NCBI RefSeq assembly: GCF_000517445.1
Contig: NZ_CP006965.1
Location: 186,001 to 250,000 of the forward strand
Reading direction: 5' to 3'
Origin: Thermococcus paralvinellae
Lineage (GTDB): Archaea; Methanobacteriota_B; Thermococci; Thermococcales; Thermococcaceae
DNA length: 64,000 nucleotides
Shown piece by piece: positions 1-64,000 of the stretch. Numbering within the stretch: the first letter of the stretch is position 1; every line of letters starts with the position of its first letter. The notes under the pieces were generated by a model. It saw only the letters and a list, made by a program, of their open reading frames with translations, was not told the origin of the DNA and did no database searches. A program made the translations under genes and the position numbers.

Positions 1-344
1 TAAGTGCTATGGAGATACCGGCTCAAGTGCAAGCTCCCTCAGCACCTGCACCAGCTCCTTCTGCGCCTTCAGTGGCTCCGGTACAGGCTTCGTCTGTGTC
101 TTCAACTTCGTCGTCAGTTTCTGCAGTGGGTGGGGGTGTTGTTTCTGCGCCTATGCCGGGTAAGGTTTTGAGGATTCTTGTTAGTGAGGGGGATCAAGTG
201 AAGGTTGGTCAGGGGTTGCTAGTGTTGGAGGCTATGAAAATGGAGAATGAAATCCCAGCACCAAAAGACGGCATCGTAAAGAAAATCCTCGTAAAAGAAG
301 GCGACACTGTCGACACAGGACAACCACTAATAGAACTCGGGTGA
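1..344 (+). CDS. Biotin carrier (gamma-type) subunit of Na+-translocating acyl-CoA/oxoacid decarboxylase, 5' partial
   Basis: Carries biotin between the carboxyltransferase and the membrane decarboxylase subunits of a sodium-pumping decarboxylase (methylmalonyl-CoA or oxaloacetate type). The frame is open to the left edge, so the first ATG (base 9) need not be the true start and an N-terminal part is probably missing. Counted from that ATG, residues 8-40 are an Ala/Pro/Ser-rich flexible linker and the last 70 residues are a biotinyl domain with the motif EAMKME; Lys77 is the expected biotin site. It ends on the start of the beta-subunit gene, consistent with one operon. The substrate cannot be told from this piece alone. 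Confidence 0.9.
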
Positions 345-349
345 GGGAT

Positions 350-1474
350 ATGGGATTAGAGCAGGCGATAATTGACTTCTTTGCTCACATGGGTCTGCTT
401 AACTTAACAGTCGGTAACCTGATTATGATACTTGTTGGACTTACACTTGTCTATTTGGCAGTAGTTAAAGAAATGGAACCTTTGCTGTTGCTTCCCATTG
501 GTATAAGTGCTGTACTTGTGAATTTGCCATTTACTGGAATAGCTGATCCTCCCCATGGTTTGTTTTATTTGATTCATCACTATCTTATTAGCACGGAGAT
601 AGTCCCTCTGTTGATATTCTTCGGTCTTGGGGCGATGACAGACTTCGGACCTATGATAGCTGATCCCAAAACCGCATTACTCGGTGCAGCTGCTCAGATT
701 GGTGTTTTCATCGCAATGCTCACAGCAGTTGCCTTAGGTTTTACTCTTCCAGAGGCAGCGTCAATTGGTATTATTGGTGGTGCTGATGGACCTACAACGA
801 TTTATTTAACAACAAAATTAGCTCCCCACCTGCTCGGGGCAACAGCAGTTGCAGCTTACAGTTACATGAGTCTCGTCCCATTGATTCAGCCGCCAGTTAT
901 TAAGGCATTGACAACTCCAGAAGAGAGAAGAATTAGGATGGAACAGCTAAGACCAGTCTCGAAGCGTGAAAAGATCCTCTTCCCAATCGCTTCAATGCTA
1001 ATCATTGGTTTGCTAGTCCCTTCAGCAGCTCCGCTAATTGGTATGCTCATGATTGGCAACCTCTTCAGGGAGAGCGGTGTTGTTGAGAGACTCAGCAAGG
1101 CAGCGAGAGAAGAGCTTATGAACATTGTTACAATCTTCCTTGGACTTGGTGTTGGTTCAACAATGAGAGCGGAGTACTTCCTAACGATGAAAACTTTAAT
1201 GATCCTTGCTTTGGGTGTCGTTGCATTTGCAACAGCAACAGCTGGTGGTGTTCTCTTAGGAAAGCTCATGATGAAGCTCAGTGGAGGAAGAATCAACCCA
1301 ATGATAGGGGCAGCTGGAGTTTCAGCAGTTCCTATGAGCGCAAGAGTTGTTCAAAAGCTGGCAGCCGAAGAAGACCCAGGAAACTTCATCTTAATGCACG
1401 CAATGGGTCCAAACGTTGCTGGGGTTATAGGTACAGCAGTTGCTGCTGGAGTTCTGCTCTCAGCTCTTGGTTGA
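350..1474 (+). CDS. Na+-translocating decarboxylase beta subunit (OadB/MmdB family)
   Basis: Integral membrane subunit that decarboxylates carboxybiotin and exports Na+. The protein is almost wholly hydrophobic with many membrane segments and holds the family motif [10 protein letters not shown] about 140 residues in. A GTG at 341 is also in frame and overlaps the stop of the biotin carrier gene; I prefer ATG 350 because GTGAGG at 341-346 then serves as its ribosome-binding site. Length (374 aa) is normal for the family. A T-rich tract follows the stop at 1475-1495 and could end transcription. Confidence 0.93.
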
Positions 1475-1550
1475 TTTCTTTCTTCCCTTATATATTTACC
1501 AAATTTCGAAAATAATTCAGCTTAATTTTTGGCAATCTGTCAATGAAAAG

Positions 1551-1559
1551 TTTAAATAG
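1551..1559 (+). promoter_or_regulatory. TATA box of CBS protein - homoserine dehydrogenase operon
   Basis: TTTAAATAG preceded by purine-rich GAAAAG, the archaeal BRE/TATA pattern. Transcription would start near 1578-1585, leaving a very short leader that favours the GTG at 1594, which has GGTGGTG directly before it. Confidence 0.6.
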
Positions 1560-1593
1560 TAGGAAGGCATTTTAGTTAAGACCGGTGGTGAAA

Positions 1594-2442
1594 GTGAAAG
1601 TTAAAAGCATAATGACACCAGATCCTGTAGTTATTGAGCTTCCAGCTACGAGGAGTTATGCTCTTGAACTCTTTAAAAAGCACAATGTTAGGTCTTTTCC
1701 CGTTGTTAGGAGAGGGACTAAGGAATTGGTTGGTATTGTAAGCATTAAAAGGGTTCTTGTAAATCCTGACGAAGATCAACTAGCAATGCTTGTGAAAAGG
1801 AATGTTCCTGTAGTTAAGCCTGCTGATGACCTAAAGAAAGCTGTCCGTTTAATGCTTGAGTATGACTATAGGCGAGTGATTGTTGTTGATGATGAAGGTA
1901 AAGTTGTCGGAATTCTCACAGTTGGTGACATTATTAGGAGATATCTGGCAAAGAATGAAAAGTACAAAGATGTTGAAATTGAGCCTTACTACCAGAGATA
2001 TGTGAGTGTTGTATGGAAGGGTACTCCATTAAAAGCTGCTTTAAAAGCGTTACTTTTGTGCAATGCAATGGCAATCCCGGTAATTGATGATGATGGGAAC
2101 CTAATTGGAATAGTTGATGAGACAGATTTGCTTAAGGATAGCGAAGTTGTCAGAGTTATGAAGAGTTCTGCTTTAGCGGTCTCAAGCGAAGAGGAGTGGA
2201 TTCTTGAAAGTAATCCAATTCTGCTCTTTGAAAAGGCTGAACTCCAGTTGCCTAAGAAGCCTGTTGAGGAAATAATGACAAAGAACCCGATAATTGCAAC
2301 ACCTCATATGAGCGTTTACGATGTAGCAAACAAAATGGCCAAATACAGGATTGAACAGCTTCCAGTCATTAAGGGGGAAGGAGACCTTGTGGGGTTAATC
2401 AGAGATATGGACTTAATAAAGGTCATTGTGAACAGAAAATGA
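1594..2442 (+). CDS. Four-CBS-domain protein
   Basis: Four consecutive CBS motifs (about residues 4-57, 69-122, 137-192 and 227-280), with no enzyme or DNA-binding domain. CBS pairs usually bind adenosyl compounds (AMP, ATP, SAM) and regulate a partner. The frame can also begin at GTG 1585; 1594 is chosen because of the ribosome-binding site at 1584-1590. Its stop overlaps the ATG of the homoserine dehydrogenase gene (ATGA), so the two are translationally coupled, which suggests that it regulates this enzyme; that is inference. Confidence 0.85.
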   Translation: MKVKSIMTPDPVVIELPATRSYALELFKKHNVRSFPVVRRGTKELVGIVSIKRVLVNPDEDQLAMLVKRNVPVVKPADDLKKAVRLMLEYDYRRVIVVDDEGKVVGILTVGDIIRRYLAKNEKYKDVEIEPYYQRYVSVVWKGTPLKAALKALLLCNAMAIPVIDDDGNLIGIVDETDLLKDSEVVRVMKSSALAVSSEEEWILESNPILLFEKAELQLPKKPVEEIMTKNPIIATPHMSVYDVANKMAKYRIEQLPVIKGEGDLVGLIRDMDLIKVIVNRK

Positions 2443-3440
2443 CCGAGGTTTTCCTTTCTTTTATAGGTTTTGGAAACGTGGGCAGGGGAGTTGCAAGAGT
2501 CCTTCTAGAAAAAGCAGAGCAATTTAGAATAAAATATGGTCTAAAGTTTAGAGTTGTCAGCATTTCCGATTCTAAAGCTACTATCTGGGAGGAGGGTGGA
2601 ATAGATTTAAGAGAGGCGTTAATGGTTAAGGAAACTTTTGGAAGCTTGGACAGATGGGGGAATGACTATGAGGTCTATCAAATGTCCCCGATGGAAGTTG
2701 TGAAGGAAGTTGAGAGTGACGTTGTTGTTGATGTAACCAATGATGTGAACGCGTGGAAATGGCATATGGAGGCTTTCAGACATGGCAGGCATGTTGTTAC
2801 TTCAAACAAACCTCCTTTGGTTTTCCATTTCATGGAGCTTACCCAGGAGGCCTACATGAGAAGAGTGAATTACAGATTTGAGGCAACTGTGATGGCTGGA
2901 ACGCCGATAATAACCCTTTTACAAGAAAGCCTCTTAGGAGATGAAATTTTGAGCATTCAGGGAGTTTTAAATGGTACAACAACTTTTATTTTGAGCCAGA
3001 TGGAGAGAGGACTTAGCTTTGAAGATGCATTGAAGAAGGCTCAAGAGCTTGGAATAGCTGAGAGGGATTCGAGCACGGACATTAAGGGTATAGATGCTGC
3101 TTATAAAGCTGCAATTCTCCATAACGTTGCTTTCTATCCAATAAGCTTTGAGAAGTTAAGGATTAGAGGAATTGCCGAAATATCAATGGAAGATATAGAG
3201 AGGGCTAGGAGAGAAGGTAAGGCTATAAGGTTAGTTGCTGAGGTTAAGAAAGGTGAAGTTTCCGTTGAGCCGAAAACTGTTCCAAAGGATTCACCATTAG
3301 CTGTTTATGGAACACAAAATGTTGCAGTTATTGAAACGGACTTGTTGGGAAAGCTTGTAATCAAAGGTGGTGGTGCTGGAGTTAAGGAGACTGCTTCTGC
3401 TGTTGTGAATGATGTCATCAAAGCCGTGAGGAGAGAATAA
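2439..3440 (+). CDS. hom: Homoserine dehydrogenase
   Basis: Reduces aspartate semialdehyde to homoserine with NAD(P)H, on the way to threonine and methionine. The N-terminus has the dinucleotide motif GFGNVGRG (residues 10-17), and the family signature with catalytic lysine is seen around DIKGIDAAYKAA (about residue 216). At 333 aa it has only the catalytic core and lacks a C-terminal ACT domain, so feedback control, if any, must come from elsewhere, perhaps the upstream CBS protein. Aspartate kinase lies far away at 49652. Confidence 0.92.
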   Translation: MTEVFLSFIGFGNVGRGVARVLLEKAEQFRIKYGLKFRVVSISDSKATIWEEGGIDLREALMVKETFGSLDRWGNDYEVYQMSPMEVVKEVESDVVVDVTNDVNAWKWHMEAFRHGRHVVTSNKPPLVFHFMELTQEAYMRRVNYRFEATVMAGTPIITLLQESLLGDEILSIQGVLNGTTTFILSQMERGLSFEDALKKAQELGIAERDSSTDIKGIDAAYKAAILHNVAFYPISFEKLRIRGIAEISMEDIERARREGKAIRLVAEVKKGEVSVEPKTVPKDSPLAVYGTQNVAVIETDLLGKLVIKGGGAGVKETASAVVNDVIKAVRRE

Positions 3441-3485
3441 CCAAATCTTTATATTTCCATAGTTGAGCTTTTCTTCGGTGAGAGC

Positions 3486-4013
3486 ATGGAGCATGTGATT
3501 GCACTCCATCAAGTGTATGGTGAGCTCATATTTAGAGGGTTAAAGTCTCACGAAATTAGACGTTCGAGAGTTTTTAATGAGGGAGATATTGTCTTCCTTT
3601 ACATAGCGAGAGGAAATCTATTCACCCTTAAGAGAACACTTGAGAAACTTGGTTTAACTGAAGAACAGTTGCTGACTAAGAGGGGAACAATTGCGGGTGG
3701 CTTTGAGGTGGGGGAAGTTATAAAAGCTGATTTTGAAACCCTTTGGGAGCTCACAAAAGATACAAGCGGCTTAACCTTCGTTCACGGAGAGGAAAGGGGT
3801 AAGCAGTGGCTCAAAGAATACGTCAAAAATTACGGGTACGCTTTTGCCATCGAAAAGCCTTTTCTCTTCAAAGAGCCTATAAGCAGAGAAGAAATGAAGG
3901 AAAAGTACGGTGTTTTTGTGGAAGGGATTATTCATCTCTCAAGCAGGACGAGGCAACCCTGGGTTAAAGCTCTGCTTGAAGATTTAATGAGCAGAGAAGC
4001 CGTCTTCATTTAG
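3486..4013 (+). CDS. PUA/ASCH-like (DUF365-type) protein
   Basis: A 175-aa protein beginning MEHVIALHQVYGELIFRGLK, which has the style of ASCH/PUA-fold proteins (short beta strands with a GLK-H-E-I-R motif near residue 18-25) and fits the archaeal DUF365 family. ASCH domains are thought to bind RNA or modified bases; no specific reaction is established here. A TATA-like CTTTATATTT lies at about 3446-3455 and GGTGAG before the ATG is the ribosome-binding site. Its end overlaps the convergent ZPR1-like gene by 8 bases. Confidence 0.7.
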   Translation: MEHVIALHQVYGELIFRGLKSHEIRRSRVFNEGDIVFLYIARGNLFTLKRTLEKLGLTEEQLLTKRGTIAGGFEVGEVIKADFETLWELTKDTSGLTFVHGEERGKQWLKEYVKNYGYAFAIEKPFLFKEPISREEMKEKYGVFVEGIIHLSSRTRQPWVKALLEDLMSREAVFI

Positions 4014-4635
4014 CCTCTTTGTCTTCAAGTTTTTCTGGCTCAATGACTACATAAGGTCCTGTGCTGAGCTTTTTAATTTCTTCCTTTGTCAAAAGTCTGC
4101 TCTTGACTTTTTCACCAATTAAAGCGCTGTTTCCGAAGGGATCCATAATCTTAACGGTCAGCGACTTTTTGCCTTCCTTGACATCTTCAATATAATCTAA
4201 GAGCTCATCAATCTTCTTTACTGCTTCCTTGTCGTTTTCCTGCTCTTTAAAGTCCTTTGCCATCAAAAGGGTTTCCCTAACTCTCTCTAAAACTCCTTCA
4301 ACATTGCTCACAAATCCCTGACTCGCTGGACCAGGTTCAATCTTTATGCCAAGTTCTTCCAATTCAATTGTTCCACTCTTGCTTCTCACGACTCTTGTAA
4401 ACAGGTCTTTTTCCTCTTCAACCTTCACTGTGTATAACTTTGGCTCCTTCTCCTCTAATATCATAACATCTGCACTTCTGTAGCCGCATTTTTCGCAGAT
4501 AATCGTTGATTCCATGACTTTGCCAAAATAAGGGATGTCATGAATATACTGAAGAGCCTTAAGTGTGTTTTTACTACCACAGATTGGACAGTCTCCCAAT
4601 TTAATCTCTTGAATGGCAGGTTTTTCTTCACTCAT
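4006..4635 (-). CDS. ZPR1-type zinc finger protein
   Basis: Cytosolic protein with a C4 zinc ribbon: CPIC near residue 16 and CEKCGYR near residue 48, followed by a mixed alpha/beta domain, as in archaeal ZPR1-family proteins. Eukaryotic ZPR1 binds elongation factor eEF1A; the archaeal role is not established. ATG at 4635 is chosen because GGTGATG stands before it on the minus strand; a longer TTG-started version would swallow this site. Confidence 0.85.
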   Translation of the reverse strand: MSEEKPAIQEIKLGDCPICGSKNTLKALQYIHDIPYFGKVMESTIICEKCGYRSADVMILEEKEPKLYTVKVEEEKDLFTRVVRSKSGTIELEELGIKIEPGPASQGFVSNVEGVLERVRETLLMAKDFKEQENDKEAVKKIDELLDYIEDVKEGKKSLTVKIMDPFGNSALIGEKVKSRLLTKEEIKKLSTGPYVVIEPEKLEDKEAK

Positions 4636-4700
4636 GAGCATCACCAATAGGAAAAGCCAAAAAAGAGTTTATAAAGTCATAGTAGGGAAGGAGAGAAGAG

Positions 4701-5102
4701 TCAGCCCCTGTATATCTTGATGTCTGGTGGAGTTACTATAAGCTTAATTTCATATTTTGAAATCTTTGCAGCATCCCCACCAAGGGCATGAACCATGCCT
4801 TTTATTTGTTCGGCCACTTTTTCTAAAACTTCTGGCTTTGATTCAAGTGGTGTTAAATCTGCAATAACAATGTTCCCTTCTTGTATTTCCTCTGAGATTC
4901 TTTCTAAATCTGTGTAACTGGTGACAACGATTTTTTTAATGTATCTTATTTCAGGTTTTACAAGTTCTTTTGCAAGTTCATCTTCTTCAAGAGGGATAAC
5001 ATCAATATCGGCTATTGATCCACCTTCAACGTCTTTTCTAATAGGGTTTAGTGGATTCCTTTTTGGTTCCTCTTTCTTAATAATTTTGTCAAACAATCCC
5101 AT
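4701..5102 (-). CDS. sepF: SepF-like cell division protein (DUF552)
   Basis: About 133 aa. It starts with an amphipathic N-terminus (MGLFDKIIKKEE), followed by a charged linker and a C-terminal SepF domain (from about IRYIKKIVVTSY). In archaea SepF anchors FtsZ to the membrane, and the N-terminal helix is the membrane tether. The start ATG at 5102 has GGAGGG about 6 bases before it. An in-frame upstream ATG at 5147 lacks a ribosome-binding site. A TATA-like AATATAAATAC lies upstream on the minus strand (about 5148-5158). Confidence 0.85.
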   Translation of the reverse strand: MGLFDKIIKKEEPKRNPLNPIRKDVEGGSIADIDVIPLEEDELAKELVKPEIRYIKKIVVTSYTDLERISEEIQEGNIVIADLTPLESKPEVLEKVAEQIKGMVHALGGDAAKISKYEIKLIVTPPDIKIYRG

Positions 5103-5153
5103 TAGTTTTCCCTCCATGAACTTTAAGCTGAATTTATTTTTATGCATTGGTAT

Positions 5154-5942
5154 TTATATTTCTTGTGGAAGATGACGAGGGGGAAAGAATTCCCCCTCTT
5201 CTCTCTGACTTCTCCCCCTTCTTTTAAGTTCTTTTTTCTGAATCAGCCTCAGCAGAGCAGAGTAGTAAGCAATTTTAAGAGCATTCTTTTCTATGTCTTG
5301 TTCTATGAGGGCATCGAGCCTGTGGATTATTTCTCCTTCAGCTTTCTTTAGGGCTTCCTCAGAATAGCCGGCAAATTTGAGTCCCATCATGATGGCAAGG
5401 ACTTCCGGCGGAATGGTTTGAGATTTTGGCTTCTCATTTATCTTCTTCCCGCTGATCTCCGCCAAGAACTGCCGGAATTCTTCAAGTTCCGGCTCGATGT
5501 CGATGCCGTTTCTCTTGAGAATACCCACAGGATCGTCTACCTCATGAAGCGCCTTTCCAATTATCTTAAGGTTTGGATGATTGGGTTCTGGCCACATTTT
5601 GTCAATAATCTTGAATATCTTTGGCAGGCCCCTTTCGATCGCTTGTTTGAGTTTTTCCTCGTCAGCTATAGGAATCTCTTTACTAACATGGTTTATTACG
5701 AACTGTGCGATCATATCGGGATTTTCTTTGAGGCGATCGTAGCTCATATTCTGGTTCAAGAACAGGCTATCTAGTGCATCTCCAATGGCATGGCCTACGG
5801 ATGGGTGATAAGTGCTCTCATGATTGGCGACCAAGAGTGCAAGGAACCCGTGAATGAGCGAATACCCCTTCAGCCGCGCATCCTCTTCCATTATGATGTA
5901 GTCAGAATATTTTTTTGCCGATGGAGTGTATTTTGTGTTCAT
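5154..5942 (-). CDS. Hypothetical protein, accessory cassette
   Basis: 262 aa, not recognised. Soluble, helix-rich and acidic in the middle, with a basic Arg/Lys-rich tail (KKELKRRGRSQREE); no signal peptide or membrane segment. A phrase with several His (NHESTYHPSVGHAIGDALD, residues 41-59) might bind a metal, but this is only a look. Codon use includes CGG/CGC arginine codons and more GCC/ATC than the neighbouring AGA/AGG-only genes, suggesting acquired DNA. Start uncertain: ATG 5942 overlaps the upstream gene by 41 bases, and ATG 5891 is an alternative; neither has a clear ribosome-binding site. Confidence 0.6.
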   Translation of the reverse strand: MNTKYTPSAKKYSDYIIMEEDARLKGYSLIHGFLALLVANHESTYHPSVGHAIGDALDSLFLNQNMSYDRLKENPDMIAQFVINHVSKEIPIADEEKLKQAIERGLPKIFKIIDKMWPEPNHPNLKIIGKALHEVDDPVGILKRNGIDIEPELEEFRQFLAEISGKKINEKPKSQTIPPEVLAIMMGLKFAGYSEEALKKAEGEIIHRLDALIEQDIEKNALKIAYYSALLRLIQKKELKRRGRSQREEGEFFPPRHLPQEI

Positions 5943-6207
5943 TTATCTGCGTGTCGTATTCAGCGTCCATAAGTTTCTTTATCTTTTCTAGGTCGCCCTC
6001 CGGGTCTGTACGCGCGAGGAGCAGCAAATATCCTTTTTTTGGATACCCTGTGACTGAGTACTCGCTGGAGTATTCGAAATCTATTTTTGGGAAGTCCTTC
6101 TTGACTTCTCTCCTCTGCTTTTTCCGTTTTTTCTCCTTCTTTCCCCCGAATATGAACATGCCAGCCAAAGCGAAAAGCGACAAAGCCCACCACCCTTCAA
6201 ACTTCAC
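5902..6207 (-). CDS. Small membrane-anchored hypothetical protein, accessory cassette
   Basis: About 101 aa from GTG 6207. It has one N-terminal hydrophobic segment (about residues 5-22, WWALSLFALAGMFIFGG), then a strongly basic KKEKKRKKQRREVKK stretch and a soluble C-terminal half. The basic stretch after the helix predicts a cytoplasmic C-terminus. GAGG lies just before the GTG. The same frame stays open to 6372, but that upstream stretch contains low-complexity sequence and hairpins and is unlikely to be protein. It overlaps the next gene by 41 bases; the two look like one cassette. Function unknown. Confidence 0.5.
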   Translation of the reverse strand: MKFEGWWALSLFALAGMFIFGGKKEKKRKKQRREVKKDFPKIDFEYSSEYSVTGYPKKGYLLLLARTDPEGDLEKIKKLMDAEYDTQINEHKIHSIGKKIF

Positions 6208-6428
6208 CCTCAAAAGAAATAAGCCTTTTCCTACTCCTTGACGGGGGTGAGGGGCGTAGCCCCCGATAGCTAAGAAAAAAGGAAGGGTGAGGGAAACATG
6301 GTTTCCCCAGTAATAAAGAGAGGGAGTAGGTAAGATAGGAGATGGAGAAGATTCTTTTCCCCTCTCCCGCATTGCAAAAATTTTTCACATCTCAAAGACA
6401 GAAAAAGGGTGGAAGGGTTCGAAAGTCT
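6208..6428. other. Non-coding stretch with two perfect hairpins
   Basis: About 220 bases without a convincing gene. It holds GGGGC-GTA-GCCCC (6251-6263) inside a GC-rich patch beginning GGGGGTGAGG, and GGGAAAC-ATG-GTTTCCC (6291-6307). It lies between divergent transcripts, the small membrane gene on the minus strand and the SPOUT methyltransferase on the plus strand. The hairpins may belong to the minus-strand leader or be remnants of a mobile element. Confidence 0.4.
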
Positions 6429-6437
6429 TTTAAATAC
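6429..6437 (+). promoter_or_regulatory. TATA box of SPOUT methyltransferase - L3 operon
   Basis: TTTTAAATAC-type element after GAAAGTC, about 60 bases before the ATG of the methyltransferase gene. It is the only good promoter before L3, so it probably drives the start of the ribosomal super-operon. Confidence 0.6.
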
Positions 6438-6492
6438 TTTCCTTTTACTCCATCACAGCTTCCCTATGTGTATAAGTGAAGGATGAGCAAAA

Positions 6493-7269
6493 ATGGCCCT
6501 ACATATCTTTATTCCAGATTCGCTCCTTGAAGAAACACCCGACCCGAAGATAAGGACATACAAGGTTGGGCAGATAGCAAGGGCAGCTGCAATATTCGGC
6601 GTTGAGCACATATGGATTTACAAGGCTGGCGGCAAGGATGGAAAGTTCATAAAACTAATCCTTGAATATGCAGAAACTCCCCAATATCTCCGCAAAGCAT
6701 TGTTTCCTATAAGGAAAGAACTCAAGTATGTTGGTGTAATCCCTCCCTTAAGAACTCCCCATCATAAGCTCAAGGGAAGACCCGCGCTGGGAGAGATTCG
6801 GGAAGGCATAATCATTAAAAAGGGAAAGAGGCTTTACGCAGACATTGGCCTTGACGAACTTGCTATCGTTGAAGGCTCTGGAGAAGGACGAATGACGTTC
6901 AAAATAGTCTCAGTAAAGCCTTTGAAAGTGGTTTCAGCAAAACCCGTTGAATACTGGGGATACAGAGTTCATCTCACGAACAAAACACTAGCAAAAACAC
7001 TTAAAAAGGCAAGGCTTGACTTAGCAATCGCGACCTCACGTAAAGGTGAGGATGTAAGAAAAGTTAAACTCCCTCCGCTGGAGGGGGAGATTGGATTTGT
7101 GTTCGGGTCGCCGAGAAAGGGTGTGATGGAAATCCTGAGAGACTTCAATGAGGATTATCCCTTTGATTTAATCCTCAATACCATTCCAAATCAAAAGACG
7201 AAAACCGTTAGAACTGAAGAAGCCGTGTTGGCGACTTTGGCCGTGTTTAATTTCATAAGGAGGGATTGA
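6493..7269 (+). CDS. SPOUT-fold RNA methyltransferase (DUF171 / SPOUT1 family)
   Basis: Predicted SAM-dependent RNA methyltransferase with a knotted SPOUT fold. The C-terminal part has the pattern [15 protein letters not shown] and [20 protein letters not shown], typical of the SAM-binding knot; an OB-like insert lies between about residues 90 and 150. The family is regularly found just upstream of rpl3 in archaea, and here it ends 1 base before the L3 gene, pointing to rRNA as substrate. The base modified is not known from sequence. Confidence 0.85.
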
Positions 7270-7270
7270 T

Positions 7271-8311
7271 ATGGGTAAGATTAGCAAGCCAAGAAGAGGT
7301 TCATTGGCATATTCCCCAAGAAAAAGGGCTAAGAGCATAGTCCCTAGAATTAGAAAGTGGCCTCAGGAAGATGAGGTAAGGCTACTCGGATTTGCTGGCT
7401 ACAAGGCAGGAATGACTCACATACTCATGATAGATGACAGACCAGGGCTTACAAAGGGCAAAGAGATATTCATGCCAGTTACAATAGTTGAAGCTCCACC
7501 AATGGTTGTCTTTGGAATCAGAGCATACAAGCAGGGTTATCTTGGCCTTGAAACAGCAACAGAGGTCTGGATTCCAAATCTCAATCCAGACCTGAAGAGA
7601 AGAATTAAGACACTTCCAAAGAACTATAATGAAGAGGCATTCCAGCAGAAGCTTGGCGAGCTTGAAGACCTAGTTAAGAGCGGTGAAATAGTTGAGGTTA
7701 GAGCTTTGGTTCACACTCAGCCAAGACTGATCAAGCTCAAGAAGAAGCCAGAAGTCATGGAGTACGCTGTTGGTGGAAAGAGTGTGGAAGAGAAGTTTGC
7801 CTATCTCAAGGAGAAGCTTGGAAAAGAAATCAGGGCAAAGGAGGTTCTCAAGGAGGGCGAGCTCTTAGACGTTATAGCTGTCACAAAGGGTAAGGGAACT
7901 CAAGGTCCAGTTAAGAGATGGGGAATCAAGGTTCAATTCCACAAGGCTCAGAGAGCTGGAAAAGGAAGACACGTTGGTAACTTAGGTCCATGGCACCCAG
8001 CAAGGGTTATGTGGACAGTTCCACAAGCCGGTCAGATGGGCTTCCACCACAGGACAGAGTTCAACAAGAGGTTGATCGCTATTGGTGAGAATGGAGCTCT
8101 CGAGCTTGATGGAAACAAGATTGAGATTACACCAAAGGGCGGCTTCCCACACTATGGAATCGTTAGGAGTGACTTCCTAATGATTGCAGGTTCAATCCCC
8201 GGTGCAATTAAGAGAATCATTAGAGTTAGACCAGCAATCAGACCACCAGCTAAGAAGCCACCTGTTGAGAGACCGCAGATTACATACATTAGTAGGGAAT
8301 CAAAGCAATGA
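7271..8311 (+). CDS. rpl3: Ribosomal protein L3 (uL3)
   Basis: Large-subunit protein near the peptidyl transferase centre. It has the archaeal/eukaryotic L3 layout: N-terminal [25 protein letters not shown], and the loop with [20 protein letters not shown] residues (here [21 protein letters not shown]). 346 aa, normal. ATG 7271 preceded by GGAGGG. First gene of the S10-type block. Confidence 0.98.
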
Positions 8312-8321
8312 GGTGAGTTAG

Positions 8322-9089
8322 ATGAAGGTTAAGGTGTTCTCACTCAACGGCGAGCCAATTGAAGAGATTGAGTTGCCCAAGGTATTTGAAACCCCATTCA
8401 GACCAGATTTGATTAGGAGAGCGGTCATTGCTTCATGGACACACAGAATTCAGCCTCAAGGTAGAGACCCCATGGCTGGTAAGAGAAGGGTCACAGAAAA
8501 CATTGGTAAAGGTCACGGAATGGCAAGAGTTGAAAGAATAAAGACCGCTCCAAGGTTTGCTGCATTCGTTCCATTTGCAAGAGGCGGTAGAAGGGCTCAC
8601 CCACCAAAGGTCGAGAAGATAATCTGGGAAGACATCAATAAGAAAGAGAAGAAGCTCGCTCTCATGAGTGCAATTGCAGCAACAGCAAACTATGATTTGG
8701 TCAGAGCGAGAGGTCACATAATTGACAACATTCCACAGATCCCACTCATCGTTGAGGATGAGCTCGAGAAGATAGGCAAGACAAGGGAAACAAGAGAGAT
8801 ATTCAAGAAACTTGGCATTTGGGACGACATTGAGAGAGCAAAGAAGAACACAAAGGTTAGAGCTGGGAAAGGTAAGATGAGAGGAAGGAGATACAAGAAG
8901 GCTAAGGGTCCACTAATCGTCGTTGCAAAGAACGAAGGAATACTCTTAGGCGCAAGGAACCACCCAGGTGTTGATGTTGTATTAGTTGACAACCTTGGAG
9001 TTGAGATGCTTGCTCCAGGTACACATCCCGGAAGGCTAACCGTGTGGACAAAAGGTGCAATTGAGAGATTAAGGGAGATTTACGGGTGA
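8322..9089 (+). CDS. rpl4: Ribosomal protein L4 (uL4)
   Basis: Large-subunit protein lining the exit tunnel. The extended loop is visible ([20 protein letters not shown] onward), followed by [12 protein letters not shown]-like sequence typical of archaeal L4. 255 aa. GAGGTGAG precedes the ATG, 10 bases after L3. Confidence 0.98.
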
Positions 9090-9095
9090 TGAAAA

Positions 9096-9356
9096 ATGGA
9101 TCCGTACAAGGTTATTATCAGACCTGTCGTTACAGAAAAGGCAGTTTCATTGATTGAAAAAGAAAATAAGCTCACATTCATCGTTGACAGAAGAGCCACA
9201 AAGCAAGATATCAAGAAAGCCGTAGAGGAAATCTACAATGTTAAAGTTGAAAAAGTCAATACACTTATTACAATGAAAGGCGAGAAGAAGGCATATGTTA
9301 AGCTTAAGCCTGAGTACAATGCAAGTGAAATTGCTGCTAGAATAGGATTGTTCTGA
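9096..9356 (+). CDS. rpl23: Ribosomal protein L23 (uL23)
   Basis: 86-aa protein at the tunnel exit, docking site for SRP and nascent-chain factors. VVTEKA near residue 11 and the [21 protein letters not shown] core identify it. Six bases after L4. Confidence 0.98.
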
Positions 9357-9367
9357 GGTGGGTGAGA

Positions 9368-10087
9368 ATGGGTAAGAGTTTGATTCAACAGAGGAGAGGT
9401 AAAGGAAGCACAACTTTCAGAGCTCCATCTCACAGGTATAGGGGAGCTGTGAGATACGTTCCCCTTAACCTGACAAAGGAGAAGACACTCGTTGGTAAGG
9501 TCGTTGAAATCCTCCACGACCCTGGAAGAACAGCACCAGTTGCAAGAGTTAAGTTTGAGAACGGTCTTGAAAAGCTCATCATAGCTCCAGAAGGACTTCT
9601 TGTTGGGGATGAAATAGCAATTGGGCCAAACGCACCAATCAAGATAGGCAACACACTTCCACTGGCAATGATTCCTGAGGGAACTTACGTTTATGACATT
9701 GAGGGAGTCCCAGGAGATGGAGGAAAGTTCGTCAGAGCTGGCGGTAGTTATGCACTGGTTGTTTCAAGAGAAAAGGACAAAGTCATTGTTCAACTGCCGA
9801 GCGGTGAGCTTAAAGCCTTCAACCCAATGTGTAGAGCAACAATCGGTGTCGTTGCTGGTGGTGGAAGGTTAGAGAAGCCACTCGTCAAAGCCGGTAAAGC
9901 CTACTACGTCATGAAAGCAAGAAACAGGTTCTGGCCAAAGCCAAGAGGTGTCAAGATGAACGCTGTAAACCACCCACACGGTGGTAAGGAGCACCACATC
10001 GGTAGACCAAGTACAGTTTCAAGGAGAGCTCCACCTGGAAGAAAGGTTGGTCATATCGCTGCGAGAAGAACTGGTAGGAGAAAGTGA
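9368..10087 (+). CDS. rpl2: Ribosomal protein L2 (uL2)
   Basis: Large-subunit protein needed for subunit joining and peptidyl transfer. [19 protein letters not shown] near the C-terminus contains the conserved His of the active-site region. 239 aa from ATG 9368 (an in-frame GTG at 9362 is part of the ribosome-binding site GAGGTGGGTGAG). Confidence 0.98.
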
Positions 10088-10097
10088 GGTGATTTGA

Positions 10098-10496
10098 ATG
10101 GCAAGAAAAGAGTTTAGATATCGCGGTTACACCCTTGAAGAGCTCTTAAATATGCCTCTCGATAAAGTGGCTGAGCTTTTCCCTGCAAGACAAAGAAGAA
10201 GCTTAAAGAGAGGCTTTAGTCCAGAGCAGAAGAAGCTCTTAAGGAAGATTAGGCTGGCTAAGAAGGGCAAGTACAAGAAGCCGATCAGAACACACTGCAG
10301 AGACATGGTAATCCTCCCAGAGATGGTTGGAATAACAATCTATGTCCACAATGGAAAAGAGTTCGTGCCTGTTGAAATAAAGCCAGAGATGATAGGACAC
10401 TACTTGGGTGAGTTTGCATTAACAAGAAAGAGAGTCCAGCACGGTTCACCTGGTGTTGGTGCAACAAGATCATCAATGTTCGTTGCAATCAAGTGA
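10098..10496 (+). CDS. rps19: Ribosomal protein S19 (uS19)
   Basis: Head protein of the small subunit. The core [25 protein letters not shown] and the C-terminal [17 protein letters not shown] match the archaeal form, with the N-terminal extension found in archaea and eukaryotes. 132 aa. Confidence 0.98.
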
Positions 10497-10506
10497 GGTG
10501 GTATGA

Positions 10507-10977
10507 ATGCCTAGAGGAAGATTTGGCTACTCTTTCCAAAATTTTGATCCAGAGAGGATGGCAAGGGCTAGTGGGAGAGATTTAAGAATCTCACCAAAGT
10601 TCTCCGTCGAGATATGCAGAGAGATTAGGGGAATGATGCTCAACGATGCAATAAAATTCCTTGATGATGTAATTGCAATGAGAAGACCAGTTCCATTGAG
10701 AAGATTCAATGACTCACAGGGACACAAGAGAGGAAAGGGCTTCGGGCCAGGAAGATATCCAGTCAAGGTTGCAAAGGCAATCAAGAAAGTCCTCTTGAAT
10801 GCAAAGAACAATGCAGAGCAGAAGGGCTTAGACCCAGACAAGCTTAAGATCATCCATGCAGCAGCTCACAGGGGTCCAGTGCTCAGAGGATACATTCCAA
10901 GAGCTTTCGGAAGAGCTACACCATTCAATGAAGAGACAACACACATTGAGATAGTTGTTGAAGAGGTAAGGAGGTGA
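10507..10977 (+). CDS. rpl22: Ribosomal protein L22 (uL22)
   Basis: Large-subunit tunnel protein (L17 in eukaryotic naming). It contains [20 protein letters not shown] and HIEIVVEE, the archaeal L22 C-terminal hairpin region. 156 aa. Confidence 0.97.
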
Positions 10978-10981
10978 GCTC

Positions 10982-11605
10982 ATGGCTATTGAGAGATACT
11001 TCATTAGAGAAGCAGTTAGAGAAATGCTCATCGACGAATACCTTGAGAAGGAGTTGAGAAGGGCTGGTTACGGTGGATTAGATATCAAAAAGACACCTCT
11101 CGGAACAAAGGTTATAATTTTTGCAGCAAATCCAGGTTACGTTATAGGTAGAGGTGGAAGAAGAATCAGAGAGCTCACAAGAGTTCTTGAGAGACAGTTT
11201 GGAGTTGAGAACCCACAGATTGAAGTTGAGGAAATTAAGAATCCCTATCTAAACGCAAAGGTTCAGGCAGTTAGACTTGCCCAAGCTTTAGAGAGGGGAG
11301 TTCACTTCAGAAGGGCAGCTTATGCAGCAATTAGAGCAATTATGAGAAACGGTGCAAGAGGTGTCGAGATCAGGCTCAGCGGAAAGCTTACAGGTGAGAG
11401 AGCAAAGAGCGTTAGATTTTACCAGGGTTATCTCGCAAAGGTTGGAAATCCAGCTGAAACTTTGGTTAGCAAGGGATATGCCCAAGCTTTGCTCAAGCTT
11501 GGTGTTATAGGTGTTAAAGTTGCAATAATGCCACCAGAGGCAAAGCTTCCAGATGAAATTGAAATTATCGAGAAGCCAATTGAGGAAGAGGTGAGCGAAC
11601 AATGA
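10982..11605 (+). CDS. rps3: Ribosomal protein S3 (uS3)
   Basis: mRNA-entry protein of the small subunit with an N-terminal KH domain ([15 protein letters not shown], the GXXG loop) and the C-terminal S3 domain ([17 protein letters not shown]). Ends overlapping the L29 start (ATGA), so translation is coupled. Confidence 0.98.
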
Positions 11606-11802
11606 AGCCTAGCGAAATTAGAGAGATGAGTTTGGAAGAGATTGAGCAGAAGATTAGAGAGCTCCGCCTTGAACTTGCTAAGGAGAGAGGAATGCTCACA
11701 ATGGGGACATCTTTAGAGAACCCGATGGTTATTAGGAATCTAAGACGGGATATAGCCCGTTTGTTAACAATTAAGAGGGAGAAGTTGAGAGAAAGAAGGT
11801 GA
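11602..11802 (+). CDS. rpl29: Ribosomal protein L29 (uL29)
   Basis: 66-aa two-helix protein near the tunnel exit. Pattern [20 protein letters not shown] and [15 protein letters not shown]. Overlaps S3 by 4 bases. Confidence 0.97.
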
Positions 11803-11805
11803 TGT

Positions 11806-12105
11806 TTGGTGCCAAGGATCGTAAACCCTCTGGATGAGATGTTATTTAAGGAGGTATTGAAGGAGCAGCAGAGGATTAGGGTGTATATTGAGCGTGCAAG
11901 ATATGGAAAGCTGAAGACCATAATTGAGGGCATAGATGAGAAAGAATTTGACCTTGAGGAGATTGCAAAAAAGCTGAAGGCGAAGCTGGCATGCGGAGGA
12001 ACAGTAAAGAAAGGGAGAATAGAGCTTCAAGGGGATCACAGAGAAAAGGTCAAGCAATTGTTGGCAGAGTATGGATTTTCAGAGGACTTAATAGAAATCG
12101 AGTGA
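11806..12105 (+). CDS. Translation initiation factor aIF1 (SUI1)
   Basis: Binds the small subunit near the P site and helps start-codon selection. The SUI1 core is clear ([29 protein letters not shown] and [13 protein letters not shown]). 99 aa if TTG 11806 is the start; GTG 11809 one codon later is equally possible (AAGGTGATG at 11797-11804 serves either). The last 115 bases overlap, in another frame, the 5' part of the longest Rpp29 reading frame. Confidence 0.95.
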
Positions 12106-12368
12106 ACAAGAAAACATTAATATGGCACGAGCTAATAGGGCTGAAAGTGAAAATCAAGAGAAGCTCTCATCCAGAGCTGGTTGGCATTGAAGGTTACATA
12201 ATAGATGAGACCAAAAATACGCTCACAATCGTTGGGGAGAAAGTTTGGATAATTCCTAAGAACGTTGCTGAGTTTGAGTTTGAAGTTGGCGATAAAAAAA
12301 TCGTGATTGATGGAAAGGAACTGATTGGAAGACCCGAGATGAGATTGAAAAAGAGGTGGAAAAGATGA
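11991..12368 (+). CDS. rnp1: RNase P protein Rpp29 (Pop4)
   Basis: Protein subunit of archaeal RNase P, which matures tRNA 5' ends; Rpp29 pairs with Rpp21. The C-terminal Sm-like barrel is recognisable: [34 protein letters not shown] and [11 protein letters not shown]. Two starts are possible: ATG 11991 (125 aa, basic Arg-rich N-terminus, lying inside aIF1 in another frame) or GTG 12102 (88 aa, overlapping the aIF1 stop as GTGA, no clear ribosome-binding site). The longer form is listed. The stop overlaps the S17 ATG. Confidence 0.9.
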
Positions 12369-12700
12369 GAGACATTGGGTTGAGAATTCAACCTCCCGCT
12401 GAAAAGTGTGATGATCCCAAGTGCCCTTGGCATGGGCACCTAAAAATCCACGGTAGAGTATTTGAGGGAATAGTGGTCAGCGATAAGCCAAGAAGAACTG
12501 TTACAGTTGAAAGACAGTACTACCACTACCTTAGAAAGTACGAAAGATACGAGCTCAGAAGAAGCAAAATACACGCACACAATCCGCCATGCATCAATGC
12601 AAAAGTTGGCGATAAAGTTTTGATTGCTGAGACAAGGCCATTGAGCAAAACAAAACACTTTGTCGTTGTTGCAGTTTTGCAGAAAGCTGGTGAGAGGTGA
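12365..12700 (+). CDS. rps17: Ribosomal protein S17 (uS17)
   Basis: Primary rRNA-binding protein of the small subunit. [41 protein letters not shown] identifies it. ATG 12365 overlaps the Rpp29 stop (ATGA) and follows GAGGTGG; the in-frame GTG 12356 is inside that site. 111 aa. Confidence 0.97.
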
Positions 12701-12705
12701 TTGTG

Positions 12706-13140
12706 ATGGCAAAGAGAGGAAAGAAGGGTGCTGGTGCAACTAGAGGTGTTTCACCTGTAAGGCCTACAAGGGCTTTACCCGTTGGTGCTTACCTTAAGGT
12801 TGCTGACAACAGCGGTGCAAAGGTCATCCAGATTATTGGTGTTGTTGAGTACCACGGCGTTAGAAGAAGACTAGCTTCAGCTGGCGTTGGAGACATGGTA
12901 GTTGCAACAGTCAAGAAGGGAAGACCAGACATGAGACACCAAGTCGTTAGAGCAGTCATTGTTAGGCAGAGAAAAGAATACAGAAGATTGGATGGCATGA
13001 GGGTTAAGTTTGAGGACAATGCAGCTGTCATTACAACAGAGGATGGCGTTCCAAGAGGAACTGAAATCAGAGGCCCAATCGCAAGAGAGGCAGCTGAGAA
13101 GTGGGTTAGATTGGGTGGTATTGCGAGCATAGTATTGTGA
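12706..13140 (+). CDS. rpl14: Ribosomal protein L14 (uL14)
   Basis: Subunit-interface protein. [17 protein letters not shown] and [22 protein letters not shown] are the family core. Starts with a basic archaeal N-terminal extension. GAGGTGATTGTG precedes ATG 12706. 144 aa. Confidence 0.98.
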
Positions 13141-13150
13141 GGTGAGAGAA

Positions 13151-13513
13151 ATGAGACTCAAGAGTAAGCAACCGAGGAAGCAGAGAAAGTTTTTATATAA
13201 TGCTCCTCTCCACTTAAGACACAAAATAATGAGCGCCACTTTGAGCAAGGAGCTCAGGCAGAAGTATGGAGTAAGGAACTTGCCAATAAGAACTGGTGAT
13301 AAGGTTAGAATTATGCGCGGAGATTACAAGGGTGTCGAGGGTAAAGTGGTTGAAGTTGACTTAAAGAGATACAGGATTTATGTTGAGGGGGCTACACTTA
13401 AGAAAGTCAATGGAACTGAAGTATTCTATCCGATACACCCATCAAATGTTATGATTGTTGAGCTTAACCTTGACGATGAGAGAAGGAAAAAGATAATTGA
13501 GAGGAGGGCTTGA
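13151..13513 (+). CDS. rpl24: Ribosomal protein L24 (uL24)
   Basis: Assembly-initiator protein of the large subunit with a KOW motif ([23 protein letters not shown]). ATG 13151 chosen over GTG 13142, which lies in GAGGTGAG. 120 aa, archaeal/eukaryotic L26-like ends. Confidence 0.97.
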
Positions 13514-13515
13514 AT

Positions 13516-14262
13516 ATGGCAAGAAAAGGTGCTAAGAGGCATTTAAAGAGACTTGCTGCTCCAACTCAATGGTATATTGAGAGAAAAACCTACAAGTGGG
13601 CTGTGAGACCAAGGCCAGGACCACACAATATGAGAACATCAATTCCGCTCCTCTACATCGTTAGAGATTATCTTGGCTATGCAAAGACGGCAAGAGAGGC
13701 GAGAAAGGTACTTAACGAGGGTAAAATCCTTGTAGATGGAAAGGTAAGAAAGGACTACAAGTTCCCTGTTGGGATTATGGATGTTGTCTCAATCCCAGAG
13801 ACCGGTGAGCACTACAGGGTTTTACCAAACAGAATTGGTAAGCTAATCCTTCATCCAATAAGCGAGGAAGAAGCTAAGATAAAGCCACTCAGAGTTACCA
13901 GGAAGGTCATGGTCAAAGGAGGAAACCTCCAGATTGGCTTCCATGATGGAACAAACCATCTCATAAAGCTCAGCTCACTCACCGATGAAGTCAAAGACCG
14001 TTTCAAGACATCATACACCGTCCTCATGAAGATGCCGGAGAGAGAAATCGTTGAGATACTTCCGTTTGAAATCGGTGCATACGTCTTCGTTACACAGGGT
14101 AAGAACGTTGCAAGAATTGGTAAGATCGTTGAGGTCAGACACTTCCCAGCGGGCTGGCCAGATGTTGTTACAATTGAAGACCAAGAAGGCGAGCTCTTCG
14201 ACACACTCAAAGAGTATGCCTTCGTTATTGGAAAGGACAAGCCAGAGATTTCACTGCCATGA
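13516..14262 (+). CDS. rps4e: Ribosomal protein S4e (eS4)
   Basis: Archaeal/eukaryote-specific small-subunit protein with an S4 RNA-binding domain (around [23 protein letters not shown]), a central domain and a C-terminal KOW-like segment ([13 protein letters not shown]). 248 aa; GGAGGG before ATG 13516. Confidence 0.97.
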
Positions 14263-14273
14263 GGTGAATTGAG

Positions 14274-14825
14274 ATGATAGCAAATAGAGAGCAAATTTTA
14301 GCTGATTGGGAAGCTCACCCAATGAGAAGACCAAGAATAGCTAAAGTTACAATCAACATTGGTGTTGGTGAGAGCGGGGAGAGGTTAACCAAAGCAGAGA
14401 CAATGCTCCAGCAACTTGTTGGACAGAAGCCAATTAGGAGAAGGGCAAAGAAAACAAACAGAGACTTTGGAATTAGAAGAGGAGAGCCAATAGCTGTAAA
14501 AGTTACACTCAGAGGGAAGAAGGCTTATGAGATGCTTAAGAGACTTTTGGCAGCGGTTGACAACAAGTTAAAGGCTTCAAACTTTGACGAACACGGAAAT
14601 GTCTGCTTTGGAATTGAGGAGCACATAAACATCCCAGGTGTTGAGTACGACCCAGAGATCGGTATCTTTGGTATGGACGTATGTGTAACACTCGAAAGGC
14701 CAGGATTTAGGATTGCAAGGAGAAGGAGAAAGAGAACAAAGATACCTACAAGACACAAGCTCACAAAGGAAGAAGGTATGGTTTTCATGCAAGAAGAGTT
14801 TGGCGTTGAGATTGTGGAGGGATGA
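14274..14825 (+). CDS. rpl5: Ribosomal protein L5 (uL5)
   Basis: Central protuberance protein that contacts 5S rRNA and P-site t[22 protein letters not shown] and [18 protein letters not shown] identify it. 183 aa. Confidence 0.98.
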
Positions 14826-14828
14826 TGA

Positions 14829-14999
14829 ATGGCAAAGGCAGACTACAATAGGAGAAAGCCAAGAAAGTTTGGTAAGGGTGCGAGAAGATGCATTCGTTGC
14901 GGACAATTTGGACCAATCATCAGAATCCACGGGCTTATGTTGTGCAGGCACTGCTTTAGAGAGATAGCTCCAAAGTTAGGATTTAGGAAATACGAGTGA
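14829..14999 (+). CDS. rps14: Ribosomal protein S14, zinc-binding type (uS14)
   Basis: 56-aa zinc ribbon protein of the small-subunit head, read directly from the sequence: ATG 14829 to TGA 14997-14999. Zinc ligands are in CIRCG and CRHC motifs, and the protein ends LGFRKYE. GGAGGGATGATG precedes the start, four bases after L5. Confidence 0.97.
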
Positions 15000-15010
15000 G
15001 GTGAGAGGAG

Positions 15011-15403
15011 ATGACTTTACTTGACCCGTTGGCAAATGCTCTATCACATATTACAAACAGTGAGAGGGTTGGGAAAAAAGAGGTTTACATAAAGCCAGCC
15101 TCAAAGCTCATTGGAGAAGTTTTGAGAGTTATGCAGGAGAATGGTTACATCGGTGAATTTGAGTTCATTGACGACGGAAGAGCTGGAATTTACAGAGTTC
15201 AGCTCATAGGTAAGATAAACAAAGCTGGTGCAATAAAGCCAAGATTCCCGGTTAAGGCAAGAGATTATGAATACTGGGAAAAGAGATTCCTCCCAGCATT
15301 CGAGTTCGGAATATTGATAGTCTCAACGTCACAGGGCGTAATGACTCACAAGGAAGCAAGAGATAAGGGAATTGGTGGAAGGTTGATAGCTTACGTCTAC
15401 TGA
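15011..15403 (+). CDS. rps8: Ribosomal protein S8 (uS8)
   Basis: Primary 16S-binding protein. [20 protein letters not shown] at the N-terminus and [20 protein letters not shown] at the C-terminus are diagnostic. 130 aa. Confidence 0.98.
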
Positions 15404-15413
15404 GGTGAGAGAG

Positions 15414-15968
15414 ATGCCAATTGATGCGTGGGTAAGAGAAGAGGTTGAAATTCCAGAAGGAGTTGAAGTCACCGTTGAAAATAACCTTGTCAAAGTAAAG
15501 GGTCCAAAGGGAGAGCTTGAGAGAGAACTGAAGTATCCTGGAATTAAGATATTCACCGAAGATGGAAAGGTTGTAATATACAAGGACTTTCCAAGGAGGA
15601 AGGACATAGCAATTGCAAGAACATTCAAGGCTCACATAAACAACATGATTAAGGGTGTAACAGAGGGCTTCACATACAAGCTAAAGGTTGTCTACAGCCA
15701 CTTCCCAGTTACCGTTAAGGTTCAAGGAGACAAAGTTGTCATTGAGAACTTCCTCGGTGAAAAAGCCCCAAGAATAGCCCAAATCTTGCCAGGAGTTAAA
15801 GTCAAGGTCATGGGACAGGAAATTATTGTTGAAGGAATTGACAAAGAGAAAGTTGGACAGACGGCTGCAAATATTGAACAGGCAACAAGAATTACAAAAT
15901 GGGATAGAAGAGTGTTTCAAGATGGAATTTACATTGTTGAGAAGGCTGGCAAGCCTATAAAGTTCTGA
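15414..15968 (+). CDS. rpl6: Ribosomal protein L6 (uL6)
   Basis: Protein near the sarcin-ricin loop. Two tandem L6 domains; [20 protein letters not shown] near the N-terminus and [18 protein letters not shown] at the end match. ATG 15414 after GAGGTGAG. 184 aa. Confidence 0.98.
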
Positions 15969-15978
15969 GGTGTGAGAA

Positions 15979-16359
15979 ATGAATGAGAAAGCGAGACTCT
16001 TAAGAATTAGGGCAAAGCTCAAGAGAAAGAAGCCAAGATTCCTCAGGCAAGAATGGTGGCGCTTTCCAAAGTTCAAAAACGATCCAAAGTGGAGAAGACC
16101 AAAGGGAATTGACAGCAAGATGAGGCTCAAGAAGAAAGGTAAGCCAAGATCACCAAGCATTGGATGGAGCTCACCCAAACTTGTTAGAGGATTACATCCA
16201 AGTGGGTATGAGGAAGTGTTAGTTCACAACGTCAAAGAGCTTGAAGCCCTTGACCCAGCAAGACAGGCAGCGAGGATTGCAAGAACAGTCGGAAAGAAGA
16301 AGAGAATCACGATAATTGAGAGAGCAAAAGAGTTGGGTATTAAAGTGCTTAATGGGTGA
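15979..16359 (+). CDS. rpl32e: Ribosomal protein L32e (eL32)
   Basis: Archaeal/eukaryote-specific large-subunit protein. [25 protein letters not shown] and the [21 protein letters not shown] core are diagnostic. 126 aa. Confidence 0.97.
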
Positions 16360-16364
16360 GGATA

Positions 16365-16808
16365 ATGAGAATGCAGAGAAGGATTGCTGCTGAGATTTTA
16401 AAATGTGGCGAGAACAGGATCTGGATTGATCCTGAGAGAATTGAGGACGTCAAATCCGCAATCACGAGAGAAGATATCAAGCGTCTAATAAAAGAAGGAG
16501 TTATCAAGAAAAAGCCAATCAAGGGACAGAGCACTTACAGAGCCAAGATAAGGCACGAACAGAGAAAGAAGGGAAGGCACAGGGGACCAGGAAGCAGAAA
16601 AGGTAAGAAGACAGCAAGAATGGGCAAAAAGGAAAGATGGATTATGACCATCAGAGCATTGAGAAAAGAGCTCAGAAAGCTCAAGGCAGAGAAAAAGATA
16701 GATGTTCACACCTACAGGAGATTGTACATAAGAGCGAAGGGTGGACAATTCAAGAACAAGCACCAGCTCTATCTGTTCCTTGAAGAGAGAGGAATATTGA
16801 AGAGGTGA
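16365..16808 (+). CDS. rpl19e: Ribosomal protein L19e (eL19)
   Basis: Forms an intersubunit bridge. [22 protein letters not shown] and the long basic helix [20 protein letters not shown] identify it. ATG 16365 follows GGTGAGG; ATG 16371 is also in frame. 147 aa. Confidence 0.97.
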
Positions 16809-16813
16809 TATAA

Positions 16814-17419
16814 ATGGCACATGGGCCAAGATATAGGGTTCCATTCAGAAGGAGAAGAGAGGGTAAGACAAACTATCACAAGAGGCTTAAGCTCCTCAAA
16901 TCAGGCAAGCCTAGGTTAGTGGTTAGAAAGACACTCAATCATCACATTGCCCAAATTATTGTTTATGATCCAAAGGGCGACAGGACTTTAGTTTCAGCTC
17001 ATACAAGGGAATTGATGAGAGACTTTGGCTGGAAAGGACACGGAGGAAACACTCCAAGCGCTTATCTCTTGGGTTTACTTATTGGCTACAAGGCACTGCA
17101 GAAGGGCATAGACGAAGCTATTCTTGACATAGGATTGCACCCACCAACAAAAGGTTCAAGCGTCTTTGCAGTCCTCAAAGGTGCAGTTGACGCTGGTTTA
17201 AATGTTCCGCACAGCGAGGATATTTATCCAGAGGACTATAGAATCAGGGGGGAACACATAGCTGAATACGCTAAGATGCTCAAAGAGGAAGATGAGGAAA
17301 GATATAGAAGACAGTTTGGCGGTTACCTCCTTAAAGGTCTCGAACCTGAAAAGCTTCCAGAGCACTTTGATGAAGTCAAAGCGAGAATAATTGAAAAGTT
17401 TGAGGGGGCGAGAGAATGA
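16814..17419 (+). CDS. rpl18: Ribosomal protein L18 (uL18)
   Basis: 5S rRNA-binding protein of the central protuberance, archaeal form of 201 aa (eukaryotic L5-like). [22 protein letters not shown] at the N-terminus is characteristic. Overlaps the S5 start (ATGA). Confidence 0.97.
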
Positions 17420-18123
17420 GTCAAGACTGGAGGGAATACGCTCAAAGAGTATTGGAAGAATGGCAGCCCAAGACTAAGTTAGGTATGCTCGTTAAGGAAG
17501 GGCAGATTACGGACATTCACGAGATCTTCAGAAAAGGTTACCAGATTAAGGAGCCAGAAATTGTTGATGTCCTTATTCCAGAAGTTAATGCAAGAGAAAA
17601 CCAGCAGGTTCTTGACATAGCTCTGACAGTTAGAATGACTGACAGCGGTAGGAGAGTAAGATTCAGGGTTTTGGCAGCAGTTGGTAACAGAGATGGTTAT
17701 GTTGGATTGGGCATTGGCCATGGAAAGGAAGTCGGTATAGCAATTAGAAAAGCAATAAACTATGCTAAGATGAATATCATTGAAATTAAGAGAGGTTGTG
17801 GTTCATGGGAGTGCAGATGTAGAAGGCCGCACTCAGTTCCATTCACAGTTGAAGGAAAAGAGGGAAGCGTCAGAGTCAGGCTCATGCCAGGACCAAGAGG
17901 TCTTGGACTTGTCATTGGTGACGTCGGCAAGAAGATACTCACCTTGGCAGGAGTTAAGGATGTATGGTCACAAAGCTTTGGTGAGACTAGAACAACAGTT
18001 AACTTTGCAAAGGCAGTGTTTAATGCACTATACAACACAAACAAAGTTGCTATTAAACCAGATATGATTGAAAAGTACGGCATCATCGTTGGTAGAGAGA
18101 TGCCACAGAACTTTGAGCTGTGA
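17416..18123 (+). CDS. rps5: Ribosomal protein S5 (uS5)
   Basis: Decoding-fidelity protein with a dsRBD-like S5 domain and C-terminal domain: [21 protein letters not shown] and [16 protein letters not shown]-like sequence (here [12 protein letters not shown]). 235 aa, archaeal S2-like. Confidence 0.97.
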
Positions 18124-18134
18124 GGTGAGCAAAG

Positions 18135-18602
18135 ATGGCAAAGATAGCAATAATTAGGATTAGAGGAAGAGTTGGAGTTAAGAGACCAGTAAGGGATACA
18201 CTCGCAATGCTTAGACTTCACAAGGTTAACCATCTCGTCATAGTTGACGACACACCAAGCTACAAGGGAATGATTCAGAAGGCAAAGGACTACATTACAT
18301 GGGGCGAAATTAACGCTGAAACCCTTGCAAAGCTCATAAGAAAGAGGGGTAGACTAATCGGGAACAAGAAGGTTACAGATGAATACGTTCAGGAGAAGCT
18401 TGGAATGACAATTGAAGAGTTTGCCGAAAAAGTCATTAACGGAGAAATGAAGCTCAGTGATTTGCCCAACCTCAAACCAGTCTTTAGGCTTCACCCACCA
18501 AGAGGTGGCTTCAAGGGAAGCAAGAAGAGGACATTCAAAGAGGGTGGAGCTTTGGGTTATAGAGGCGAGAAGATTAACGAGCTTATAGAGAGAATGCTGT
18601 GA
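18135..18602 (+). CDS. rpl30: Ribosomal protein L30 (uL30)
   Basis: 155-aa archaeal L30 (eukaryotic L7-like). [28 protein letters not shown] at the N-terminus and [21 protein letters not shown] at the C-terminus are diagnostic. Confidence 0.97.
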
Positions 18603-18612
18603 GGTGCTTGCG

Positions 18613-19056
18613 ATGATTAGGAGAAGGAAGAAAGTGAGAAAGCTTCGTGGTTCCCACACTCATGGCTGGGGATGCAAGAAGAAGCACAGGGGCGGAGGAC
18701 ATAAGGGCGGTAGAGGAATGGGTGGAACTGGAAAGAGGAACAAGACAAAATGGACTTGGGTCATCAAATACATGCCCGATCACCTTGGTAAGAGAGGGTT
18801 CAGTAGACCAAAAGCAGTTCAAAGGGAAATTATTGCCGTAAACTTGAAGTTCATTGACGAACATTTAGACGAGCTCATGCAAATGGGAATTGCATATGAA
18901 GAGAACGGAAAAATTATCGTTGACACAACACAGTTCGCTGACAAGGTTTTGGGAACTGGAAAGCTCACAAGACCTTTGGTCATCAAGGCTTATGCCTTCT
19001 CCCCCAAAGCCCAAGAAAAGATTGAAGAAGCCGGAGGAGAGGCAATCCTCGCTTGA
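18613..19056 (+). CDS. rpl15: Ribosomal protein L15 (uL15)
   Basis: Large-subunit assembly protein. [26 protein letters not shown] is the archaeal/eukaryotic (L27a) glycine-rich N-terminus. ATG 18613 after GAGGTG. 147 aa. A T-rich stretch (19057-19075) separates it from secY. Confidence 0.97.
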
Positions 19057-19089
19057 TCTTTTTATTTTAAATTTTGGTAGGTGTTAATC

Positions 19090-20478
19090 ATGGGTGCAAG
19101 GGATGTAGTTTATGCATTAGAGAGATGGTTTCCAGAGATTGAAAGACCAAAGAGACATGTGCCTTTAAAAGAAAAATTTGCCTGGACCGGAATTGTATTG
19201 TTACTGTATTTCATCTTGTCAGAGATCCCACTGTTTGGTCTGCCACCAACTGTTCAAGACTATTTTGAGACCTTAAGAGTTGTTCTTGCTGGTAGGAGCG
19301 GTAGCATTCTCACTTTAGGCATTGGTCCAATTGTTACTGCTGGAATTATCATGCAGCTTTTAGTAGGTTCTGAGATAATAAAACTCGACTTATCAAACCA
19401 TGAAGATAGGAGATTTTATCAGGCATTGCAGAGAGTGTTTGCAGTATTCATGTGTTTCTTTGAGGCGGCTATCTATGTATTAGCTGGTGCATTTGGAAAC
19501 CCAGCTTTGAGCATAAAAGTCCTCTTAATCCTTCAGCTTGCAATTGGTGGGATACTCCTTATAATCATGGATGAACTCGTTAGCAAATGGGGAATTGGAA
19601 GTGGTATCAGCTTATTCATTGCTGCTGGTGTTTCACAGACAATAATTACAAGAGCATTCAATCCGTTAACTACAACTCAAGTGATTGATCCTCTCACAGG
19701 AAAACCTGCAATAATTGGTGCAATTCCTGCATTTATTCAGCATTTAATCAATGGTGATTTGACTGGTGGATTTTACAGAGGAAATTTACCAGATATGAGC
19801 AATGTGCTTGCAACATTGGTTGTTTTCCTAATAGTCGTTTACTTGGAAAGCATGCGTGTTGAGATCCCACTCAGCTATGGAAGAGTTACAGTTAGGGGGA
19901 GATATCCAATTAGATTCATGTATGTTTCAAACATCCCAATCATCTTGACTTTTGCACTCTATGCAAACATTCAGCTCTGGGCTAGATTGTTGCAGAGACT
20001 TGGACATCCTATCCTAGGACAGTTCGATCCTCAAACTGGGGCTGCAATTTCGGGATTTGTTAGATACACAATTCCTCCGAGGGATATTTTCCATGTTACA
20101 TCAGATCCAGTAAGGGCATTAATCTACGCAGTTATGACTATCTTTTGGGCTTTAATCTTTGGATTTCTCTGGGTTGAGCTCACGGGTTTAGATGCAAAGA
20201 GTATAGCAAGGCAGTTACAAAGAGCAGGACTTCAAATCCCAGGATTCAGAAGAGATCCAAGAATTCTCGAGAGAGTACTGCAAAGGTATATTCCATACGT
20301 TACTTTCTGGGGCTCATTTACATTAGCAGTAGTTGCAGTGTTGGCTGACTTTCTTGGTGCATTAGGAACTGGAACTGGAATACTGCTGACTGTTGGAATT
20401 CTTTACAGATTCTACGAAGAGATAGCAAGAGAGCAAGTGAGCGAAATGTTTCCAATGCTTCGCAGGTTCTTTGGTTGA
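19090..20478 (+). CDS. secY: Protein translocase subunit SecY
   Basis: Channel-forming subunit of the Sec translocon, plasma membrane. 462 aa with about ten hydrophobic helices; the plug region near residue 45-65 ([17 protein letters not shown]) and motifs [11 protein letters not shown] and the cytoplasmic loop [18 protein letters not shown] are typical. ATG 19090; GTG 19081 lies in the ribosome-binding site. It ends the uninterrupted ribosomal block. Confidence 0.97.
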
Positions 20479-20498
20479 CATCTCTTTTTCCAAAAAAT

Positions 20499-20506
20499 CT
20501 TTAAAC
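20499..20506 (+). promoter_or_regulatory. TATA-like box before adenylate kinase
   Basis: CTTTAAAC after a purine-rich CCAAAAAAT, about 70 bases upstream of the adenylate kinase ATG. The 99-base gap after secY could thus carry a new promoter for adkA-EMC3-L34e. Confidence 0.4.
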
Positions 20507-20577
20507 CCCTGACTTCTTTTATTCTTTGACAGCAAAATGACCTTAGCTCCAATTTAATTTCATCAGGGTGATATCAA

Positions 20578-21168
20578 ATGCCGTTTGTAGTTATGATTAC
20601 AGGCATTCCGGGAGTGGGTAAAAGCACTATTACGAGACTGGCTCTAAAGAGAACACGGGCTAAATTTAGGCTTGTCAACTTTGGTGACTTAATGTTTGAA
20701 GAAGCAGTAAAGCTGGGTTGGGTCAAGCATAGGGATGAGATGAGAAGATTAGATCTGTCGAAGCAGAGAATTCTCCAGCAAAAAGCTGCAGAAAAAATCG
20801 CTGAAATAGCTAAAAAGGAACCTGTTCTTTTAGATACTCATGCAACAATTAGGACCCCCCTTGGTTACCTGCTTGGATTTCCAAGAAAGGTCATTGAAAC
20901 TATCAATCCAAATTTCATCGTAATAATTGAAGCGACTCCAAGCGAAATCCTTGGAAGAAGATTAAGGGATTTGAAAAGAGATAGAGACGTTGAAACTGAA
21001 GAACAGATTCAGAGACATCAAGATTTAAATAGGGCTGCAGCAATAAGTTATGCAATTCATTCCAATGCACTTATAAAGATAATTGAGAATCATGAAGATA
21101 AAGGTTTGGAAGAGGCTGTTAATGAACTTGTAAAAATACTTGATCTGGCGGTGGAGGAATATGCTTGA
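20578..21168 (+). CDS. adkA: Archaeal-type adenylate kinase
   Basis: Converts AMP + ATP to 2 ADP. N-terminal Walker A loop GIPGVGKST (residues 8-16), and the [17 protein letters not shown] segment typical of the archaeal AdkA family rather than the bacterial Adk. 196 aa. Directly downstream of secY, as in many archaeal and bacterial operons. Overlaps the next gene by 8 bases. Confidence 0.95.
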
Positions 21169-21682
21169 GCCGATATATGCTGTGTTGGACAAAATATTTG
21201 GGCCATTATTAGTGTCAACTCATCCATTATGGGTAGTGACAATTTCAGGCATAATACTAGGTTCGTTCTTCACATTAGTGAACTATTTCCTAGTTGACCA
21301 GGAAAAGATGAAAAGACTTCAAAAGCTAAGTAAAGAATTCCAAAAAGAGTGGAAGGAAGCGCAGAAAGCAGGAGATGAGAAAAAGCTTAGAAAGCTTCAA
21401 CAAAAACAGATGGAGCTCTTGAGACTCCAAAATGAGGTTATGAAGGATACATTCTTTAAGCCTATGCTGGTAACAATGCCAGTGTTTATAATTTTCTTTA
21501 ACTGGATGAGAAGATGGTATCTTGAGGTAGTTGTCGTAAAGCTGCCATTCAACTTTTTCCTAGCCGACTTTTTCCACAAGGCATCCTCTCTTCATGCAAA
21601 TGAACTCGGTTATATTGGATGGTACATCCTGACTTCAATGGTAGTAGGACAAGTTTTAAGAAAGGTATTGGACATGGCTTAG
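21161..21682 (+). CDS. EMC3/TMCO1/Oxa1-like membrane insertase (DUF106)
   Basis: 173-aa membrane protein of the Oxa1 superfamily: one hydrophobic segment near residues 20-45, a charged coiled region ([21 protein letters not shown]), then two further hydrophobic segments. This matches archaeal DUF106 proteins, homologous to eukaryotic EMC3 and TMCO1 and to YidC, which help insert membrane proteins beside SecY. ATG 21161 chosen because GGTGGAGG stands just before; the frame extends to 21140 within adkA. Confidence 0.9.
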
Positions 21683-21729
21683 TTAAGTTTAAAAATGCTG
21701 AACAAAAATGCTAAGCGAGGTGGAGAAAA

Positions 21730-21999
21730 ATGAAACCAATGTATAGGTCAAGGTCATGGAGAAGGAAATACGTTAGAACTCCCGGAGGAAGGACTGTCAT
21801 ACACTTTGAGAGAAGAAAGCCAAAGATTGCTCACTGTGCAATGTGTGGAAGACCACTCAATGGCATTCCAAGGGGAAGACCGAGTGAAATGAGAAAGTTG
21901 CCAAAGACCAAGAAAAGACCAGAGAGACCATTGCCACATCTTTGCCCAAGCTGCATGCGTAAGGTTATGAAAGCCCAGGTTAGGGCACAAATTTCCTGA
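21730..21999 (+). CDS. rpl34e: Ribosomal protein L34e (eL34)
   Basis: 89-aa zinc-containing large-subunit protein: [22 protein letters not shown] and CPSC near the C-terminus. GAGGTGG before the ATG. Confidence 0.97.
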
Positions 22000-22027
22000 T
22001 TTCTAAAAATTTTATTGAGTGGTTGAA

Positions 22028-22597
22028 ATGCCAAAAAGCTGTCTAGTGATAACAGTAAGCGGTTTAGCAGGTTCAGGAACTACAACTTTATGCCGCAATA
22101 TTGCCAGACATTATGGATTTAAGCATATTTATGCTGGTTTAATTTTCAGACAGATGGCCAGAGAAATGGGCATGACTTTGCAGGAGTTTCAGAAATATGC
22201 TGAGCTTCATCCAGAGATTGACAGAGAAGTTGATAAGAGGCAGATTGAGGCCGCTAAGGAGTGCAATGTTGTTATTGAGGGCCGCTTGGCTGGATGGATG
22301 GTCAGGAATGCTGATCTTAAAATCTGGCTCGATGCCCCAATAAAAGTTAGAGCTGAAAGGGTTGCAAGGAGAGAGGGCATTAGTGTTGAGGAAGCATTTA
22401 TGCAGATTGCCGAGAGAGAAAAGCAGAATAGGAAAAGATATTTAAACCTTTATGGTATTGACATCAACGACCTTTCGATTTATGATTTAGTTATAAACAC
22501 TTCGAAATGGTCGCCCGATGGGGTCTTCGCTATTGTGAAGGCCGCCATCGACCACCTGTACCCCGATGGCGACACGGGGTTTAGGAAGAAAAAATGA
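22028..22597 (+). CDS. cmk: Cytidylate kinase
   Basis: Phosphorylates CMP/dCMP. Walker A loop GLAGSGTTTL at about residue 12, and the later EGRLAGWM and KIWLDAPIKVRAERVARREG segments fit archaeal Cmk. ATG 22028; GTG 22019 is in frame but lies in the GAGTGG site. The 3' end (22500-22580) is richer in GC than the rest. Confidence 0.94.
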   Translation: MPKSCLVITVSGLAGSGTTTLCRNIARHYGFKHIYAGLIFRQMAREMGMTLQEFQKYAELHPEIDREVDKRQIEAAKECNVVIEGRLAGWMVRNADLKIWLDAPIKVRAERVARREGISVEEAFMQIAEREKQNRKRYLNLYGIDINDLSIYDLVINTSKWSPDGVFAIVKAAIDHLYPDGDTGFRKKK

Positions 22598-22610
22598 GGG
22601 GGTGGGATGA

Positions 22611-22862
22611 ATGCCAGCAATTGATATAGGAAGAATAGCTGTTGTTATTGCCGGAAGAAGAGCTGGACAAAAGGTTGTTGTAGTTGATATAATTGACAAG
22701 AACTTCGTCCTCGTTACTGGAGCAGGCTTGAACAAGGTTAAGAGAAGAAGAATGAACATAAAGCACATCGAGCCACTTCCAGAGAAGATTAACATCCCAA
22801 GAGGAGCAAGTGACGAGGAAGTTAAGGCTGCTCTGGAGCAAGCTGGAATCAGCTTGGCTTGA
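22611..22862 (+). CDS. rpl14e: Ribosomal protein L14e (eL14)
   Basis: 83-aa KOW-fold protein: [26 protein letters not shown] and [14 protein letters not shown]. Its last four codons and stop form one arm and loop of a strong hairpin terminator. Confidence 0.97.
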
Positions 22863-22892
22863 AGCTAAGCCAAGCTTTTTGACTTCTTTTTT
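22851..22892 (+). terminator. Hairpin plus T-run terminator after L14e
   Basis: AGCTTGGCTT (22851-22860) and AAGCCAAGCT (22867-22876) form a perfect 10-bp stem with a 6-base loop containing the stop codon, followed by TTTT, GAC and TTCTTTTTTC. This looks like a bacterial intrinsic terminator; Thermococcales terminators are usually plain T-runs. Confidence 0.65.
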
Positions 22893-22917
22893 CTAATTCT
22901 TAACTTAGGTGAAATTT

Positions 22918-23625
22918 ATGAAAAATGCACTTGTTACTGGGGCTTCCGGTGGAATTGGAAAGTTAATTGTAAAAAGATTGATTGAACAGGATTATTTTGT
23001 TATTGGAGTTGGCAGGAATGAAAAAACCCTGAGAGAGCTTAGCTCACTTGAAAATTTTGACTACATTATTATGGATTTAAGTGAAAAGGGAGCGGCAAAG
23101 AGGATTAGAAAGGCGCTGGAACAAAGGAGTATTGGAAGGCTTAACCTTCTCATTAACAACGCGGGCTTTGCTATAGCTAAACCTCTCCTTGAGCAAAATG
23201 AGGAAGAACTCGAGAAACTTTTCAAGGTAAATGTAATAGCCCCAATTGTGCTTACGAAGGAGCTTCTGGACATGATCCCCAGAGGTGGGAAAGTCGTGTT
23301 TGTTATAAGTGCTGCAGCATTTGTTAACACCGTAGAGCTGCCATCTTATGGAGCTGCAAAAGCTTCTCTCCACTATATGGTTGTTAATCTTGAAAAAGAG
23401 TTGAAAGAAAAAGATGTTCATATAATTAAGGTGTATCCGAGACAAGTAGCAACTCCTTTCTGGCATGGAAAAGTCCCTAAAGGTTCTGTCAGCCCAGAAG
23501 AAGTTGCAGACGTAATTTTAAAAGCTATTAAGAAAAACAAAAGCGAAGTGTTTGTCCCTGCTTACGTCAAGCTCGTTAAGTATCTCCCAAGATGGCCAGC
23601 GTTTGATTATAAGTTTAAATTCTGA
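22918..23625 (+). CDS. Short-chain dehydrogenase/reductase (SDR)
   Basis: 235 aa NAD(P)-dependent oxidoreductase of the classical SDR type: TGASGGIGK cofactor motif near residue 7, NNAG at about residue 80, and catalytic S-Y-x-x-x-K (SYGAAKASL). Substrate unknown; the overall style is that of SDRs acting on lipids or sugars. ATG 22918 after TTAGGTG. It lies between the L14e terminator and cbf5 and has its own short leader, so it looks like an insertion into the ribosomal block. Confidence 0.88.
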   Translation: MKNALVTGASGGIGKLIVKRLIEQDYFVIGVGRNEKTLRELSSLENFDYIIMDLSEKGAAKRIRKALEQRSIGRLNLLINNAGFAIAKPLLEQNEEELEKLFKVNVIAPIVLTKELLDMIPRGGKVVFVISAAAFVNTVELPSYGAAKASLHYMVVNLEKELKEKDVHIIKVYPRQVATPFWHGKVPKGSVSPEEVADVILKAIKKNKSEVFVPAYVKLVKYLPRWPAFDYKFKF

Positions 23626-23632
23626 GGGCAGA

Positions 23633-23640
23633 TTTATAAA
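23633..23640 (+). promoter_or_regulatory. TATA box of cbf5
   Basis: TTTATAAA-type element right after the SDR stop, about 50 bases upstream of the cbf5 ATG. Confidence 0.5.
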
Positions 23641-23685
23641 GCAAAATTCTGAGATTCTTACATGGCAATCATTTAGGTGATACTC

Positions 23686-24690
23686 ATGGCGAGAGATGAA
23701 GTTAGAAGAATCCTTCCTGCAGACATCAAGAGGGAAGTGTTAATCAAAGATGAAAAAGCTGAGACCAATCCAAAGTGGGGCTTTCCGCCCGAGAAGAGGC
23801 CAATGGAAATGCACATGCAGTTTGGCATAATCAATCTCGATAAGCCTCCGGGACCTACAAGCCACGAGGTTGTAGCATGGATTAAAAAGCTCTTTAACTT
23901 AAAGAAAGCGGGTCATGGAGGAACACTTGATCCAAAGGTTAGTGGTGTTTTACCGGTTGCCCTTGAGAAAGCAACTCGTGTAGTTCAGGCTTTGCTCCCA
24001 GCTGGAAAGGAGTATGTAGCTTTAATGCATCTTCATGGTGATGTTCCAGAGGATAAGATCTACAGAGTTATGAAGGAGTTTGAGGGGGAAATCATCCAGA
24101 GGCCTCCTCTAAGAAGTGCCGTTAAAAGGAGGTTGAGGACGAGAAAAGTGTACTACATTGAAATTCTGGAAATTGATGGTAAAGATGTTCTCTTCAGAGT
24201 TGGCGTTGAGGCTGGGACTTACATACGTTCACTTATTCACCATATTGGGCTAGCTTTGGGAGTCGGTGCTCACATGGCCGAGCTGAGAAGAACGAGAAGC
24301 GGACCGTTTAAGGAGGATGAAACTTTAGTGACTTTGCATGACTTAGTTGACTACTATCACTTCTGGAAGGAAGATGGAATTGAGGAATACTTCAGGAAAG
24401 CAATCCAGCCGATGGAGAAGGCAGTGGAGCATCTGCCGAAGGTCTGGATTAGGGATTCAGCAGTTGCCGCTGTGACTTATGGTGCTGATTTAGCAGTTCC
24501 TGGAATTGTTAAGGTGCATGCTGGCATAAAGAAAGGAGATTTAGTTGCTATAATGACACTCAAGGATGAACTTGTTGCGTTAGGAAAAGCTATGATGACA
24601 AGCCAAGAGATGCTCAACAAGAGCAAGGGAATAGCTGTTGATGTCGAAAAGGTGTTCATGCCGAGGGATTGGTATCCGAAGATGTGGTGA
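23686..24690 (+). CDS. cbf5: tRNA/rRNA pseudouridine synthase Cbf5 (TruB family)
   Basis: Catalytic subunit of H/ACA ribonucleoprotein; also makes psi55 in tRNA. Catalytic motif HGGTLDPKVSGVL (Asp at about residue 85), TruB core, and a C-terminal PUA domain (from about AVTYGADLAVPGIVKVHAGIKKGD). 334 aa from ATG 23686 (GGTGATACTC before it). Normal for archaea. Confidence 0.97.
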   Translation: MARDEVRRILPADIKREVLIKDEKAETNPKWGFPPEKRPMEMHMQFGIINLDKPPGPTSHEVVAWIKKLFNLKKAGHGGTLDPKVSGVLPVALEKATRVVQALLPAGKEYVALMHLHGDVPEDKIYRVMKEFEGEIIQRPPLRSAVKRRLRTRKVYYIEILEIDGKDVLFRVGVEAGTYIRSLIHHIGLALGVGAHMAELRRTRSGPFKEDETLVTLHDLVDYYHFWKEDGIEEYFRKAIQPMEKAVEHLPKVWIRDSAVAAVTYGADLAVPGIVKVHAGIKKGDLVAIMTLKDELVALGKAMMTSQEMLNKSKGIAVDVEKVFMPRDWYPKMW

Positions 24691-24898
24691 TTGTGGGCTT
24701 TTCATAGACTTCTTTTTCCACTGTTGCGCTCATTTAGATATCGCTTTACTCCCTCTTAATATAGTCCAAATAGGCTAGTGAAACTATGGTTGGAATACCT
24801 CAATTCTACAAAAAAGCGGAAATAATTACGTTTGGTAAAAGGAAAGGTTATAAGGGATTGAACATTAATTTTAGTGACCACTATGGAGATGTGGTAAT
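24691..24898. other. Gap after cbf5
   Basis: 208 bases. A T-rich run after cbf5 may end transcription. AAGGTTATAAGG at about 24844-24855 is a TATA candidate for the decayed membrane gene. Nothing else seen. Confidence 0.4.
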
Positions 24899-25164
24899 AT
24901 GATGTCATGGGACAAACTAGGAGTCTATGCTGGTATGTTTATTGGCTCATTGTATTTTCTTTTCCTTTTAGTGTATCAGAAGAGGATAAGTAGAAAGCAT
25001 TGGCTCTTAAATATTGAAATAGCGTTGTTTGTTTTGTCCATAAGCATTGCAAATTATATGTCTCTTCGGGATATACAGGGGCAACTGTCTCTGGAGCTCT
25101 GTCTTGGGCATGGTTAATCATCATAGCTTTGACCACGCTGTATGTAGTTAAATCTGGACATTGA
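24899..25164 (+). pseudogene. Small membrane protein gene with a single-base frameshift
   Basis: ATG 24899 (GGAGATGTGG before it) starts a frame with two hydrophobic segments (YAGMFIGSLYFLFLLVYQ and WLLNIEIALFVLSISIANYM) that then runs into a polar tail and stops at 25117. In the -1 frame from 25069 the sequence continues as GYTGATVSGALSWAWLIIIA, a third hydrophobic segment, stopping at 25164. One missing G in the GGG at 25068-25070 explains this. Family not recognised; it could be decayed or a sequencing slip. Confidence 0.5.
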
Positions 25165-25430
25165 CAGAGGGATAAGTTCGTGTCTCTCAAAAATGTCTCC
25201 CCTCATAGATAGTTGTTGGGGTGGTCGCTAGCTTTCTGGATCTCTTCATAATATCTCGACTCTGGGGTGAAGGCCAGTTTCCATTAGTTGCATACGTTGG
25301 ATTCTTTAGGGGATGGATAATAATTGGAACACATTGTCTCATAGGAGGCAGGGACGAGTCAGTGAATCACAATAGCTATTGGTATAACGTTAGAGCCATC
25401 TTTTTAAACCTTCTCAGCGAATCTTCAACT
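25165..25430. other. Region without an intact gene, possible remnant
   Basis: The frame of the downstream methyltransferase is open here from 25221 and reads partly hydrophobic sequence (FLDLFIISRLW, YVGFFRGWIIIG) but has no ribosome-binding site and no family resemblance. It may be a remnant of a second membrane gene. A TATA-like TTTTTAAACC at about 25401-25410 is the probable promoter of the methyltransferase. Confidence 0.4.
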
Positions 25431-26018
25431 ATGAGCCACTACTACTCCGAAAATCCCAATGTTCCACTAAAAACTAAGACAATTGAGGTATTTATTAGAG
25501 GACAGTATTTTAAGTTCATCACAGCGAGCGGAGTCTTCTCTTTCGGGAAATATGATGAGGGTACTCGATTATTGGTTGAAAATGCTATCCTTGAAAAAGA
25601 TTGGCGTGTTTTGGATTTGGGCTGTGGGTATGGTGCAATTGGCATTGTGGTGGCTAAATTTGTTGATTACGTTGTGATGACTGACATTAACAGGAGAGCA
25701 ATAAGCATAGCAAAGAAAAACTTAAAAATCAACAATGTGAAGAATGCCGAGGTTAGATGGGGTAACCTTTATGAACCCGTCAAAGGAGAAAAGTTTCACA
25801 GCATAATTACAAACCCACCAGTGCATGCCGGCAAGGAAGTTTTAAGAGAAATAGTTATAAATGCTCCCAAGCATCTCTACGATGGAGGTCTGCTCCAGCT
25901 GGTGATAAGAACTAATCAGGGCGCAAAGTTTATTAAAGCCCTAATGGAGCAAACCTTTAAAGATGTGAGAGAATTAGCTAAAGGAAGTGGCTATAGGGTG
26001 TATGCCGGGATCGCCTAG
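25431..26018 (+). CDS. Class I SAM methyltransferase, RsmC-like
   Basis: 195 aa from ATG 25431 (MSHYYSENPNVP), nearly leaderless given the TATA at 25401. SAM motif LDLGCGYGAIGI at about residue 62 and catalytic NPPVHAGK at about residue 127 match RsmC / MJ0882-type enzymes that make N2-methylguanosine in RNA. The frame extends upstream to 25221 but without conserved sequence. The TAG stop (26016-26018) is inside the tRNA-Ser gene, so the last five codons are also tRNA acceptor and D-arm sequence. Confidence 0.88.
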   Translation: MSHYYSENPNVPLKTKTIEVFIRGQYFKFITASGVFSFGKYDEGTRLLVENAILEKDWRVLDLGCGYGAIGIVVAKFVDYVVMTDINRRAISIAKKNLKINNVKNAEVRWGNLYEPVKGEKFHSIITNPPVHAGKEVLREIVINAPKHLYDGGLLQLVIRTNQGAKFIKALMEQTFKDVRELAKGSGYRVYAGIA

Positions 26019-26090
26019 CCTGGGATGGCGCGGGCCTTGAGAGCCCGTGGGCGTTTGCCCGCCGGGGTTCAAATCCCCGTCCCGGCGCCA
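26004..26090 (+). tRNA. tRNA-Ser (UGA)
   Basis: Acceptor GCCGGGA pairs TCCCGGC; D arm GCC...GGC; anticodon stem CGGGC/GCCCG with loop CTTGAGA giving anticodon TGA; long variable arm; T arm CGGGG-TTCAAAT-CCCCG; discriminator G and encoded CCA. First 15 bases overlap the 3' end of the methyltransferase gene. Confidence 0.95.
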
Positions 26091-26091
26091 A

Positions 26092-26109
26092 AATCCTCTT
26101 TGAAGGATT
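26092..26109 (+). promoter_or_regulatory. Small inverted repeat between tRNA-Ser and S13
   Basis: AATCCT-CTTTGA-AGGATT directly after the tRNA CCA end. It may mark the 3' processing or a weak terminator; the S13 ribosome-binding site GGAGGTG follows at 26114-26120. Confidence 0.3.
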
Positions 26110-26129
26110 AATCTGGAGGTGTATTTATA

Positions 26130-26576
26130 ATGGCAGAATTTAGGCATATCGTCCGTGTTGCGGGAGTAGATTTGGATGGAAATAAACAGCTCAGATGGGC
26201 GCTCACAGGAATAAAAGGAATTGGCATAAACTTTGCAACAATGGTGTGCAGAGTTGCTGGATTAGACCCATTCCAGAAGGCAGGTTATCTAACAGACGAA
26301 CAAGTTAAGCTCATTGAGGAAATCCTTGAGGACCCAGTTAAGCATGGAATTCCACCCTGGGCAGTGAACAGACCAAAGGACTACGAGACTGGAAGAGATA
26401 TGCACCTCATTGGTGCAAAGCTTGTCATGGCATGGCGTGAGGACATCAACAGGCTCAGGAGAATTAGGGCATACAGAGGTATTAGACACGAGCTTGGCTT
26501 GCCATTAAGAGGACAGAGAACGAGATCGAACTTCAGAAGAGGAACAACAGTCGGTGTAAGAAGAAAGAAGAAGTGA
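26130..26576 (+). CDS. rps13: Ribosomal protein S13 (uS13)
   Basis: Head protein contacting tRNAs and L5. [26 protein letters not shown] and the C-terminal [20 protein letters not shown] are diagnostic. 148 aa; starts the alpha-type block S13-S4-S11-RpoD. Confidence 0.98.
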
Positions 26577-26586
26577 GGTGATATAA

Positions 26587-27132
26587 ATGGGAGACCCTAA
26601 GAGACAAAGGAAGAAATACGAAACTCCCTCTCATCCATGGATTAAGGAGAGGCTTGACAGAGAGAGAGTTTTAGTAAAGAAGTATGCCCTCAAGAACAAG
26701 AAAGAGCTCTGGAAGCATGAGACTCAGCTTAAGGAGTTCAGAAGAAGAGCAAGAAGGCTGCTTGCAGCAAGAGGAAAGCAGGCAGAGATTGAAAGACAGC
26801 AACTGCTTCAGAGGTTGGCAAGACTTGGAATCCTTCCAGAAAATGCTGTGTTAGATGATGTTCTTTCACTTACGATTGAGGACATCTTAGAGAGAAGACT
26901 CCAGACGCTTGTCTACAGAAAAGGCCTTGCAAGGACAATCAAACAGGCAAGACAGTTAATTGTCCACGGTCACATCGAAGTCAATGGACAGATAATCAGA
27001 TCACCGAGCTACCTCGTCCTTAAAGAAGAGGAAGATGGTATAACTTACGCAAAGACATCACCTTTCGCTAAGGAATCACACCCTGAGAGAGTTGTTATTG
27101 AGCAAGCTAAGCAGGCGGGTGAGGCTCAATGA
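26587..27132 (+). CDS. rps4: Ribosomal protein S4 (uS4)
   Basis: Small-subunit assembly protein with an S4 domain ([32 protein letters not shown]). 181 aa, archaeal S9-like. Overlaps S11 (ATGA). Confidence 0.98.
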
Positions 27133-27539
27133 CTGAGGAGGTAAATATTAAGAAGAAGGAGAAATGGGGTGTTGCTCACATTTATTCCTCATACAACAAC
27201 ACCATAATTCACATAACCGACCTCACCGGTGCAGAGACAATTTCAAGATGGAGCGGTGGTATGGTTGTTAAGGCAGACAGAGATGAACCATCTCCATACG
27301 CAGCCATGATTGCCGCTAAGAGGGCAGCTGAAGAAGCTTTGGAAAAGGGTATTGTTGGTGTGCACATTAAAGTTAGAGCTCCTGGCGGAAGTAAGAGCAA
27401 GACCCCAGGACCAGGTGCTCAAGCTGCAATTAGAGCTTTAGCTAGAGCTGGTCTTAAGATCGGCCGTGTTGAAGACGTTACACCAATACCTCACGACGGT
27501 ACAAGGCCCAAGGGCGGCCGTAGGGGTAGAAGAGTTTAG
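27129..27539 (+). CDS. rps11: Ribosomal protein S11 (uS11)
   Basis: Platform protein. [23 protein letters not shown] and the C-terminal [19 protein letters not shown] are characteristic. 136 aa. Confidence 0.98.
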
Positions 27540-27572
27540 CTTTCTTTACAACTTCTTTTTTGGTGAGAAAAA

Positions 27573-28349
27573 ATGAAAATTAAAATTCTTGAAAAAAGGG
27601 AAGATGCGATTCGTTTTATCTTAGAAGGTGTTGATGCGGCTTTTGCAAATGCATTAAGGAGAGCAATAATTGGGGAAGTACCGACTTTTGCAATTGATGA
27701 GGTTGAGTTCTATGAAAACGATTCAGCTCTCTTTGACGAGATTATTGCTCACCGCTTAGCCATGATTCCTCTCACCACTCCACATGACAGATTTGAGCTT
27801 GATGCTCTTGAGCTTGATGAATATACAGTTACTTTAAGCTTAGAGGCTGAAGGACCAGGCATAGTTTACTCAGGTGATTTAAAGAGTGATGATCCTGATG
27901 TTAAGCCTGTGACACCAAACATACCAATTGTAAAACTAGCAGAAGGTCAAAAGTTGACCTTTAACGCTTATGCTAAGCTTGGAAGAGGAAAAGACCATGC
28001 AAAGTGGCAACCGGGATTTGCCTACTACAAGTATCTCACAAAGATCCATGTGAGTAAGGAAGTCCCAAACTGGGAGAAAATAAAGAAGCTGGCAAAGAAG
28101 AGAAAACTTCCCGTTGAGGAAACTGAAAATGAGTTTATCATCACAACGATCACAGCCTTCTATCTTCCAAGAGAATTTGAGCAATATATGGGTAACTTGA
28201 TTAGAGAAGAGATTGTGCCGAATACATTCGTATTCACAGTAGAAAGCAACGGAGAGCTCCCTGTTGAGGAAATGGTAAGCATAGCGCTCAAGATTTTGAT
28301 GAGAAAGAGCGATAAATTTATAAACGAGCTTCATAAATTAGCCGAATAG
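27573..28349 (+). CDS. rpoD: RNA polymerase subunit D (RpoD)
   Basis: Assembly-platform subunit (RPB3/alpha-like) that pairs with subunit L. N-terminal [20 protein letters not shown] dimer motif. 258 aa. There is no cysteine in the protein, so it cannot carry the ferredoxin-like Fe-S cluster found in RpoD of some other archaea. Confidence 0.97.
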
Positions 28350-28356
28350 CTTTAGT

Positions 28357-28444
28357 GCGGGGGTTGCCGAGCCTGGTCAAAGGCGCGGGATTCAGGGTCC
28401 CGTCCCGTAGGGGTTCCGGGGTTCAAATCCCCGCCCCCGCACCA
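28357..28444 (+). tRNA. tRNA-Leu (CAG)
   Basis: Acceptor GCGGGGG pairs CCCCCGC; anticodon stem CGGGA/TCCCG with loop TTCAGGG giving anticodon CAG; long variable arm; T loop TTCAAAT; encoded CCA. Eight bases after rpoD, so probably cut from the ribosomal transcript. Confidence 0.95.
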
Positions 28445-28494
28445 TAATGATCACCCCGTCCCTCGGCGCGAGAAGGAATTAAGGAGGAATGCTC

Positions 28495-28857
28495 ATGAAG
28501 AGAACAGGCCCAACTGATATCAATTTGAGAAGGCTTATAAGGTATTTAAGGAAGAAGTCGAATGAGGAAGGAGTTAAGATATGGAAGGACATAGCTTGGC
28601 GTCTTGAAAGACCAAGAAGGCAGAGAGCTGAGGTAAACGTCAGCAAAATCAACAGATACACAAAGGATGGAGATGTTGTTATAGTTCCAGGAAGCGTTTT
28701 GGGTGCAGGAAATCTCGATCACAAAGTTATCGTTGCTGCATGGAAGTTCAGCGAGAAAGCTAGAGAAAAGATTATCAAAGCTGGTGGAGAGGCAATAACA
28801 ATTGAGGAACTAATCGAGAGAAATCCAAAGGGTAGTGGAGTAATCATAATGGAGTGA
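28495..28857 (+). CDS. rpl18e: Ribosomal protein L18e (eL18)
   Basis: 120 aa; [38 protein letters not shown] is diagnostic. ATG 28495 has AAGGAGG before it; ATG 28489 is in frame but too close to that site. A GC-rich CTCG-GCG-CGAG hairpin (28462-28472) lies in the gap after tRNA-Leu. Confidence 0.97.
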
Positions 28858-28863
28858 TGAGCT

Positions 28864-29292
28864 ATGAGGATTATTAACGCTGAAGGTCTCATATTAGGAA
28901 GACTTGCATCAAAAGTTGCCAAGATGCTCCTTGAGGGAGAAGAGGTTATCATTGTCAATGCTGAAAAGGCTATAATCACAGGAAACAGAGAGGACATCTT
29001 TGCAAAGTACAAGCAGAGAACTGAGCTTAGAACAAGAACAAACCCAAGAAGAGGTCCATTTTATCCAAAGAGAAGCGACGAGATCGTTAGAAGAACAATC
29101 AGAGGAATGCTTCCATGGAAGACTGACAGAGGAAGGAAGGCTTTCAAGAGACTCAAAGTTTATGTCGGTGTTCCAAAGGAGTTTGAAGGAAAAGAGTTTG
29201 AGACAATAATGGAAGCACACATGTCAAGGCTTAAGACGCCCAAATATGTGACAGTTGGTGAGGTTGCAAAGTATTTGGGTGGAAAGTTCTGA
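28864..29292 (+). CDS. rpl13: Ribosomal protein L13 (uL13)
   Basis: 142 aa large-subunit protein. [29 protein letters not shown] and [16 protein letters not shown] identify it. Confidence 0.98.
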
Positions 29293-29302
29293 GGTGATAG
29301 TA

Positions 29303-29710
29303 ATGAGAGTTATTCAAACTGCTGGAAAGAGAAAGACTGCAATTGCGAGAGCAACAATTAGAGAAGGTAAGGGTAGAGTTAGGATCAACAACAAGCCAGT
29401 TGAAATTATCGAGCCTGAGATCGCAAGATTCACAATCCTCGAGCCACTCATCTTAGCTGGTGAGGAAATCGTCAGCAAAGTTGACATTGATGTCAAAGTG
29501 CAAGGCGGAGGATTCATGGGACAGGCCGAGGCTGCAAGAGTTGCAATTGCAAGGGCTTTAGTAGAGTGGACTGGAGACATGAATCTCAAGGAAAAGTTCA
29601 TGAAGTACGACAGAACAATGCTTGTCGGTGACAGCAGAAGAACTGAGCCACACAAGCCAAACAGGTCAACAAAAGGTCCAAGAGCAAAGAGACAAAAGAG
29701 CTATCGTTGA
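29303..29710 (+). CDS. rps9: Ribosomal protein S9 (uS9)
   Basis: 135 aa; [25 protein letters not shown] and the C-terminal [24 protein letters not shown] tail that contacts P-site tRNA. ATG 29303 after GAGGTGATAG; the frame extends into L13 but without sense. Confidence 0.98.
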
Positions 29711-29769
29711 ATTGGTTTGCTTTCCTTTAACACTTTAGTTTGGAGTTAAAACTTTAAAAGGTGATTTGG

Positions 29770-29967
29770 TTGATAGTTCCTGTGAGATGCTTTACATGTG
29801 GAAAGGTCATAGGTGATAAATACTACATCTTTAAAGAGCGCGTTGAGAAGGGTGAAGACCCTGAGAAAGTGCTCGATGACCTTGGATTGGAGAGATACTG
29901 CTGCAGAAGAATGCTCCTTACTCACGTTGAGTTAATTGACGACATCATGCAGTATAGAGTGTATTGA
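29770..29967 (+). CDS. rpoN: RNA polymerase subunit N (RpoN)
   Basis: 65-aa zinc-binding RPB10-like subunit. Start is TTG 29770 ([18 protein letters not shown]) with GGTGAT before it. Zinc ligands CFTCG and the CC pair in RYCCRRM are present. The GTG at 29761 in the same frame would add three residues and overlies the ribosome-binding site. Confidence 0.96.
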
Positions 29968-29986
29968 AAAACTACATTTCTTTGGA

Positions 29987-30064
29987 GGGGCCGTGGGGTA
30001 GCTTGGTCTATCCTCCCGGCCTGGGGCGCCGGAGACCCGGGTTCAAATCCCGGCGGCCCCACCA
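29987..30064 (+). tRNA. tRNA-Pro (GGG)
   Basis: Acceptor GGGGCCG pairs CGGCCCC; anticodon stem CCGGC/GCCGG with loop CTGGGGC giving anticodon GGG; T arm with TTCAAAT; A discriminator and encoded CCA. Lies between rpoN and rpoK. Confidence 0.95.
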
Positions 30065-30085
30065 AAATTGGCATAGGTGATAAAC

Positions 30086-30259
30086 ATGTTCAAGTACACG
30101 AGATTTGAAAAGGCGAGAATTATTGGAGCAAGGGCACTACAGATAGCAATGGGTGCTCCTGTCTTGATTGACGTTCCAGAGGGCATAACCCCGTTAGATG
30201 CTGCGATAATGGAGTTTGAAAGAGGGATAATACCAATAACGGTTATAAGGCCGAGCTGA
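30086..30259 (+). CDS. rpoK: RNA polymerase subunit K (RpoK)
   Basis: 57-aa RPB6/omega-like subunit. [20 protein letters not shown] and [18 protein letters not shown] are diagnostic. ATG 30086 after AGGTGATAAAC. Confidence 0.96.
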
Positions 30260-30265
30260 TGAAAG

Positions 30266-31291
30266 ATGACGATAATAGAGAACGTTGTGGGTAGGGTTGC
30301 AATCCTCAAAGGGGGCAAATACTCAATTGAAGTTGACGTTATAACTAGCTCTGGCTTTGGAAGATTTGCAGCTCCCATTGACGAGAACCCTTCTTTATAC
30401 GTTGTTGAAGCCCATAGAGCTGTTAGTGAAGTAGATGAGATCATAGGGCCCGAGCTCATTGGTTTTGATGCACAAGAACAAGAGTTAATTGACAGCTACC
30501 TGTGGGAAATTGACGGAACAGACAATTTGAGCCACATCGGCGCCAACACTGCGTTGGCAGTCTCAATAGCCGTTGCAAAGGCTGCAGCTAACGTCAAAAA
30601 GATGCCACTTTACAGCTACATTGGCGGAACATTTACAACGGAGCTTCCGGTTCCGCTTATCGGCTTTGCAAGCGATGAAGCTTTTGACTACTACGTCATG
30701 GTCAGGGATTTGATGGAGATAACAGATGTTGTTGATGCAATGGTCAAGATTGAAGAACATGCAGAAAAAATCAGCGTTGAGGAACTTTCAAAAGCTTCAG
30801 AGATTGCAAGTGATGAGCTTGGCCTAGATGTTGCAATAGGGCTTGTCCAAAAAAGACCACTTGAGCTTGAAGAGGTCCTCAGGCTTGTAGAGGACAACAA
30901 CATAGCTTACATAAAGCCTATTGGGGGGGAGGAGCTTTTCCTCGAGCTCATTGCCAGCACGCACGGAGTTTTTGTTGACGGTGAATACCTCTTTAAAGAG
31001 AAGGACATACTTGATAGGAGATACTACAACGCGCTTTCAATAAAGCCTATAAACCTCGGCACACTCACCGATTTATACAACCTTGTGAATGATGCGAAAT
31101 CCGAGAGGATTACGCCCATATTGGCTGAGGCAAAGTTTGAGTCTGCTGATGAAGCTTTGCCTCACATAGCTGTTGGGCTCAAATGCCCGGCTATAGTGCT
31201 CTACAAAGATTCGCTCGTTAAAATAAACGAACTGATTAGGATAGCTGAAGATTTGGGTGAAAGAGGAAGGATAATAACATTTGAGGGGTGA
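30266..31291 (+). CDS. Degenerate enolase-like protein
   Basis: 341 aa, resembling enolase over its length but about 90 residues shorter. Enolase-like phrases are seen: [33 protein letters not shown] (in place of the usual K-V-N-Q-I-G-T) and [11 protein letters not shown]. The active-site S-H-R-S-G-E segment is replaced by [14 protein letters not shown], and the loop expected to give metal-binding acidic residues is altered, so glycolytic activity is unlikely. It sits where archaea often carry the true enolase gene (rpoN-rpoK-eno-rps2), so it is probably a diverged copy kept at the ancestral place. Role unknown. Confidence 0.8.
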
Positions 31292-31296
31292 AAAAA

Positions 31297-31902
31297 ATGG
31301 AAGAGTATTTAGTTCCACTCGACCAATATTTAGCAGCTGGAGTTCACATCGGAACACAGCAAAAGACTAAGGATATGAAGAAGTTTATCTATAGGGTCAG
31401 GCAAGATGGTCTCTACGTTTTGGATGTTAGAAAAACAGATGAGAGGCTCCGCATAGCTGGTAAGTTCCTTGCAAAGTTCGAGCCAGACAAAATCCTAGCG
31501 GTTAGCGTTAGGCTCTACGGTCAAAAGCCGGTTAAAAAGTTCGGTGAAGTTACAGGTGCAAGGGCAATGCCTGGAAGATTTCTCCCCGGAACAATGACAA
31601 ACCCAGCAGTCAAGAACTTCTTTGAGCCAGATGTTCTCATTGTCACAGACCCAAGGGCTGACCACCAAGCACTCAAGGAAGCTGTTGAGGTTGGAATTCC
31701 AATTGTAGCTTTAGTCGACACTGAGAACTTGCTCAGCTACGTTGACTTAGCAATACCCACAAACAACAAGGGTAGAAAGGCTCTGGCTTTGATTTACTGG
31801 ATACTTGCAAGGGAAATCCTCTACAACCGCAAAGAAATCGAGAGCAGAGAAGACTTCAAAGTTCCAGTTGAAGACTTTGAGATGAGGATTGTTAGGACTT
31901 GA
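31297..31902 (+). CDS. rps2: Ribosomal protein S2 (uS2)
   Basis: 201 aa small-subunit protein. [41 protein letters not shown] is the archaeal N-terminus, with [20 protein letters not shown] further on. ATG 31297 after GAGGGGTG. Confidence 0.98.
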
Positions 31903-31995
31903 GCTCTCTTTTCATTTTCCAGCTTCACTTTACCTTGCTATTTTTAACCAAAATCCTATAAGCTCTTCTGCATAATCTTCTTTTGGGTGGTGGTG

Positions 31996-32874
31996 ATGAC
32001 TAGATATCCTGCCGTAGCTGGCAGTTTTTATCCCGCTGATGAAGAGCTGGTGATAATGCTTGAGCGCTTTTTCAGGGACTTAGGAGAGCTTGGCAGTGAG
32101 AGGAGAATAGCAGCTGGGGTTGCTCCTCATGCCGGTTATGTCTTTTCAGGCTATACAGCTTCAAGAACATACAAAGCGATTTATGAAGACGGTCTTCCAG
32201 AGACATTTGTCATAATAGGGCCTAACCATACAGGCTTGGGCTCACCTGTTGCTGTATATCCAGAGGGGGAGTGGCTTACTCCGCTAGGAGAAGTTGAAGT
32301 TGATGCCGAATTAGCCAAAGCAATTGTTAAGAATTCCAGCATCGCTGACTTGGATGAGCTGGCTCACAAGTATGAACACTCCATAGAGGTTCAACTGCCA
32401 TTTATACAGTACATAGCTGATAAGGCTGGTAAGGAAATCAAAATAGTGCCAATAGCTTTAGGGCTACAAGATGAAGAAGTTGCTGAAGATTTAGGAAAAG
32501 CCATTTTTGAAGCTTCCCATGAGCTTGACAGAGATGTTGTTGTAATTGCTAGCACAGATATGATGCACTATGGCTACATGTACGGCTATATTCCTTTCAG
32601 AGCAAGGGGAGAAGATCTGCTCGGCAGAATTAAGGAATGGGACTTCAGGATTATTCAGAAAATCCTAGAGTTTGACTACAAGGGCATGTTCGATGAGATA
32701 AGGAAAATGGATCATACGATGTGTGGCCCAGGTGGAGTTGCTACTGCAATAGTGTTTTCAAGATTAGCTGGAGCCCTTGAAGCAGAGCTTTTGCACTACA
32801 CTACCAGCTTTGAAGTCAGTAGAAGTACAGATGCAATAGTTGGCTATGCGTCGATTGTTATGAGAAAGCCTTGA
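31996..32874 (+). CDS. MEMO family protein
   Basis: 292 aa, related to human MEMO1 and extradiol dioxygenases. [17 protein letters not shown] at the N-terminus, [16 protein letters not shown], and the conserved HSIEVQLPF and STDMMHYG regions with His residues are present. Biochemical role is not settled. It opens, with a short gap, a group of mevalonate-pathway genes. Confidence 0.92.
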
Positions 32875-32971
32875 CACCTCTCTCTTACTATTTTGAGACC
32901 AAAAGGAAAATAAATCTTGGGCTTTAAATTTCTTAGGGGTAAATTTCACTGGATTTAATGGAGGGTTCAAA

Positions 32972-33973
32972 ATGAGAGTTCTTGCATCAGCTCCTGCTAA
33001 AATTATTCTTTTCGGTGAGCACAGCGTCGTTTATGGGAAACCTGCCATAGCGGCGGCTATTGATTTGAGGACATACGTTTGGGCTGAGTTCAACAAGAAC
33101 GGAAGGATTAGGATTGAAGCAAAAGACATTAGAGTACCTGGCTTAACTGTTTCGTTTTCTGACAAGGAAATCTATTTCGAAACTGATTACGGAAAAGCTG
33201 CAGAGGTTTTGAGCTATGTAAGGGAGGCAATAAATCTGGTAATGGAAGAGGCTGGACAAAAGAAGGGAGTTACTGTTTCAATTACATCTCAAATTCCTGT
33301 TGGTGCCGGTTTAGGTTCCTCAGCTGCTGTAGCAGTTGCAACAATCGGTGCGGTTTCAAGGCTTTTGGGTCTGGAGCTCACAAAGGAAGAAGTGGCAAAG
33401 CTTGGGCATAAAACTGAGCTTTTAGTCCAAGGAGCTTCGAGCGGAATTGACCCGACGGTTTCAGCAATTGGTGGCTTCCTCTATTACGAGAAGGGAACTT
33501 TTGAGGAACTACCAGCAATAGAACTGCCGATCGTTGTTGGATACACTGGTTCAAGCGGCAGCACCAAGGAATTAGTTGCAAAGGTAAGGAGGAGTTTTGA
33601 AGAGATGCCAGAAATTATAACTCCAATCTTGAACTCAATGGGTAAGCTTGTTGAGAAAGCTAGGGAAGTTATTCTGGCAGACTATGATAAAGAACTTAAA
33701 TTCCAGCTTCTTGGAAGGCTTATGAACATAAATCATGGCTTACTTGATGCTCTTGGGGTCTCAACAAAGAGCTTAAGCGATTTGGTGTATGCTTCAAGGG
33801 AAGCTGGTGCTTTGGGGGCAAAGATTACGGGCGCCGGTGGTGGGGGATGTATGTATGCATTAGCTCCAGGAAAGCAGAGTGAAGTTGCTACGGCAATAAA
33901 GATTGCCGGTGGAATGCCCATGATAACAAAGATCAGCAGAGAGGGTCTTAGAATAGAGGAGGTTGAGGAATGA
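32972..33973 (+). CDS. mvk: Mevalonate kinase
   Basis: GHMP kinase phosphorylating mevalonate. [18 protein letters not shown] at the N-terminus, ATP loop [14 protein letters not shown] at about residue 110, and C-terminal [14 protein letters not shown]. 333 aa. Overlaps the IPK gene (ATGA). Confidence 0.96.
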
Positions 33974-34770
33974 TAATCATCAAACTTGGTGGAAGTGTAA
34001 TAAGTGACAAAGAGAAAGAATACTCATTCCACAGGCATATAGTCGAGCAGATAGCTGAAGAAATTGCTCAGTTTTACCCAGATGAGAGCTTCATATTGGT
34101 TCACGGTGGTGGAAGCTTTGGACATCCAAATGCTAGGGAATATAAAATCACTGAAGGGCTTGTTGGAGATGTTGATAGAAAAAGGATTGGTTTTTCAAAG
34201 ACGCATCAGGCAATGCTCAAGCTTAATGATTTGATAATTCAAACTTTCTTAGAGAAAGGTTTGCCTGCTTATTCTGTCTCATCATCCTCAATATTTTTAC
34301 TTGAAAACAAAGAGGTAGTTTATGGGGAACTTGAAATACTGAGAAAACTCCTTGAGCTTAAATTTATCCCTGTTTTGTTTGGAGACACAGCAATAGCCCT
34401 TGATAAGGGCATTGACATTCTCTCTGGCGACCAAATAGTTAGCTATTTAGCAAAGATGCTCAAGCCGAGCAAAGTGATCTTTTTGATGGATGTTGATGGC
34501 ATTTATGACAGGAATCCGAAGGAAAGAGATGCAAAGCTAATTGAAGAGCTTAATGTTGAAGAAATAAGACATTTACTGGAAAGTTCAGAATCAGCTGGAA
34601 TTGATGTAACTGGAGGAATTGGAAACAAGCTGAGAGAGGCTCTAAAAATAGCAAAGCACAGTGAGGTTTATTTCATTAATGGGAAGGTTAAGGAAAATCT
34701 GGGCAAGGCAATACGAGGAGAGAAAGTTGGCACAAGGCTTAGAAAACTTGAGCATCCAAAAATCTCTTAA
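33970..34770 (+). CDS. ipk: Isopentenyl phosphate kinase
   Basis: Amino-acid-kinase fold enzyme converting isopentenyl phosphate to IPP in the archaeal variant of the mevalonate pathway. [27 protein letters not shown] with the catalytic His of this subfamily, and [11 protein letters not shown] are visible. 266 aa. Confidence 0.95.
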
Positions 34771-34805
34771 CTTATTCCTTCACCTTTCATTTAGGAGGTG
34801 CTTTT

Positions 34806-35927
34806 ATGGATAAGGAGGAGCTCACGATAATCAGGAAGTTTGAGCATATCGAGCACTGTTTAAAGCGGCAAGTTGAGGCTCATGTAACCAATCAATTTGA
34901 GAACATTCACTTTGTCCACACTTCTCTCCCAGAAATAGATAAAGATGAGATTGATTTGAGCGTTGAGTTTCTTGGGAGGAAATTTGACTATCCGATAATG
35001 ATTGCTGGAATGACAGGTGGAACAAGAGGCTCTCAGCTTGCTGGAAAGATAAACAAAACTTTAGCTAAAGCTGCTCAAGAGCTGAACATCCCCATGGGGG
35101 TTGGAAGTCAAAGGGCAATGATTAGGAAGCCAGAAACCTGGGAAAGCTATTACGTTAGGGATGTTGCACCAGATATCTTCCTTGTTGGAAACTTAGGTGC
35201 TCCTCAATTTGCTGAGACAATGCCAGATCGCTATGGTATTGAAGAGGCACTAAAAGCTGTTGAGACAATTCAAGCTGATGCTTTAGCTATTCACATGAAT
35301 CCTCTCCAAGAGAGCGTCCAGCCTGAAGGAGATACTCAATACAGAGGAGTTCTCAAAGCGCTAGCTGAACTTAAGAGTGAATTCCCCTATCCTATAATAG
35401 CAAAGGAAACGGGTGCTGGAGTTTCAATGGAAGTTGCAATAAAGCTTGAGAGCATCGGAATTGATGCCATTGACGTTGGCGGTCTTGGAGGCACGAGCTG
35501 GAGCGGCGTTGAGTACTACAGGGCAAAGGACGAGAGGAGCAGAAATCTGGCCTTAAAGTTCTGGGACTGGGGAATCCCCACAGCAATTAGTGTTGTGGAA
35601 GTTAGATATGCAACTGACTTGCCAATAATAGCGACAGGTGGAATGAGAGATGGCATCCAAATAGCTAAAGCTTTGGCTTTAGGAGCAAACTTGGCTGGAG
35701 TTGCTTTACCGCTTTTGAAGCCTGCTGTCAAGGGAGATGTTGAGGCAGTAATTAAGATCCTCCAGCGATACATTGATGAGCTCAGAAATGCCATGTTCCT
35801 CGTTGGAGCAAGGAATGTGGAAGAGCTTAGAAAAGTTCCACTGGTGATTACAGGCTTTGCAAGGGAGTGGTTGGAGCAGAGAGTTGACTTAGCTGAGTTT
35901 CTCAGAGTAAGCAGGAGAAAAGCTTAG
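34806..35927 (+). CDS. fni: Isopentenyl-diphosphate delta-isomerase, type 2
   Basis: FMN-dependent enzyme interconverting IPP and DMAPP. 373 aa TIM barrel: [24 protein letters not shown], and the FMN-phosphate region [18 protein letters not shown] plus [20 protein letters not shown]. Follows IPK after 35 bases with GGAGGTG. Confidence 0.96.
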
Positions 35928-35952
35928 CTTTTTAAACCTTGCCTTCAATTAT

Positions 35953-36010
35953 TACTTAGCTTGGCCTTATGCTCGTGAGAGCTTAGAGGTCAAACACGGG
36001 AGGAAAAGAA
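35953..36010 (+). promoter_or_regulatory. Leader of RNase J gene with GNRA hairpin
   Basis: A TATA-like CTTTTTAAACC lies at about 35928-35938. The leader contains GCTC-GTGA-GAGC, a 4-bp stem with a GUGA tetraloop, and GGGAGG before the ATG at 36011. Confidence 0.35.
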
Positions 36011-37336
36011 ATGATAAATATTTACACTTTAGGCGGTTACGAGGAAGTGGGTAAAAACATGACAGCTGTTGAATACAACGGGGAAATTGTGATAATCGAC
36101 ATGGGCATTCGCTTGGATAGGGTTCTCATTCATGAGGATGTTAATTTGCAACAGATGTCCTCTAAAGAGTTAAGAAAGATAGGTGCAATTCCAGATGACA
36201 CTCCAATTAGGAATAAAAAAGTTGTTGCAATTGCCTTTTCTCATGGTCATCTTGATCATATTGGTGCAGTGGCAAAGTTAGCTCCTCACTATCCAGATGT
36301 CCCGATTTATGGAACCCCGTATACGATAAAGCTTGCAAAGAGTGAAGTCAAGAGCGAACAGTATTTTGAAGTTAAAAACCCAATGTATGAGACTCAGTAT
36401 GGCGAAATTGTTCAAGTTAGTGAAAATCTGGCAATTGAATTTGTTCAGATAACTCATTCAATTCCCCAATCTTCGATAGTTGTTGTTCACACTCCAGAAG
36501 GTGCTGTGGTTTATGCATGCGATTACAAATTTGACAATAATAGCCCTTTGGGAGAAAAGCCTGATTACAAGAGGCTTAAGGAAATTGGTAAGGAAGGGGT
36601 AAAAGTTTTAATTGCGGAATCCACAAGGGTTGCCGAAGAAACAAAGACTCCAAGTGAAGCGGTTGCAAAGATGCTCCTTGAGGATTTCTTTTATTACGAT
36701 GGTATAGAGGAGAAAGGTTTGATAGCCACAACATTTGCTTCTCATATAGCTCGTCTTCAGGAGCTTATAGAGATAGCTAACAATATGGGAAGGCAAGCTA
36801 TTTTGGTTGGTCGTTCCTTGGCAAAATACACCGGTATAGCCAAGCAGCTTGGACTGATAAAAATGAAAGGCTCGAGGGTTTTAAGAAGCCCCAATGCAGT
36901 TCAAAAAGTTCTTAAGGAAGTTTCTCAGGCAAGAGAGAATTATCTTTTAATTGTCACTGGACATCAAGGAGAACCTGGTGCCATTCTTACAAGAATGGCT
37001 AATGGGGAGCTTTATGATATAGGCAAAGATGATACTGTTGTCTTTTCTGCAGGAGTTATTCCAAACCCTCTTAACATAGCCCAGAGATATGCCTTAGAAA
37101 CCAAGTTGAAGATGAAGGGTGTTAGAATGGTAAAGAATCTTCACGTTTCTGGTCATGCCTCAAGGGAGGATCATCGTTATCTGATTAAGATGCTTAATCC
37201 AGAGAATATTGTACCAGCTCACGGAGAATTTAGAATGTTGACTCATTATGCTGAGCTTGCGGAGGAGGAAGGATATTTAATTGGTAGAGATGTGTTTGTC
37301 TCAAGAAATGGATATAAGGTTGAGATCTCGAGGTGA
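36011..37336 (+). CDS. RNase J-like beta-CASP ribonuclease
   Basis: 441 aa metallo-beta-lactamase/beta-CASP nuclease. Metal motif SHGHLDHIG at about residue 77, later FVQITHSIPQSS, ATTFASHIARLQEL and C-terminal HVSGHASREDH and PAHGEFRM. Archaeal RNase J is a 5'-3' exoribonuclease in mRNA decay. Its placing between IPP isomerase and GGPP synthase genes is a known Thermococcales-type arrangement to my memory, not verified. Confidence 0.93.
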   Translation: MINIYTLGGYEEVGKNMTAVEYNGEIVIIDMGIRLDRVLIHEDVNLQQMSSKELRKIGAIPDDTPIRNKKVVAIAFSHGHLDHIGAVAKLAPHYPDVPIYGTPYTIKLAKSEVKSEQYFEVKNPMYETQYGEIVQVSENLAIEFVQITHSIPQSSIVVVHTPEGAVVYACDYKFDNNSPLGEKPDYKRLKEIGKEGVKVLIAESTRVAEETKTPSEAVAKMLLEDFFYYDGIEEKGLIATTFASHIARLQELIEIANNMGRQAILVGRSLAKYTGIAKQLGLIKMKGSRVLRSPNAVQKVLKEVSQARENYLLIVTGHQGEPGAILTRMANGELYDIGKDDTVVFSAGVIPNPLNIAQRYALETKLKMKGVRMVKNLHVSGHASREDHRYLIKMLNPENIVPAHGEFRMLTHYAELAEEEGYLIGRDVFVSRNGYKVEISR

Positions 37337-37340
37337 TAAT

Positions 37341-38369
37341 ATGAGCAAGTTTGACATACTCTTCAAATCAATAAAAGAAAAAGCAAAGGTTGTTGATGAA
37401 GTAATCTTTGAACTTTTGCCTGAAAAAGAACCAAAAGAACTGTATGGGGCAACGAGACACTACCCTCTAGCTGGAGGAAAAAGAGTCAGACCTTTCGTTG
37501 TTCTCACTGCTGCAGAAGCTGTTGGTGGAGACTGGAAAAAAGCCCTCTATCCAGCAGCTGCTATAGAGATTCTTCACACTTATACGTTAATTCATGATGA
37601 CATCATGGATATGGATGAAACAAGGAGAGGCAGACCAACAGTTCACAAAGTATGGGGCATCAATATGGCAATCCTAGCTGGAGATTTAATGTACTCTGTT
37701 GTCTTTGATGCGGCAACAAAAGCTCCAGTCAGGGCAGAAAAGATCGTTGAAATTGTCAGAGCAATAGCAAGGGCAGGTATTGAGATATGTGAGGGACAGG
37801 CTCTTGATCTTGAGTTTGAGACAAGAGAAATAGTCACAATTGATGAGTATCTCAGAATGATTGACGGTAAAACAGCAGCTCTCTTTGATGCATCTGCAAA
37901 GATTGGAGGAATAATTGGAACAGACAACCAAGAATATATTCAGGCTCTGTCTAGATATGGAAGAAACGTAGGACTGGCATTCCAAGTTTGGGATGATGTC
38001 CTTGACTTAATTGCCGATGAGGAGAAGCTTGGAAAGCCAGTTGGAAGCGACATAAGGAAGGGGAAGAAAACGCTTATAGTTGCTCACTTCTTCCAGCATG
38101 CGAGCGAAGATGATAAAGCTGAATTCTTGAAGGTGTTCGGCAAATACGCTGGAGATGTTAAGGGCAGAGGTATAATCGAGGAAGACATCAGAGAAGAAGT
38201 CAGAAAGGCGATTGAACTGCTCAAGAAGTACGGGAGCATTGAATATGCCTCGAGATTTGCCAAAGACTTAGTAAAGGAAGCTAAAGAAGCTTTGAAAATC
38301 CTTCCAGAAAGTGAAGCAAGGAAAAATCTTGAGTTATTAGCTGATTTCGTAGTGGAGAGGGAGTATTAG
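37341..38369 (+). CDS. idsA: Geranylgeranyl diphosphate synthase (polyprenyl synthase)
   Basis: Elongates DMAPP/IPP to GGPP (C20) for archaeal ether lipids. First Asp-rich motif DDIMDMD (near residue 80), second DDVLD (near residue 215); LAGGKRVRP at about residue 44. ATG 37341 has GAGGTGATAAT before it; the longer frame from 37281 lies in the RNase J gene. 342 aa. Confidence 0.95.
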   Translation: MSKFDILFKSIKEKAKVVDEVIFELLPEKEPKELYGATRHYPLAGGKRVRPFVVLTAAEAVGGDWKKALYPAAAIEILHTYTLIHDDIMDMDETRRGRPTVHKVWGINMAILAGDLMYSVVFDAATKAPVRAEKIVEIVRAIARAGIEICEGQALDLEFETREIVTIDEYLRMIDGKTAALFDASAKIGGIIGTDNQEYIQALSRYGRNVGLAFQVWDDVLDLIADEEKLGKPVGSDIRKGKKTLIVAHFFQHASEDDKAEFLKVFGKYAGDVKGRGIIEEDIREEVRKAIELLKKYGSIEYASRFAKDLVKEAKEALKILPESEARKNLELLADFVVEREY

Positions 38370-38989
38370 TGGATGCTCCTTACTCCCTTCGCTTGAATGA
38401 TTACGAGGGGGAAATAATTTCGCTGGCTTTCATTTTATTTGTTTTATCTGGTTTAGTTTTGAGTCCGCTGAATTTCAGCATTAACTTTGCATCTTTTTGG
38501 AGTGTTTTACACTATTTGCTCCTTCCGTTAATTTTTGTTGTTCTAGCTCATGAAGGACTTCATGCTCTAGCTGCAAAGCTCTTTGGAGCTAGGATTGGAT
38601 TTGGTATTTCAGTTTTTGGAAAAATAAATTTGGCTCCATATACTGCCGTGAGAACTCCTCTAAGAAAGAGGGAGTGGATTTATACCATAGTTTCACCTAT
38701 TTTGCTGTCTATCATCGCTTACATTCTCGCCTTCACCTTGCAAAGCTCATGGTGGGGAATTGTTTTTGTTTTTAACACCTCTGGCCTAGCTGGTGATTTG
38801 TTAGTTTTGCTAATTATTAGTAAAATGCCTGATGACGCTTTAATTGTTGATGAAGGAGTCGTGATGAGGTCCACACATGAATTCCCAAGAATTTCGAGGA
38901 GAGTTTCCATGATTATCAAGATTTTTGCTTTAGCTTTGCTGCTCTATATCATTTTGAACTTTAGGGTTGAGGTTGTTGTGGAAAAGTGA
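38369..38989 (+). CDS. Membrane zincin-like protein (DUF3267 type)
   Basis: 206 aa with about five hydrophobic segments and HEGLHALAAKLFGARIGFG near residue 64, an HExxH zinc motif inside a membrane helix, as in DUF3267 putative peptidases. Start GTG 38369 shares one base with the stop of idsA. Substrate unknown. Confidence 0.8.
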   Translation: MDAPYSLRLNDYEGEIISLAFILFVLSGLVLSPLNFSINFASFWSVLHYLLLPLIFVVLAHEGLHALAAKLFGARIGFGISVFGKINLAPYTAVRTPLRKREWIYTIVSPILLSIIAYILAFTLQSSWWGIVFVFNTSGLAGDLLVLLIISKMPDDALIVDEGVVMRSTHEFPRISRRVSMIIKIFALALLLYIILNFRVEVVVEK

Positions 38990-39127
38990 ATTAGTAGTGT
39001 GTTATTTAATATTGCGTTATTAACTGCTGAGTATCTTGCATCCAAGTTAATGATTCTTGGTTTTATCTCCCCAATAATTTGGGTCTCTAAATAAGAAAGA
39101 AAAGGATTGGTGTAAAGAACATAAAGC
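38990..39127. terminator. Convergent gap with possible terminator hairpin
   Basis: Between the zincin gene and leuS ends. CCAAG-TTAATGATT-CTTGG followed by TTTTAT lies around 39040-39065 and could terminate plus-strand transcription. No gene seen. Confidence 0.35.
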
Positions 39128-42004
39128 TCACTCAATAAACACCGCAGGCTTCATTGGCATTGCCTGTTTAGCTTTTCCACCTTTGTCTTCCTCTGGATTA
39201 ATGATTATTTCTAAGCCAAGCTCCTTTTCGATGAAGTCTTTTGCTTCTCTCAATGCTTTCTCCTCATCAATGCGCTTTATCTCAAAAGCCCTCTCTTTTA
39301 TCAGCTTGTTCACTAAGTTTGCCACTTCTTTGCCCTTCTTTCTCATCTCTGGGTCTTTCATAACTTCGCTCATTACGGCCTTAAAGTCTCTCTTCTCTGC
39401 GACAATCTCAGCAACTTTCCACTTCCACTCTGGGGCAGTGTAGATGTAAGCCCTCTCTGCATCTTCCAGCTTTGCAACCTTTATTATCTCCTTGATGTCC
39501 TCAATCAGCGACTTGATATACTCCTCTTCTAGCTCTATTATCTCGTTCCACCACTCTGGATTTGGCTCAGGCCATTTAGCCAAGCTGACAAATCCATCTC
39601 CACCTAGCTTTTCCCACAGCTCCTCACAGATGTGCGGTGTAAACGGTGCCATTAAGCGAACCCATATATCTGCTAGTGTTCTCAAGACATAGCGCTTTGC
39701 TTCGTCGTCTCTGCCTTCAGTTCTCCTCATGTACCATCTCAAGTCGTTCAATATGCTGTAGAATGCCCACTGCACTGCTGTTCTCGTCCTAAACTCTTCC
39801 AAGGCTTTAGTTGCTCCCTCAATTGCCTTATTTAGGCGGTGCAGCATCCACTTGTCAATGTCTTTCAGCTCGGCTGGCTTTGCCTCATATTCAGCAAATT
39901 CGCTTATTAGCTCATAGAATCTCTCTAGCTGTCCTCTTAGCTTAGATACTTCCTTACTTCTCCAGTCAAAGTCGCTGTCATGCTCGGCCAAGCTCATTAT
40001 GTACAGCCTTACGACATCAGCTCCATTCTCGTTTATTGCATCAATGAAGTTCAGCACGTTTCCTTTGCTCTTGCTCATCTTCTTGCCTTCCAGCGTTCCA
40101 TAGCCGTTGACGGCTATTCCCTTTGGCCAGTGCTCTCTTCTGAACAGTGCTACGTGGTTGAAGACGAAGAACGTCAGGTGGTTTGGAATCAGGTCTTTGG
40201 CAGAGCATCTCCAGTCCAGTGGATACCAGTACTCAAACTCATCTTTCATTTCCTTGATGACCTCTGTTGGAATTCCAGTCTTTTCGCTTAGCTCTCTCTC
40301 TTTCTTCTCGTTCCTCTCCTCTAGGAATATGTAATCGAATAGCTCTGGAATCAGCTGCTCCCCTTTGATGCCGTACTTGTTAATAGCTCTTGAGATTGTG
40401 TAGTATGCCATGTAAATCGTCGAATCGCTCAAGCTCTCAATTACCCATTCTGGGTCCCATGGCAGGGGAGTTCCTAACCCAATCTTTCTTGCACATGCTT
40501 TCTTCTCTATCCAATCAAACACCGCTCTAAACTGGGCTCTTCTTGACTCTGGAATTATCTTCATCTGCTCCAAGCACTCAAAAGCCTTGGCTTTCCACTC
40601 TGGGTTTCCATAGTCAATGAACCACTGGTCGTGGATTATCTTAACCACAGCTCTGTTTCCAAACCTTGAAATGACGTTCTTTTCAGCAAATTCATACATG
40701 ATGTCGGCGATTCCTTTCTTCTTCATGTCTTCAGCGACTAAATCCTTAACTTTGCTCACTGGAATGCCCTTATATGGCTCAATCTTGAAGATTCCCTTGT
40801 GATACTCAGCTTTGTATATTGTCTTTGTTGCCTGTTCCAGCTTTTCTTTGTCATCTTGGCTCTTCACTCCCAACTTTTCTACTTCCTCAACTGCGGGGAA
40901 CTCGCCGTAACCTTCTAGCTCAATCAGCGAGATATACGTAATGTTCTCGACGATTCTTGGGTCAATATCGTATTTCAGCAGAATCTCTGTGTTTCTCTTT
41001 AAATCTTCCAAAGCAGCATGATCAAATGGTGCATGCGCTGGAACACTCATAACAACACCGGTTGCGTTGTCTGGGTCAACGAAATCTGCTGGCAGAATTA
41101 TTATCTCATCTCCAGTAACTGGGTTCTTTACGTATTTGCCTATTAGCTTCTCCCCCTTGAACTCCTCCAAGACTTCAATCTCTTTATCTTGGAAGCTCAG
41201 CTTATATGCTGCCTCTTTGCTGACTACCCATATCTCTTCCTTTCCTTTGTACCTAACCTTTGCTTTTACATATGTGGCGTTTGGATTCAGCCACATGTTA
41301 GTTACTCCATAAACTGTCTCTGGCCTTAGCGTTGCTGCTGGCAGGTAGATAATCTCTCCGTTCTCCTCCAAGATGAACTTAATCAGAATGTACTCTAAAA
41401 TTGGAACATCTTCTCCATCCATCAAATCGTGGTCGCCAAGAGGTGTTCCGACAACTGGATCCCATCTAACCCTGTGGGCTCCTTTAACTATCAGCCCTTT
41501 CTCTTTTAGCCTCAAGAACTGCCAAGTTATAAAAGCATTGAACTGCGGATGCAGTGAAGTTGTGTGAAATTCTCTGCTCCAATCAACGCTGAATCCAGCC
41601 CTGATGAAGGTTTCTTTTGCTGCTTTCATGAAGTATTTGACGATGTTTATTGGATCTTCAAAAGTCCACAGAATTTCTTCTGGCACTTTGTAAACATCCC
41701 TGTAAACGAAAATCGTCTGAGGATCCCTATTCTTAATTCTTTCAGCAATTCCAACTATTGGAGAACCTGTGATGTGCCATGCCATTGGGAACAAAACATT
41801 GTAACCCTGCATTCTCTTGAATCTCGCTATAACATCTGGGATTGTGTACGTCCTTGCGTGTCCAACGTGCAGATGTCCTGATAGGTATGGGAAAGCAACT
41901 GTGATGTAGAACTTTGGCTTATTTTTATCTATCTTTGGCTCAAAGATTTTCTCTTCGTTCCACCTCTTCTGCCACTTTTCCTCAATAGTCCTAAAATCTA
42001 CCAT
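39128..42004 (-). CDS. leuS: Leucyl-tRNA synthetase, archaeal type
   Basis: 958 aa class I synthetase. [11 protein letters not shown] (HIGH-type motif) near residue 42, editing domain with the [18 protein letters not shown] region, and [13 protein letters not shown] (KMSKS) near residue 640. A KWKVAEIV-rich C-terminal domain follows, as in archaeal enzymes. GGAGGT stands 6 bases before ATG 42004. Its 5' end overlaps the tnpB reading frame by 14 bases, so the native upstream region has been displaced. Confidence 0.97.
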
Positions 42005-43175
42005 ACTCTGACCTCCTTATGGTTGTTTGAACATCAAAAAGAGCATGCACAGAGAATTTTTGAGAATGCCAAATAGGGGGATTATCGAAGAAATACTCAG
42101 CCTTGATAGTTGAGAACTCGATCCCGTTCTGGAATTTTCCCTTCCAGCCTCCCGTCTTCATTGGCTGGCTTTCGGGGGGAACGGAGACTCCCCACATCTT
42201 CAGGGCTTTTAAACGAATATTCCAACTCCCAATAACATCTCTATTGGTTTTCAAACCACAATTTGAACACTCTAGAATACGGTGTCCTTTCGGGCTTAGT
42301 TTGTTCCCACATATCGGACACCGTGAGGAGGTGTAGGAAGGATTAACAAAGACGACTTTAATCCCATTTAGCTTGGCTTTATACTCAATGATTGATTGAA
42401 GTTTCCTAAAACTCCAGCGGTGAAGCCTGCCATTCATTTTAGCAGAATACATAATCGACTCCCTAATTTCAGTCAAATCCTCTAAGGTGATTCCACCATA
42501 ACGTTTTGCAAATTCAACGATTACATTAGCAATTTTGTGGTAAAGGTCATTAAGCCTGTTCTTCTCCCGCTCTCCATATTTTTGCAGTAACGCTTTCCTT
42601 CTTTTACCTGTTCTAATCTTCTTTTGAATCTTTCTCCTCTTTACAAAGTAACCAGTCCTAATTTCTCTTTCGTGAGTTATTATTTGAACAAACTCCCCAT
42701 TTGGAATGCTGAGTGTAACATTATTTTCGTTCAAATCAATACCAATGAAGGATTTAGGCTCTCCAATTTCAATCTCTTTGGAAAAAACTATGTTGATGAA
42801 AACACCCTTTGGCGTCCTAACCAGCCAAGCTTGACCAACTCTCCAATCCTTGAACTTCTCGTGGTATTTAGCTGGATAAAACTCTAAAGAAATCCTCCCA
42901 TTTGGAGTAGACAGCCTTATTATTCCATTCTCAAGGTCGAGTTTGAACAAGTGATCGTCCAGCATTATAACATCTTTCTTGAAAACTGGTTTTCCCTTAG
43001 CTTTCCCTTTTCTTCTTTTCTTACGGTATGATTTAAAGATGGAAGTTGCCATCTGACATGCTGTGTAGATATAGTGTGATGGTAGATATAGGTATCTGTT
43101 TCTTAGCTCTTTATACTTCGCATTTTTAAGCCTATAAAAGCTTGTAATGTTCCTGTCATAAACGTACGATATCAA
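41991..43175 (-). CDS. tnpB: TnpB (IS605 OrfB-type) RNA-guided nuclease, 5' end disturbed
   Basis: RuvC-type nuclease of IS200/IS605 elements, the ancestor group of Cas12. RuvC residues are intact: [16 protein letters not shown] and the Asp in [10 protein letters not shown]; a zinc ribbon CPICGNKL...CSNCG is present. The TTG at 43175 is the first start in this frame, but conserved-looking sequence continues upstream (TIKITSKFRLKEIPIELDEL) to a TGA near 43293; removing one G from the six-G run (43287-43292, minus strand) would join it to ATG 43296 or 43302. The last 36 residues read through into the leuS start and are likely not native. Confidence 0.85.
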
Positions 43176-43358
43176 CTCATTAACAATCTGCTTATAAATT
43201 AAGAAAAGCTCATCTAGCTCAATAGGGATTTCTTTTAACCTGAACTTCGACGTAATTTTTATTGTTTCTTGACTGGAGAAGGTACTCCCCCCTCATTGGC
43301 ATCGCCATAGATTTGGAATTGGAGTATTTAAAAGTTGTGGTCGTTCTCAGTTTGAACA
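42025..43358 (-). mobile_element. IS200/IS605-type element carrying only tnpB (ends uncertain)
   Basis: The tnpB gene without a TnpA transposase fits a lone, non-autonomous IS605-group unit inserted between leuS and L15e. The ends are not defined; the 9-mer GTTTGAACA occurs on the plus strand at 42025-42033 and again at 43350-43358 and is used here only as a provisional boundary. Confidence 0.4.
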
Positions 43359-43371
43359 GAAGGAATCGCAA

Positions 43372-43382
43372 CTTTTAAAAAC
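43372..43382 (+). promoter_or_regulatory. TATA box of L15e - DUF54 - Rpp30 block
   Basis: CTTTTAAAAAC about 100 bases before the L15e ATG, predicting transcription start near 43395-43405, at the 5' edge of the GC-rich leader. Confidence 0.55.
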
Positions 43383-43396
43383 TCAAACTCTAAACT

Positions 43397-43470
43397 CACC
43401 TCGACTAGGCGGGGGAACCCGCGGGATGTTCCGCTCTGCGGAGAACCACAAACAGCGAAAGCGAGGTGGA
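43397..43470 (+). promoter_or_regulatory. GC-rich structured 5' leader of L15e
   Basis: CACCTCG (43397-43403) pairs CGAGGTG (43462-43468), enclosing two hairpins: GCGGG-GGAA-CCCGC (43409-43422, GNRA loop) and GTTCCGC-TCT-GCGGAGAAC (43428-43446, two bulges). The 3' arm of the outer stem contains the L15e ribosome-binding site GAGGTGG. This suggests a translation-control RNA or a stable small RNA; no known family recognised. Confidence 0.55.
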
Positions 43471-43474
43471 AAGA

Positions 43475-44059
43475 ATGGGAATGTACAAATACATTAGGGA
43501 AGCTTGGAAAAGCCCAAAGAAGAGCTATGTTGGACAGCTTTTGAAGGTTAGAATGATTAAGTGGAGAAGGGAGCCAAGCGTTGTTAGGATTGAGAGACCA
43601 ACAAGACTTGACAGAGCAAGGAGCTTGGGCTATCAGGCAAAGCAGGGTTATGTAATCGTTAGGGTTAGAGTTAGGAGAGGAGGAAGAAAGAGACCCAGGT
43701 GGAGGGGCGGTAGAAAGCCCTCAAAGATGGGTATGGTAAAGTACTCACCCAAAAAGAGCCTCCAGTGGATTGCCGAGGAAAAGGCAGCAAGAAAGTTCCC
43801 CAACCTTGAAGTTCTCAACTCCTACTGGGTTGGCGAGGATGGAATGTACAAGTGGTTTGAGGTTATAATGGTTGACCCACACCACCCAGTTATTAAGTCC
43901 GATCCTAAGATAGCTTGGATTGCAATGAAGGTTCACAAGGGTAGAGTCTTTAGAGGTCTCACAAGTGCGGGTAAGAAGTCAAGAGGACTTAGAAACAAAG
44001 GTAAGGGCGCTGAGAAAGTCAGACCAAGCATTAGAGCAAACAAGGGTAAGGGTAAGTGA
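43475..44059 (+). CDS. rpl15e: Ribosomal protein L15e (eL15)
   Basis: 194 aa archaeal/eukaryote-specific large-subunit protein. [52 protein letters not shown] and the [18 protein letters not shown] tail. ATG 43475 follows GAGGTGGAAAGA. Confidence 0.98.
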
Positions 44060-44190
44060 TTTGCTTTTCTTATTCTCTTTTACTTGGATTAGCCTCTTTT
44101 AGCGTGCATTTCTAATGATTTTTCTCCAATAGGTTCAAATTCGTGAATTTGACGATTTTGAGGAAAATGCTTAAATTTTATGACCAATAT

Positions 44191-44200
44191 ATTTTAAAGT
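44191..44200 (+). promoter_or_regulatory. TATA-like box of DUF54 - Rpp30
   Basis: TATTTTAAAG about 35-40 bases upstream of the ATG at 44232, in an AT-rich gap after L15e (44060-44231) that holds no other visible feature. Confidence 0.45.
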
Positions 44201-44231
44201 GAGAGCGTGAAAAATGTTTGAGGTGAGAGCT

Positions 44232-44687
44232 ATGGTAAAGCTTCAAGCTCATAGTGTAAAAATTAGGACATTCATTCACGCAACTGAAGACCCTGAGAAG
44301 GTGCTAGAGGCATTAGAAACCTTATTTCCTGAGGATTTATCTCCTCGAGATGTCGACTTCGAGATAATTGAGACAGAGGGTTACTTTGGAAATCCAATCC
44401 TTGTCATGGACGCAGAAATTAAGAGAAGCAAAAACGTAAGAAAATTCCTTGAGAACCTCAAAGCTCTGCTTAGTGAAGAGGATAAAGCCTATCTCATGGA
44501 GCATGCTGAAGAGAAAGTCGACGAGACTGGAACCTTCTATATCCGCTTTGATAAGCAGAGAGCATACTTAGGAGAAGTCAAGGTTACGGAAGGTGAAGAT
44601 GTAATCCATGTAAGAATTAAGGTCAAGGCATTCCCAATGAAGAAAGAAAGCGTCGTAAAATCAGTTAAGGAGTGGCTGAGCGAATGA
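44232..44687 (+). CDS. DUF54 RNA-binding protein (COG1325, exosome-associated prediction)
   Basis: 151 aa. HSVKIRTFIHATEDPEKVLEAL and the C-terminal VIHVRIKVKAFPMKKESV are typical of archaeal DUF54 proteins, predicted RNA-binding proteins linked to the exosome by gene context. ATG 44232 is chosen because GAGGTGAG (44219-44226) precedes it; ATG 44214 is in frame upstream. Overlaps the rpp30 start. Confidence 0.85.
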   Translation: MVKLQAHSVKIRTFIHATEDPEKVLEALETLFPEDLSPRDVDFEIIETEGYFGNPILVMDAEIKRSKNVRKFLENLKALLSEEDKAYLMEHAEEKVDETGTFYIRFDKQRAYLGEVKVTEGEDVIHVRIKVKAFPMKKESVVKSVKEWLSE

Positions 44688-45319
44688 AGTTCATCGAGAT
44701 GGATGTGAGAGATGAGAAGGCTTATGAATTAGCTGAGGAATGGTATGATGATATTGTCTTTACAAAAAAGCTCCCATTAGACGGCAGTCCAGATTATGAA
44801 AAGCTGAAAGAGGAAATCAGAGAGCTCAGAGAAAAGTATGGAAAAGTAGCCCTTCTCGTAATCACAAACAAACCCTCGCTAATCAGAGAACTCAAAAACC
44901 GGAACCTCAAGGCTTTAATTTATGTTCAGGGGGGCAATATGAAAGTTAACCGCTTTGCTCTTGAAATTGGAGTTGATGCTCTTATAAGCCCAGAATTTGG
45001 AAGGAGAGATAATGGATTTGACCATGTTCTTGCAAAAATTGCCGCAAAGAATGACGTTGCAATTGGCTTTTCTTTATCCCAGCTTTTGAGGGCAAACCCA
45101 TATGAGAGAGCCAATATTTTGAAGTTCATGATGAAAAACTGGCAACTTGTTGAGAAGTATAAAGTGCCAAGATTTCTCACATCCTCGGCAGAAAGTAAGT
45201 GGGAAGTTAGAGCTCCGAGGGATTTAATGAGTTTAGGAATTGCCTTAGGAATGGAAATTCCTCAAGCAAAGGCTTCAGTTAGTTTTTATCCTGAAAAAAT
45301 TCTCGATAAAAAGCTTTGA
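44684..45319 (+). CDS. rnp3: RNase P protein Rpp30
   Basis: 211 aa TIM-barrel protein of archaeal RNase P, partner of Pop5. KFIEMDVRDEKAYELAEEWYDDIVFTKK at the start, GVDALISPEFGRRDNGFDHVLAKIAAKND in the middle. ATG overlaps the DUF54 stop (ATGA). The adjoining L15e and DUF54 genes are the usual archaeal neighbours. Confidence 0.94.
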   Translation: MKFIEMDVRDEKAYELAEEWYDDIVFTKKLPLDGSPDYEKLKEEIRELREKYGKVALLVITNKPSLIRELKNRNLKALIYVQGGNMKVNRFALEIGVDALISPEFGRRDNGFDHVLAKIAAKNDVAIGFSLSQLLRANPYERANILKFMMKNWQLVEKYKVPRFLTSSAESKWEVRAPRDLMSLGIALGMEIPQAKASVSFYPEKILDKKL

Positions 45320-45484
45320 TAGACTTGTAGGTTAATGAAGCTTACTTTATGTTGTTGGGTTTGTTATTTTTCAGGCTCATTTTTAGTTCTAGGGTTAGAT
45401 TATATAATTTTCTTGGTTTTTTATGTTACTATCTCAAGTTTTATAACTACTGCGACTATTTAATACCAAAAAATATGTCGAAAA
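45320..45484. other. AT-rich gap upstream of the methionine operon
   Basis: No gene seen. Contains T-rich runs after rpp30 that may terminate transcription, and ends at the TATA region of the next operon. Confidence 0.4.
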
Positions 45485-45493
45485 ATATATAAA
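45485..45493 (+). promoter_or_regulatory. TATA box of the methionine operon
   Basis: ATATATAAAC after TCGAAAA, 27-35 bases before the first GTG at 45520, giving a transcript start near 45512 and a very short leader. Confidence 0.5.
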
Positions 45494-45519
45494 CATTATA
45501 TCCAAACCTTGGCGAGGAG

Positions 45520-46641
45520 GTGATTGAGCTTAGAGACGTCAACTTTAATGCTCTCCACATGCCAATTTATCAGACTGTCGTCTTCAGACAGCCGGGGATA
45601 ACACAAACTTCTGATAGAGGATTTGAGCTAAAGTACTCTCGCGAAGAGAATCCAACAGTCAGAGAGCTGGAATTAATGTTAGCAGAGCTTGAAAAAGGCA
45701 AAGATGCTTTAGCCTTTAATAGTGGAATGGCTTCAATATCGGCTTTATACTTAAGCTTGCTAAGAGCAGGTGATGAAATTGTGCTCTCAATGGAGGGATA
45801 TGGAACTACAATTCAGCTTGCCCAAGAGTTTAAAAAATTTGGCATCAGAGTAAAGCTCGCTTATCCTGATGCTGACAGTATTGTAGGGACAATAACAGAA
45901 AATACGAGGCTTGTTTTTCTTGAAACAATGACAAATCCAACCTTAAAAGTTATAGATGTTCCTGAAGTAATAAACCGGGCAAAGGAAACTGGTGCTCTTG
46001 TTGCTGTTGATAATACCTTTACAACACCACTCCTCTATAATCCCCTTGAAGATAAAGCTGACTTCGTAATTCACAGCCTCACAAAATACATAGCAGGTCA
46101 TAATGACGTTCTTGGGGGTAGCATAATATGGAAAAAGAGCGAATTCAGCGAAATGCTGTGGCACTGGAGGAGAAGGCTTGGGGGGATAATACAACCTCTT
46201 GAGGCTTGGCTTATAAAGAGAGGGTTAAAAACCCTCGAAGTGCGTTTTGAAAAGCAGAGCAAAAGTGCCTTGGCTATAGCAGAATTTCTGTGTGAGCATC
46301 CAAAGGTTGAGCGTGTTATGTATCCTGGCTTAAAGAATGATCCCTATCACTCAACAGCAGTAAAACTCTTCAAAAGAAAACTCTTTGGAGGGGTAGTCAC
46401 CTTTGAAATAAAGGGAGATACTAGAAAGTTCTTGTCATCTCTTCGCGTAATATTTCCATCTCCTTCTCTTGGAGGAACTGAGAGTCTTGCAAGTTGTCCA
46501 GTGATAAGCGCCGCCAAAACAATGAGTGAGGAGCAAAGAAAAATTCTAGGCATTACACCAAGGCTAATACGGCTGTCTGTTGGTTTGGAGGATGTTGATA
46601 AATTGATTGAAGATTTAGACAAAGCCCTAGGAGGTGGTTGA
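45520..46641 (+). CDS. Cystathionine gamma-synthase / lyase family PLP enzyme
   Basis: 373 aa Cys/Met-metabolism PLP enzyme. The cofactor lysine is Lys189 in HSLTKYIAGHNDVLGG; FNSGMASISALYL and PSLGGTESLASCP are family motifs. It joins activated homoserine with a sulphur donor or acts as a lyase; the operon with MetF/MetE-like genes points to methionine synthesis. The only start before the conserved region is GTG 45520, which lies within the SD-like GAGGAGGTG. Confidence 0.9.
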   Translation: MIELRDVNFNALHMPIYQTVVFRQPGITQTSDRGFELKYSREENPTVRELELMLAELEKGKDALAFNSGMASISALYLSLLRAGDEIVLSMEGYGTTIQLAQEFKKFGIRVKLAYPDADSIVGTITENTRLVFLETMTNPTLKVIDVPEVINRAKETGALVAVDNTFTTPLLYNPLEDKADFVIHSLTKYIAGHNDVLGGSIIWKKSEFSEMLWHWRRRLGGIIQPLEAWLIKRGLKTLEVRFEKQSKSALAIAEFLCEHPKVERVMYPGLKNDPYHSTAVKLFKRKLFGGVVTFEIKGDTRKFLSSLRVIFPSPSLGGTESLASCPVISAAKTMSEEQRKILGITPRLIRLSVGLEDVDKLIEDLDKALGGG

Positions 46642-47665
46642 ACTCAGGATTTTTGGGTGTCCTAAGTCACTCTTGAATGGTCCGTGTGGTGGAGCATTTA
46701 ACGGAAAGTGTGAAGTAAATGAGAATCACTGTCCATGGCTGGGGGTACTTGAAAGAGTTCACTACCTCGATGGAGCAGTGTTATTCAATGAACATCCTAT
46801 ACTTATGGAAATAGAAAAGATACCCAGCAGAGACGTCAAGCCAAAGAATTCAAACTTCTGGAGTCAGGTCGAGAAAGGCAAAGCACTGAGCGTTGAATTT
46901 CCAATAGCGGCTGTTAGGGATGAAGTGGAGATAGCGAGGGTTATAGCAAAAACAAATTCAGATCTTTACACAATCCCCGATAATCCCCTCGGTTGTCCTC
47001 ACTTCTCTTCAACAGCTTTTGCAACACATTTAAAGCACTTTGGAATTGAAGTTATGCCACATCTAACAGCAAAGGACAGAAATCTAACGGCCTTAACAGC
47101 AGAACTTAAAACAGCTGTCCTTTTCAACTTTGAGGTAGTTCTCTTGACTACAGGAGACTGGCCGAGTCTTGCTTTGCCTAGTAGGCCAGTATTTGACCTC
47201 GATTCTGCAAACATGATACGTCTAGCTAGACTCATTTTTAATGGAGTTTTACCAACAAAGGAAACTTTTGAAGTAGAGGAGAGGCCAAGAGTTGCAGGTG
47301 CAATGAATCCCCACTATAGACCTAGAGTGGAGGCACAAAGGATTGCTAGAAAGCTCATAGCTGGAGCTGAGCTGTTTTTTACCCAAGTGGTAGCAACCAA
47401 AGAAAGTGTCACTAGGATTAAAGAAACATTCATTGAGCTGAAAAAATACATTAATGCTGAGGTTCCAGTGATGGTTTCTCTCCTATATCCGATAAGTGAC
47501 GATATTAAGCCTCTCCTCAGAAAAATGGGCACCCAAACTGGAGATGATACCTTTGAGGAAGTCCTTGAGGAAGTAAAAGCTCTTGATGTTGCTGGAGGTG
47601 TTAACTTAATCATCCTATCGAGAAATCTCGATGTTTGGTTAAAGCCTCTGGAGAGAAGCGTATGA
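46634..47665 (+). CDS. MetV-MetF-type methylene-tetrahydro(methano)pterin/folate reductase fusion
   Basis: 343 aa. The N-terminal 40 residues form a cysteine motif (FGCPKSLLNGPCGG, later CEVNENHCPW) seen in MetV zinc/MTHFR C-terminal domains; the rest is a methylenetetrahydrofolate-reductase-like TIM barrel. It would supply methyl groups for methionine; the C1 carrier in these archaea is a pterin rather than plain folate (general knowledge). GTG 46634 overlaps the previous gene by 8 bases and also lies within AGGAGGTGG. Confidence 0.82.
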   Translation: MVELRIFGCPKSLLNGPCGGAFNGKCEVNENHCPWLGVLERVHYLDGAVLFNEHPILMEIEKIPSRDVKPKNSNFWSQVEKGKALSVEFPIAAVRDEVEIARVIAKTNSDLYTIPDNPLGCPHFSSTAFATHLKHFGIEVMPHLTAKDRNLTALTAELKTAVLFNFEVVLLTTGDWPSLALPSRPVFDLDSANMIRLARLIFNGVLPTKETFEVEERPRVAGAMNPHYRPRVEAQRIARKLIAGAELFFTQVVATKESVTRIKETFIELKKYINAEVPVMVSLLYPISDDIKPLLRKMGTQTGDDTFEEVLEEVKALDVAGGVNLIILSRNLDVWLKPLERSV

Positions 47666-47686
47666 AAAGATTAAGGAGGTGCTTAG

Positions 47687-48623
47687 ATGAGAATTATTCC
47701 TGCTTTAATTGGAAGCTTGCCAAGACCACTTGGATTGGCAAAAAAGATTGAGCTATACAATATTGGAAGACTAAGTGAGGAAAAGCTTGAGGAGGCATAT
47801 AGAGACTATACTAGAAAGGCATTTGGGAAATTAAAGAAGGCTGGAATCAAAGTAGTCACTGATGGTATGTATAGGTGGTGATGACATCTTTAATCCCCTA
47901 ATAAGATATGTAGATGGGATTGAGGTGAATGGCCTCTTCAAGTTTTATGAAAACAACTTCTTCTACCGCTCACCTGTTGTTAAGGGTGAAGTTAACTTGC
48001 TTGATAATCCAATTCCAAAATGGGTAAGCATTGCAAAGGAAATCCTTGAGGAAGTCTACCCAGAGGCGACCTTAAAAGCTGTCCTTCCGGGCCCAGTAAC
48101 TTTGGCATATCATTCTCTAAATGAGTACTACGAGAACCTTGAGGCACTTGCTAGAGATTATGCCGAGAGAGTTCTCACACCACTCATAAAGGAGCTTGAA
48201 GTTGAAATTGTAGAACTTCAAGAGCCAGCTTTGGCATCGGAGCTTTCAAGAGCAACGAGGGAAGATGAAGTTCATATACGTAGGGAAGTTGCAAAGGCTA
48301 CTATTGAAGAATTAGGCAAAGTCAAGAAGCTGTGGGTAGTCACGTACTTTGGAACTCCACAAGTGATACCTGAAGGGGTAATTCTCAATGTAGATCTTGT
48401 GGAGGGTTCACTGCCTGATGGAGTGAGCGGTGGAATAGGTCTTGGTGTTGTTAACGCTAGAGAGACAAAAATGGAGAGGGCAGATAGGATTAGAGACAGA
48501 CTTCTTAAATTCTCGGGGAATTTCTCGAGAATCTATGTAACTCCGAGTACTTTGCTTGATTTTCTCCCAGAAAGTGTAGCCTGGAGAAAGCTGAGACTTT
48601 TAGGGAGGTTAGGAGGTGAATAA
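47687..48623 (+). pseudogene. MetE-like methionine synthase paralogue, frameshifted
   Basis: ATG 47687 (GGAGGTGCTTAG before it) gives LIGSLPRPLGLAKKIELYNIG...VTDGMYRW and stops at TGA 47879-47881. In the +1 frame it continues DDIFNPLIRYVDGIEVNG to 48623. One extra T at 47879 accounts for this. The restored protein (about 311 aa) resembles the MetE barrel but lacks the zinc ligands: the H-x-C position reads TYFG and the last Cys region reads TPSTLLD, and QEPAL replaces DEPA. Probably a non-catalytic partner of the next gene. Whether the shift is real, programmed or an error is open. Confidence 0.75.
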
Positions 48624-48624
48624 A

Positions 48625-49641
48625 GTGGAACTTCCAATACTCCCTACAAGTGTTATCGGTAGTTATCCGAAGCCAAGATGGCTTCTAAGACAATACAAAC
48701 TTTATGAGTTTGGAAAGATTCCCGAAGAAGATTTTAAAGAAGCCGTTAGGGATGCCAGCATTGCAGTGCTCAGGGAACATGAGAGAGCGGGAATCGATAT
48801 CCCATGGGATGGAGAAATGGGCAGGAGTGAGATGACGGAATATTTTACATCTAAGATACATGGGTTTAGGTTCTATGGGCCAATTAGAGTTTGGGGTAAC
48901 TTCTACTTCAACAAGGCATCTGCGGTTAGCAAACTTGAGTATAGAGAACCTCTTGTGCTCGATGAATTTAAATTTATCCAATCAGTTACAATAAAAGAAA
49001 TAGTTAAAGTTCCCATTACCGGCCCATACACCCTGGCAGAATGGAGTTTCAACGAATATTATGACACCAAGGAAGATTTTGCCATGGACTTAGCAAAAAT
49101 TCTCAACAAAGAATTCAAGCTTCTCGAGAAAGAAGGTGCGAAGTTCATTCAAATAGACGAACCAGCAATCCTAAATCACCCAGATGAAGTGGAATGGGCT
49201 GTTGACGTTGTAAATAGGGCAGTTAAGGGTCTGAAGATTAAAGTAGGTATGCACGTTTGTTATAGTAACTATTATCTTCTCGCGGATTACTTTGATGACC
49301 TTAATGTCACCCAGTTTGCCTTAGAGTTTGCTAACAGGAACTTCAGAGATATTGATTTCCTCAAAAAGCTTACTCATCAAGAGCTTGGCTTCGGTGTTGT
49401 GGATGTTCACAATCCACGCATTGAGAGCCCTGAGGAAGTTGCAAGAGCCATAAGGAAGGTCTTCAAGTACATAGAGCCTGAAAGACTTTACATAAATCCT
49501 GATTGTGGCTTAAAGTTGCTTTCGAGGGATATAGCATACAGAAAACTTGTCAATATGGTCAAGGGTGTCGAGATAGTGAGAAAGGAGCTTGAGAGGGAAG
49601 GGAAAACCAGCATACCCCTTAGAACCCTAAAGGACATTTGA
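48625..49641 (+). CDS. Core methionine synthase (MetE C-terminal family)
   Basis: 338 aa corresponding to the catalytic C-terminal barrel of cobalamin-independent MetE. Zinc ligands are kept: HVCYSN (His, Cys) and NPDCGLK (Cys), with IDEPAI and SYPKPRWLLR. Such core-MetE proteins take the methyl group from another protein or methyl-cobalamin rather than methyl-tetrahydrofolate; which one here is unknown. GTG 48625 has GGAGGTG 6 bases before it; GTG 48616 is inside that site. Confidence 0.9.
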   Translation: MELPILPTSVIGSYPKPRWLLRQYKLYEFGKIPEEDFKEAVRDASIAVLREHERAGIDIPWDGEMGRSEMTEYFTSKIHGFRFYGPIRVWGNFYFNKASAVSKLEYREPLVLDEFKFIQSVTIKEIVKVPITGPYTLAEWSFNEYYDTKEDFAMDLAKILNKEFKLLEKEGAKFIQIDEPAILNHPDEVEWAVDVVNRAVKGLKIKVGMHVCYSNYYLLADYFDDLNVTQFALEFANRNFRDIDFLKKLTHQELGFGVVDVHNPRIESPEEVARAIRKVFKYIEPERLYINPDCGLKLLSRDIAYRKLVNMVKGVEIVRKELEREGKTSIPLRTLKDI

Positions 49642-49651
49642 GGTGTCATTA

Positions 49652-50704
49652 ATGAGAGTTGTTGTAAAATTCGGAGGCAGTTCATTGAGATACGACTTTT
49701 ATGATGCAGTTCAGTTTGTAAAGATGCTGGAAGATGAAAATGAGGTTGCAGTAGTTGTTTCAGCACTCAAGGGAGTCACAGACAAGCTTGAATTACTATA
49801 TAAAACTGGGGACAAGAAGATTCTTGGAGATATATTGCTTGATTATATAAATTTTGCAAAAAAACACGGTATCAGCATAGATGCTATTAAACTACTAGCG
49901 GAGGAATTATCCTCCGCACTTAGCTTAAATTTTCCAAATGACAAAGTTAAGAGGGATTTTCTCCTGTCTTTTGGTGAGCTCTTTTCAGCTTCCATTTTTG
50001 CCCAAGCCATAGATGGTGTATTGATAGAACCCTGGGATATTATAGTAACTGATGGGAACTTTGGGAACGCAGAAGTTGACATTACCAAAACAAGAAACCT
50101 TTTTGCCTGCGTTAGAGACCTTATGGAAGATGGAAAGGTTCCAGTAATTCCAGGATTTATTGGAGGTTTTCGAGGCTTTAGAACAACTCTTGGTAGAGGT
50201 GGGAGTGACTATACAGCAGTTGTAGCGGGAATTTGTATTAAAGCAAAAGCTGTATTGATAATGAGTGACGTTGAGGGGATATACACTGCAGACCCGAAGG
50301 TAGTCAGAGAGGCAAAGCCAATTCCCTTTGTTTCTTACGATGAGGCTCTAATTGCCTCAAAGTTTGGCATGAGAGCAATACAATGGAAGGCTGTTAAACT
50401 GGCAAGTGAGAATGAAGTTCCCCTTCTTTTTGGCAAGACAAAAGGGTGGTGGATGGGGACATTAGTTTCCAAAGAGAGTTCTGGAATGCCAATAATTGCC
50501 TATAGACTTAGGGACACTCATGGCATAGTCGGTGTGGTAAATGCATATCCAAGAGTTCCTTACGAGAGAATTTCTGAAGGAGAAAACTGGGTTGCTTTTA
50601 AGGTACCAAAAGATGAAACTGAAAAAGCTGTTAGGGAAATACATAGAGAAATTATGGAAAAGTATTTGCCATTTACTAAAGTTATCAGTGTAATTGGGAC
50701 TTGA
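49652..50704 (+). CDS. Aspartate kinase
   Basis: First step of the aspartate family. VKFGGSSLRYD at the N-terminus, GGFRGFRTTLGRGGSDYTAVV and DVEGIYTADPKVV. 350 aa, about 100 shorter than enzymes with two ACT domains; only a short C-terminal ACT-like part (from about GIVGVVNAYP) remains, so classical threonine/lysine inhibition may be missing. Closes the methionine operon. Confidence 0.93.
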   Translation: MRVVVKFGGSSLRYDFYDAVQFVKMLEDENEVAVVVSALKGVTDKLELLYKTGDKKILGDILLDYINFAKKHGISIDAIKLLAEELSSALSLNFPNDKVKRDFLLSFGELFSASIFAQAIDGVLIEPWDIIVTDGNFGNAEVDITKTRNLFACVRDLMEDGKVPVIPGFIGGFRGFRTTLGRGGSDYTAVVAGICIKAKAVLIMSDVEGIYTADPKVVREAKPIPFVSYDEALIASKFGMRAIQWKAVKLASENEVPLLFGKTKGWWMGTLVSKESSGMPIIAYRLRDTHGIVGVVNAYPRVPYERISEGENWVAFKVPKDETEKAVREIHREIMEKYLPFTKVISVIGT

Positions 50705-50775
50705 TTCTGAGTTTGGATAATGTATATGATTAATAAGGAGCAAATAAGATAAGGCTGAAAAAGTAAAAAGCAAAA

Positions 50776-52116
50776 CTAAATGCTCTTCAAAATTGAAAAC
50801 TCCTTAGGTTCGTAGTCCTTAAGTCTCCCTTCAAGGAAGTCTTCATATCCTTTAAGGTCAAGCAATCCGTGTCCACTTAAGTTGAAGAGTATAACTTTTT
50901 CCTCTCCCTTCTCCTTTGCCTCCAAAGCCAAATCTATTGCCCCTTTAATTGCGTGAGCACTCTCTGGTGCTGGAACGATACCTTCGGTTCTTGCAAATAG
51001 AACTGCCGCCTCAAACACTTCTGTCTGGTGATATGCCCTAGGCTTAACTATACCATGGTTTATTAAAATGCTCAGTGTTGGAGCTAAGCCGTGATACCTC
51101 AAGCCACCAGCGTGGATTGGGGGGACATAATAGGTGTGCCCTAATGTGTGCATCTTTATCTTTGGCGTTAGCCTTCCGCTGTCTCCGTAGTCATAAGTGT
51201 AAACTCCTCTCGTCATTGATGGTGCTGCTCTCGGCTCTATCGCATAGAACTCATATTCTGTTTTGCCCTTCAAAACATCTCTAACGAACGGATAAGCTAA
51301 GCCACCAAAGTTGCTTCCACCTCCAACACAGCCAATGATTGTTGTTGGCTCTTCACCAAGCAGCTCCATTTGAAGCCTTGCTTCCTCTCCGATAATTGTC
51401 TGATGCATTAAAACGTGATTTAAAACACTACCCAATGAATAGCGGGCATTTTCATCATTCAAAACATCTTCTATAGCTTCACTTATTGCTATTCCTAATC
51501 CTCCTGGATGGTTGGGGTCTTGAGCTAAAAACTTCCTTCCGACGTTTGTTCTATCACTTGGCGATGGAAAGATTTCGGCTCCATAAGTCTGCATTAGTAT
51601 TTTTCTGTAAGGCTTCTGCTGGTAGCTTGCCCTTGCCATGTACACCCTAATCTTCAGTCCAAACAAAGCCCCTGCTAAGGATAAAGCTGTTCCCCACTGA
51701 CCTGCGCCAGTTTCGGTGACTAATCTTTCAATACCCTGATTTTTAGCGTAATAAGCCTGAGCTAAAGCTGTGTTTATTTTGTGGCTTCCTGTTATCGTTG
51801 CTCCTTCATACTTGAAGTAAATCTTTGCTGGTGTTTTGAGAGCTTTTTCCAAGTGTGTTGCTCTAAATAGTGGTGTTGGTCTTCCAATCTTGGCATACAT
51901 CTCTAAAATTTCCTCTGGTATTTCAATGAACCTTTTACTGCTTATCTCTTGCTTAACTAGCTCTTCAGCAAAAATTCTCTTCAGCTTCTCTGGATTTATT
52001 GGCTCGTCTGTCTCTGGGTCTAATGGGGGTGCCAACGGCTCTGGCAAATCGGGCAAAATGTTGTACCACTTCTTTGGCATTTCTTCTGGCTTCAAAACGG
52101 CTTTAACTTTCTCCAT
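50776..52116 (-). CDS. trpB2: Tryptophan synthase beta chain-like protein TrpB2
   Basis: 446 aa PLP enzyme of the TrpB2 branch: N-terminal extension with [24 protein letters not shown] lysine in [24 protein letters not shown] and the phosphate loop [15 protein letters not shown]. TrpB2 joins indole and serine or works as a serine deaminase-type enzyme; it stands alone here, without trpA. GGAGGTGG lies before ATG 52116. Its upstream region holds the repeats described separately. Confidence 0.94.
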
Positions 52117-52241
52117 TTAAAACCACCTCCGTAGTTTTTGTTCAAAAAAAGTCCCAAAAGTGAGGGAATAAGAGTTAGAAAAACTAATCCCGTTAATTGT
52201 GTAGGAACGGATAGAGCAAACTAACCTTAAGTTGTTAGATC

Positions 52242-52253
52242 CAAATAAAAGCT
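52242..52253 (-). promoter_or_regulatory. Probable TATA box of trpB2 (minus strand)
   Basis: On the minus strand, GGAAAGCTTTTATTTGG: purine-rich BRE followed by CTTTTATTT, about 130 bases before the ATG. Repeat copy 1 directly adjoins it upstream. Confidence 0.4.
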
Positions 52254-52255
52254 TT

Positions 52256-52384
52256 CCAAAAACACTCCCTCCAGACTACACTAAAAGACGAGCCAAAAAC
52301 AATCCCGCTCTTCAGCTATAAAGCTAACCGAGAAACCTAAGAAGCCTTCATTCTCAGCTCCAAAAACAATCACTCCTGACTATC
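52256..52384 (-). repeat. Three imperfect direct repeats upstream of trpB2
   Basis: Copies begin on the plus strand at 52256, 52293 and 52360 with CCAAAAACAMTC. On the minus strand copies 1 and 3 agree in 21 of 25 positions around TAGTCWGGAGKGAKTG followed by TTTTTGGA; copy 2 is three bases longer between its ends. Spacing 37 and 67 bases. Likely regulator binding sites. Confidence 0.5.
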
Positions 52385-52409
52385 ATGGTGCATCGAAGTT
52401 TGTAAATGT

Positions 52410-52436
52410 GTCCCAACTTTAAAAGGTTTTTGGGAC
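52410..52436. promoter_or_regulatory. 27-bp inverted repeat enclosing a TATA-like box
   Basis: GTCCCAA (52410-52416) and TTGGGAC (52430-52436) form a perfect 7-bp inverted repeat; the 13 bases between contain CTTTAAAAGG, TATA-like on either strand. A further GTCCCAA half-site lies at 52151-52157 in the trpB2 leader. Reads as an operator. Confidence 0.5.
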
Positions 52437-52443
52437 CAATTTT

Positions 52444-52498
52444 GACAGACTGTCCTCTTGATGAGGAGAATATTAGTGCCTTTTTGGCATTTTGCCAA
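52444..52498. promoter_or_regulatory. Cluster of three inverted repeats upstream of pop5
   Basis: GACAG-A-CTGTC (52444-52454), TCCTC-TTGAT-GAGGA (52453-52467) and TTGGCA-TTT-TGCCAA (52484-52498). The last lies just upstream of the pop5 TATA-like GCTTTAATAT (52507-52516). Confidence 0.4.
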
Positions 52499-52536
52499 GG
52501 ACAAAAGCTTTAATATGGTTCTCCCAACTTTCTAAC

Positions 52537-52896
52537 ATGAAAGAGAGACCAAAAACTTTACCTCCAACGCTTCGCGACAAACACCGCTACATCGCTTTTC
52601 AAGTAATTGGGGAAAGGAATTTCAAAAAAGATGAAATTAAAAAAGCAATTTGGGACGCTTCTCTTAGAGTTCTTGGAGAATTAGGAACTGCAAGGGCAAA
52701 GCCTTGGTTCATTAAGTTCAACGAAAAAACTCAAACCGGAATTGTTAGATGTGATAGAAAGTATGTGGAAGAAGTTCGTTTTGCTTTAGCTATGTTAACT
52801 GAAATTAGCGGTTCAAAGGCCATAATAAGGACTCTTGGAGTTTCCGGGACAATAAAGCGTTTAAGGATGAAGTTTTTGAAGGAGTTTGGGTGGTAA
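52537..52896 (+). CDS. rnp2: RNase P protein Pop5
   Basis: 119 aa Rpp14/Pop5 protein, partner of Rpp30 in RNase [18 protein letters not shown] at the N-terminus, [30 protein letters not shown] in the middle and IKRLRMKFL at the end. ATG 52537 lies about 22 bases after the TATA-like box, so it is probably leaderless; the in-frame ATG at 52492 would lie upstream of the promoter. Confidence 0.94.
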
Positions 52897-53045
52897 GACG
52901 ACAAAGGAGAAAGAACTCCTCTTTCTTGTCCGCATAGAAAAGCTTAATTATCAACTCCAATAACTTATCAATCGGAGAGTATATAAAGCAAAGAGCGGAA
53001 GTTTAACTTAATTAAAAGTTACGATAACTCAAGAGGTGATGTAAA

Positions 53046-53828
53046 ATGGCGTTTGTGCCACCGCAGGCTGGGTATGATAGGGCTATAACTGTTTTCAGCC
53101 CTGATGGAAGACTTTTCCAGGTACAATACGCAAGAGAAGCTGTTAAAAGAGGTGCAACAGCTGTAGGAGTAAAGTGCAAAGATGGTGTTGTTTTAGCTGT
53201 AGAAAAAAGAGTAACAAGCAGATTAATTGAGCCTGAGAGTTATGAAAAGATTTTCCAGATTGATGACCACATTGCAGCTGCTTCAAGTGGTATAATAGCA
53301 GATGCGAGGGTGTTGGTTGATAGGGCCCGTTTGGAAGCTCAGATTTACCGCTTAACATATGGTGAGCCAGTTCCACTTACTGTTTTGGTAAAGAAGATTT
53401 GTGACCTTAAACAAATGCACACCCAATATGGTGGTGTTAGACCATTTGGTGCTGCTCTTTTAATGGCAGGGGTTAATGAAAAGCCAGAGCTTTTTGAAAC
53501 AGACCCAAGTGGTGCATACTTTGAATGGAAGGCAGTGGCAATTGGAAGTGGAAGGAACACGGCCATGGCAATCTTTGAAGAAAAATACAGAGATGATATG
53601 ACACTTGAGGATGCAATAAAGCTAGCTATCTTAGCTTTGGCAAAGACGATGGAAGAACCTTCACCAGATAACATAGAGATTGCAGTGATTACAGTTAAAG
53701 AAAAGAAGTTTAAGAAGATAAGTAAAGAGAAAGTGGCAAAGTGCCTTGAGGAGGCTTTGAAAGAAGCTGAAGAAGAGGAGGTTGCAGAGAAGGAGGAAGA
53801 TTACACTGAATTAGACAGCAACTACTGA
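53046..53828 (+). CDS. psmA: Proteasome alpha subunit
   Basis: Outer-ring, gate-forming subunit of the 20S proteasome. [35 protein letters not shown] is the alpha signature (N-terminal gate residues included). 260 aa with an acidic C-terminal tail. GAGGTGATGTAAA before the ATG. Heads the classic archaeal proteasome-exosome operon. Confidence 0.97.
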
Positions 53829-53838
53829 GGTGGTGGCT

Positions 53839-54549
53839 ATGCCAATAAGCATTGATAAAGCAGTGATTGCAAGGTTAAAGACACATGGAGAAACATTTGA
53901 GATTTTGGTTGACCCTTACCTTGCCAGAGATTTCAAGGAGGGCAAAGATGTTCCAATAGAGGAAATTCTTGCTACTCCCTATGTTTTTAAAGATGCACAT
54001 AAGGGAGACAAAGCGAGCGAGCATGAAATGGAAAAAATCTTTGGAACAAGCGATCCATATGAGGTTGCAAAGATAATCCTTAAGAAGGGAGAAGTTCAGC
54101 TCACAGCCCAGCAGAGGAGAGAAATGTTAGAAGAAAAGAAAAGGCAAATAGCTACAATAATTCACAGGCATGCAGTTGACCCAAGAACAGGATATCCTCA
54201 CCCAGTTGAAAGAATACTTAAAGCCATGGAAGAGGCTGGGGTTAGGGTAGATATCTTTAAAGATGCTGAAGCCCAGGTTCCAGATGTTATAAAAGCTATT
54301 CGCAGATTTTTACCTCTTAAGATTGAGGTCAAAATTATAGCCGTAAAAATACCTGCAGATTACGTAGGAAAAGCTTATGGAGAAGTTAGAAAATTTGGAA
54401 CAATCAAGAGAGAAGAGTGGGCAAGTGACGGTTCATGGATGTTCCTTATTGAAATCCCCGGTGGAGTTGAAGGGGAATTTTATGAAAAGCTCAATGCCCT
54501 TACAAAGGGCAATGTTATAACTAAACTTATAGAGAGGAAGGGACTATGA
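53839..54549 (+). CDS. sbds: Ribosome maturation protein SBDS
   Basis: 236 aa homologue of Shwachman-Bodian-Diamond protein, which with EF-2-like GTPases releases eIF6 from the large subunit. [24 protein letters not shown] at the N-terminus and [19 protein letters not shown] in the middle. Overlaps rrp4 (ATGA). Confidence 0.96.
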
Positions 54550-55313
54550 GAAGGGTTTTTGTACAAAATAGGGAATTAGTGGTTCCAGGAACGCTATTGG
54601 CACAGGGACCGTTCAAGAACGGCAGAGGGACTTTTAAAGAGGGGAACAGAATCTACTCAACAGTTGTTGGACTCGTGGACATAAGAAATGACTTCATAAG
54701 GGTTATTCCCCTTGAAGGGCCATACATTCCAGAAGTCGGAGACAATGTTATAGGAAAGATAATTGATGTTAAGTTTTCAAGCTGGACTGTAGACATCGGA
54801 GCACCTTATCAAGCAACACTAAGAATACAGGATGCTGTTGAAGAGAAAATTGATCTCTTGAAGACAGATTTAAGGAAAATATTCGATATTGGAGACATAA
54901 TTTATGCGAAAGTGAAAGCTTTCAATGAAGTGAACCAAATTGACCTAACAACTAAGGGAATGCCCTTTAACGGCGGTCCATTAAAGGGTGGACAGATTGT
55001 AAAAATAACCCCATCTAAAGTGCCCCGTTTGATTGGTAAGGGCGGTTCTATGATAAATCTAATCAAAAAAATGACCCAGACAAGGATTATTGTTGGACAA
55101 AACGGATGGGTATGGGTCAGCGGAAGAAAAGAGGAGCTTGAGAGAGTAGCAATTGAAGCAATACTGAAAGTTGATAGAGAAAGCCATACACAAGGGCTGA
55201 CTGATAGAGTAAAAGAGCTGCTTTTGACAAGATTGAAAGAGCTCAAAGACCAGGGAATTATTGAGGAAATACCCCAAATAGAAGAGGGTGAAGAAAATGA
55301 TGGGAAAGCCTGA
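54546..55313 (+). CDS. rrp4: Exosome subunit Rrp4
   Basis: RNA-binding cap protein of the archaeal exosome. S1 domain ([23 protein letters not shown]) and KH domain ([18 protein letters not shown]). 255 aa. Confidence 0.96.
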
Positions 55314-56040
55314 GAATATAAAGCTTATTGATGAGAATGGAAGGAGAATTGATGGCAGAAAAAAGTATGAGCTCAGACCAATTAAAATGGAAGTTGGTGT
55401 TTTGAAAAATGCTGATGGTTCTGCTTATATAGAATGGGGTAAGAATAAAATTCTCGCTGCGGTTTATGGACCAAGAGAAATTCATCCAAAGCACTTACAG
55501 AGGCCAGATAGAGCAATATTGAGAGTTAGATACAACATGGCTCCTTTCAGTGTCGAAGAAAGGAAAAAACCCGGACCGGACAGGAGAAGTGTTGAGATAA
55601 GTAAGGTCATCAGAGGGGCCCTGGAGCCAGCAATCATACTTGAATTATTCCCAAGGACTGCGATTGATGTTTTTATTGAGGTTCTTCAAGCAGATGCTGG
55701 AACAAGAGTTGCTGGAATTACTGCTGCTTCTCTGGCATTGGCAGATGCAGGAATTCCCATGAAAGACTTAGTCTCAGCATGTGCTGCTGGAAAGATTGAA
55801 GGGCAGATTGTTCTTGATTTGAACAAGGAGGAGGACAACTATGGAGAAGCAGACGTCCCAGTTGCAATAATGCCAATAAAGAACGACATAACCCTTCTGC
55901 AGATGGATGGCTACTTGACAAAAGATGAGTTCCTTGAAGCTGTGAGATTAGCGATAAAGGGAGCAAAAGCAGTCTACCAGAAACAAAGGGAGGCATTGAA
56001 GGAGAAATACCTCAAAATAGCTCAAGAGGTAGGTGAGTAA
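55297..56040 (+). CDS. rrp41: Exosome subunit Rrp41 (catalytic)
   Basis: RNase PH-type phosphorolytic 3'-5' exonuclease subunit. [20 protein letters not shown], the RNA/phosphate-contacting [19 protein letters not shown] and the active-site [14 protein letters not shown]. 247 aa from ATG 55297 (ATG 55300 also possible), overlapping rrp4. Confidence 0.97.
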
Positions 56041-56041
56041 A

Positions 56042-56854
56042 ATGGAAGTTATGGCTTCGATTATGAAAGACCACATCATTGAACTCCTAAAAGAGAAGAA
56101 GAGAATTGATGGGAGAGGCTTGGAGGATTTAAGACCTCTTGAAATAAAAGTTAATGTCATTGAAAAGGCTGAGGGCTCAGCATGGGTTAAGCTCGGTAAC
56201 ACTCAAGTTCTCGTTGGAATTAAGCTTGATTTGGGTGAGCCTTTTCCAGACTTGCCAGATAAGGGTGTTATGACAACAAACGTTGAGCTTGTTCCATTGG
56301 CTTCACCGACCTTTGAACCGGGCCCTCCAGATGAGAGGGCAATTGAACTGGCTAGAGTTGTTGACAGGGGAATAAGAGAAAGTCAAGCAATTGATCTAGA
56401 AAAGCTCGTCATTGTTCCAGGAAAGCTCGTTAGGGTGGTTTTCATTGACGTCCACGTCCTTGACCACGATGGAAATCTTGTAGATGCTGCAGGAATTGGG
56501 GCAATTGCAGCTCTGCTTTCAACAAAGATGCCAAAAATTGAATACAACGAAGAGACTGGCGAAGTTGTGATGCTTGATGAGTATGAGCCACTGCCTGTGA
56601 CTAAGATTCCAATTCCAGTGAGCTTTGCTAAGATTGGAGGAACAATAGTTGTTGACCCAAATCTTGAAGAAGAGCAGGTAATGGATGGAAAATTAACAAT
56701 AACAACAGACGAGAATGGCCATATCTCAGCAGTGCAGAAGAGCGAAGGTGGAAGCTTCAAGCTTGAGGAAGTCATGTATGCAGTTGATGTTGCATTCAAA
56801 AGAGCCCAAGAGATTAGAGAGAAGATTCTTGAAGCTGTAGGAAAGAAGGAGTAG
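56042..56854 (+). CDS. rrp42: Exosome subunit Rrp42 (non-catalytic)
   Basis: RNase PH-type ring partner of Rrp41. KRIDGRGLEDLRPLEIKVNVIEKAEGSAWVKLG, GPPDERAIELARVVDRGIRE and DHDGNLVDAAGIGAIAALLS. 270 aa. A T-rich tract (56855-56880) follows and may end the operon. Confidence 0.97.
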   Translation: MEVMASIMKDHIIELLKEKKRIDGRGLEDLRPLEIKVNVIEKAEGSAWVKLGNTQVLVGIKLDLGEPFPDLPDKGVMTTNVELVPLASPTFEPGPPDERAIELARVVDRGIRESQAIDLEKLVIVPGKLVRVVFIDVHVLDHDGNLVDAAGIGAIAALLSTKMPKIEYNEETGEVVMLDEYEPLPVTKIPIPVSFAKIGGTIVVDPNLEEEQVMDGKLTITTDENGHISAVQKSEGGSFKLEEVMYAVDVAFKRAQEIREKILEAVGKKE

Positions 56855-56948
56855 TATTTTTTTGTCTTCTTTTTCTTTTCAGACAAGGAATGCAAGAAAG
56901 ATTTATAAACTAAATTTTTGTTCTTTAGTTAGGTTTTAGGAAAAGCCT

Positions 56949-56958
56949 TTTAAATAAA
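56949..56958 (+). promoter_or_regulatory. TATA box of L37Ae - RpoP - Brix - Pcc1
   Basis: TTTTAAATAA after GGAAAAGCC, about 50 bases before ATG 57003. Confidence 0.55.
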
Positions 56959-57002
56959 ACTCCGCTATACCCTTCAGCTTAAGATCATTAGAGGTGATGC
57001 TC

Positions 57003-57257
57003 ATGGCAACTAAAAAGGTTGGTTCGGCTGGAAGATTTGGTCCTAGATATGGTCTCAAGATTAGAAGAAGGGTAGCAGCTGTAGAAGCAAAGATGAAGCA
57101 GAAGCACACCTGCCCAGTTTGTGGAAGAAAAGCAGTTAGAAGAATAAGCACTGGAATCTGGCAGTGCCAAAAGTGTGGGGCAACCTTTGCTGGCGGAGCT
57201 TATTTGCCAGTCACACCAGCTGGGAAAGTCGCTAAGAGAGTAGTTTCAAGGGCTTGA
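57003..57257 (+). CDS. rpl37ae: Ribosomal protein L37Ae (eL43)
   Basis: 84 aa zinc ribbon protein: [27 protein letters not shown] and CQKCG, then [15 protein letters not shown] 57003 after GAGGTGATGCTC. Confidence 0.97.
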
Positions 57258-57286
57258 GCCCTAATAACCCTTTTTTGGTGGGAAAA

Positions 57287-57436
57287 ATGGTTGAAGTTGT
57301 TTATAGATGCGCAAAGTGTGGGAAGGAAGTTAAGCTTGATTTGGCTATTACAAGGGAAGTTCGCTGTACATACTGCGGAAGCAAGATACTTTACAAGCCG
57401 AGACCTAAAGTTGCAAGAAGAGTAAAAGCAATCTGA
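57287..57436 (+). CDS. rpoP: RNA polymerase subunit P (RpoP)
   Basis: 49 aa RPB12-like zinc subunit: YRCAKCGKEV and CTYCGSKILYKPRPKVARRVKAI. ATG 57287 with GGTGGG before it; an upstream in-frame start near 57254 overlaps L37Ae and is not needed. Confidence 0.95.
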   Translation: MVEVVYRCAKCGKEVKLDLAITREVRCTYCGSKILYKPRPKVARRVKAI

Positions 57437-57503
57437 ACTTTTTTGAAAGTTTCGATTTTTCAAAAAGCTTTTAATTGCTTTGTATTACTTATGAGTGATA
57501 GCG

Positions 57504-58142
57504 ATGATGCTGATAACAACCTCACACAGACCTACAAGAAGAACGAGGAGTTTTGGGCATGATTTAGAGAGAGTGTTCCCTAATTCCACCTACCTAACTA
57601 GAGGAAAGAAGACAATCCAAGATTTGCTTATGGAGGCTTATGACAGAGGTTATGAGAGACTTTTAATAATAAATGTCTGGAAAGGAAATCCGCTTAAAAT
57701 GACCTTCATCAAAGTTTCTCCTGACGATTGGGGATATCTCGGCTATCTCTACCTTCATGGAATTAAACTTCAGAGAGAGATTGGTTTTAGAAACATAAGA
57801 CCAATCCGTGAGGAAATGCCGTTTATTGTTACAACTGCTAAGAGAGTTGGCCTTGACCATATAGCCTTTGCTCAGGCTTTTGCTGAACTTACAAATGGAA
57901 AATTCATTCCAAGAGGGGATAAAAGCCTGACTTACATAGCGGACAAATACAACACGGATGTTCTTGGTGTTGTTGAGAGACATCCAAGAGGAATGGCAAT
58001 CAACTTCTATCGCTTGGATATAACAAAAGAAAGACCAGTTGGACCACTGATTAGTGTGAAAATCTGGATTATGGAAGATGGGAGGAGATGGGATTACAAG
58101 GAGGCGTTGGGCATTAAAGTTAAGAGGAGAGAGCGTGAATGA
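57504..58142 (+). CDS. Brix domain ribosome-biogenesis protein (Imp4-like)
   Basis: 212 aa archaeal Brix protein. LITTSHRPTRRTRSFGHDLERVFPNS is the characteristic start; an RNA-binding alpha/beta fold follows. Thought to act in rRNA folding and ribosome assembly. ATG 57504 is preceded by GAGTGATAGCG. Overlaps pcc1 by 4 bases. Confidence 0.92.
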   Translation: MMLITTSHRPTRRTRSFGHDLERVFPNSTYLTRGKKTIQDLLMEAYDRGYERLLIINVWKGNPLKMTFIKVSPDDWGYLGYLYLHGIKLQREIGFRNIRPIREEMPFIVTTAKRVGLDHIAFAQAFAELTNGKFIPRGDKSLTYIADKYNTDVLGVVERHPRGMAINFYRLDITKERPVGPLISVKIWIMEDGRRWDYKEALGIKVKRRERE

Positions 58143-58381
58143 ATAGAATAAAGGGAACCATAGAGATTGAGTTCCCAAGTGAAGAAATTGCGAAAATTGT
58201 TTACGAGAGCGTTCTTTTTGAGCATTTAAGTGTTCCTTATCGGAGAAGCAAAATTGAATTTAAAAGGGAAGGGAATAGAATTGTTTTACAATTTGTGGCT
58301 AAGGATAACTCAGCTCTAAGGGGAACTCTCAATTCCTATTTAAGATGGATTAAAGTTGCTATGGACATTGCTGAGATATAA
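58139..58381 (+). CDS. pcc1: KEOPS complex subunit Pcc1
   Basis: 80 aa dimerising subunit of KEOPS, which makes t6A37 in tRNA. GTIEIEFPSEEIAKIVYESV and IVLQFVAKDNSALRGTLNSYLRW are diagnostic. Convergent with the coiled-coil gene, 1 base apart. Confidence 0.9.
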   Translation: MNRIKGTIEIEFPSEEIAKIVYESVLFEHLSVPYRRSKIEFKREGNRIVLQFVAKDNSALRGTLNSYLRWIKVAMDIAEI

Positions 58382-58382
58382 G

Positions 58383-59396
58383 TCATATAGTATACCCTTT
58401 TTCCTCCAATTCCTTCATTCTCTTAATAACTTCATTCTTCATTTTCAAAAGCTTCTCTTTTAGTTCTTCAATTTCCTGTTCTTCTCTTTCTAACCTTTTC
58501 TCCTTTTCATCGAGTTCTTCTTTTTTTCGAAGATATTCCCTAATGAGAGTATTCAAATAGCGTTCTTGGCTCATTAATTCTATCAGCTTCTTGTTTATTT
58601 TATCTTCCTCCTCTTTGAGTTTTTTATACTCTTCCTCTATTTTCCTTCTTTCAACTTGTATTTCCTCTAATTTACTATTCAACAACTCTTCTTTTTCACG
58701 AAGCACGTTTTCTTTTAGCTTCAATCTTCTAGCCTGCTCTTCTAGTTCTTTTTGAAGCTCTGCTAGCTTTTCTTCTTGGGCTTTTAATTTTTGTTCCATA
58801 ACCTTTATTTGTTGTTCTTTTTCAGTTATTTCTTCTTTTTTGGCTTGAAGCTCATTCAATTCAACTAATATGGTTTTAACTGTATTTTCAAGCTCGCTTT
58901 TTTCCTTGTTTAGTTTTTCGATCTCTGAAATTAGAGCATTTAATTCCTCTTCTTTTTTTATTTTTTCTTTCTTTAACCTCTCTATTTCTTCTTTTAATTT
59001 CTCGAATTCCTCTTTTAATGCGTTTTCTTTTTCAATAAGACGCATTCTTTCCTCTTTTAACATGTTCACAACACTCATAAGTTCTTGAGTTGCTTTAATT
59101 ATTTCAGTATTTGTTGGTTCCAAAGTAGTGGCCATTAAAGCTTCGAGCCTTTCTCTAAGTTTTTCAGCTTGTTTTACATCTTTTTCAATTACATCTATTA
59201 AGTTTTCAACCCCTAAGATTGTTTTCTTAAATAGAGTTGACAACTTTCGCTGATTTTCGGAAATCTCAGGTAATAATACTAGGGTTAATTCTTCTTTTGA
59301 AAGCTTTTTGCCTTTCTTTATTTTTTCCACAATTTTCTTTATGTCATCTGAATATTCCCCGTATTCTCCTATAAGTTCAATATCAATTTTTTTCAT
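58383..59396 (-). CDS. Long coiled-coil protein of unknown function
   Basis: 337 aa. After about 105 residues of mixed sequence (KKIDIELIGEYGEYSDDIKKIVEKI at the start) it is an almost unbroken Glu/Lys/Leu-rich heptad-repeat coiled coil to the end. No membrane segment, ATPase motif or zinc motif, so it is not an SMC/Rad50 protein by itself. ATG 59396 has AAGGAGG before it; the frame extends to 59420 inside the upstream gene, with which it overlaps by 14 bases. Function not recognised. Confidence 0.75.
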   Translation of the reverse strand: MKKIDIELIGEYGEYSDDIKKIVEKIKKGKKLSKEELTLVLLPEISENQRKLSTLFKKTILGVENLIDVIEKDVKQAEKLRERLEALMATTLEPTNTEIIKATQELMSVVNMLKEERMRLIEKENALKEEFEKLKEEIERLKKEKIKKEEELNALISEIEKLNKEKSELENTVKTILVELNELQAKKEEITEKEQQIKVMEQKLKAQEEKLAELQKELEEQARRLKLKENVLREKEELLNSKLEEIQVERRKIEEEYKKLKEEEDKINKKLIELMSQERYLNTLIREYLRKKEELDEKEKRLEREEQEIEELKEKLLKMKNEVIKRMKELEEKGYTI

Positions 59397-59730
59397 TCTT
59401 AACATCCTCCTTACTTCCAACTTTAAGACTGAATTTCAGTGCAGACACTTTACTATCTAGCTCACCAATAAGGCTTAGGAAGTCTGAATATTGTTTTTCA
59501 AGAAAACTAGTTAAAAAAAGTAGTTTGTCTAGTTGGATCTCCAAAACCTGCCTCTCTTTTTTAATTTCCTCGGATATTGTGTTAACCATCCTTCTTAAGT
59601 CTTGTATTTCAGACCTTAGCTGGGTAATTTCTTTTTGCAGTGTATATATGGTCACTTCATAATTTTCACTTTTTTCTTTAAGCTTATCTTCGGACATGAT
59701 TTGCTTGGTTTCTGTACTTTCTTTCCTCAT
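59383..59730 (-). CDS. Short coiled-coil protein of unknown function
   Basis: 115 aa. Central heptad-rich stretch (YTLQKEITQLRSEIQDLRRM and onward) with a short hydrophobic patch (LDKLLFLTSFLEKQYSDF). No known domain. GTGGTGATAATTA precedes the ATG. Translationally coupled to the longer coiled-coil protein, suggesting the two form a complex. Confidence 0.7.
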   Translation of the reverse strand: MRKESTETKQIMSEDKLKEKSENYEVTIYTLQKEITQLRSEIQDLRRMVNTISEEIKKERQVLEIQLDKLLFLTSFLEKQYSDFLSLIGELDSKVSALKFSLKVGSKEDVKNEKN

Positions 59731-59817
59731 TAATTATCACCACACTGGAAAAATATTCCTAGTAAATTTTGGAAGTTTTCTCATTTATGTTTTTTGCTGT
59801 TGAGCTAAAGTGGAAAA

Positions 59818-59831
59818 ACTATTTAAATAGT
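59818..59831. promoter_or_regulatory. Perfectly palindromic TATA element
   Basis: ACTATTTAAATAGT is its own reverse complement over 14 bases. It lies 45 bases before prefoldin beta and about 90 bases before the divergent coiled-coil gene, and could bind TBP in either direction. Confidence 0.5.
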
Positions 59832-59875
59832 CCAAAAGAGTATAAAGCGAAAATTACGATTATGGAGGTGTTGAA

Positions 59876-60226
59876 ATGCAAAATGTTCCCCCACAAGTTC
59901 AGGCTTTATTAGGGCAGCTTGAGAGTTATCAACAGCAGTTACAACTTGTTATCCAGCAAAAGCAGAAAGTTCAGGTTGATTTAAATGATGCCAAGAAAGC
60001 TCTTGAGGAGATTGAAAAAGTTGAGGAGAATACTCCGATTTACAAGACTGTTGGAACTCTAATAGTGAAAACCAGCAAGGCTAAAGCTGTTGAAGAACTC
60101 AAGGAGAAGATTGAGACCCTTGAGGTTAGGCTAAACGCTCTTACAAGACAAGAACAAAAGCTTAATGAGAAAATCAAAGAACTGACCCAAAAAATACAGT
60201 CAATGCTTAGACCAACAGCTGGCTGA
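59876..60226 (+). CDS. pfdB: Prefoldin beta subunit
   Basis: 116 aa molecular chaperone subunit with two coiled-coil arms and a central beta hairpin (NTPIYKTVGTLIVKTSKAKAVEEL). Delivers unfolded proteins to the thermosome. GGAGGTG before the ATG. Confidence 0.95.
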   Translation: MQNVPPQVQALLGQLESYQQQLQLVIQQKQKVQVDLNDAKKALEEIEKVEENTPIYKTVGTLIVKTSKAKAVEELKEKIETLEVRLNALTRQEQKLNEKIKELTQKIQSMLRPTAG

Positions 60227-60263
60227 TTTTCTGCTTAATTTTAATCTTTGTTTGGTGGGTGAG

Positions 60264-60575
60264 ATGACAAAGAGAGTTATTCACATTGGACTACCAGAGC
60301 TTAGTGAAGATGAGCTCATCGCTTTAGGAGAGTTAGCTCAAGAGACTGCAATTGAATACATATTTGAGCATCTAACAAGGAGTGAAGTGAAGGACATAGA
60401 AGTTACAGCGAGGATAAATAAGGAAGAAACCCTCGATTTGGAACTTGAGATATACCTTGAGGTGCCGATATTTGTGAAGGTTGATGTTGATAAGCTAGTT
60501 GAGGAGGCTTTGGAATTAGCCTATGAAAAAGTTGAGGAAAGGTTGAGGGAAATTGCGGGGCAAGATAAAACTTAA
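60264..60575 (+). CDS. DUF3194 protein
   Basis: 103 aa: HIGLPELSEDELIALGELAQETAIEYIFE at the start and an acidic C-terminus, as in archaeal DUF3194, which often follows prefoldin beta. Function unknown. Overlaps the DHH gene by 23 bases. Confidence 0.75.
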   Translation: MTKRVIHIGLPELSEDELIALGELAQETAIEYIFEHLTRSEVKDIEVTARINKEETLDLELEIYLEVPIFVKVDVDKLVEEALELAYEKVEERLREIAGQDKT

Positions 60576-61530
60576 GCGATTTTTGGAAGAAGCAAAAGAG
60601 AGAAAGTACTCTTTTCTGCTCTTATGTCATCATAATGCTGATCCAGATTCATTGGGTAGTGCAATTGCTTTCTCTAGATATCTCAGCACTATAGGTTTAG
60701 ATAATCGAATTGGTGTTGCCCAAAGTGTCTCTTCTTATGCCAAGCGTTTGTTATCTTTTGCAGAAGTAGAAAAAGACCCCCAAGTTAAAGAAGACGTGGT
60801 TGTTATATTTGATACTTCATCAATTGAACAGCTTGAACCTGTTGAAATTCCAAATGATAAGTTTGTAATTGTAATTGACCATCACATTGAGAAGAAGAAT
60901 CCAATAAAAGCTCACATAAGAATTGTTGATTCTTCAAGAACATCAACAGCTGAAATAGTGTGGGAGCTCTTAAAATATTTTGACTTTTATGATGAAATTG
61001 CAGCAAAAGCAATACTTGCAGGAATAGCGACAGATACGGCTAGTTTTAGATATGCAAATGCAAGGACATTCAAGACTGTAAGCGAAATTCTTGAGCGATT
61101 CCCAATCCAAATGGGAGAAATATACAACTTAACAGCTCCAGTAAATGATGAGAACATTGACCAAGCGAAGAGGATGGCCATTTTAAAAGCATGCCAGAGG
61201 ATGGAAATTAAAAAATTCAGAAAATACGTAATCGTGACATCCAAAGTCTCTGCTTATGAATCTTTAGCATGTAAAGTCTTTCTCCAGCTCGGTGCAGATG
61301 TTGCGATAGTGGGGAGTGAGAAAAAGGGTGTTAGGATTTCTGCAAGAGCAAAGGAGCATTTAGTGAAGAAAGGACTCCACTTAGGCAAAATAATGGAAAA
61401 AGTTGGCCCAATCATTGAAGGCTCAGGCGGAGGACATGCTGGAGCTGCCGGAGCAAATGGTAAGAGAAATCTTGATGAAGCCATTAAGTTTTTAGTGAAA
61501 GAAATTGAGAAATTTTTGAGGGGGATTTAG
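60553..61530 (+). CDS. DHH/DHHA1 family phosphoesterase
   Basis: 325 aa. DHH-type metal motifs HHNADPDSLGSA, FDTSS and DHHIE, and the DHHA1 glycine motif GSGGGHAGAAG. Size and layout fit nanoRNase / pAp-phosphatase-like members rather than full RecJ or GAN nucleases. Start TTG 60553 after GAGGG. The substrate is not clear. Confidence 0.85.
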   Translation: MRGKIKLKRFLEEAKERKYSFLLLCHHNADPDSLGSAIAFSRYLSTIGLDNRIGVAQSVSSYAKRLLSFAEVEKDPQVKEDVVVIFDTSSIEQLEPVEIPNDKFVIVIDHHIEKKNPIKAHIRIVDSSRTSTAEIVWELLKYFDFYDEIAAKAILAGIATDTASFRYANARTFKTVSEILERFPIQMGEIYNLTAPVNDENIDQAKRMAILKACQRMEIKKFRKYVIVTSKVSAYESLACKVFLQLGADVAIVGSEKKGVRISARAKEHLVKKGLHLGKIMEKVGPIIEGSGGGHAGAAGANGKRNLDEAIKFLVKEIEKFLRGI

Positions 61531-61857
61531 ATGGCGAGATGTCCAATTTGTGGAGAAGCATTAAAATGGGAAGAACTAATTGAGCAGATGCTCGAACTTG
61601 AGAACTTTAGTGAGCTGTTGGCTGATAAGGAAGCATTTATTTCTGCATTTGAAGGATTTGTTTTCACATGTCCATATTGTAAGGAGGAATTTTATGGGAA
61701 ACATCTTGAAATTAAAGAGGCAGAAAAAGTCTTTGAGTTGTTAAATGATTTTAAAGGTGGAATAGATTATGAGAACAGGAAAGTTAAGTTGAAGCTTACC
61801 AATCTGCTTGCTCTTGACGTAATGCTTGAGGAGTGGGATAGAAGAGTTAAGCGGTGA
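61531..61857 (+). CDS. Hypothetical protein with two CPxC zinc motifs
   Basis: 108 aa. CPICG at residues 4-8 and CPYCK near residue 50 suggest a zinc ribbon; the rest is acidic and helical. No family recognised. It begins directly at the DHH stop and overlaps the next gene. Confidence 0.7.
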   Translation: MARCPICGEALKWEELIEQMLELENFSELLADKEAFISAFEGFVFTCPYCKEEFYGKHLEIKEAEKVFELLNDFKGGIDYENRKVKLKLTNLLALDVMLEEWDRRVKR

Positions 61858-61862
61858 ATGGA

Positions 61863-62933
61863 ATGGGTGATGTTAGAAAACTCCTTAAAGAGAATAAAAT
61901 AAAAGATGCTGTAGAAGTCGCTCTTAAGATGGAAAACACTATTTTAAAACTTGAAGTCTTGGCTTATATTCTAAGGTCTGTTGATAACAGAGATTACCAA
62001 GAGTTTATTTTTTCTCAAATGTTCGAGGCTGCTGAATCCATGGATAACCTCCAGGATAAAGCAGTTGCCTATGCTATACTGGCGTATTCCGCGTATATCA
62101 TGGGAAAGGGAAAAGTTGATGAGTCCCTCTTCCAAAAGGCGCTTGATCTTGCTAAGTCTTTGCCTTATCATTCGTGGAGAGCTGAAACTTTAGCTGATAT
62201 AGCATATTATATGGCAAAAGCAGATTTATTTGAAGAAAGCCTCAGGACATTTCTCTTGGCTTACAATACAATACGAGACTCAAAGGAGCCATATTCCATT
62301 GTGGTATCAGTTCTTTCAAATATTGCAAAGCGATTGGTTAGAGTAGGGGATAGTATTTCAAATAGGGTTGCTGTTCAATTCTACAATCTTGCAAAAGAGA
62401 TTTACTTGTCAATTCGCTTTAGGACTCAGGCAAAGCTAGTTGATGAAAAAATAAAATTCGTTCAGAAGGTTCTTAAACAAAAAAACCTGGCTGTATTAGA
62501 ATTTCTTGGACAGGGGGATATTGATAAAGCTATTGCTTCAATAAGATATCTCGAACCAAAAGAGAGAACATTGGCTCTTTTAGAAATCTCTCATTGGCTA
62601 TTTTTGCATGAAAAAGAAAAATTAGCCAGGAGAATATTGTCGGACGCTTTTGAAATGATGCTAACTGGAAAGTTTAAACCCGATGATAGAGAGCTAGTGA
62701 AAATTGCTCAGAAATTTATAAGAATAGGACTTTTTGATGATGCATTGATATTAGCCAAAATCATTGAAGATAAAGAGAAAGCTTCAGAAGTTTTGGGTAA
62801 TATAGCCTTGGCATATGCTCGCTTTGGAAAGAAGGAGAAGGCCCTTTCAATAGCTGAGGGCATTCAAAACGAAATCGTTAAGAACAAAGTCCTAAAAGCT
62901 CTGAAAGGTGAAGAAGATGTGGGACACAAGTAA
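61863..62933 (+). CDS. Helical-repeat (TPR-like) hypothetical protein
   Basis: 356 aa of repeated helix pairs (for example [40 protein letters not shown]) in the style of TPR or SEL1 repeats; soluble, probably a scaffold. ATG 61863 after GGTGAATGGA; GTG 61854 is in frame upstream. No specific family recognised. Overlaps the next gene by 17 bases. Confidence 0.7.
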
Positions 62934-63642
62934 GGATTATCGTTTACTTGTTTCAGAAAAAGCTGTCGAGCTATTCTTAAAGACAATTGAGCATGCTAAA
63001 TTTAAAGGCAGATGGGATAAGAAGAAGGCAATAAGATTAGCCAAGGAAATGCTCCCTGAACTGCAGGCTATGAGATATTCATACCTTGATCCCAAGGAGC
63101 TCATTGATACTCCACAAATGAAGGCCCTTAAAGAGAAAGCTCAGGGGATAATTGAGGCACTTGGCGGTGAAGACTGGCATCACAAGTTCTTAAGCTTAGC
63201 TGACAAGAGCGAAAAAGAGAAAGTAGAGGAAGCAGTTGCTAAAGTTAGATTTTTCCTTAACACAATACTCAACTTGGACAAGAGGTTGGCTTTAGGAAAA
63301 ATCAATGACCCAGTAATTGCTGTAGATATAAAAGTCGGTGAGGTCATGAGCGTTGGAAAGCATCCAAATGCTGACAGGCTTTTGGTTTGTAATGTAAACA
63401 TTGGTGATAGAGCAATAACAGTTGTTACGAATGATTTGACAGTTAAAGAAGGGAACAGGGTGGCTGTTGCTTTGTTGCCACCAGCAAACTTCAGAGGAAT
63501 TATCAGCGAAGGAATGTTCCTTGGCGCTGGAGAAGGAGTACTGAAAGATGTAAAAGGAGAAATTGGGGGATTACCTAAGGGAATTCCGCTCGATGCCTTG
63601 AAGGAGACGAGGAACTTGGTGGAGGCATTCTTGAAAAGCTAA
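62917..63642 (+). CDS. Protein with C-terminal tRNA-binding (EMAP II-like OB) domain
   Basis: 241 aa. From about residue 130 it is a tRNA-binding OB fold: [24 protein letters not shown] and [18 protein letters not shown], as in Trbp111, MetRS C-terminus and Arc1p. The helical N-terminal part is not recognised. Probably a tRNA-binding cofactor. ATG 62917 after AAGGTGAAG. Confidence 0.85.
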
Positions 63643-64000
63643 ACACACTCTCTTGCTTTCTTTAAATCTTCTCCACTTAAACGCCATCCCATAGCACCAA
63701 AGTTCTCCCTTAGATGTTCCTTATTGCTGGCCTTTGGTATTGCAATTACATTTTCGTGCCAAATTAAATAGTTCAGTGCAACTTGAGTTGCTGTTTTATT
63801 GTACTTCTCCCCTATTTTAGCTAAACATCGGTTATATGCTAACCTTCCCTTTTCTAAGGGCGTGTATGCTATCAGAGCTATTTTTTCTTTTTTCATATAC
63901 TCGAGAAGTCCCGTCTTTTCAACCCACCTGTCCATCAGTGAGTACTTCACTTCATTTGCCACTATCTCGTACTTTCTCATAACCTCTTGACTTCTCTTTA
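63639..64000 (-). CDS. Aldo/keto reductase, 5' partial
   Basis: C-terminal part of an NAD(P)H-dependent aldo/keto reductase: [63 protein letters not shown]. The frame stays open through ATG 63980 to the right edge with family-like sequence (SQEVMRKYE), so the true start lies outside. Overlaps the end of the tRNA-binding protein gene by 4 bases (convergent). Confidence 0.9.

Follow-up and report, generated by a model that had tools for sequence, protein, structure and literature searches.

Candidate promoters for tRNA-Ser(UGA) within the methyltransferase gene that overlaps it in Thermococcus paralvinellae

In the stretch of Thermococcus paralvinellae DNA analysed here (64 kb, referred to below as the window), a methyltransferase gene ends inside the gene for tRNA-Ser(UGA), which raises the question of how the two genes are both expressed. 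Our answer, to which we attach a probability of roughly 0.86, is that promoters within the methyltransferase gene drive both tRNA-Ser and the S13-S4-S11-RpoD operon, and that the methyltransferase itself is read from a promoter of its own. The genes concerned are the following.

23677-24690, forward strand: cbf5, the upstream neighbour (gene name match)
25431-26018, forward strand: coding sequence of an MJ0882/RsmC-like class I methyltransferase, MTase (ORF list, homologue alignments, MTS profile)
26004-26090, forward strand: tRNA-Ser(UGA), called by ARAGORN, with an encoded CCA read from the sequence
26004-26018, forward strand: overlap of MTase and tRNA-Ser(UGA), the last four codons plus TAG being nucleotides 1-15 of the tRNA
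26130-26576, forward strand: rps13, the first protein gene after the tRNA (gene name match)
26587-28349, forward strand: rps4, rps11 and rpoD (gene names), presumably co-transcribed, judging from their spacing

The MTase gene and its conserved overlap

The MTase is read from a conserved ATG at 25431, homologue matches aligning from residue 1, and has 195 amino acids; in the ORF list the frame ends at 26018, with TAG 26016-26018 as the stop codon. It scores 151.2 bits against the MTS domain (PF05175, Pfam gathering score 23), covering positions 3-169 of the 170 in the profile, and residues 5-191 align with MJ0882 (PDB 1dus). Against the equivalog for RsmC (16S m2G1207; NCBIfam NF007023) it reaches 78 bits where the cut-off is 295, and the match spans only positions 170-334 of 342. 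On these profile scores, RsmC-like would be a better name than RsmC. The gap of 740 nt that separates the gene from cbf5 (24691-25430) contains a 72-residue ORF (24899-25117), for which no NCBIfam match was found at 1e-20. In 23 of 82 loci from relatives the corresponding gap could be measured, and it never exceeded 327 nt; with a fetched flank of about 400 nt, longer gaps would have escaped notice.

The letters GCC GGG ATC GCC TAG encode A, G, I, A and stop, and are also nucleotides 1-15 of the tRNA, the TAG being nucleotides 13-15. The ARAGORN call and the ORF list together bear out the initial annotation, which had the MTase frame ending inside the tRNA gene, and its further point that RNase P cleavage at 26004 would give an MTase mRNA without a stop codon follows directly from the coordinates. 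A comparison of the C-terminus and the tRNA-Ser spacing in relatives, as that annotation had proposed, covered 89 Thermococcaceae loci, the window and 88 fetched relatives, and showed the identical 15-nt overlap in 84 of them. ARAGORN finds the tRNA in 83 of the 84; in the other (L033) the contig breaks off within the tRNA, with identical letters. All 84 have the C-terminus YAGIA, and they come from six genera, with 69-98% MTase protein identity to the window. An MTase match at E <= 0.001 is present in all 94 Thermococcaceae genomes searched, and five drafts with only weak, paralogue-like matches (G036, G062, G067, G082, G086) were left out. Three loci (L116, L117, L118) hold just the 3' part of the gene, and the protein has 195 residues in all 86 loci that can be read from residue 1. 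The five exceptions (L110, L112, L113, L114, L117), here called uncoupled as opposed to the coupled 84, all belong to one genus (g3), which we take to be Pyrococcus. The 89-locus comparison rules out chance as the source of the overlap, and points to a same-strand gene pair that has been conserved by descent, far beyond chance expectation.

tRNA genes are common integration sites, and this favours the suggestion that recombination or integration at the tRNA has truncated the MTase; alternatively, the overlap could be an error of assembly or annotation, in which case relatives might have a longer MTase. Both proposals can be set aside with near certainty, since the overlap recurs in so many separate genomes, the domain is near-complete, and the uncoupled relatives (four of them readable from residue 1) also have 195 residues.

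We also considered whether T13 of tRNA-Ser(UGA) is fixed only by its role in the stop codon. This idea is weakened by the presence of TAG at nucleotides 13-15 in 29 of the 44 tRNAs of the T. paralvinellae genome. An open frame of 124 codons in the same genome likewise enters tRNA-Gln(CTG) and stops at nucleotides 13-15 (L152, C1:1864826-1865400); by eye it has a non-genic look.

Promoter boxes and codon constraint within the coding sequence

A promoter matrix of 16 positions was trained on sequence upstream of the other tRNA genes of T. paralvinellae, with 31 of 43 such regions used and tRNA-Ser(UGA) itself left aside. The 12 regions omitted scored below 4 bits, and most of them follow a preceding tRNA gene or belong to the rRNA operon. 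The training sites are 24-42 nt from their tRNA (median 28), and a score of 4.65 bits corresponds to the 99.9th percentile of the window. The sites considered here are:

25393-25408, forward strand: candidate MTase promoter, 9.3 bits, 22 nt before the ATG
25713-25728, forward strand: P1, BRE/TATA box in the coding sequence, 14.3 bits
25846-25861, forward strand: P2, BRE/TATA box in the coding sequence (MTase codons 139-144), 12.5 bits, predicted start near 25884
25921-25936, forward strand: P3, BRE/TATA box in the coding sequence (MTase codons 164-169), 15.3 bits, predicted start A25959

On the forward strand between 25200 and 26004, the three best matches are P3, P1 and P2, in that order, followed by sites at 25760 (12.2 bits), 25947 (10.1) and 25393 (9.3). 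The MTase thus carries BRE/TATA boxes within its frame that are oriented to the downstream gene. Only nine sites in the 64-kb window, counting both strands, reach 12 bits, and four of these are inside the MTase. Elsewhere, a 17.6-bit BRE/TATA box at 28309-28324 (forward strand), within the 3' end of rpoD and 32 nt upstream of tRNA-Leu(CAG), looks like a second tRNA promoter within an upstream coding sequence of the same gene string. The other tRNA-type sites of at least 12 bits are at 35929 and 52418 on the reverse strand and at 45478 and 56894 on the forward strand, with no tRNA called nearby.

The P. furiosus consensus given in PMC6640164 has RRAAA for the BRE, WTTTAAAW for the TATA box and YR for the INR, with the last TATA base at -23. 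P1, P2 and P3 fit the consensus as given there, and the spacing would place the start of P3 at A25959, with a 45-nt leader to the tRNA, and that of P2 near 25884. The boxes are further from the tRNA (142 nt for P2, 67 nt for P3) than the 24-42 nt of ordinary tRNA promoters. The lack of a near box is not unique to this locus, being shared in T. paralvinellae by tRNA-Ser(GGA) and tRNA-Pro(GGG).

The boxes recur in the coupled relatives. P2 scores at least 10 bits in all 84 coupled loci, and P1 does so in 79 of 83, with values below 4.65 in the remaining four, three of which are in g3. P3 is weaker: its median is 7.0 bits, and of the 84 loci 80 reach 4.65 bits and 11 reach 10. When the 82 full-length coupled coding sequences are searched for sites of at least 10 bits, these fall at offsets 282 (P1, 78 sequences), 415 (P2, 82) and 490 (P3, 11); the only other offsets to reach three sequences are 329 (9) and 516 (4). 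The box-like sites at 25760 and 25947, which reach 10 bits in just 9 and 4 of the 82 sequences, were dropped.

Synonymous change was counted as Fitch steps on a tree built from codons 1-160 of the 82 coupled sequences. This count replaced a codon-shuffle test, in which relatedness made most positions look conserved; its high-ranking windows included codons 138-142, 189-191, 98 and 145. Codons 139-143, at P2, together show a single synonymous step in 82 sequences, against 8-28 steps at many other codons within 85-195. Change is also low at codons 95-102 (P1), except for codon 97 with 14 steps, and at codons 165-169 (P3), except for codon 166 with nine. Among six-codon windows P2 ranks first, with a ratio of 0.06, and the next separate regions are at 147, 98, 172 and 190 (0.25-0.33); the P3 windows are less constrained (0.44-0.45). 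Two further runs with few synonymous steps, codons 147-151 and 173-175, are outside the boxes, and are perhaps the initiation regions of P2 and P3 (25869-25883 and 25947-25955, respectively).

This constraint outside the boxes could also be taken to mean that the MTase mRNA contains RNA elements, or a small RNA, and that these, not promoters, make up the conserved islands. We consider this highly improbable, given that only the tRNA reaches an Rfam gathering score within 24600-26700, that the islands match the promoter matrix of the genome's own tRNAs in the correct orientation, and that the relics in the spacers of uncoupled loci (described below) include the boxes. The reading that the boxes are promoters agrees with the alternative that the initial annotation had allowed for, namely that the tRNA has its own promoter: they match the matrix, they are constrained, and the tRNA would probably be transcribed from them.

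The same boxes may also serve the genes beyond the tRNA. The tRNA lies directly before rps13; of 88 loci, 87 have a distance of 23-42 nt and one gave no rps13 start, and in the window a forward-strand promoter scan around 26004-26130 found nothing better than 0.2 bits in the 39-nt gap. Because the gap is this short and has no promoter-like site, the S13-S4-S11-RpoD genes most likely depend on P1-P3. For the MTase itself, 60 of 79 coupled loci have a site of at least 4.65 bits at a distance of 21-23 nt upstream of the ATG, and from the site at 25393-25408 its mRNA would probably start at its own AUG, and so be leaderless.

Uncoupled loci and outgroups

The five uncoupled loci provide a natural experiment, which outlines what the tRNA needs as a promoter. 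In four of them (L110, L112, L113, L117) the MTase ends in YAGKK and the tRNA is 81 nt further on, while in L114 the end is YAGRL and the distance 158 nt. Within the uncoupled coding sequences the P2 position scores between -21.6 and -11.1 bits, and the P3 position between -6.0 and -0.7. In all five, however, a P3-like box of 13.4 bits is found in the spacer before the tRNA, where it can be recognised as the relic of an overlapping MTase 3' end. A P2-like box of 10.7 bits is at the new MTase stop codon in four of the five; the L114 spacer has a 20.0-bit box in its place, with no relic of P2 left. We infer that uncoupling arose by duplication of the MTase 3' end, after which one copy still encoded the protein while the other retained the promoters. 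L114 stands apart from the other uncoupled loci in the trees, but a single clade is not rejected (p-AU 0.149), which is compatible with one uncoupling event or two.

P1 behaves differently. Its position in the uncoupled genes scores -6.3 to 0.6 bits (L117 being unreadable), and the coupled g3 loci L107, L109 and L111 score 3.7, -4.3 and -9.9 bits. The idea that P1 was lost upon uncoupling was therefore dropped, the absence of P1 from uncoupled genes being uninformative when coupled g3 loci lack it too. It is worth adding that nucleotide 13 of the tRNA is C in all five uncoupled loci and T (of TAG) in the coupled genes. Among 27 pattern matches in nine g3 genomes, C13 is found only in the five uncoupled tRNA-Ser(UGA) genes; a link with uncoupling is suggestive only.

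These loci bear on the proposal that tRNA and MTase come from one transcript, with RNase P cleavage and translation in competition. Every full-length MTase mRNA must, from the coordinates, include the 5' arm of the tRNA, and the arrangement has been kept in nearly all of the loci compared, both of which fit such a competition. It is nevertheless improbable, in that the stretch from the MTase start to the tRNA contains promoter boxes under constraint, that in the broken pairs the P3 box (5/5) and the P2 box (4/5) have stayed with the tRNA, and that the competition is dispensable in the five loci that have given up the overlap.

The P2 box appears to dictate residues of the enzyme. A profile was made from 1dus and 14 of the 19 outgroup proteins fetched, 15 in all, and the four full-length uncoupled MTases surpass the coupled ones in their fit to it most clearly at residues 139/140, at P2 (six-residue windows); the region of best relative fit is residues 139-145. 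Coupled proteins have REIVINAP here and uncoupled ones ERIIREAP or ERIIRGAP, and MJ0882, an archaeal MTS-domain methyltransferase homologous over residues 5-191, has HRIIEEGK (HRIIEEG against REIVINA in T. paralvinellae). Thus the P2 codons are near-invariant when coupled, with their one synonymous step, and the residues shift back toward the family consensus when uncoupled. A separate, lower peak at residues 95-96 coincides with P1, and is not attributable to uncoupling because coupled g3 loci also lack P1. At residues 148 and 150 it is the coupled MTases that fit the outgroups better.

Elsewhere in the class, an MTase is found at E <= 1e-30 in 19 of 21 genomes, and all 19 were fetched. In family f3 it is followed by tRNA-Ser(GGA) in 9/9 loci, with an overlap of 1 nt in which the last base of TAG is nucleotide 1 of the tRNA; the same pair is seen in a presumed Ca. 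Methanofastidiosia genome of this family (L126). In the ten other outgroup MTase loci (f2, f4, f5), no tRNA was found in the stretch from about 0.6 kb before to up to 1.3 kb after the gene. By eye, cbf5 was recognised upstream in six outgroup loci, three in f3 and three in f2/f4.

tRNA-Ser(GGA) precedes rps13 in 18 of the 20 outgroup genomes with an rps13 match (f2 3/3, f3 10/10, f4 5/5, f5 0/2), and in f2 and f4 a box of 7.4-8.8 bits is found 23-30 nt before that tRNA in 8/8 loci. Of the two arrangements, tRNA-Ser-rps13 lacking the MTase probably came earlier. The tRNA-Ser at this place is UGA in Thermococcaceae (26004-26090) and GGA in f2, f3 and f4 (L164-L203), which would imply a change of anticodon or replacement of the tRNA. 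In f3, 28 of 41 degenerate codons with an invariant amino acid in codons 138-189 are also invariant as codons, against 10 of 78 in codons 1-137, and this indicates that the 3' end of the MTase gene is constrained there too. Box-like sites are present in f3; the argument rests on constraint and not on boxes, because by their own average these AT-rich loci would be expected to have about 0.7 sites of such strength per 600 nt.

Taken together, these comparisons suggest an order of events that began with tRNA-Ser-rps13, served by an ordinary promoter immediately before it. In the ancestor that Thermococcaceae share with family f3 (Methanofastidiosia), the MTase gene would then have come to stand in front of the tRNA, and the role of tRNA promoter would have passed to the 3' part of that gene.

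Proposed arrangement and comparison with known systems

In the arrangement that we propose, one stretch of DNA would do three jobs, as MTase codons, as promoters and as the tRNA 5' arm. It encodes the last ~100 residues of the MJ0882-like MTase. The BRE/TATA promoters in codons 95-169 (P2 in all coupled genomes, P1 and P3 in nearly all) would fire toward tRNA-Ser(UGA), and transcription would continue through the tRNA into rps13-rps4-rps11-rpoD. Finally, the tRNA 5' arm would double as the last four MTase codons and stop. The MTase would be read from its own upstream promoter, and its mRNA would hold a stop codon only if it extended 15 nt or more into the tRNA. Because that stop lies within the tRNA, RNase P would turn the mRNA into a non-stop message. 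The internal promoters would supply the tRNA and the operon, so that the tRNA need not depend on the MTase mRNA. With the tRNA apparently transcribed on its own, it is mainly the MTase that would suffer from a conflict between maturation and translation.

It is possible, though doubtful, that the overlap is a conserved switch, in which the MTase mRNA is fully translatable only before RNase P excises the tRNA. If true, this would tie the level of a probable RNA-modifying methyltransferase to the capacity for tRNA maturation, and the internal promoters would provide for tRNA-Ser and the S13-S4-S11-RpoD operon in any case. We know of no tmRNA in these organisms. For the RNase P step, and for this step only, we incline somewhat to a different reading, compatible with the arrangement proposed: the promoters are real, and the sharing of the stop codon is a neutral by-product of genome compaction, without any function. 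Given how many tRNAs of this genome have TAG at nucleotides 13-15, frames that enter at nucleotide 1 will often stop there, and five relatives live without the overlap; nothing decisive speaks against it. On either reading of this step, the locus superimposes a coding sequence, putative promoters and a tRNA gene, an arrangement that an archaeal family has preserved, and would be a clean case of a message whose stop codon is inside an RNase P substrate.

No earlier report of the MTase/tRNA-Ser overlap was found among the open-access papers that the searches listed. In mitochondria, tRNA and protein genes overlap in such a way that tRNA letters form the end of the coding sequence, and a polycistronic transcript is relied on; at MTase/tRNA-Ser(UGA), in contrast, separate internal promoters are indicated.

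For T. kodakarensis, PMC4247193 describes 90 ORF-internal starts judged to serve the downstream gene, and the legend to its Figure 4 mentions rpoN and TKt26, the latter a tRNA to judge from its name. As described there, internal starts near ORF 3' ends likewise have a BRE/TATA within an ORF as the primary promoter of the downstream gene, so that a mechanism of this kind is already known. Compared with that description, the overlap of coding sequence and tRNA, the conservation across relatives and the effect on the protein sequence are features of the MTase locus. The same paper places a tRNA-Lys in the 5' UTR of TK0306, which is likewise a tRNA heading a protein-coding transcript; tRNA-Ser(UGA) differs from the case described there in that it also overlaps the upstream coding sequence, and heads the S13-S4-S11-RpoD string.
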